From a virus: a stretch of 24,623 nucleotides of DNA. Below, in pieces: positions 1 through 24,623 of the stretch. The stretch spans positions 1 to 24,623 of IMG/VR virus record IMGVR_UViG_3300033153_003921; one strand, 5' to 3'. The number at the start of each line of letters is the position of its first letter. The first letter of the stretch is position 1. The notes beneath the pieces were generated by a model that searched no databases, had not been told where the DNA came from, and was given only the letters and a program-made list of their open reading frames with translations. Position numbers and translations under genes: made by a program.

Positions 1-18
1 TCATGGGAGTGGGAAACA

Positions 19-1263
19 ATGATAAACGTAATTGGTAATATATTAGGAACTCCAGGATATAGTTCCCACACAAGGGGACTAATAAACGAACTCAATAAAA
101 TTACCCCATGTAAATTAATAACAAATATACCACCAGGGTTTGAAACAAAAATAAATGACGCAGAATTAGAAATGATTAAAAGAGAAAGAGATTTTGATAT
201 AAATCTGATAATAACACATCCACTTTATTGGCGTGTTAACTTAGATTCAAAACGAAACTGGGTTTATCTTATTTTCGAGGGAAGTGTTATCCCTAAGTGG
301 ATTTTATTGGAATGTTTAAATCCTAAAATAGAAAAGATAATTTGTCCAAGTCAACATACTTATAATGCAGTTATGAATACAGAATATAATAAACCAATAG
401 ATGTACCATTCGAAGATAAGTTTATTATTATACCCCATGGACACAACCCAAAAGACTTTTATCCAATTCATAGTCAGCACCCTAAAGAAATTGCCTGTCA
501 GGGGGAGGAAGAAACGAATGCTCCGCAAGGAGAAGCCAATTCTTTGGAGGAAACCCCAACGGAAGATGAATCTCTTGGCACAGATTCACAAAATTCCTCT
601 GCTGACAATACTCTCATAAAAAAGAGCGATGACGAAGAAATCCCGGGTGATTCAAGTGATGGGGGGAAACCCCCGTTCAAATTCCTAGCAAACAAAGGAC
701 TAAGAAATATAGAAGATCGTGGGGGCCTCCAGTACCTTATTAAAGCATACCTCGAAGAATTCAAACCAGAAGAGAACGTAGAATTAATCTTGAAGGTGAA
801 TCCAGCTTACAGAATACCAAACCTACTTAAAATATTCCCAGAATTAAAAGAAAAGACACCAAAGATAACATTCATCCCAGAAGAATACACAACTAAACAA
901 ATGAACCAACTATATAACGATTGTGATGTGTTCGTTTCTCCGACACGAAGTGAAGCGTTCAATCTTCCGTGTCTAGAAAGTTTAGCATGTGGTAAACCGG
1001 TAATCACTACAAACTTCGGCGGACAGGTAGATTTTATAGACAAAGAAAACGGATGGTTAATTGATTATAATCTAGTGAATGCTCCAGAAATTGAATACAA
1101 GTCAGTTATGTGGGCAATTCCAAACCACGAACAGTTAAAATGTGCACTTAGATTTGCGTTTAAGAATCCAGAAATATGTAAATCTATGTCTAAATATTGT
1201 GTCAATACGGCAAAAACATTCACATGGGAGAATACCGCTAAACAAATAAGTAGTTTAAAATAA
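19..1263 (+). CDS. GT-B glycosyltransferase (family 4-like) with an internal low-complexity insert
   Basis: This is a 414-residue glycosyltransferase expected to transfer a sugar from a nucleotide-sugar to a host or virion glycan or protein; the substrate is not predictable. The C-terminal donor-binding domain is clear: SPTRSEAFNLPCLESLACG (about residues 307-325) contains the E-x7-E motif (E312, E320), followed by GKPVITTNFGG. The N-terminal Rossmann half ends near IIPHGHNPKDFYP (137-149). Residues about 151-218 are an acidic, Ser/Glu/Gly-rich stretch absent from the usual fold, after which KFLANKGLRN (221-230) resumes typical sequence. The C-terminus FTWENTAKQ is the usual family ending. 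The ATG at 19 forms an ATGA overlap with a possible upstream frame, but its own frame is open to the window edge (S-W-E-W-E-T before M), so the true start may lie upstream. Family assignment is secure; role is inferred. Confidence 0.85.
   Translation: MINVIGNILGTPGYSSHTRGLINELNKITPCKLITNIPPGFETKINDAELEMIKRERDFDINLIITHPLYWRVNLDSKRNWVYLIFEGSVIPKWILLECLNPKIEKIICPSQHTYNAVMNTEYNKPIDVPFEDKFIIIPHGHNPKDFYPIHSQHPKEIACQGEEETNAPQGEANSLEETPTEDESLGTDSQNSSADNTLIKKSDDEEIPGDSSDGGKPPFKFLANKGLRNIEDRGGLQYLIKAYLEEFKPEENVELILKVNPAYRIPNLLKIFPELKEKTPKITFIPEEYTTKQMNQLYNDCDVFVSPTRSEAFNLPCLESLACGKPVITTNFGGQVDFIDKENGWLIDYNLVNAPEIEYKSVMWAIPNHEQLKCALRFAFKNPEICKSMSKYCVNTAKTFTWENTAKQISSLK
469..675 (+). other. In-frame GC-richer low-complexity insert in the glycosyltransferase gene
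   Basis: About 207 bases encode roughly 68 acidic/polar residues between the two GT-B domains. The segment is visibly richer in G/C than its surroundings. It ends in a perfect hairpin, GGGGG-AAA-CCCCC (about 662-674). It keeps the reading frame open, so it acts as an inter-domain linker rather than a disruption. Its origin is unknown. Confidence 0.6.
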
Positions 1264-1270
1264 ACCCCAA

Positions 1271-1282
1271 CATTTATATACT
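1271..1282 (+). promoter_or_regulatory. Archaeal TATA-box promoter for the 1307 gene cluster
   Basis: The box TTTATATA (1273-1280) lies about 30 bases before the ATG at 1307 and right after the glycosyltransferase stop. This spacing fits an archaeal promoter with a leader of only a few bases. No Shine-Dalgarno site precedes the ATG. Confidence 0.65.
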
Positions 1283-1306
1283 AAACAATCTATTAACTAA
1301 TGTAAT

Positions 1307-1471
1307 ATGGCAAAACTCATAGATCCAATGAATAAGATAGTCCAAAGAAGTGTGGGATTCAAACTTAAACAAATACTATTCTTCGCAGAACATCCAGACT
1401 TTAAACCAGACCAGTTTTGTAGAAACGCAGTAACCGAACAAATTAAACTAATAGACCCAGAATACTTATGA
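1307..1471 (+). CDS. Small (54 aa) protein, possible ribbon-helix-helix regulator
   Basis: The protein runs from MAKLIDPMNK to LIDPEYL. The segment RSVGFKLKQILFFAEHPDFK, followed by a helix with RNAVTEQIKL, resembles the strand-helix-helix pattern of small CopG/ribbon-helix-helix regulators (RSVGF strand, then a helix and a second helix beginning at a D/S-rich turn). It is the first gene after a TATA box and its stop overlaps the next ATG (ATGA at 1468-1471), so it heads an operon of small genes. If the fold is right it would be a dimeric DNA-binding regulator. The resemblance is by eye only, and an unknown small viral protein is equally possible. Confidence 0.55.
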   Translation: MAKLIDPMNKIVQRSVGFKLKQILFFAEHPDFKPDQFCRNAVTEQIKLIDPEYL

Positions 1472-1707
1472 GTAGGTTATTTTCAATTATGTGGGGGATT
1501 ATAGTATTAATCCTATTCTTATTATTAATTGGTGGGATAGTAGTTGGTGTAACAAGTCATAATATGTGTAATGATGAATGTATTAATAGGGGTACTATGT
1601 TCTGTGAATTAATTCCAAATGGTAAATGGTTCAGTTTACAAGATATGTGTGTATGCCATTTTAACAATGGAACTGAAGATAAATTTATATTAAAGGAGGA
1701 AAAATGA
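1468..1707 (+). CDS. Small single-pass membrane protein with a Cys-rich external domain
   Basis: This 79-residue protein has a strongly hydrophobic segment at about residues 8-30 (WGIIVLILFLLLIGGIVVGV). A polar tail follows with five cysteines: one each in the HNMCNDEC pair (two residues), TMFCEL and MCVC (two). The clustered cysteines could form disulfides or bind metal outside the membrane. It starts by ATGA overlap with the 1307 gene and its stop overlaps the next ATG (1704). No family is recognised; a viral membrane-associated protein is the most that can be said. Confidence 0.6.
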   Translation: MSRLFSIMWGIIVLILFLLLIGGIVVGVTSHNMCNDECINRGTMFCELIPNGKWFSLQDMCVCHFNNGTEDKFILKEEK

Positions 1708-1922
1708 AAAAAAACAAATCACTAAGGTTTGCAATAGAATTTTGGGGTTGGTCCTTTTTGGTTCTATTGTTTGTGGGAATATGGATTCCTAAATACAGGT
1801 GGAGATTAATATCAACATCAATAGTGTGTATTATAATTTACTTTTTAGATGTATTAGTGTTACTAAGGAGGGAGAAAAAATATGAAAAGAAAACTAACCA
1901 AAGAAGAACAAAAAGCATGTAG
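1704..1922 (+). CDS. Small two-pass membrane protein
   Basis: This 72-residue protein has two hydrophobic segments, around residues 11-27 (IEFWGWSFLVLLFVGIW) and 35-52 (ISTSIVCIIIYFLDVLVLL), and a very basic C-terminus (RREKKYEKKTNQRRTKS), suggesting a cytoplasmic tail. The start is supported by an AAAGGAGG Shine-Dalgarno site about 5-6 bases upstream and by an ATGA overlap with the preceding membrane gene. Its 3' end overlaps the 1882 gene by about 40 bases. Function is unknown. Confidence 0.55.
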   Translation: MKKNKSLRFAIEFWGWSFLVLLFVGIWIPKYRWRLISTSIVCIIIYFLDVLVLLRREKKYEKKTNQRRTKSM

Positions 1923-2187
1923 AATCGGAATCAATAATCGGAAGAAAACAATTGCCGAGTTAACAAACGAATTAGCTTACTTTGAAGAATTCAACGCATT
2001 TAATGATAAGTGGGCAAAGTACTTGGCAGACAAAGAAAAACAAACCAAAGAAAGAAAAAAAGTAATCATGGAAACCACACTTAAACAACTCAAAGAAGAC
2101 ATCGAGAACGAACAAAAAAGCATGAAAATAGAACAAGACCAATTAATAAACGGCGTAGAAATTAAAAAAACACCCATGGTAGAATAA
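1882..2187 (+). CDS. Charged, helical 101-aa protein of unknown function
   Basis: The start ATG at 1882 follows a strong AAGGAGGGAG site (about 1864-1873). The protein is rich in Lys, Glu and Gln with regularly spaced hydrophobics (IAELTNELAYFEEF, then LKQLKEDIENEQKSMKIEQD), consistent with a long coiled coil. It overlaps the tail of the membrane gene before it. No recognisable family; oligomerisation is likely but a role cannot be assigned. Confidence 0.6.
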   Translation: MKRKLTKEEQKACRIGINNRKKTIAELTNELAYFEEFNAFNDKWAKYLADKEKQTKERKKVIMETTLKQLKEDIENEQKSMKIEQDQLINGVEIKKTPMVE

Positions 2188-2212
2188 TTTAACTAAATAG
2201 GAGGAATAAAAA

Positions 2213-2767
2213 ATGGAAGACATAATAAGACCAATGAGTAAAGCTGAACTAACAAAGCTAACAGTAGATGGAGTAAAGGGCGTAAATCTTAATAAATCTA
2301 AACAGAATTTAACTGCACATGAAAAATTTGAAGTAGAACTAAGAAAGCAAGAAGCAAACGCAAATTTACAGGGTGTACCCTTTGCAAGACATGTAGCAAG
2401 AGATGACTTTAAGACAGCAATTAAAATTCAAGTAGACAAACAACTTAGAGAATTTGGTTCAATCGAACATCCAGAGCTAATCAAATTACCAGAAATAGAC
2501 TGGCAAAAATACAGTGATTTAAAAAACTTTGAATTATATTCAGAGAAGTTCGTTCCAGATGCAAATTTATCTAAGTTAAATTCGGGATTAAATGTATTAA
2601 TCAAGACAATGAAATACAAATTCAAAGGATATGGACAAACTTATACAGTAATGGAGTCAGGCCCAAGTGCTATAACGAGAGCAATCAAAAAACGAGCCGA
2701 GTTAGACAAGTCAATTAATCAAGAGATAGAAGAACCAAAGAAATCTAAAGTTACTACTAAGAAATAA
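2213..2767 (+). CDS. Hypothetical 184-aa protein upstream of the terminase genes
   Basis: The ATG at 2213 is preceded by AGGAGG with good spacing. The protein has a charged N-terminal helix-rich half (residues about 30-75), a central segment with LIKLPEIDWQKYSDLKNF, and a Lys-rich C-terminus (EEPKKSKVTTKK). The gene is followed directly by an eight-T run, so it is probably the last gene of the 1307 operon. No domain is recognised. Its position next to TerS hints at packaging or head assembly, but this is only context. Confidence 0.55.
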   Translation: MEDIIRPMSKAELTKLTVDGVKGVNLNKSKQNLTAHEKFEVELRKQEANANLQGVPFARHVARDDFKTAIKIQVDKQLREFGSIEHPELIKLPEIDWQKYSDLKNFELYSEKFVPDANLSKLNSGLNVLIKTMKYKFKGYGQTYTVMESGPSAITRAIKKRAELDKSINQEIEEPKKSKVTTKK

Positions 2768-2788
2768 TTTTTTTTATTCAATTTTCTT
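2768..2788 (+). terminator. T-rich tract, candidate archaeal transcription terminator
   Basis: T8 (2768-2775) starts directly after the TAA of the 2213 gene and is followed by more T-rich sequence (TTTTCTT). Archaeal RNA polymerase can terminate at such U tracts without a hairpin. It separates the small-gene operon from terminase. Confidence 0.5.
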
Positions 2789-2806
2789 AACAAACTTAAC
2801 AATGTG

Positions 2807-3199
2807 ATGGCAACTAAACAAGAATATAAAAAAGCAATAGAATTAAGCAATGGAACAAGGGTAGATGTGTCTAAAATACTCAAAGTAAGTCGTTCCGCAG
2901 TAACACAATATGTAGAAAAACATTCAGACATAAGAGAACTCTTAGAACAAAAAAGACTAGAAATGATAGATATGGCAGAATCAGAGATATTTAGTCAATT
3001 AAACTTTAATGACCCAAAGTCAGAATCAAGTGCAGCAAACATAAGACAAAAGGCAAGTCAATTTATTCTGAAGAATTTGGGTAAAAACCAAGGATGGGTA
3101 GAAAAACAAGAAACTTCAATAGAACACAAGGGAGAACAAATCAAAGTAATAATTGAGGAGAAGAAGTCGGATGGAAATAAACCTTCAACTGAGTCCTAA
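2807..3199 (+). CDS. terS: Terminase small subunit (DNA recognition)
   Basis: Small terminases bind the packaging site and recruit TerL. The N-terminal part, AIELSNGTRVDVSKILKVSR followed by SAVTQYVEKH, has a helix-turn-helix pattern (about residues 11-40). The rest is helical (RELLEQKRLEMIDMAESEIF, then NIRQKASQFILKNLGKNQGW), as in TerS oligomerisation domains; the ending around NLGKNQGW is common in phage TerS proteins. The ATG at 2807 is preferred to the GTG at 2804 just before it. The 3' end overlaps the TerL start by about 29 bases. Length (130 aa) and position immediately before TerL support the call. Confidence 0.75.
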   Translation: MATKQEYKKAIELSNGTRVDVSKILKVSRSAVTQYVEKHSDIRELLEQKRLEMIDMAESEIFSQLNFNDPKSESSAANIRQKASQFILKNLGKNQGWVEKQETSIEHKGEQIKVIIEEKKSDGNKPSTES

Positions 3200-4508
3200 A
3201 CAGAACCAAGCGTTTAAAGTTTTAAGAGATAAACAAACTACTGAACTGTTTTTCGGCGGTGGAGCAGGGGGGGGGAAGTCTTACTTGGGCTGTATGTGGT
3301 TAATATTAAGCTGTCTGATGTATCCTGGCACAAGATACCTAATGGGTAGGGCAAGGCTAAAAAGTCTTAAGGAGAGTACGTTTCTGACGTTTCTAGGGGT
3401 ATTGAGGGATTGGGGACTAAAAAAAGACAAAGATTGGCGATATAACGCAATTGAAGGAGTAGTTCATTTTACAAATGGTTCATCTGTCTATTTAAAGGAC
3501 CTTTTTTTGTATCCAACAGACCCAGAATTTGATTCACTAGGTAGTACTGAATATACTTATGCATTTATGGATGAAGTAAGCGAAATCACCGAGAAAGCCA
3601 AAATGATTGTAATGAGCAGATTAAGGTTCAAGTTAGATGAGTATGGATTGATCCCAAAGCTACTGATGGCTAGTAATCCCGCTAAAAATTGGGCATATAA
3701 AGAATACTGGAGACCCTGGACAGAAGGAAAATTACCAAGTTATAGACAATTTATTCCAGCTTTGGTGGGAGATAATCCGTTTATAAGTAAATATTATGCT
3801 GAAAACTTAAACAAATTAGACAAAAACTCTAAAGAAAGACTATTATATGGTAATTGGAATTATGATGATGATCCAGCCAAATTGTTTGATTACGATAAGA
3901 TACTAGACATTTTCACTAATAATATATTTATTCCCACTGGGGCTCAAAATTATATATCTTGTGATGTTGCACGATATGGGAGTGATAAAACAGTAATAAT
4001 GGCTTGGAGAAACTGGAAAATAGAACAAGTCGTCGTAATGGATAAATCAAGTATTAAAGAGATTGTCACAGAGATAGAAAAATTAGCCGAAAAACACCAA
4101 GTACCACATTCTAATATCGTAATAGATGAAGACGGTGTGGGCGGCGGAGTGGTAGATTATCTAGAAAATTGTAGAGGATTTGTTAATAACTCATCACCTC
4201 TTGAGACTGAATTCAGCAAAACAAGACACAACTATCGTAACCTAAAGACTCAATGTTATTTTAAACTAGCCGAAATGGTTAAACTAGGCCAAATAGCAAT
4301 ATGTGAAGTTCCACTGGAAGTCAAGGAGGGTATCATTGAAGACCTCGAACAGATAGCCCAAAAGAACATGGAACGAGATGGTAAGATAGAATTAATAGGT
4401 AAAGAAGAAATAAGAGAAAGGTTGGGTCGAAGTACAGATTATTCAGATGCAATGTCAATGCGTTGTATATTTGATTTAGAAGATTATTATACCCCCCATG
4501 TTGCTTGA
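3171..4508 (+). CDS. terL: Terminase large subunit (packaging ATPase and nuclease)
   Basis: TerL pumps DNA into the prohead and cuts it. In the 445-residue form from ATG 3171, the Walker A loop is GGGAGGGKS (residues 29-37), Walker B is YAFMDEVSE (about 130-138) and the coupling motif is LMASNP (165-170). The C-terminal nuclease has ISCDVARYGSDKT with D265, VIDEDG (D319, D321) and DYSDAM (D423, D426), the acidic residues expected for the RNase H-like metal site. ATG 3171 has a purine-rich site (GAGGAG, 3155-3160) and is preferred to the TTG at 3153. The P-loop is encoded across a run of nine G (3267-3275). It overlaps TerS by 29 bases and is followed by a new promoter. Confidence 0.95.
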   Translation: MEINLQLSPKQNQAFKVLRDKQTTELFFGGGAGGGKSYLGCMWLILSCLMYPGTRYLMGRARLKSLKESTFLTFLGVLRDWGLKKDKDWRYNAIEGVVHFTNGSSVYLKDLFLYPTDPEFDSLGSTEYTYAFMDEVSEITEKAKMIVMSRLRFKLDEYGLIPKLLMASNPAKNWAYKEYWRPWTEGKLPSYRQFIPALVGDNPFISKYYAENLNKLDKNSKERLLYGNWNYDDDPAKLFDYDKILDIFTNNIFIPTGAQNYISCDVARYGSDKTVIMAWRNWKIEQVVVMDKSSIKEIVTEIEKLAEKHQVPHSNIVIDEDGVGGGVVDYLENCRGFVNNSSPLETEFSKTRHNYRNLKTQCYFKLAEMVKLGQIAICEVPLEVKEGIIEDLEQIAQKNMERDGKIELIGKEEIRERLGRSTDYSDAMSMRCIFDLEDYYTPHVA

Positions 4509-4512
4509 ACAT

Positions 4513-4547
4513 TATAATATATATAACTTAAATCAACTTATATAAAT
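4513..4547 (+). promoter_or_regulatory. Archaeal promoter for portal gene
   Basis: Two AT-rich boxes lie between TerL and portal: ATAATATATATAA (4514-4526) and TTATATAAAT (4538-4547). The second is centred about 26 bases before ATG 4568, the spacing for a leaderless transcript. No Shine-Dalgarno site is present. Confidence 0.7.
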
Positions 4548-4567
4548 AACTTATTACTTGGTTGTTT

Positions 4568-6682
4568 ATGAAATTAACTACCAAAGAGTCAAACGAAGAG
4601 GTGAGTTGTTATCTTGCAGTCTTAGACGCAGAATATGCAAATCGAAAAAATATCTTATCTGAAGCATTCAGGGGTGAAACAGACGATAAAAATATAATGT
4701 TCCCAAAAGGACTAGGCGCACAACACCCCTTTAATTTTGAACAAGTAGATAAAATTCTAAATAATGTAGGTATAGCTAATGCACTAATAGACAAGATTGT
4801 AGATATGATAATTGGTGATTTTGATATTAAGACAAAAGATGAAAATGCCCAAGCAATTTTAAATACACTTGTAGATGACACAAATTTAAAATCAAAACTA
4901 AGACCATGGATTAAAGAGGCAATAAGTAAAGGAAATGGATTTATGGAATTAGATTTAGCAGATTTAAAAAATATAGAAAAATTAAGAGTACTGAATGCTA
5001 ATAATATGTATGTAAGACGAACCAAAAAGGGAAAGGTTTTGGGTTATAATCAATTCAGTGGTAAGATTAAAATGTTCCAAAGGGGAAAACCCATCCCATT
5101 TACTCCAAAAGAAATAGCTCATTTAACAATAAACAAAACTCCAGGAGATCCTTATGGAATTGGATTACTTTGGCCAAATAGAGCAACAATTGAGAATTAT
5201 GCTGGTAGTGAAGTAGATAGACATAAACTATTAACCAGAAAAGCTGGAGCACCAATCCATGTCAAATTAGGAGTTCCAGGACAAAAAATAAAAAAATCAG
5301 ACTTAAAAAAATTCAAAACAGATTTACAATTTATGAACAATTCTACAGAGTGGGTAACAGACGCAAATACAGAAATGAATATAATTGATTTTTCTGGAAT
5401 AGGTGATAATCTAACTAAGTCATCAGAACACGACCTAGAGCAATTAGCTTTAGGAATGAATTTACCCATGAGTATTGTGGGTATATCAAACAACCCAGAA
5501 GGATTAGCTAAAGTAAACGATAAGGGGGTTTTAAGATTTATACATTCACTTAGAATACAAATTGAAGAAATAATAGAAGATAGAATATTAAGACCCTTTT
5601 TACGAATTCAATCTCCCAAACTTGATAGTAAAGTAGAATTTATTTGGGAACTAGCTGGTGAAGATGAAAAAATAGCTAGACTAACAATTATTAAAGATGC
5701 ACTTGGATTGTTTGATATTTCTCCAGAGATGAGAGCCGCCCTCGAAATAGAATACGCAGAAATAATGGAGTTAGATGTAGTGGACAAATTACCAACCCCA
5801 GAAGAAGCCAGAAAAAAAGCAGATGAAGATGAAAAAGAATTAAAAGATAATATAGACCAAGCCAGAAAAGCCGAAGAGAATATTAAACAACCTGAGGTTC
5901 CAGGAGCCAAGAAAACAGCTACACAAAAAGCAAGAATAGAATTACAAGAAATAGTTAAAAAGGTTGGAAATAAATATTGTGTTATATCTCATAAGACCGG
6001 TAAAAGTTTGGGTTGTTATCCAACCAAAGCTCAAGCAGAAAAACGATTAAAGCAAATAAAAAGATTTAGTGATAAAAAAGAAGAACTAATTAGTAAACTT
6101 AAACCAACCATAACAGAGTCAGAAAAAAACAATATGAGATTATCTCAATATGTAAATGTCAAAGAGTTGGCTGGATTCAATTATTCAGACTACTTAGTAA
6201 AAATACTACAAAACCTAAGAATAGACAAGTTTGAAGACTTACTCGCAACAAATGAACAAGGATTATTAGAGGGATTATTACCACAGAAAGACGTTAATAA
6301 ATTAAGAATTATATTAAAGGACGGATTTCGTAAAAACAAAACAATCAAACAAATCGAGAAAGACATAGACCGTTCTATTAATCTGAAAGATAGAGTAAGG
6401 TTTGAAGATGGAGTTAAAAAAGTAACACTCTCCGCAGAGAAACGACCAATCAATATTGCCAGAACAGAAACAGTCAGACTAGCGAACCAAGGATTAAAAG
6501 ACCTATATTTAGAAAACAAAATTAAATCTTATAGATGGTTAACTGCACTGGACGAGAGAACATGTCCAATCTGTGAAGCATTAGACGGACAGGTATTTGA
6601 AACACGAGATGGCGAAGCAGGAGTAAATATGCCTCCAGCTCATAGTATGTGTAGATGTAGTATGGTTGGGTTAGTTGACTAA
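4568..6682 (+). CDS. Portal protein fused to a MuF-like minor head protein
   Basis: This 704-residue protein combines two usually separate functions. Residues about 60-400 are portal-like: dodecameric DNA channel and packaging-motor docking, with NKTPGDPYGIGLL (189-201) and LALGMNLPMSIVG (about 293-305). Residues about 410-520 form a charged linker holding KYCVISHKTGKSLGCYPTKA (469-488) then QAEKRLKQIKRF, a small motif that recurs in phage head gene regions. Residues about 530-704 are the MuF domain, ending with INIARTETVRLANQG (628-642), CPICEALDGQVFE (666-678) and PPAHSMCRC (689-697); the cysteines and histidine look like a zinc site. ATG 4568 is chosen over TTG 4562 because of the TATA spacing. 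The fusion couples portal to an injected minor head protein. The call is secure. Confidence 0.92.
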   Translation: MKLTTKESNEEVSCYLAVLDAEYANRKNILSEAFRGETDDKNIMFPKGLGAQHPFNFEQVDKILNNVGIANALIDKIVDMIIGDFDIKTKDENAQAILNTLVDDTNLKSKLRPWIKEAISKGNGFMELDLADLKNIEKLRVLNANNMYVRRTKKGKVLGYNQFSGKIKMFQRGKPIPFTPKEIAHLTINKTPGDPYGIGLLWPNRATIENYAGSEVDRHKLLTRKAGAPIHVKLGVPGQKIKKSDLKKFKTDLQFMNNSTEWVTDANTEMNIIDFSGIGDNLTKSSEHDLEQLALGMNLPMSIVGISNNPEGLAKVNDKGVLRFIHSLRIQIEEIIEDRILRPFLRIQSPKLDSKVEFIWELAGEDEKIARLTIIKDALGLFDISPEMRAALEIEYAEIMELDVVDKLPTPEEARKKADEDEKELKDNIDQARKAEENIKQPEVPGAKKTATQKARIELQEIVKKVGNKYCVISHKTGKSLGCYPTKAQAEKRLKQIKRFSDKKEELISKLKPTITESEKNNMRLSQYVNVKELAGFNYSDYLVKILQNLRIDKFEDLLATNEQGLLEGLLPQKDVNKLRIILKDGFRKNKTIKQIEKDIDRSINLKDRVRFEDGVKKVTLSAEKRPINIARTETVRLANQGLKDLYLENKIKSYRWLTALDERTCPICEALDGQVFETRDGEAGVNMPPAHSMCRCSMVGLVD

Positions 6683-6831
6683 TGAAAATTGAATCAATGA
6701 CTATTAGTGGTAATTACTTCCCAGTTAAAATAATAGATGCTACCATAGAGGAAATTAATCGTCTTGAAGAATCTATAATCGAATGGAGGAAGACTAATGC
6801 AAATAACAGAAGAAAATATTCCAATATGTAA
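6682..6831 (+). CDS. Small hypothetical protein (49 aa)
   Basis: The start overlaps the portal-MuF stop (TAATG), suggesting translational coupling. The protein reads MKIESMTISGNYFPVKI, then an acidic helix (TIEEINRLEESIIEWRK) and a basic end. No family recognised. It overlaps the next small ORF by 35 bases in another frame. Confidence 0.45.
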   Translation: MKIESMTISGNYFPVKIIDATIEEINRLEESIIEWRKTNANNRRKYSNM

Positions 6832-6952
6832 AAAGTGTAAAGAAAGAAAAGCAATATGTTATATGAATCAAATGTGGATATGTGGACAATGTATTCACGA
6901 ATTTAAAATGAAACAAATCAAACTAAACCAGAAGGCGTTTTTGGAGGGATAA
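6797..6952 (+). CDS. Small zinc-ribbon-like protein (51 aa)
   Basis: The ATG at 6797 follows a clear GGAGGAAG Shine-Dalgarno site (6786-6793). The protein has CKKC (residues 11-14), a further Cys at 21 and CGQC (29-32), a spacing suited to one zinc ribbon, then a basic tail. It sits between portal-MuF and an HNH gene. The role is unknown; nucleic-acid or protein binding is possible. Confidence 0.55.
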   Translation: MQITEENIPICKKCKERKAICYMNQMWICGQCIHEFKMKQIKLNQKAFLEG

Positions 6953-7047
6953 TGGCAATTTATTTAGTGGATTTTAGTGACAGTTGGGTGAGATTGTTTT
7001 ATATCATCACAGTAATTGCATTATTTGGGGCGCTAATATTAATATGA
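6952..7047 (+). CDS. Tiny membrane peptide (31 aa)
   Basis: The start overlaps the previous stop (TAATG) and its stop overlaps the ATG of the HNH gene (ATGA). One hydrophobic segment covers residues about 13-31 (RLFYIITVIALFGALILI). Because it is so short the call rests on the overlaps and the hydrophobicity only. Confidence 0.4.
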   Translation: MAIYLVDFSDSWVRLFYIITVIALFGALILI

Positions 7048-7655
7048 AAAAAGGAAGTAAAATGAATAGATTGCAACGAAAGAGAATTAGGGATGGAATG
7101 AATAATCCAAGAACTAAAAAACTTCTTAGTGATAGCAAGAAAGGAGATAAGAATCCCATGAAAAGACCAGAAGTTAGAAAGAGGGTGGGATTGTCGAGTA
7201 GGGGATTACGTAGAGGTAAACTTAATGGTAATTGGAGTGGTGGAACCAAAGATTATACTTGTGAGTTTTGTGGTAAAACGTTTCATGGATATTTTAAAAG
7301 ATTTTGCTGTCACAAATGTTATTCTAAATGGTTAATAGGAAAAAATATTGGTGAGAACTCTAGTAGGTGGAAAGGGGGAGTAACAAGTTTGGCATTATTA
7401 ATAAGACATCTTCCAGAAATGAGGGTGTGGAAAAGTAAGGTTTTTGAGAGAGACAATTGGACTTGCCAAACCTGTAGTGTTAGGGGGGTATTTCTTAATG
7501 CACACCATAAATATCCATTCAGTGAAATAATTAAAGAAAATAATATTAAATCTACTAACGATGCTAGGAATTGTGAATTTCTTTGGGATACAGACAATGG
7601 AGTTACTTTGTGTGTGGCCTGTCATAATCTAACCAAGGGGAGGAAATTTAAATGA
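7044..7655 (+). CDS. HNH homing endonuclease with NUMOD-like and zinc-finger DNA-binding modules
   Basis: This 203-residue free-standing nuclease probably cuts viral DNA lacking the gene. Residues about 29-67 carry NUMOD3-like basic repeats (SKKGDKNPMKRPEVRKRVG, then GKLNGNWSGG), echoed at 103-112 by GENSSRWKGG. A Cys-rich finger follows: CEFCGKTF (73-80) with CCHKC (88-92). The HNH core is CQTCSVRGVFLNAHHKYPF (141-159) and NGVTLCVACHNL (185-196): AHH supplies the metal/catalytic histidines and two CxxC pairs hold a structural zinc. ATG 7044 (ATGA overlap with the previous peptide) is chosen; 7062 is the alternative. Its 3' end also overlaps the next ATG (7652), so it sits neatly between genes rather than in an intron. 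Confidence 0.85.
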   Translation: MKKGSKMNRLQRKRIRDGMNNPRTKKLLSDSKKGDKNPMKRPEVRKRVGLSSRGLRRGKLNGNWSGGTKDYTCEFCGKTFHGYFKRFCCHKCYSKWLIGKNIGENSSRWKGGVTSLALLIRHLPEMRVWKSKVFERDNWTCQTCSVRGVFLNAHHKYPFSEIIKENNIKSTNDARNCEFLWDTDNGVTLCVACHNLTKGRKFK

Positions 7656-7930
7656 GCATCCTCGTAGATCCAGTAACAAAACAGAGAATAGTTTATCAAG
7701 AAAATATCGGAGATTTACAATACGCCGTAGTTGGCGGTTCATCAGTTAGTACTCAGGTAATACCAAAGATAGGATTAAGTGCTAGACAACAAATGAATTT
7801 GGGTCGTTCAAACGCTCTACAAGGAACAATCCCCGGAATAATGGGTGAAAAAGAATTTAATATAGGAATAACTGGAGAAAACACTCAAACAACCGCACGA
7901 CACAATATAGTTAGGAGAGTAGAAGTATGA
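7652..7930 (+). CDS. Hypothetical 92-aa protein in head region
   Basis: It starts by ATGA overlap with the HNH gene and ends by ATGA overlap with the 7927 gene. There is a short Gly-rich N-terminal half (GDLQYAVVGGSS) and a C-terminal part with GLSARQQMNLGRSNALQG and ITGENTQTTARHNIVRR. No membrane segment. No family is recognised; small virion or head-accessory protein is suggested by location only. Confidence 0.5.
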   Translation: MSILVDPVTKQRIVYQENIGDLQYAVVGGSSVSTQVIPKIGLSARQQMNLGRSNALQGTIPGIMGEKEFNIGITGENTQTTARHNIVRRVEV

Positions 7931-8265
7931 CTGATGAAATACATAGAAAAAAAGAATTTAGAATTCAGATGGATCCAAATTCCGACTTTCAAACAGGACG
8001 AGTAATAGGAAAACTTAACAGTATAATAGTTGATTCAAACGAAGAAATATCTATAACAATAACAAGTTCACTTGGGTATCTAATATTTCATAATTCTCAA
8101 ACCAAGGGTGTTAATTATTTTGCACCAAGAGCAGTACTTCAGGGTTCGAAAGCAAACCTAATAGTACAAGACCAATTTGACAAATTTAAGCTAGACGAGT
8201 CGTTAGATATTCGCGTAAGTGGTCCAAATAACGCATTAGTTATAGTAATACTACGAATTGACTGA
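7927..8265 (+). CDS. Hypothetical beta-rich 112-aa protein, probable virion component
   Basis: After a charged start the protein is a succession of short alternating hydrophobic strands (GRVIGKLNSIIVD, ISITITSSLGYLIFH, ALVIVILRID), consistent with an all-beta fold. It is coupled to the 7652 gene by ATGA and is the last gene before the 8333 promoter. A capsid-surface or neck role fits the position but no family is recognised. Confidence 0.5.
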   Translation: MTDEIHRKKEFRIQMDPNSDFQTGRVIGKLNSIIVDSNEEISITITSSLGYLIFHNSQTKGVNYFAPRAVLQGSKANLIVQDQFDKFKLDESLDIRVSGPNNALVIVILRID

Positions 8266-8271
8266 TTATTT

Positions 8272-8319
8272 TTAATATATATAAGGTAAATCAATATATT
8301 TAAATGAGTTCTTATATAG
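8272..8319 (+). promoter_or_regulatory. AT-rich archaeal promoter region before the head-maturation operon
   Basis: Three TATA-like boxes lie in a row: TAATATATATAAGG (8273-8286), AATATATTTAAAT (8293-8305) and CTTATATAGA (8311-8320). The middle one is best placed (about 33 bases before ATG 8333) for a short-leader transcript. Which one is used cannot be told from sequence. Confidence 0.55.
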
Positions 8320-8332
8320 ATAAGTAGTTTAT

Positions 8333-8428
8333 ATGGCAAATAGAGATGGAACAGGACCCAACGGAGAGGGGCCACGAACCGGAAGGGGGATGGGAGATTG
8401 TCCGATAGAACCAAAAGAGGAAGAATAA
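8333..8428 (+). CDS. DUF5320-like microprotein (31 aa)
   Basis: The sequence MANRDGTGPNGEGPRTGRG, then MGDC, closely matches the N-terminal signature of DUF5320 proteins (typically M-x-x-x-D-x-T-G-P-x-G-x-G-P-x-T-G-R-G-M-G-x-C). Those are small proteins common in anaerobic prokaryotes whose function is unknown. Here only the signature plus a short acidic tail remains. It is the first gene after the promoter region and its stop overlaps the protease start (TAATG). Confidence 0.7.
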   Translation: MANRDGTGPNGEGPRTGRGMGDCPIEPKEEE

Positions 8429-9330
8429 TGGAAAATTTAATATTAGAGTACTTTGTGCCAATTGAATCTAGTGCAGAATTAGATGGAGAATTTATTATTA
8501 ATGGAATTGCTATTAATGAGACCACTACATCAAACGGACACAAGTTCATTGGCGAAGAATTAAGTAAGGCAGCTAATACTTTAATCGGAGTACCATTACT
8601 CAAAGACCATAATAATTCTGTAGACTCCATAATAGGAAAAGTAAATGTGGCACACTGGGACGAGGCGCTAAGAAATATTCCTTTTAATGCGGTAGTTAAG
8701 GATCCGAAAGTAAAACAATTAATTCGAGATGGGCTACTTAATACTGTAAGTGTGGGTGCAAACGTAAGACCAGAAGACATCGAAGAAACAGATGATGGAG
8801 ATATTATACCACACAATATAGAATTTAAAGAACTAAGCGTAGTGGCAGTACCAGCAGATGGTGGAGCAACTTTTAGTGTAGCATTAAATAATGCCTACAA
8901 ATCACACTCAATAAATGAGAATTCAATAAAAATTGAAAGGGGGGATAATATGACAGAAGAAGAAAAAACAGAATCTGTAGCTGATGAAACCACAAAGGTA
9001 GAAACCGAAGAAACAAAACCAGAAGCAGAACCAGAAGCAGAAGTTCCAGTAGACGATGAAGAGAAAGCACTTGATGAATCAATCAGGGCACTAAGAATCC
9101 GAGCTAAGAAAAAGACACTTTTAAAACTTCAGAATGCAGACGCAGACGAAGATGTAAAAGTAGAAACAGAGGAACCAAAAGCTGAAGAGGAAGTAAAGGA
9201 AGAGGTAAAAGAGGAAGAAGCCGAAGAAGAAGAGGAAGAGGAAGCAGAGGAAGTAGAAGAAAAAGGAGATTATGTTTTCACAGAAGGACATAATTCAATT
9301 GGAATTCAGAGAAAGTCATACGTTTATTAA
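8428..9330 (+). CDS. Prohead protease with C-terminal scaffold-like domain
   Basis: The protease cleaves scaffold/capsid delta sequences during head maturation. Residues 1-155 look like the HK97-type serine protease: GVPLLKDHNNSVDSIIGKV (54-72) with H61, NTVSVGANVRP (105-115) with S108, and EFKELSVVAVPADGG (132-146) with E135 as the probable third residue. Residues about 175-285 are extremely acidic and Glu-rich, with the basic patch RALRIRAKKKTLLKLQ, as expected for a scaffold; the C-terminus is a hydrophobic/aromatic tail (FTEGHNSIGIQRKSYVY). ATG 8428 is used because of TAATG coupling to the DUF5320-like gene; an earlier in-frame start lies inside that gene. It directly precedes the decoration and capsid genes. 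Confidence 0.85.
   Translation: MENLILEYFVPIESSAELDGEFIINGIAINETTTSNGHKFIGEELSKAANTLIGVPLLKDHNNSVDSIIGKVNVAHWDEALRNIPFNAVVKDPKVKQLIRDGLLNTVSVGANVRPEDIEETDDGDIIPHNIEFKELSVVAVPADGGATFSVALNNAYKSHSINENSIKIERGDNMTEEEKTESVADETTKVETEETKPEAEPEAEVPVDDEEKALDESIRALRIRAKKKTLLKLQNADADEDVKVETEEPKAEEEVKEEVKEEEAEEEEEEEAEEVEEKGDYVFTEGHNSIGIQRKSYVY
8950..9330 (+). CDS. Putative nested scaffolding protein from an internal start in the protease gene
   Basis: An in-frame ATG at 8950 (Met175 of the protease) is preceded by GAAAGGGGGGATAAT (8935-8949). This is nearly identical to the ribosome-binding site of the separate gene at 11558 (GAAAGGGGGTAAT before ATG). Starting there yields a 126-residue, highly acidic protein comprising exactly the scaffold-like domain. 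Lambda C/Nu3 is the well-known precedent for a scaffold nested in a protease gene. This is an inference from the site and the domain boundary, without expression evidence. Confidence 0.65.
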   Translation: MTEEEKTESVADETTKVETEETKPEAEPEAEVPVDDEEKALDESIRALRIRAKKKTLLKLQNADADEDVKVETEEPKAEEEVKEEVKEEEAEEEEEEEAEEVEEKGDYVFTEGHNSIGIQRKSYVY

Positions 9331-9795
9331 ATGGCAACAGCACAAATTTTAAGTAATCCATTAGGAGCACAAGCCGTATTAGATGGAGGTGTACCTAGAA
9401 CGATTACAGCAAAGGCATTAGAAACACTTTCTGGAGGACAATTCGTAATGTTTTCAGGTACCGCATTAGTAGTATCTGGAGTAGAAAGTTTCCAATCATC
9501 CGATATAACTGCAGCAGCTGCTATTGATGATTGCCGATGTAATGGTCTTGCATTAAACAATGCAGGTTCAGACGAGTGGGTAACAGTAGCAACACGAGGA
9601 GCATATCTATGTTCAGCGGGTGAAATCGTATCTGGAGGAACACAGGTAATTCATAATGAATCTGGTTGTGTGGCAAATCTATTGAACACTGGTTCGGTAG
9701 CGACTACAACAGTTGGACACACTCCAATCGGAAGAGCACTTACAACATCTGCATCTGGAACAGCGCTTTATGCTCTTATTAGTCTAAACTTATAA
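9331..9795 (+). CDS. Capsid decoration/cement-like protein
   Basis: This 154-residue, Ala/Gly/Thr-rich protein starts directly after the protease stop and lies directly before the capsid gene, the usual place for head-decoration proteins. The pattern ITAKALETLSGGQFVMFSG, then CNGLALNNAGSDEWVTVATRG and GHTPIGRALTTSASG resembles DUF2190-type or similar cement proteins, which are small beta-barrels containing G-x-x-V-T-V-A-x-x-G and P-I-G-x-A-L. No Shine-Dalgarno site is seen, so translation probably relies on coupling to the preceding stop. The class is fairly likely; exact family is not settled. Confidence 0.65.
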   Translation: MATAQILSNPLGAQAVLDGGVPRTITAKALETLSGGQFVMFSGTALVVSGVESFQSSDITAAAAIDDCRCNGLALNNAGSDEWVTVATRGAYLCSAGEIVSGGTQVIHNESGCVANLLNTGSVATTTVGHTPIGRALTTSASGTALYALISLNL

Positions 9796-9796
9796 A

Positions 9797-10651
9797 ATGG
9801 CAATGAATAAATTGAATGAGTATATAACTAGGGCAGACGGAACAGCAGGAGAAACTCTTATTCCACAACTAATATTACCAAAAGTAATTGATGAAGCAGA
9901 AAAGAATTTAATTCCTAGAGAAATGGCAGCATTTGTAATTGGACCATCTGAATTTAAGGGTAGCACAATGTACCTTGATTTAGAATCTCCAAACACAATG
10001 GATGTTCGAACAGTAGGAGAAGGAGCAGAAATACCATTAGATAATATGAGTTTTGATAGTGTTTCATTTACACCAGTTAAATATGGTGTAGCAATTAGAA
10101 TCACTAGAGAAATGATGGAGGATTCACAAGTAGCTTTATTAGAAAGAAATATTCGAGCAGCAGGAAGACGTTTTGCAGATAATGAGACTAATTTAATTTT
10201 AGCAATTTTAGATACAGCAAATGCAACCACAGCGGGTGGAGCAGCAGTAACAATTGCTAATATTGTGGAGTCTATTTATGATGTAAGATCTAATGATTAC
10301 CGTCCAACAGATTATCTTTTAGGGGAAGAACAATACTCCGGTTTAATGAATATTGATACTTTTGTAGAAGCTGACAAAGCTGGTAACACCACAATGATGG
10401 GTACCGGTAGAGTTGGAACTATTTTTGGATTAAATGTATCTACATTTAGTGCAAACGCAGGAGGAAATGCAGTAGCAACATCTGGTTATATCTTTGATAG
10501 AACCCAGGCTTACGCAATTGCAATCGCAAGAGACATCACTATGGAAAGTTTAACACTACCTACATATGATATGGAGGGAGCAGTTTTAACTCAAAGAATC
10601 GCAGTATCAGCTTTACGAACTAAAGCAATCTCTAAGATTACAACAGGATAA
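9797..10651 (+). CDS. Major capsid protein (HK97 fold)
   Basis: This 284-residue protein builds the icosahedral shell. Recognisable elements are the E-loop region (GSTMYLDLESPNTMDVRTVG, then EGAEIPLDN, about residues 55-84), the P-domain with YGVAIRITREMMEDSQVALL (about 96-115) followed by the long spine helix, and the A-domain with NAVATSGYIFDRTQAYAIAI (about 226-245). The end, AVLTQRIAVSALRTKAISKI, is typical of the family. There is no long N-terminal delta domain, which fits a separate or nested scaffold. The start follows the cement gene stop by one base; no Shine-Dalgarno site is visible despite the expected high expression. A promoter-like region follows the gene. Confidence 0.9.
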   Translation: MAMNKLNEYITRADGTAGETLIPQLILPKVIDEAEKNLIPREMAAFVIGPSEFKGSTMYLDLESPNTMDVRTVGEGAEIPLDNMSFDSVSFTPVKYGVAIRITREMMEDSQVALLERNIRAAGRRFADNETNLILAILDTANATTAGGAAVTIANIVESIYDVRSNDYRPTDYLLGEEQYSGLMNIDTFVEADKAGNTTMMGTGRVGTIFGLNVSTFSANAGGNAVATSGYIFDRTQAYAIAIARDITMESLTLPTYDMEGAVLTQRIAVSALRTKAISKITTG

Positions 10652-10657
10652 ATATAA

Positions 10658-10671
10658 GTATTTATACTAAA
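10658..10671 (+). promoter_or_regulatory. TATA-box promoter after the capsid gene
   Basis: GTATTTATACTAAA resembles the TATA boxes elsewhere in the window, notably the one at 14607-14616. Expected transcription start is near 10690, giving a leader of about 65 bases before ATG 10756, which has its own strong Shine-Dalgarno site. Confidence 0.5.
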
Positions 10672-10678
10672 ACGCAGT

Positions 10679-10746
10679 TTGGGGCTTCTGCTAAAATCAA
10701 TAACCCCCAGTCGCAAGACATCATTTTCAATAATTTGAAAAGGAGG
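10679..10746 (+). promoter_or_regulatory. Structured leader: two possible hairpins, one abutting the ribosome-binding site
   Basis: The first hairpin pairs TTGGGG (10679-10684) with CCCCAG (10705-10710). The second is a perfect 7-bp stem, TTTTCAA (10724-10730), loop TAAT, TTGAAAA (10735-10741), whose last base touches the GGAGG site (10742-10746) of the 10756 gene. This could modulate initiation or mark the capsid mRNA 3' end. It is structural inference only. Confidence 0.4.
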
Positions 10747-10755
10747 AAATAAGAA

Positions 10756-10989
10756 ATGGCAACACAAGCAGGCAGTTTAATAGGAACTGTCGATGGAATG
10801 GGAAAGGGCGTAGGAGCTAGCGATAACTTGGAGTTTAGCACTACTATTAAAGCACATTATGGTTCACCAGATGAAATACTTACTGGAAACATTGGAAGTG
10901 ACCTAATTAGAGATGTTGAAAATAACGACATCTATATGTGTGAAGCAGTCGGTGGCTCAGAGTGGATTAGATTAGTGTCAGGCACTTAA
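10756..10989 (+). CDS. Hypothetical 77-aa structural-type protein
   Basis: The start is supported by AAAAGGAGG with good spacing. The protein is Gly-rich with a beta-type pattern: GTVDGMGKGVGASDNLEFST, then GNIGSDLIRDVENNDIYMC and GGSEWIRLVSG. The ending, in which a short strand names a state then a Trp-containing strand closes, recalls small trimeric fibre or decoration domains. It has its own leader and promoter and starts a run of fibre-like genes. No family is recognised with certainty. Confidence 0.5.
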   Translation: MATQAGSLIGTVDGMGKGVGASDNLEFSTTIKAHYGSPDEILTGNIGSDLIRDVENNDIYMCEAVGGSEWIRLVSGT

Positions 10990-10990
10990 A

Positions 10991-11158
10991 ATGGTAGCTA
11001 ATTTAAGATTGAGAACTTTTGCTAGCGGAACAAATACTGGAGACTATGAAGGAGATCAAGCAGTTACATATTCTATATTATGCGGAGTTAGTGGAACTTC
11101 GACAATTCCTCTAAGATGTACGGACGATGGTACTTTACTTACATCGGGGGTTAATTAA
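10991..11158 (+). CDS. Small hypothetical protein (55 aa), fibre-module-like
   Basis: It starts one base after the previous stop and its own stop abuts the next ATG (11159). The protein is beta-rich: MVANLRLRTFASGTNTGDYE, then VTYSILCGVSGTSTIPLRC and DGTLLTSGVN. The ending is like the short repeats used in phage fibre and baseplate accessories. No Shine-Dalgarno site is seen, so coupling to upstream translation is likely. Function is unknown. Confidence 0.5.
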   Translation: MVANLRLRTFASGTNTGDYEGDQAVTYSILCGVSGTSTIPLRCTDDGTLLTSGVN

Positions 11159-11530
11159 ATGTCCCTCTCAACGATTGGCTCAATAGCTAATTTTATTCAA
11201 GAGAGTTTTAATAACGTACCCACTGGACTAAGTGGAGCAAACTTAGTCGCAGTAGTAGACATGAATAGACAACATGTAGCAAATTTTACGGGAGAATCAA
11301 TCGGTTCAAATAACATCGATATAGAATTCCAACCACCAATAGTAAATCTTTCTAAGGCTGATACAATTGATTTTGTACAAGGTCAAGCAGGTGGAGAAAA
11401 GTTATCACTCGGAGAATTAAGTGTGGAGGAGTCTGGAGAGGCTCAAAGTTCAGCATTTTGGAGACAATTAGCAGAATCTCAATTGAATGAGATAGGCAGA
11501 ACTACACAATTCACAAGAGTATTAGCTTAA
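11159..11530 (+). CDS. Hypothetical 123-aa structural-region protein
   Basis: It is directly coupled to the 55-aa gene. The middle of the protein is beta-rich (GANLVAVVDMNRQHVANFTG, then NNIDIEFQPPIVNLSKADTI) and the C-terminal third is helical (SAFWRQLAESQLNEIGRTTQ). No membrane segment and no recognised family. Its place among virion genes suggests a tail or head accessory. Confidence 0.5.
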   Translation: MSLSTIGSIANFIQESFNNVPTGLSGANLVAVVDMNRQHVANFTGESIGSNNIDIEFQPPIVNLSKADTIDFVQGQAGGEKLSLGELSVEESGEAQSSAFWRQLAESQLNEIGRTTQFTRVLA

Positions 11531-11557
11531 ACTTAAGTTAAACTGAAAGGGGGTAAT

Positions 11558-12022
11558 ATGGAAGAAAAATTAGGAATAAAAGGAAAAGTAGAATACGAAT
11601 TAAGAGATAAAGATGGAAATCTAAAAGATTCTGGAACTATCCCAAATGATATTACTGAATTAATGGATGCTCATGTAGCAGACCAAATGTCAGATAGTGG
11701 TGACGCACAAATAGGATGGATTGCATTAGGCACATCTTCTGGTGGTGGAACCACAAGTACAGATTTAGAATCCTATTTAGCAGGAACATTTTTAGCATTA
11801 AGTGGAACACTTCAGGGTACAGGTGGAGATGATAATGATGTAGTATATTCTGGTTATTGGGGCGCAGGAGTTGGCACAGACACTATTACAGAAGCGGGAA
11901 TATTTTTAGGTTCAGCAACTTCAAGAAGTGATTTAATGTGTTATAATGATGGTTTAAGTGTAAATAAAGGAGCAAACGATACTTTAAAAATAGATTGGAC
12001 AGTAACGTTTGGTGCTAGTTAG
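11558..12022 (+). CDS. Tail-fibre/baseplate accessory protein (154 aa)
   Basis: The ATG follows GAAAGGGGGTAAT, a strong ribosome-binding site. The layout matches a recurring phage fibre-accessory pattern: an opening EYELRDKDGNLKDSGTIPND (about residues 13-32), QIGWIALGTSSGG (about 51-63), a central Gly/Thr-rich part, then DTITEAGIFLGSATSR (about 108-123) and a closing strand LKIDWTVTFG. The ITE(A/F)G(I/L)F motif recurs in the protein at 20308, so the two may be distant paralogues. A structural role at the tail tip is inferred from this pattern and from neighbouring fibre genes. Confidence 0.6.
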   Translation: MEEKLGIKGKVEYELRDKDGNLKDSGTIPNDITELMDAHVADQMSDSGDAQIGWIALGTSSGGGTTSTDLESYLAGTFLALSGTLQGTGGDDNDVVYSGYWGAGVGTDTITEAGIFLGSATSRSDLMCYNDGLSVNKGANDTLKIDWTVTFGAS

Positions 12023-12030
12023 ATGTTTAA

Positions 12031-12966
12031 ATGGTAGATAAGAAAATAACAGAATTAACTGAATTAACATCTCCGGTAGATGATGATTTATTAGTAATAG
12101 TTGATGATGTAGTAGGAACACCAACAACAAAAAAAGTAACACTCGCAAATGTAGAGGCAAATATAAGTATTGATGCTTCACAAATAAGTGATTTTGATAC
12201 AGAAGTTTCTAATAATTCTGACGTAACATTGAACACAACCCATAGAGGTTTAACAAATAATCCACATTCTGTTGTTATTGGAGATTTAGATACTTCTACA
12301 CTTGTGCCATATTCAGATGCCACAGGTCCTGTTGACTTAGGAGAAAATAAACTCACTGCAAATGAGATAGATATTTTTAAAACTGCAACACATGGAGAAC
12401 TGCGTGTAGGAAACGACAACTCTACACCTAGTGATAATCTTGGAGGATATTTATATATTGGAAAGTTTGGAGCACCACAAGGTTCTGAAAATTCGGTAGG
12501 AGCTGTTTATTTTGAATCAAAGACTACTGATTCAATTACACATGTTGCAGGAGTTCAAGCGAATATTGTTGTTGGAAATACGACTCGGTCTTTAACAACT
12601 GGAAACTTAGATTTTTCAACTAAAGGCTCTGGGATGGATGACCCACGTTCAAGACTTAGAATGGATGAGAATGGTAACATAGGATTTGGTGGAACAATAA
12701 CAGATTTTGCTTTCACAGGAGCAGATATGGTTTTAAAGAATGGCAATTTAGGAATTGGAATAATAACTGCAGCCACAAAGTTACATGTAAACGGAGCAAT
12801 AACACAAACGGAATTAAGCGCAGACCCAACAAATCCAGCAGAAGGACAATCTGTTATATGGCAATCTGATGGAACTGGTTCAGGTGATGATGGAGATATT
12901 ATGATGAAAATAACTGCTGGAGCAACTACTAAGACAGTTACATTAGTTGATTTTAGCGAAGTTTAA
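12031..12966 (+). CDS. Tail fibre protein (311 aa)
   Basis: Tail fibres mediate host contact. The N-terminus KKITELTELTSPVDDDLLVI, followed by VDDVVGTPTTKKVTLAN, is a common virion-attachment motif of phage fibres. The middle contains repetitive beta-type sequence. NGNLGIGIITAATKLHVNGA (about residues 237-256) is the G-I-G-x-x-x-(A/P)-x-x-K-L-H-V-x-G motif common in fibres. The C-terminus (LSADPTNPAEGQSVIWQSDG, then GDDGDIMMKITAG and TLVDFS) is a recurrent phage fibre ending. ATG 12031 lies 9 bases after the previous stop. The 3' end overlaps the next start (TAATG at 12966). Confidence 0.8.
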   Translation: MVDKKITELTELTSPVDDDLLVIVDDVVGTPTTKKVTLANVEANISIDASQISDFDTEVSNNSDVTLNTTHRGLTNNPHSVVIGDLDTSTLVPYSDATGPVDLGENKLTANEIDIFKTATHGELRVGNDNSTPSDNLGGYLYIGKFGAPQGSENSVGAVYFESKTTDSITHVAGVQANIVVGNTTRSLTTGNLDFSTKGSGMDDPRSRLRMDENGNIGFGGTITDFAFTGADMVLKNGNLGIGIITAATKLHVNGAITQTELSADPTNPAEGQSVIWQSDGTGSGDDGDIMMKITAGATTKTVTLVDFSEV

Positions 12967-13472
12967 TGGTAGATACAATATTATTAGAATCAGGAGATAA
13001 ATTACTATTAGAATCAGGAAATTATATTTTATTAGAAATTCAAATATATTTACAAAATTTAAGTGATAATATAAATTTCTCAGATAGTTTATCTTCATCG
13101 GCAGAATTTAATAAACTTTTAAGTGATACCCAAACAATCGCAGATAGTCTTAGTCACCAAACAGAATTTAAAGTATTATTAGACGACCTACAATCTATTA
13201 CTGACGACTTATCTAGTCAAGTACAATTCAATGTTAATTTAGATGATAGTATTACTATAACTGACGACCTAACAGAAACACTAGAAACCCTAAAAAGAGT
13301 ATTATCTAAAATATATAAATTAAGACTGATTAAATACAATAAAATCCTAAAAACAGAGGGTGTAAAAAAGTTAGGTCTCATTCCGTACAATAAAATCTTG
13401 AAAACAAATAAACCAATCAAACTAAAAACAGACAAGGGAGGAATAATAAAAATATTACAGTATTCAATATAA
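12966..13472 (+). CDS. Repeat-containing tail-associated protein (168 aa)
   Basis: The N-terminus is TILLESGDKLLLESGNYILL, an internally repeated segment known from phage fibre-region proteins. It is followed by about four degenerate repeats of roughly 20-24 residues with the core L-S/D-D-x-I-x-x-(S/D)-D-x-L (NLSDNINFSDSLSSSAEFN, LLSDTQTIADSLSHQTEF, LLDDLQSITDDLSSQVQF, NLDDSITITDDLTETLE; residues about 33-117). The basic C-terminus repeats the unit YNKILKT twice (about 124-130 and 146-152). The gene is coupled to the fibre gene by TAATG. Its 3' end overlaps the BppU-like gene's noncanonical start. Likely an elongated oligomer on the tail; exact role is unknown. Confidence 0.6.
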   Translation: MVDTILLESGDKLLLESGNYILLEIQIYLQNLSDNINFSDSLSSSAEFNKLLSDTQTIADSLSHQTEFKVLLDDLQSITDDLSSQVQFNVNLDDSITITDDLTETLETLKRVLSKIYKLRLIKYNKILKTEGVKKLGLIPYNKILKTNKPIKLKTDKGGIIKILQYSI

Positions 13473-13801
13473 AACAAAACGATACTAAACCTTATTTGGC
13501 TGTTCAATTACAAGACTCAACCGGTAGTAATATAGATTTAAGTGATACAACTGTTTTTTTTAATTTAGCCACAAACGACAATCAATTTACTAGTGTATTA
13601 AGCGGTGCGTGTGTTATTACTGGTAGTACAACAGGAAACGTAGAATATCGTTGGGTAAGTGGTACAAGCACAGGAATAGACACAAATAGAAGTGGATTAT
13701 ACTTGGGGGAATTTGAAGTTACTTATAATGGTGACAATTCGGTTTTAACATTACCAAGTGACCATTCATTAGTGGTTAAAATAAATAAGGAGTATGACTA
13801 G
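13454..13801 (+). CDS. BppU-like N-terminal-domain protein with apparent AUU start
   Basis: The conserved beginning of this domain, TVFNIKQNDTKPYLAVQLQD, lies upstream of the first standard start (TTG 13496). The frame has no ATG, GTG or TTG between the stop at 13409-13411 and 13496. ATT at 13454 gives (M)TVFNIKQNDT, the expected N-terminus of such baseplate/tail proteins, about 12 bases after GGAGG (13437-13441). From there the protein is 115 residues of alternating strands (NIDLSDTTVFFNLAT, NVEYRWVSG, YLGEFEVTYNG). Alternatives are a -1 slip on A-AAA-A (13448-13452) from the preceding gene, or a sequence error. It is followed by a TAG/GTG overlap with the next gene. A role in the tail tip or neck is inferred. 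Confidence 0.65.
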   Translation: MTVFNIKQNDTKPYLAVQLQDSTGSNIDLSDTTVFFNLATNDNQFTSVLSGACVITGSTTGNVEYRWVSGTSTGIDTNRSGLYLGEFEVTYNGDNSVLTLPSDHSLVVKINKEYD

Positions 13802-14220
13802 TGGGAACTAATACAAAATTAGTAGCAGCTTTAAATCGAACACTTGAATTAGCTGGAACTCCCATTAGGGTCAGATATTATAATCCCGTTTTTGATGATG
13901 TATATGACGAAGCAACTGAATTACAACAAAGTGGAACAGATTTGTGGACAAGTGGAGTAGTCTTTCCAGTTCGTGGTAAGGAAGGATCTAATGAGTCTAT
14001 TTTAATGTCTCAAGGTAAATTAACAGACTCAGATAAAACACTATTTGTAAATGGGTCCTTAATGTTTAATTCAAGTACATTATCAGTAGACATTCAATTA
14101 GGAAGCCCGACGGGTAACCTATTTACCACAATAGAAGACGGTGGAATAATGTATGAAACAGAAGCAACACCAGTTTATAAAAAACAATATATTAGGAAAT
14201 TAACTGGAAGTTTAATCTAA
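13801..14220 (+). CDS. Head-closure / head-tail connector-like protein (139 aa)
   Basis: The GTG start at 13801 overlaps the preceding TAG and follows AAGGAG (13787-13792). The protein shows the connector pattern: N-terminal helix NTKLVAALNRTLELAGTPIR, a beta core (RVRYYNPVFDDVYDE, WTSGVVFPVRGK, SILMSQGKLTDSDKTLFVNG), and end strands GIMYETEATPVYKKQYIRKL. Head-closure proteins seal the portal after packaging and bind the tail. Position between portal/capsid and tail-completion genes supports this. Sequence in this family is poorly conserved, so the call is moderate. Confidence 0.6.
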   Translation: MGTNTKLVAALNRTLELAGTPIRVRYYNPVFDDVYDEATELQQSGTDLWTSGVVFPVRGKEGSNESILMSQGKLTDSDKTLFVNGSLMFNSSTLSVDIQLGSPTGNLFTTIEDGGIMYETEATPVYKKQYIRKLTGSLI

Positions 14221-14597
14221 TGGTAAGTAGTATAGGTTTAGAGGTCAAAGGAATTCCAAAGGTTTCTGCTATGTTACTGACTAAAAAGAAGGGGATAGGA
14301 TTAAGTATAAATAAAGCACTCACCAAGTCAGCAATCTTTCTTCAGGGTGAAGTAAAAATGAGTATAGCGGGAAAACGAGACGAATTTATGAGTGTAGATA
14401 CGGGAAGATTTTTGAACTCTGTAGACTTTCAAACAAAGAAAGATAGTGCCGTTATATTTAGTAAAGTACCTTATGCAGACAAACTAGAACACGGAACCAA
14501 CTTTAAAAATAGCCCACGTAAGCATTTTACTAATAGTGCAAACCGTTCCAAACAAAAAGTTACAAGTATTATTCAAAAAGAGATAAATAAGATTTAA
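14220..14597 (+). CDS. HK97 gp10-like tail-completion/neck protein
   Basis: The 125-residue protein has the pattern of this family: an N-terminal helix-rich part (VKGIPKVSAMLLTKKKGIGL, NKALTKSAIFLQGEVKM), VDTGRFLNSVDF (about residues 60-71), VPYADKLEHGTN (about 83-94) and a final PRKHFTNSANRSKQKV. These D-T-G-x-L/F, P-Y-A-x-x-x-E-x-G and P-x-x-x-F motifs are characteristic. The start overlaps the previous stop (TAATG). It works with head closure and terminator at the head-tail joint. A HNH gene interrupts the series right after it. Confidence 0.8.
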   Translation: MVSSIGLEVKGIPKVSAMLLTKKKGIGLSINKALTKSAIFLQGEVKMSIAGKRDEFMSVDTGRFLNSVDFQTKKDSAVIFSKVPYADKLEHGTNFKNSPRKHFTNSANRSKQKVTSIIQKEINKI

Positions 14598-14606
14598 TGG
14601 TGTCAG

Positions 14607-14616
14607 TATTTATAAA
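14607..14616 (+). promoter_or_regulatory. TATA-box promoter for the second HNH gene
   Basis: TATTTATAAA is centred about 26 bases before ATG 14638 and no Shine-Dalgarno site is present, so the transcript is probably leaderless. Confidence 0.75.
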
Positions 14617-14637
14617 CCACAAATACCATTAAATAAT

Positions 14638-15075
14638 ATGAAAAGAGACGAGATAGAGTATTCAAGAAAATACTACATTAAAAATAAAGAGAGGATTGAT
14701 AGGCGAAATAAGGAATACTATAAAAACAATAGGGAGAAAATATTATTGCAACAGAAGATAAGGTTTTCCGCCCCAGAACAGAAAAATAGAAAAAGAGAAT
14801 TAGATAACAAAAGACATAGAATAAATAAAGAAATAGTTATTAAAGCCTATGGTGGAAAATGTGTTTGTTGTGGGGAGAGGATTATAGAATTTCTTACAAT
14901 AGACCATCTTGATGGGGGTGGACAGAAACACAGAGAAAGTCTTGGTTCAAAATATAGCTCTGTTCAATTATACAAATGGTTAATAAGGAATGATTTTCCA
15001 GAAAACTTCCAATTATTATGTTTTAATTGTAATATCACTAAGGGTCTGTATGGTGTTTGTCCGCATAATAAATAA
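14638..15075 (+). CDS. HNH endonuclease (free-standing homing-type)
   Basis: This 145-residue nuclease likely mobilises its own gene. Residues 1-60 are highly basic with repeated K/N-rich helices (YYIKNKERIDRRNKEYYKNN, REKILLQQK), typical of DNA-binding N-termini of such enzymes. The core is CVCCGE (75-80), LTIDHLDGGGQKHRE (86-100) with the D-H dyad, and NFQLLCFNCNITKGLYGV (123-140), ending CPHNK: two CxxC/CxxxC-type pairs and the HNH histidines and asparagine are present. It has its own leaderless promoter and lies between two neck genes that appear intact. It is unrelated in detail to the HNH at 7044. Confidence 0.85.
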   Translation: MKRDEIEYSRKYYIKNKERIDRRNKEYYKNNREKILLQQKIRFSAPEQKNRKRELDNKRHRINKEIVIKAYGGKCVCCGERIIEFLTIDHLDGGGQKHRESLGSKYSSVQLYKWLIRNDFPENFQLLCFNCNITKGLYGVCPHNK

Positions 15076-15104
15076 TATATATAAACAAAACCAATATACT
15101 TAAA
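15073..15104 (+). promoter_or_regulatory. Promoter for the tail terminator operon
   Basis: AATATATATAAA (15073-15084) overlaps the HNH stop codon; a second box AATATACTTAAA (15093-15104) follows. Either would start transcription at about 15105-15124, leaving a 38-57-base leader before ATG 15162. Confidence 0.55.
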
Positions 15105-15130
15105 CAAACATAAACTATCTACTTTGATTA

Positions 15131-15158
15131 CAAGCGAGTAGTCAAATAGTCAAGCGAG
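15131..15158 (+). repeat. Short direct repeats in the leader of the tail terminator gene
   Basis: CAAGCGAG occurs at 15131-15138 and 15151-15158, and TAGTCAA at 15139-15145 and 15147-15153, interleaved just before ATG 15162. No Shine-Dalgarno site is present, so the repeats occupy the initiation region. Role unknown: regulator site, or remnant of the HNH insertion. Confidence 0.55.
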
Positions 15159-15161
15159 ACA

Positions 15162-15605
15162 ATGGAAAGAAAAACAATAATAGCAGATACACTATCATTT
15201 CTAAAAAATGAACTTAGTGAGAATATTGTAGACCCAATAACCAATAGGGGTACTTCTTCAAAATTTATAATGACAAGCTTTCCGGAGAGAGAAGTAAAAT
15301 ATCCACTAATCACATTAGAAGTCAGTAATTTAGAAGAGTCTCGGGCGGGTATGCAGACAACCGCAATGGACATCGATTTGACGGTTACTTTGAGAATTTG
15401 GAGTAAAAGCGTAGCCCAATCAGATAAATTAGCACAAAACATCTTAGATCACCTTGCAGACATCCAATTCACAAATAGCACCGGTTCGGTAGCAAATGAC
15501 TTTCACGACTTTAATATTGGGAGTGTAATCAGAGTAGACGAACCAGGCAAAGGAGCAACTAAATCAAGAATCATACAATTAAGTTATAGATTCTTCAATA
15601 AATAA
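15162..15605 (+). CDS. Tail terminator / tail-completion protein (147 aa)
   Basis: Tail terminators cap the tail tube and join it to the head. The order helix (TIIADTLSFLKNELSEN), strand (SSKFIMTSFPEREVKYPLIT), strands around TAMDIDLTVTLRIWSKSVAQ, helix (DKLAQNILDHLAD) and final strands (FHDFNIGSVIRVDE, RIIQLSYRF) matches the gpU-like alpha/beta fold. Length is typical. It directly precedes the tail tube gene, which supports the role. The call rests on fold pattern and synteny. Confidence 0.7.
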   Translation: MERKTIIADTLSFLKNELSENIVDPITNRGTSSKFIMTSFPEREVKYPLITLEVSNLEESRAGMQTTAMDIDLTVTLRIWSKSVAQSDKLAQNILDHLADIQFTNSTGSVANDFHDFNIGSVIRVDEPGKGATKSRIIQLSYRFFNK

Positions 15606-15621
15606 TCAAACTAAATAAAAT

Positions 15622-15636
15622 GGAGGTAAAAAAATA
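15622..15636 (+). promoter_or_regulatory. Ribosome-binding site deciding the AUA start
   Basis: GGAGGT at 15622-15627, six A bases, then ATA at 15634-15636. The same GGAGGT motif sits 4-5 bases before the ATG of the 16705 and 20308 genes, so the layout is that of a normal start apart from the third base of the codon. Confidence 0.65.
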
Positions 15637-16644
15637 GCACGACATATTTCAGATTCAAACAAAGTAGTAATATTTCACGAATCAGGTACATACGGAACTC
15701 AAAGTGACGCAGCAGGTTCATCTTTTTGGCCAGGACAAGTAACTGAAAACACAATTGATGATAAAGAAGGAAAGTTAGTAAATACATACTTAGGAACAGC
15801 AAGTCGTAACTTTGGTGACATAGACCAAGGACCACAAGACGTTACTGGTACACTTACAATGCATCCTCAAGATATGAGGTTTGCTTTTTGGGCAATCGGT
15901 TCAGGAGCAGATGGATCAGCAGGAAGCACAGTTAGTCATTTGGTTGAGGAAACATCCACAAGCGCATGGCAAAGTCCATTCACTAGTGGTACAGACAGAC
16001 TTCAAGCACCAATCAGTTTTCAGATAGAAGATTCAAGTCAGAGTCCAGGAACGGGAGCAAACTTTATTAGAACAATCAATGGAGCAGTTGTTGATAGTGT
16101 AACTATCAATGCAGTTCAAGGCGAAAAGGTAAGCATGGATGTTAATTACATCGGACAAAGTTTAACTCATTCATCTGGAGCAACAACAATAACACCAACA
16201 GAAGAATTAAATAGACCATATCTTTGGAGTGATTGTACACTTGAGATTTCGGGGAATACTGTAGAAACAGCAAAAGACATCAGTTTCGAAATAGCAAATA
16301 ATGTAACTGCACCACACTACTTAAACGGTAGCCGAGTAGTTGCAGCACCGTTCCCAGGAAACAAAGAATACACTTTAAATGTGACAGCAGATCTAAGCTC
16401 ACCTTTGGCGGATGTACTTTATACAGATTTATACAAGAATAACGGAGTATTCAATACATCGTTTGACTTAAACGCAGATGTTACAGCAGGTTCTCAACAC
16501 ACAACATTCTTTATGAGTGGTTGTAGGATAATGAGCATGGATGTACCTTCTACTACAGAGGGTCCAGTTGAAGTTACTATGGAAATCAAACCACAAATTG
16601 TAATTGGCTCTGCATTCGACAGAGTACTTTATAAAGCATTTTAA
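15634..16644 (+). CDS. Major tail tube protein with apparent AUA start
   Basis: This protein forms the tail tube. The only standard start in frame that leaves most of the coding sequence is ATG 15859, which would delete 75 conserved-looking residues. Upstream, GGAGGT (15622-15627) is followed six bases later by ATA (15634), giving (M)ARHISDSNKVVIFHESGTYG, a very natural tail-protein N-terminus, then DVTGTLTMHPQDMRFAFWAI (about residues 69-88). The complete protein is 336 residues with many beta strands and YNGSR/NVTADLSS-type tube segments. Alternatives: ATG 15620 with a -1 slip on A-AAA-AAA (15628-15634) immediately before TAG, or a missing A in a seven-A run. A hairpin-like element follows the stop. 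Confidence 0.8.
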   Translation: MARHISDSNKVVIFHESGTYGTQSDAAGSSFWPGQVTENTIDDKEGKLVNTYLGTASRNFGDIDQGPQDVTGTLTMHPQDMRFAFWAIGSGADGSAGSTVSHLVEETSTSAWQSPFTSGTDRLQAPISFQIEDSSQSPGTGANFIRTINGAVVDSVTINAVQGEKVSMDVNYIGQSLTHSSGATTITPTEELNRPYLWSDCTLEISGNTVETAKDISFEIANNVTAPHYLNGSRVVAAPFPGNKEYTLNVTADLSSPLADVLYTDLYKNNGVFNTSFDLNADVTAGSQHTTFFMSGCRIMSMDVPSTTEGPVEVTMEIKPQIVIGSAFDRVLYKAF

Positions 16645-16647
16645 TTA

Positions 16648-16674
16648 GCATGCGCTTAATTTTTAAGCATGCGC
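16648..16674 (+). terminator. Hairpin and repeated GCATGCGC after the tail tube gene
   Basis: GCTTAA (16654-16659), loop TTT, TTAAGC (16663-16668) form a perfect 6-bp stem with a T5 run at its top. GCATGCGC is also directly repeated at 16648-16655 and 16667-16674. It lies four bases after the stop of the presumably abundant tail tube mRNA, so partial termination or mRNA 3'-end protection are plausible. Confidence 0.4.
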
Positions 16675-16704
16675 CGAAAGGCAACTAAATTAAGGAGGTA
16701 ATAA

Positions 16705-16938
16705 ATGAAAACAAAAGAAATTGAAATAAGTGGAAAGACTTATACTGTCAGTGAATTGAAGTATAAGGATGTAGCTGCTGTTGCTGATTTAGAAAAATCA
16801 GAAGTAGCCAGGTCTCTATTAATTAAATCAACTGGAATAACAGATGAAGAATATGATAATCTAAATATGAAAGACGGAATTGATTTAATGAAAGAAGTAA
16901 ATGAATTAAATGGACTTAACACTGAGGATTTTCAGTAG
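16705..16938 (+). CDS. Tail assembly chaperone (gpG-like)
   Basis: This 77-residue protein starts after AAGGAGGT with good spacing. It opens with a short strand module (KEIEISGKTYTVSELKYKDV) followed by helices (AAVADLEKSEVARSLLIKST, ITDEEYDNLNMKDGIDLMKE), the usual form of siphovirus tail chaperones that coat the tape measure. It lies between tail tube and tape measure, exactly where the gpG/gpGT pair belongs. It ends GLNTEDFQ-stop, and the next frame continues without its own start, implying frameshift production of a longer form. Confidence 0.8.
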   Translation: MKTKEIEISGKTYTVSELKYKDVAAVADLEKSEVARSLLIKSTGITDEEYDNLNMKDGIDLMKEVNELNGLNTEDFQ

Positions 16939-17108
16939 GCTATTCTGATAATAAATTAAAGTCAGAGTTAGCCATTTGTGATCATTTTCATTGGACACTT
17001 GATTATTTGAGAAATATTAATTTATCAGATTATTTAGGAGTTATAGCATATATGAGACAATTAGAGAGAGAACATAAGAAAGCCATCAGAAAGAGTAAAA
17101 GGAAATAA
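16926..17108 (+). CDS. Tail chaperone T-part, probably made by -1 frameshift (gpGT-like)
   Basis: In the -1 frame relative to the chaperone, an open stretch runs from 16926 to the TAA at 17106-17108, which overlaps the tape-measure ATG. It encodes SVGYSDNKLKSELAICDHF, then HWTLDYLRNINLSDYLGVIA and YMRQLEREHKKAIRKSKRK, a plausible helical T-domain. There is no ATG/GTG/TTG near its beginning and a TGA at 16923-16925 closes it upstream. Slippage at T-TTT-C (16929-16933), one codon before the TAG of the 0 frame, would join F76 of the chaperone to this S, giving a 134-residue protein, as with lambda gpG/gpGT. Confidence 0.75.
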   Translation, partial: GFSVGYSDNKLKSELAICDHFHWTLDYLRNINLSDYLGVIAYMRQLEREHKKAIRKSKRK

Positions 17109-18637
17109 TGGTAAGCGGATTAATGGGCGGTATAGCTGGTGGGGCAACTGTTGCAATTATTATTAAGGCAATAGACCAGTTTAGTGGCGTATTTAAAAAT
17201 GTAAATAAGGGTATGTTGGCTGTTGGCGCTGGAATAACTGCCATAGGGATAGCGGGACTTGGAGCAATAACAGGACTTACAAAATTAGCTGGGCAATTTG
17301 AACAGACTACAATTGCATTTACAACTATGCTTGGAAGTGCAGAAAAAGCAGATAAGTTATTAAAAGAATTAGCAGATTTCGCCTCAAAGACACCATTCAC
17401 AATTACAGGAATAGAACAAAACGCCAAGATGCTTTTAGCTATGAGTATTCCCCTAGAAGATTTATTACCTACCCTTAAATCATTAGGAGATATTTCTTCT
17501 GGATTAAATGTACCACTAGAGAGATTAGCACTTAATTTTGGACAAGTAAAGGTTCAGGGAAAATTAACCGGAAGGGAGTTAAGAGATTTTAGTGTAGCGG
17601 GTGTTCCATTAATAGCAGAGTTAGCAAAAAATCTTAACAAATCAGAAGCAGAAATTAAAGATATGGTTTCTGCTGGTAAAATAGGATTTGACGAAGTAGA
17701 AAAAGCATTCCAGACAATGACTGGTGAGGGTGGAAAATTCTTTGATTTAATGGATAAACAAAGTGAAACATTACTTGGACAAATAAGTAATATTAAAGAC
17801 AGTTTTATAAAAATAGCGAGAGTTATGGGGGCTATATTTTTACCAGCAGCAAAAGGGGTAGCAGAAAAATTAGCTGTTTTAGTGGAGTGGTTTGAACAAC
17901 ATCCTAAAATAGCCAAATGGACAACAATTATACTTGCGGTTGGAACAGCATTGGCACTAATAGGCGGACCATTATTAATATTAATTACAATGTTACCGGC
18001 ATTAACAGTTGGATTGGGTATGGTTGCTGGGGGAATGACAGCTGTTAGTATAGGGGGAGCACCCCTATGGGCTATTATACTGGCAATAATTGCAGCAATT
18101 GCAGCGCTTATAGCAATAGGAACACTTTTATATAAAAATTGGGATAAAATAAAAGAATATGGGTTAAAGTTTTATAATTTCTTGAAGAAACTATTCGCAC
18201 CGCAGATAGCAATAATTAAATTATATATAAAAGCGTGGGGAATTGCACTTAGATGGTTATGGGATAACGGACTCGGTTGGCTTTGGGAAAAAATGAAGGG
18301 ATTTTATAATTGGATGAAGGATGTATTTTTAGGCATATTTGATAAGGTACTTAATGCGATAAAATCGGTTGGAAAATTTATTGGTAAGGTGGCAGATTTT
18401 AGTTCGAGTGTTGGGGGTGGAATTACATCATCTGGAGATAAAATACTTGGCTCAAGACAATCGGGTGGATCAATTAATAAAACCGGATTATATAAATTAC
18501 ACGAAGGAGAGTTTGTTGTTCCAAAGAATAGTAGCGGTAGTGGGGTTAATGTATTTATAGAAAATGTTATTGGACTTGACCCAGAAGAAATAAGTCGTGC
18601 ACTTTCAGACGAACTAAACAATAAGGTTAGTTTATGA
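17108..18637 (+). CDS. Tail tape measure protein (509 aa)
   Basis: The tape measure sets tail length and is ejected with DNA. Residues about 64-165 carry the conserved phage tape-measure N-terminal signature: FEQTTIAFTTMLGSAEKADK, FASKTPFTITG, LGDISSGLNVPLERLALNFG, and KVQGKLTGRELRDF. Residues about 272-342 are strongly hydrophobic with probable membrane helices. The C-terminal part has Trp/Lys-rich helices (LRWLWDNGLGWLWEKMKGF) and a Gly-rich end (RQSGGSINKTGLYKLHEGEF). The protein is short for the family; at roughly 0.15 nm per residue a tail of about 75 nm is expected (inference). It is coupled to the chaperone (TAATG) and to the hub gene (ATGA at 18634). Confidence 0.93.
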   Translation: MVSGLMGGIAGGATVAIIIKAIDQFSGVFKNVNKGMLAVGAGITAIGIAGLGAITGLTKLAGQFEQTTIAFTTMLGSAEKADKLLKELADFASKTPFTITGIEQNAKMLLAMSIPLEDLLPTLKSLGDISSGLNVPLERLALNFGQVKVQGKLTGRELRDFSVAGVPLIAELAKNLNKSEAEIKDMVSAGKIGFDEVEKAFQTMTGEGGKFFDLMDKQSETLLGQISNIKDSFIKIARVMGAIFLPAAKGVAEKLAVLVEWFEQHPKIAKWTTIILAVGTALALIGGPLLILITMLPALTVGLGMVAGGMTAVSIGGAPLWAIILAIIAAIAALIAIGTLLYKNWDKIKEYGLKFYNFLKKLFAPQIAIIKLYIKAWGIALRWLWDNGLGWLWEKMKGFYNWMKDVFLGIFDKVLNAIKSVGKFIGKVADFSSSVGGGITSSGDKILGSRQSGGSINKTGLYKLHEGEFVVPKNSSGSGVNVFIENVIGLDPEEISRALSDELNNKVSL

Positions 18638-20286
18638 CAATATTTACAAAAGTCCAAGTAGATGGAAATGATTTCACCGACTATAGAAATCTAAGTGTTA
18701 AAAGATTAATGCATGATTCTAATGCTAGTAGTAATTTTAAGTGTACATTTGATTCTCCATTTGGTAGATATAGTTCTGATTTTAAAGTAGGACAAACGGT
18801 TGATATATTTGCCGACGAGACAGACGCAACAACAAAGATATTTAGTGGGATATTAGAAAAAATAGAGTTCAAGGGAAAAGAAAACACTCAAACAATTACA
18901 TTATCTGGGCGTGATTTTAGTCTTAGATTACAAGATATTACAGCACAACCACAGGTGTTCAGTGATACAGAGACAAGTAGTATAGTAACTCAATTATTAT
19001 CATCAAATAGTGTACCAGATATTACTACAAATAATGTAGAGGTTACAGGTACCACCTTATCGAGAATGTCATATAATCACGAAAGTTTAGCTGATGCTTT
19101 TAATGAGTTGGCCACATTGTCGAATTCTATTTGGTGGATAGACGAAGATAAGGATTTACATTGGATAGCAAGAAAATCATCTAGTTCTGGAGTAATAATA
19201 GGAAATGCTCAAAATAATTTATTAGATAGTGATTTAAATCGTTCTAGAGAGGGAATGCATAATATTGTTTATGTTTATGGAGACAGATATTTATCTGGAT
19301 TCACCGAAGTTATACCTGTTGGAAGTCCAATTGGTGGGTCGGTTTATACACTAATAAGTAAGCCACATAATACGGAAATATTATCACTTGGAAGTAGTTT
19401 GAAGGGTTCAATTAAAGACATTACACTAACATTAACTAGTGGTCCAGATTATGCGGTAGATTTTTTTGATAGGCAGATAGTTTTTTTATCTGGTACGGAT
19501 ATAGGATATAGTTCTATTCCAGCAAGTGGAGGAAGTGTTGTTGTTAATTATAATAGAGAATTACCCATAGTAAAGCGTGGTCAAAATGATGATTCCATTA
19601 ATTTTTATGGACCAAAGGTAAAAATAATAAGAGATTCTTCTATTAAGGATCCAAATACAGCACTAGACTTATTAAAGGGAACACTTAGAGATGCAAATCC
19701 ACTTAATAGATTACAATGTAAATTAAGGGGGTGGTTTACATTTACACCGGGACAAACGGTTATATATGATTTATCTGATTTTAATATGAGTGAAATAGAG
19801 ATGAGTATAGTTGAAATAAAATACGATTTTAATAAAAATTCACAACAAAACAACAGTACAATTAGTTTAGTATTGTCAAAAAAACTATTAGATATTACTG
19901 ATAAAATAAAAGAATTAGATAAGAGATTAACAAATATAGAATCACCAGATATATCAGATGCAGATGTGGTGACTAGGTTAATTCAATCAAGAGAGGAGTT
20001 GAGTATTATTGGTAGTCATTATAATGTTTTAACAAGCACGGTCACTGGTAGTGCTTATCATATTTATTCAACAGGATTTACCCCACCAATTAATCCATTT
20101 CATGCCGCGAGTGGAACAGATCAGGGTTTATGTGCTGGAAGTTTTACCGGAAGTGCGAGTGCGTTTGGTCCATTTACTGTGGTTTTTTCTGGTGGTAATG
20201 ATTATGAAAAAACCGGTTCATATAATGATTTGGGTAGCGAACCACAAGGGGGATTCGGAATAATAATGAGTAGCGATTATGGTTAA
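18634..20286 (+). CDS. Tail hub/baseplate protein (gpD/gp44-like), 550 aa
   Basis: The hub closes the distal tube and anchors fibres. Residues about 1-120 (FTKVQVDGNDFTDYRNLSVK, GQTVDIFADETDATTKIFSG, TITLSGRDFSLRLQDIT) resemble the first ring-forming domain of gpD/gp27-type hubs. Then comes an oligosaccharide-binding-like region with WWIDEDKDLHWIARK (about 165-180) and KPHNTEILSLG, followed by PLNRLQCKLRGWFTFTPGQT (about 365-385), a usual hub segment. Residues about 410-440 form a coiled coil (LLDITDKIKELDKRLTNIES). The final about 90 residues are Gly/Ser-rich and fibre-like (SGGNDYEKTGSYNDLGSEPQ). ATGA overlap with the tape measure fits the fixed tail gene order. Confidence 0.82.
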   Translation: MTIFTKVQVDGNDFTDYRNLSVKRLMHDSNASSNFKCTFDSPFGRYSSDFKVGQTVDIFADETDATTKIFSGILEKIEFKGKENTQTITLSGRDFSLRLQDITAQPQVFSDTETSSIVTQLLSSNSVPDITTNNVEVTGTTLSRMSYNHESLADAFNELATLSNSIWWIDEDKDLHWIARKSSSSGVIIGNAQNNLLDSDLNRSREGMHNIVYVYGDRYLSGFTEVIPVGSPIGGSVYTLISKPHNTEILSLGSSLKGSIKDITLTLTSGPDYAVDFFDRQIVFLSGTDIGYSSIPASGGSVVVNYNRELPIVKRGQNDDSINFYGPKVKIIRDSSIKDPNTALDLLKGTLRDANPLNRLQCKLRGWFTFTPGQTVIYDLSDFNMSEIEMSIVEIKYDFNKNSQQNNSTISLVLSKKLLDITDKIKELDKRLTNIESPDISDADVVTRLIQSREELSIIGSHYNVLTSTVTGSAYHIYSTGFTPPINPFHAASGTDQGLCAGSFTGSASAFGPFTVVFSGGNDYEKTGSYNDLGSEPQGGFGIIMSSDYG

Positions 20287-20307
20287 AATTAAATTAAGGA
20301 GGTTTAT

Positions 20308-20682
20308 ATGACTTTTACAACATATGGAAGAAAAAGAATAGCACTTTTACTTGGAAGTAGTTTACCAACTGAATATATACAATATTTTGGAGTTGGTGCG
20401 GGTTCTGGTACAGAAGATGTAAGTAATGTTACATTAATTGATGAGAAGATTAGATTCGGAATTACGGGTAGTCCTAATTTTACAGAAGATAGAAAAGTTA
20501 CTTTTACTGGTGATTTAAACTCTGTTCAAGCAAGTGGTTTAGATTTACGGGAATTCGGATTATTTAATGTATCTGGAACTGGATTTATAGGTTCAACATG
20601 GTCCAGAGAACAACTAACTAGCAATATAGAATGTGATGGTACTATTGAATTAAGGTTCGAATCATCGATAGAAGTTATGTAA
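20308..20682 (+). CDS. Fibre-accessory protein (124 aa)
   Basis: The start follows AAGGAGGT with good spacing. The protein has the pattern YIQYFGVGAGSGTEDVSN (about residues 23-40), a mid-region FTEDRKVTFTGDLNSVQ, and DLREFGLFNVSGTGFIGSTW (about 76-95), recalling the WIALGTSSGG and ITEAGIFLG motifs of the 11558 gene product. Such proteins lie next to fibre genes in many phages. It ends the tail hub operon and is followed by a palindrome and a new promoter. Confidence 0.6.
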   Translation: MTFTTYGRKRIALLLGSSLPTEYIQYFGVGAGSGTEDVSNVTLIDEKIRFGITGSPNFTEDRKVTFTGDLNSVQASGLDLREFGLFNVSGTGFIGSTWSREQLTSNIECDGTIELRFESSIEVM

Positions 20683-20700
20683 TTTAATATATATATTAAA
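20683..20700 (+). repeat. Perfect 18-bp AT palindrome between transcription units
   Basis: TTTAATATATATATTAAA directly after the 20308 gene stop (20680-20682) is self-complementary over its full length. It may be a TATA-like element usable in both directions or part of a terminator. Confidence 0.45.
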
Positions 20701-20706
20701 AATCAA

Positions 20707-20716
20707 CATATATAAG
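20707..20716 (+). promoter_or_regulatory. TATA-box promoter for the receptor-binding/fibre operon
   Basis: CATATATAAG is centred about 26 bases before ATG 20738. No Shine-Dalgarno site is visible, so a leaderless transcript is expected. Confidence 0.75.
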
Positions 20717-20737
20717 TTAAATACCTTACAATAGACT

Positions 20738-21223
20738 ATGGCAACAGCAGAAGGAGACTATCCAAAAATTGGTAATGACCCAATTTATGCATCTGAATTG
20801 AATTTATATAAAGGAAATGCAATAGAAATTTATACTGGTAATGCTTTAGATATTTCTGAAACTGGTGGGGGTGCGACAAATTCTTATGAAATGACAGCAA
20901 TATCTGCAGCTGATTTAGTTGGTGCAACATATATTAAAATAAGTATGACAGCATATTTTAATGCAGCTGGAACTAGTGGAGCAAGACTTTATTATAAAGT
21001 AGAAACAAAAGAAATTGGGGGTAGTTATTCTGACAGTTTAGCATCAAGAGAAATTTGTGATAATACTTCTGGAGAAAGAATGGCTACAATTGATTATTAT
21101 CATACTTTAACTGCTGGGGAAAAAACAAATGGGGTTCAAGTTAAATTAACTATTAGCGCGAATGCAAATGGTGACGGAACTCAAGCTTTTACAAATATTC
21201 AAATAATAAATGTTCCAGTATAA
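20738..21223 (+). CDS. Probable tail-tip/receptor-binding accessory protein (161 aa)
   Basis: The start MATAEGDYPKIGNDPIYASE, then LNLYKG, is a pattern often found at the beginning of short phage tail-tip proteins (a virion-attachment arm). The remaining sequence is rich in strands: TYIKISMTAYFNAAG, ARLYYKVETKEIGGSYSDSL, VQVKLTISANANGDG and AFTNIQIINVPV, consistent with a jelly-roll or similar beta domain. It is the first gene of the distal operon and precedes holin-like and fibre genes. A direct role in host attachment is inferred. Confidence 0.55.
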   Translation: MATAEGDYPKIGNDPIYASELNLYKGNAIEIYTGNALDISETGGGATNSYEMTAISAADLVGATYIKISMTAYFNAAGTSGARLYYKVETKEIGGSYSDSLASREICDNTSGERMATIDYYHTLTAGEKTNGVQVKLTISANANGDGTQAFTNIQIINVPV

Positions 21224-21252
21224 AAATCAATAACTAAACAACAACAAATAAC

Positions 21253-21423
21253 ATGGTAAAAAACACATACAGCTTTAAGAAAACATTAAAAAAGTTTGGT
21301 ATAGATGTAGCTATTGTTCTAATCACTGGACTGATTTCCATATGGCAAAGTGATGCAAGATATATAGCACTTATACCCTTTTTGAAAGCTGGATTGGATT
21401 ATATAAAACACAGAAAAGGGTAG
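21253..21423 (+). CDS. Small holin-like membrane protein (56 aa)
   Basis: It begins MVKNTYSFKKTLKKFGIDVA, a basic amphipathic start, followed by hydrophobic segments (VAIVLITGLISIW, residues about 19-31; YIALIPFLKAGLDYI, about 37-51) and a basic end KHRKG. The outline (basic N-terminus, one or two membrane helices with central DAR turn, basic tail) matches many small phage holins. The next gene looks like an XhlA-type partner. If functional it would permeabilise the archaeal membrane at lysis. No endolysin is recognised nearby. Confidence 0.5.
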   Translation: MVKNTYSFKKTLKKFGIDVAIVLITGLISIWQSDARYIALIPFLKAGLDYIKHRKG

Positions 21424-21429
21424 TTCGAT

Positions 21430-21636
21430 ATGGAAAAGACATATATCGATGCAGTAGAATTTAATGATTTTAAAAAAAATCAAAATCAATTAATTGGAAT
21501 TTTAAATCACAATATGACAAAGATAACAGTAGATGTAAAATGGCTCAAGAAAATTCAGACATGGCAAGTAAGCTTGATAGCAGGAATATTTGCGGCGGTT
21601 GTTGCTGGATTTTTAAGATCATTTGGGGTGTTTTAA
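21430..21636 (+). CDS. XhlA-like protein: coiled coil plus C-terminal membrane helix (68 aa)
   Basis: Residues 1-44 are polar and helical with a heptad pattern (FNDFKKNQNQLIGILNHNMT, KITVDVKWLKKIQ). A single hydrophobic helix follows (VSLIAGIFAAVVAGFLRSF, residues about 47-65). This order is that of XhlA/haemolysin-type accessory lysis proteins of phages. It lies six bases after the holin-like gene and one-on-one with it, as in known XhlA-XhlB pairs. Its stop abuts the next ATG. Confidence 0.6.
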   Translation: MEKTYIDAVEFNDFKKNQNQLIGILNHNMTKITVDVKWLKKIQTWQVSLIAGIFAAVVAGFLRSFGVF

Positions 21637-21990
21637 ATGCCAGAAGCAATAATTGATGGTACTGGCTCGGGTAATTTAGCCAGAGTAAATACCCAAGGAA
21701 GACTTTTAGTAGATATAAGTGGCGCTACAATAAATATAGGAAGTGTAAGTGCAAATGTAGATTCTATATATGTACAAAGTGGACTTATTTTTATAGATGA
21801 AACAATTCCAACACATTCAACAAAAAACAATCCAGCGTGGAAATTTGAATATGATACACTTAATAATTTAGGTAGTGTAACTGAGTTTATTGGGGCTGGT
21901 AGTTATGTAAACGTATTAATATGGGAGGGATTTAGTGGTACATCTGTTGGGATTGGTTCTCGGGTGTCTAACATTGGATCGTTTACTTAA
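21637..21990 (+). CDS. Small beta-rich tail-region protein (117 aa)
   Basis: The start MPEAIIDGTGSGNLARVNTQ, then GRLLVDISG, resembles a recurrent phage module: short fibre-region proteins with I-D-G-T-G-x-G-x-x-A-x-V-x-x-x-x-R-L-x-V. The remainder is beta-type and Gly/Ser-rich (SANVDSIYVQSG, GAGSYVNVLIWEGFSG, RVSNIGSFT). It directly precedes the large fibre gene (TAATG). Structural role is probable, precise role unknown. Confidence 0.6.
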   Translation: MPEAIIDGTGSGNLARVNTQGRLLVDISGATINIGSVSANVDSIYVQSGLIFIDETIPTHSTKNNPAWKFEYDTLNNLGSVTEFIGAGSYVNVLIWEGFSGTSVGIGSRVSNIGSFT

Positions 21991-23720
21991 TGGGATTAAG
22001 TAATTTAAAAATAGAGAAATTCTTAATAGAGTGGGAAATACTTAAAAATCAATTAGATATTCCAAGTAAATATTGGGATAGGACGGGCACAATCCTAAGC
22101 CCTAAGACTGCTGGGGATAATGTTAACCTTGGGACTGGGAATATTTGGGCTAATCAACTTTCAACAACAATAGCAAATCCATCTCTACCAGTAGTTATAC
22201 AAGATGGGAAAATAGAATTTTGGGAAAGAACTATTGGATTTAATGAAGCATGGAAGATAGAGAGGGATGGAAGTGATAATCTTGTAGTGAGTTGGAGTGA
22301 TGGGTTAGCCCCAAAAATATTTCAGATAGATACTGATGTTGAATGGGATGGTGGGGGAAGTGTAGCAACAAACGCCCACATAGCCGACAACTCACAAGCA
22401 CATACAGATTATTTAATTAACAACGGAGATGATAGCACGAGTGGAATATTAACTGCGTTAGGATTTGCAACAGAGTTTATGTCAATAGGAGCCAAGAGTA
22501 TATCTGTTGGTGGTGGAGAATCCTTAACACTTTCTGCTACATCTATTATAGTTCCAACTAATCTTTATGTTAATCAAAATTCTACAACTGCTTTATTGGT
22601 TGAAGATGATGGGACTAAGGATAATGTCTTAGTGGTTGATACATCAAACGGGAGAGTTGGAATAAATCAAGTTCCTGCTGTTCCTCTCCATGTGAAAGGG
22701 GTTTCAAGATTTACTGATGGAACAGCAGTTATGACAATAACTCCAGGAAGTCCGACTATTATTGGAATGGATAGCGGTGCTGGATTTGAATACAGAGCAG
22801 GAACTGGTAAATTTACATTAAAAAGTGGAACTGGAGAAGTAGAGTTAGATACTGGAAATGAACCAGATGGGGATATGGAATTGAAATTTATCACAGCAAG
22901 TTATGAGGGAAATTTAAAGTATTCTGAATTTATGGGAAATGGTTTAGTTGATTGTTTTGTATTTGGAGATGATGTTGATTTTCCTAATAATATAAAATTG
23001 CTTTTTGGGAATGGTTTTGGTTATCCAAGTTATAATACCTACGCTGAGATGTATCATTCTGGCTCTGATTTATATTTAAATAATGATGTTGGAACACTTT
23101 ATATTGATAGCACTGAGTATATTAATATTACACCAGCGACTTCCATAAGATTAGGACAAACTTCAACAAATTTTACAGAAATAAAAAGTGATGGAGAGAT
23201 TAATCTACATGGAACAGCGAGAGTTAAAAAATCTTTATGGCTTCCTTTTGAAGTATTAAAGGCTCCTGGAACAAAACCAGCTGATTATATAGACCACGGA
23301 ATATCAGGAGCATGGAGTTTTTCTGATGGGACAGATGATACTGTTGTTTTTCTTGCCGAAGTGCCTCCAGATATGGATAGAAGCGAAGCTCCAACATTAA
23401 AAATTGGATGGTCTACAAATACAACAGCAACAGATGAAACAGCTGTTTGGCAGATTGAATATCTTTGGATGGCTCCTGGAGAAGATACAACTGCTGAAGC
23501 ACAAGAGATTTTAACAATTAATTCAAATGCAGTTGCACAGGCAAATGGATTAATTATTGCAGAATTTACAGGAATAGATGCTCCAGATGAGACTGATGTT
23601 TGTGTTCATTGCAGATTAAAAAGATTAGGAGCTGATGGAAATGATGATTTAACAGATACAGCAGAAGTGCATGGTGTTTGTTTAAGTTATTTTGCAGACA
23701 AATTAGGAGAAGCAACATAA
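21990..23720 (+). CDS. Large tail fibre/receptor-binding protein (576 aa)
   Basis: After a charged N-terminus the protein contains fibre motifs in order: HIADNSQAHTDYLINNGDDS (130-149), a motif common in fibre shafts; NGRVGINQVPAVPLHVKG (220-237), the same V/L-G-I-x-x-x-P-A-x-x-L-H-V-x-G type motif as in the 12031 fibre; repetitive beta-rich stretches (GEVELDTGNEPDGDMELKF, GEINLHGTARVKKS); and a C-terminal domain from about residue 425 (GAWSFSDGTDDTVVFLAEVP, PDMDRSEAPTLKIGW, VCVHCRLKRLG) of probable beta-sandwich type. It overlaps the previous stop and the next start by TAATG. It most likely trimerises and determines host range. Confidence 0.82.
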   Translation: MGLSNLKIEKFLIEWEILKNQLDIPSKYWDRTGTILSPKTAGDNVNLGTGNIWANQLSTTIANPSLPVVIQDGKIEFWERTIGFNEAWKIERDGSDNLVVSWSDGLAPKIFQIDTDVEWDGGGSVATNAHIADNSQAHTDYLINNGDDSTSGILTALGFATEFMSIGAKSISVGGGESLTLSATSIIVPTNLYVNQNSTTALLVEDDGTKDNVLVVDTSNGRVGINQVPAVPLHVKGVSRFTDGTAVMTITPGSPTIIGMDSGAGFEYRAGTGKFTLKSGTGEVELDTGNEPDGDMELKFITASYEGNLKYSEFMGNGLVDCFVFGDDVDFPNNIKLLFGNGFGYPSYNTYAEMYHSGSDLYLNNDVGTLYIDSTEYINITPATSIRLGQTSTNFTEIKSDGEINLHGTARVKKSLWLPFEVLKAPGTKPADYIDHGISGAWSFSDGTDDTVVFLAEVPPDMDRSEAPTLKIGWSTNTTATDETAVWQIEYLWMAPGEDTTAEAQEILTINSNAVAQANGLIIAEFTGIDAPDETDVCVHCRLKRLGADGNDDLTDTAEVHGVCLSYFADKLGEAT

Positions 23721-23863
23721 TGACAAAAAAAATAACTAAAATTAGCGACGAGGAAATTGAAGTTGTAACCACAAAAACAACTGAAACAAAATCGGTTTTT
23801 AATAAAGCTGGACTTCTCGCTAAGAAACAAGAAATAGACGAACTACTTAGTAAGTTCGATTAA
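23720..23863 (+). CDS. Small coiled-coil tail-region protein (47 aa)
   Basis: The start overlaps the fibre stop (TAATG at 23718-23722). The protein reads MTKKITKISDEEIEVVTTKT, then a helix GLLAKKQEIDELLSKFD. Very short proteins with this K-I-x-x-I-S-D-E-E-I-E and L-x-x-K-x-E-I-D-x-L-L-x-x-F ending recur beside fibre genes in phages. Function unknown. Confidence 0.6.
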   Translation: MTKKITKISDEEIEVVTTKTTETKSVFNKAGLLAKKQEIDELLSKFD

Positions 23864-23864
23864 A

Positions 23865-24023
23865 ATGAAACCAAATTTAGAAAGGAAGACTGAATGCATA
23901 TGGAAGATTTGGGCAGAGATAAACAGCGACGCTGATAACGAATGGGTAGAAAAATGCAATAGGTGTTCTGGATATAGTGTGAGGTGCAAGTTATACACCC
24001 CAAGACAAAACCGAAAGGTTTAA
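23865..24023 (+). CDS. Small Cys-containing protein (52 aa)
   Basis: It begins one base after the previous stop. Cys residues are at ECIW, KCNRC and RCKL (residues 11, 31, 34 and 41), compatible with a small zinc site; the C-terminus is basic (YTPRQNRKV). No Shine-Dalgarno site. Its last codons overlap the TATA box of the next gene. Function unknown; DNA or protein binding possible. Confidence 0.5.
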   Translation: MKPNLERKTECIWKIWAEINSDADNEWVEKCNRCSGYSVRCKLYTPRQNRKV

Positions 24024-24046
24024 ATAGTATGTTACACTCTGTAACA
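24017..24046 (+). promoter_or_regulatory. Promoter with perfect 7-3-7 operator-like inverted repeat
   Basis: The TATA box GGTTTAAATAGT (24017-24028), preceded by purine-rich GAAAG, is centred about 25 bases before ATG 24048. TGTTACA-CTC-TGTAACA (24030-24046) fills the space between TATA box and start codon. A dimeric repressor bound there would block RNA polymerase at the start site. The binding protein is unknown. Confidence 0.7.
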
Positions 24047-24047
24047 C

Positions 24048-24200
24048 ATGGAAATAGAAGACATTATATGTGAACCAACGAGAAAGTGTGAGATGTGTGG
24101 CTGGGTCGGAACTAAAGAAGAATTTCATAAGGTTAAAATAGATGAAAATGGGGATTATCTTGATGTTTGTGATTCTTGTTATGAGGGGAGTATAGCATGA
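24048..24200 (+). CDS. Small zinc-ribbon-like protein (50 aa) under operator control
   Basis: Likely expressed from a leaderless transcript. The protein has CEMC (residues 14-17) and CDSC (41-44) flanking a short beta segment (EEFHKVKIDENGDYLDV), a two-knuckle zinc-ribbon layout; an extra Cys is at residue 8. The stop TGA (24198-24200) overlaps a minute ORF start. Being controlled by a palindromic operator, it heads the run of micro-ORFs that continues to the window end and may be early or regulated genes. Confidence 0.6.
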   Translation: MEIEDIICEPTRKCEMCGWVGTKEEFHKVKIDENGDYLDVCDSCYEGSIA

Positions 24201-24210
24201 GTAATAAAAT

Positions 24211-24327
24211 ATGAGGGGTTTGAAGATAAATATGAGAAGGTGTAGAATATGCGGAAAAAAAGTGTGGTGGCTAGCGTGGTTAGTTGGTCTTCGAATTTGT
24301 CAAAATTGTAATAGAGGTGAAATGTGA
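24211..24327 (+). CDS. Small CxxC protein (38 aa)
   Basis: It reads MRGLKINMRRCRICGKKVWW, then LAWLVGLRICQNCNRGEM. Cys pairs CRIC and CQNC form a possible zinc ribbon separated by a hydrophobic Trp-rich segment. ATG 24211 or in-frame ATG 24232 could be the start. The stop overlaps the next ATG (24327). Call is based on the Cys pattern and coupling. Confidence 0.45.
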   Translation: MRGLKINMRRCRICGKKVWWLAWLVGLRICQNCNRGEM

Positions 24328-24386
24328 TGGGACATTGGCTTTATAGAAAAATCTATGATAAATACGGACAGGAAATTAAAAAATGA
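24327..24386 (+). CDS. Micro-ORF (19 aa)
   Basis: The frame MGHWLYRKIYDKYGQEIKK follows a GAGGTGA site (24314-24320) and overlaps neighbouring stops and starts at both ends. The peptide is short and basic. It may be translated as part of a coupled chain; low confidence. Confidence 0.3.
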   Translation: MGHWLYRKIYDKYGQEIKK

Positions 24387-24466
24387 GTGATTATGTTGAT
24401 TGGAAGCGTGAGAAGTTAGCAGAGAGGATACTGTGGTTAGAAGGAGAGGTGAATGATGAAGTATAA
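24383..24466 (+). CDS. Micro-ORF (27 aa), helical
   Basis: The ATG overlaps the preceding TGA (ATGA at 24383-24386). MSDYVDWKREKLAERILWLE, then GEVNDEV, is an amphipathic helix. Low confidence because of length. Confidence 0.35.
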   Translation: MSDYVDWKREKLAERILWLEGEVNDEV

Positions 24467-24593
24467 AATACTAAGGATACATTGGGCTACATGGATAAAG
24501 TTGAGAGGACTTGTGCCGGGAATTGACGGAGAGATTATGGACGACTATTTAAAAAGAATTGTAAGGGGGTTAGAAGATGGAAAGAATAACTAA
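24456..24593 (+). CDS. Small basic protein (45 aa)
   Basis: The ATG follows AAGGAGAGGT (24441-24450) and overlaps the previous frame. The protein reads MKYKILRIHWATWIKLRGLV, then PGIDGEIMDDYLKRIVRGLE. It is basic/amphipathic with no recognised domain. Overlap with the following ORF continues the chain. Confidence 0.45.
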   Translation: MKYKILRIHWATWIKLRGLVPGIDGEIMDDYLKRIVRGLEDGKNN

Positions 24594-24623
24594 AAATGTA
24601 AAAAGAATAATAGCTGGATATAA
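24577..24623 (+). CDS. Start of a further ORF, cut by the window end
   Basis: The ATG at 24577 follows AAGGGGG (24564-24570) and overlaps the previous gene. Only MERITKNVKRIIAGY is visible before the window ends, so no function can be given. Confidence 0.4.
   Translation, partial: MERITKNVKRIIAGY

Follow-up and report, generated by a model that had tools for sequence, protein, structure and literature searches.

The gene for the tail tube protein in the phage DNA analysed here opens without a standard start codon, raising the question of where and by what means its translation begins. The DNA, referred to as the window, is IMG/VR record IMGVR_UViG_3300033153_003921 (24,623 bases), and its content is that of a siphophage structural module. 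The tube frame extends from 15619 to 16644, just past a TAA at 15616–15618, and begins AAT GGA GGT AAA AAA ATA GCA CGA CAT. Its earliest in-frame ATG is located at 15859 (codon 76), and neither GTG nor TTG occurs in the frame upstream of that ATG. The leader before the gene reads GGAGGTAAAAAA-ATA-GCA, and its features are collected in Table 1. The initial annotation had described a Shine-Dalgarno (SD) sequence, a run of seven A and an ATA with no in-frame ATG before 15859, and had proposed AUA initiation at 15634; the layout is as described, and the proposal is supported by close relatives that keep ATA or ATC in the same place. On the basis of this comparison a probability of roughly 0.85 is assigned to genuine initiation of the tube gene at AUA 15634, and at AUC in some relatives.

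Table 1. Coordinates of the features around the start of the tail tube gene in the window.
Feature	Coordinates	Strand	Remarks
Tail terminator gene, upstream neighbour	15162–15605	+	ATG start; PHROG 176, E 4.8e-4
Mini-ORF ATG GAG GTA AAA AAA TAG (MEVKK, stop)	15620–15637	+	Not conserved
Shine-Dalgarno sequence GGAGGT	15622–15627	+	GGAGG to start codon, 7 nt
Seven-A run	15628–15634	+	Belongs to the A-rich unstructured spacer; has the form of a −1 slippery heptamer
Putative AUA start codon, tube gene	15634–15636	+	ATA or ATC in every close relative but L005
Tail tube protein gene	15634–16644	+	336 aa; stop TAA 16642–16644

Identity of the gene and its ribosome-binding site

The product belongs to the Phage_tube_2 family, with profile matches spanning most of the protein (Pfam PF18906: E 1.5e-19, 71.1 bits against a cut-off of 27, residues 19–318; PHROG 290: E 1.7e-19). 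The AlphaFold2 model is mainly beta, with a mean pLDDT of 65, and is weak on the N-terminus, where residues 1–9 score below 50. The gene order (terminator, tube, chaperone, tape measure) is also that of Phage_tube_2 tail tube proteins (PF18906/PHROG 290), whereas relatives of this family beyond the clade described below start with AUG (one with GUG) rather than AUA or AUC. Between the tail completion and terminator genes lies an HNH endonuclease gene (PHROG 2255; 14638–15075, + strand), possibly a mobile insertion, and between the tube and tape measure genes lies a tail assembly chaperone pair (16705–16938 and 16926–17108, + strand). The second chaperone frame is −1 relative to the first and has no start of its own near its beginning; the pair resembles a G/G-T programmed frameshift, with the site near GAGGATTTTCAG.

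The duplex formed by the SD of the window with the 16S tail has an energy of −10.7 kcal/mol, against a background mean of −2.6. A strong SD with suitable spacing, as at infC/ccpN-type starts, is present in all seven of the distinct clade sequences having an AUH start (−10.7 to −13.6 kcal/mol). The spacer from GGAGG to the start codon is exactly 7 nt in 7/7 of them, as opposed to 4–6 nt in 14 of the 15 AUG/GUG sequences compared. Folding of the 70 nt around the start averages −1.3 kcal/mol in AUH sequences, where the region is near-unstructured (0 to −2.9 kcal/mol), versus −4.7 kcal/mol in AUG relatives (p 0.0007, a value that ignores relatedness among the sequences). The gap between AUH and AUG sequences in spacer and folding may derive partly from common ancestry; a near-cognate start codon would require this combination of strong SD, good spacing and open RNA. 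SD use is uneven in the window, strong SDs being found in about half of the genes and none at the major capsid gene (9797) or the terminator gene (15162).

The start codon column across relatives

Relatives of the tube gene, gathered from viral contigs, are alignable from codon 2 on. Seven distinct sequences from nine contigs lack ATG at the start column, and instead have ATA in four cases (the window, L001, L004, and L012, which is identical to L013) and ATC in three (L002, identical to L003; L006; L011); the members of both identical pairs come from separate samples. In approximately 25 farther relatives ATG, or GTG in L021, stands immediately or one to two codons before the conserved (M)xRYxSDQNK segment, in most of them with an SD close upstream. 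The initial annotation had suggested examining relatives for eight A or for ATG at 15634, and the outcome favours AUA, ATG being found in the column only in farther relatives. The AUH sequences together with L005, the sole departure from the conserved non-AUG codon, form a single clade in the tree (support 97/99), and the window (ATA) and L002 (ATC) are sisters within it (100/100). The comparison thus shows a clade-wide trait rather than a peculiarity of one genome, with the position of the start and its non-AUG identity conserved through at least two exchanges between ATA and ATC.

The 75 N-terminal residues upstream of the first ATG had been presumed to be conserved, and residues 2–75 are indeed conserved in more than 30 relatives, the non-clade ones having ATG at or adjoining the column of 15634. 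Among the seven sequences codons 2–20 show 18 extra synonymous codon types versus 6 extra amino acids, and this mainly synonymous variation indicates that the frame is translated right from its beginning. In L004, L006, and L011 the stretch from the last upstream stop codon to the start is free of ATG, GTG, TTG, and CTG in every reading frame, and comparison therefore shows no other usable start in them. Relative to the tube start, the stop of the terminator gene occupies each of the three frames in one or another of the seven sequences, which excludes a common read-in from the upstream gene. With neither an alternative start nor read-in, initiation at ATA/ATC is the sole remaining shared route, that is, a near-cognate AUH codon at a conserved start column, as in infC and ccpN. 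ATA and ATC both encode isoleucine and the codon pattern alone would fit an internal isoleucine equally well, a reading disfavoured solely by the lack of an upstream start. Next to the tube gene, the clade's terminator, neck, and chaperone genes have ATG wherever their start can be placed. The pattern AGGAGGTAAAAAAATHGC in unrelated contigs was considered as a set of further starts and rejected, as it represents internal GGKKIA codons.

Alternative readings of the start

The initial annotation had also pointed to a slippery heptamer. In the window the five codons that begin at ATG 15620 are followed by TAG at 15635–15637, and the A_AAA_AAA heptamer is in the register that suits a −1 slip into the tube frame, yielding MEVKKIARH...; an ATG in a slip-connectable frame lies 14–23 nt upstream of the start in the window, L001, L002/L003, and L012/L013. 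As a mechanism shared by the clade, however, the slip from ATG 15620 is already refuted by sequence comparison, and in general it is very improbable. L004, L006, and L011 offer nothing to slip from, having no start in any frame past the last stop, and the mini-ORF is missing in all three. The heptamer itself is absent from L011 (GGTTAAAAAATCG), where an in-frame TAA is located 6 nt upstream of the start (GGAGGTTAAAAAATCGCA). ATG 15620 is overlapped by this SD and lacks one of its own. Known bacterial −1 sites of the dnaX type have an SD approximately 10–14 nt upstream of the heptamer; the gap here is 1 nt, and ATA/ATC lies at a distance from the SD that suits initiation. Although the window resembles programmed −1 frameshifting on A_AAA_AAA/G in having a heptamer registered with an upstream ATG, the clade conserves neither that start nor the heptamer, the SD spacing is wrong for stimulation, and neither a heptamer accessible from a conserved start further upstream nor a stimulatory SD at ∼10–14 nt or downstream structure was found. 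The A7 run is thus probably not used for slippage.

An error of sequencing or assembly, either one A lost, as the initial annotation had considered, or ATG misread as ATA, might be suspected at an A7 homopolymer in a metagenome contig. Its probability is negligible, as a non-ATG codon is common to seven distinct sequences and recurs across separate samples as ATC (L002 and L003) and as ATA (L012 and L013). The same A7 run is found in independent relatives, and an extra A would create no start in L004, L006, or L011. It is likewise scarcely credible that translation begins at ATG 15859 and leaves codons 1–75 untranslated; this codon is the earliest in-frame ATG but is not preceded by an SD, and the conserved residues that it would discard vary mostly by synonymous substitution.

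Proposed decoding, and possible host tolerance and regulation

In initiation at AUA 15634 or its AUC counterparts, a perfect SD, good spacing, and an A-rich, nearly unstructured leader would bring the near-cognate codon into the ribosomal P site, to be decoded there, presumably, by initiator fMet-tRNA pairing with its first two bases only. The product would be (M)ARH..., identical to that of the AUG relatives. In S. aureus, infC, ccpN, and citZ have AUA starts and cvfC1 an AUU start, with extended SDs; the three of these AUA/AUU starts that were tested give ∼10% of AUG output and up to 30% in rich medium, and the non-canonical AUH codon is conserved between species for ccpN and cvfC1 (PMC13009471). 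Initiation at non-canonical start codons is inhibited by IF3 (PMC2268962). By analogy with these findings, fMet-tRNA initiation at the tube gene would be lower than at AUG and sensitive to IF3, and the AUH start would keep output of the tube protein below the level expected from its strong SD. The low efficiency of AUH where measured is an odd fit for an abundant virion protein and counts against initiation at this codon.

The tube gene is like the Staphylococcus genes in its AUH start, strong SD, and appropriate spacer. However, those genes encode cellular regulators, a translation factor, and an enzyme, whereas the tube protein is a phage virion component required in high copy number, and the tube clade appears to use AUC besides AUA, unlike the AUA and AUU of Staphylococcus. 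In E. coli, infC and pcnB, examples cited in PMC13009471 and PMC2268962, have AUU starts and initiation at infC is IF3-sensitive. The tube gene shares with them a near-cognate AUN start but has no visible autoregulatory link, and no genes for IF3 (PF00707) or bS21 were found in eight phage records. A special initiator tRNA encoded by the phage was considered and rejected, since no tRNA gene was found in the window or in the L002 record, of whose 40,490 bases 40,000 were covered. The best terminase relatives (35–49% identity) come mostly from phages of Bacteroidota, although a typical host from that group is at odds with the strong SDs of the window phage; relatives in bacterial genomes, sought in two scans as a host clue, were not found.

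AUH starts were also sought beyond the tube gene. When ORFs of at least 90 codons, 1024 from the loci then under comparison, were scanned mechanically for a strong SD and ATH without an SD-led NTG start, the tube gene of the clade and little else was selected, indicating that this layout is beyond chance. Among starts checked by homology in the phage group, the dereplicated counts are 191 ATG, 7 GTG/TTG, and 10 ATH (10/208 ORFs), seven of the ten being tube genes, versus 92 ATG and no other start (ATH 0/92) in 12 control regions from dairy phages. Fisher p values for group against control are 0.035 with the tube genes and 0.55 without them, and serve as a guide only because related sequences are counted as independent.

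The individual cases outside the tube gene are as follows. At window 13454–13801 (+ strand) the gene has a candidate AUH start, ATT 13454 (ITVFNIKQNDTKPYLAV), where L002, L004, L005, L006, and L012 have ATG; GGGAGG is located 12 nt upstream, and the earliest NTG, TTG 13496, would cost 14 conserved residues. This gene shares 19 nt with the preceding ORF, so that coupling or a −1 shift is also possible. An ATA start at L059:2089, on the contig of L012 (CAGGAGCATAAA ATA GCA TTA GAT), belongs to a homologue of window 11159–11530 and stands in a column that is ATG in six relatives. The GDP-mannose dehydratase/epimerase gene at L071:9249 and L074:1501 (the same contig) has ATA, or one of ATA ATT ATA, against the ATG of L075, and a start at the next NTG would cost the ITGIGGFV nucleotide-binding motif. 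The tail terminator gene at L019:1462 has an apparent ATA start behind GCGAGGT, its position backed by one relative only.

These scattered starts speak for some host tolerance of AUH, which is plausible. They also favour the supposition that AUH initiation is real but non-regulatory, in which case hosts that initiate comparatively well at AUH would let start codons drift in several genes, one fixed instance being the tube clade. This supposition concerns purpose only, overlaps with the preferred explanation, and is a strong contender although short of an even chance. ATH exceeds GTG and TTG together in the group (10 versus 7) and is absent from the dairy phages; however, only three or four non-tube cases occur in ∼200 ORFs, no significant excess over the control. 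Furthermore, members of the tube clade differ at 24–53% of fourfold sites, so that there has been ample opportunity for ATG, one transition from ATA, to return, and yet reversion to ATG via a point change is never observed in the clade. The failed return points to, without proving, selection against an ordinary strong AUG.

The ATG of L005 sits in a different, longer leader, in which a short ORF led by an SD (MEDNKIENVC, stop) overlaps the tube start. Grouping of the AUH sequences without L005 is weakly rejected by the DNA tree (AU p 0.034), and L005 is therefore probably nested among them. An SD-led short ORF upstream of a tube ATG is seen at L005:1735–1790, L017:2940–3010, and L018:2960–3000; that of L017 (MENNMINNG, stop) overlaps the tube start as in L005, and that of L018 (MNKHK, stop) ends just upstream of the tube ATG. 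These short ORFs are possibly a second means of limiting tube translation. The L017 leader and the AUH leaders have GGAGGTAAAAAAATA in common, and one may thus derive from the other by deletion or insertion, in either direction.

The AUH start may tune the tube supply, or it may simply be a sign of a permissive host. It is proposed, tentatively and with more doubt than confidence, that the lineage keeps the tube gene under selection against AUG and that the identity of the start controls virion assembly; AUA/AUC, or in L005 an AUG within an overlapping upstream ORF, would then throttle or time tube synthesis via initiation fidelity, e.g., through host IF3. It may equally be that AUH serves rather freely for initiation in the hosts, so that selection disfavours the trait only mildly.

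The part of the literature that was searched yielded no previous description of a phage virion gene with an AUA or AUC start, and a conserved start at the "wrong" codon for a major structural protein of a virus is a rare case. In practice, ATG, GTG, and TTG are the only starts recognised by gene finders, a habit by which 75 conserved residues would be lost from the structural protein of this clade and other genes would be mis-started. If the AUH start limits tube synthesis, it would represent a new and easily tested means by which a phage sets the dose of a virion part, and a natural reporter of initiation fidelity (IF3) in uncultivated hosts.
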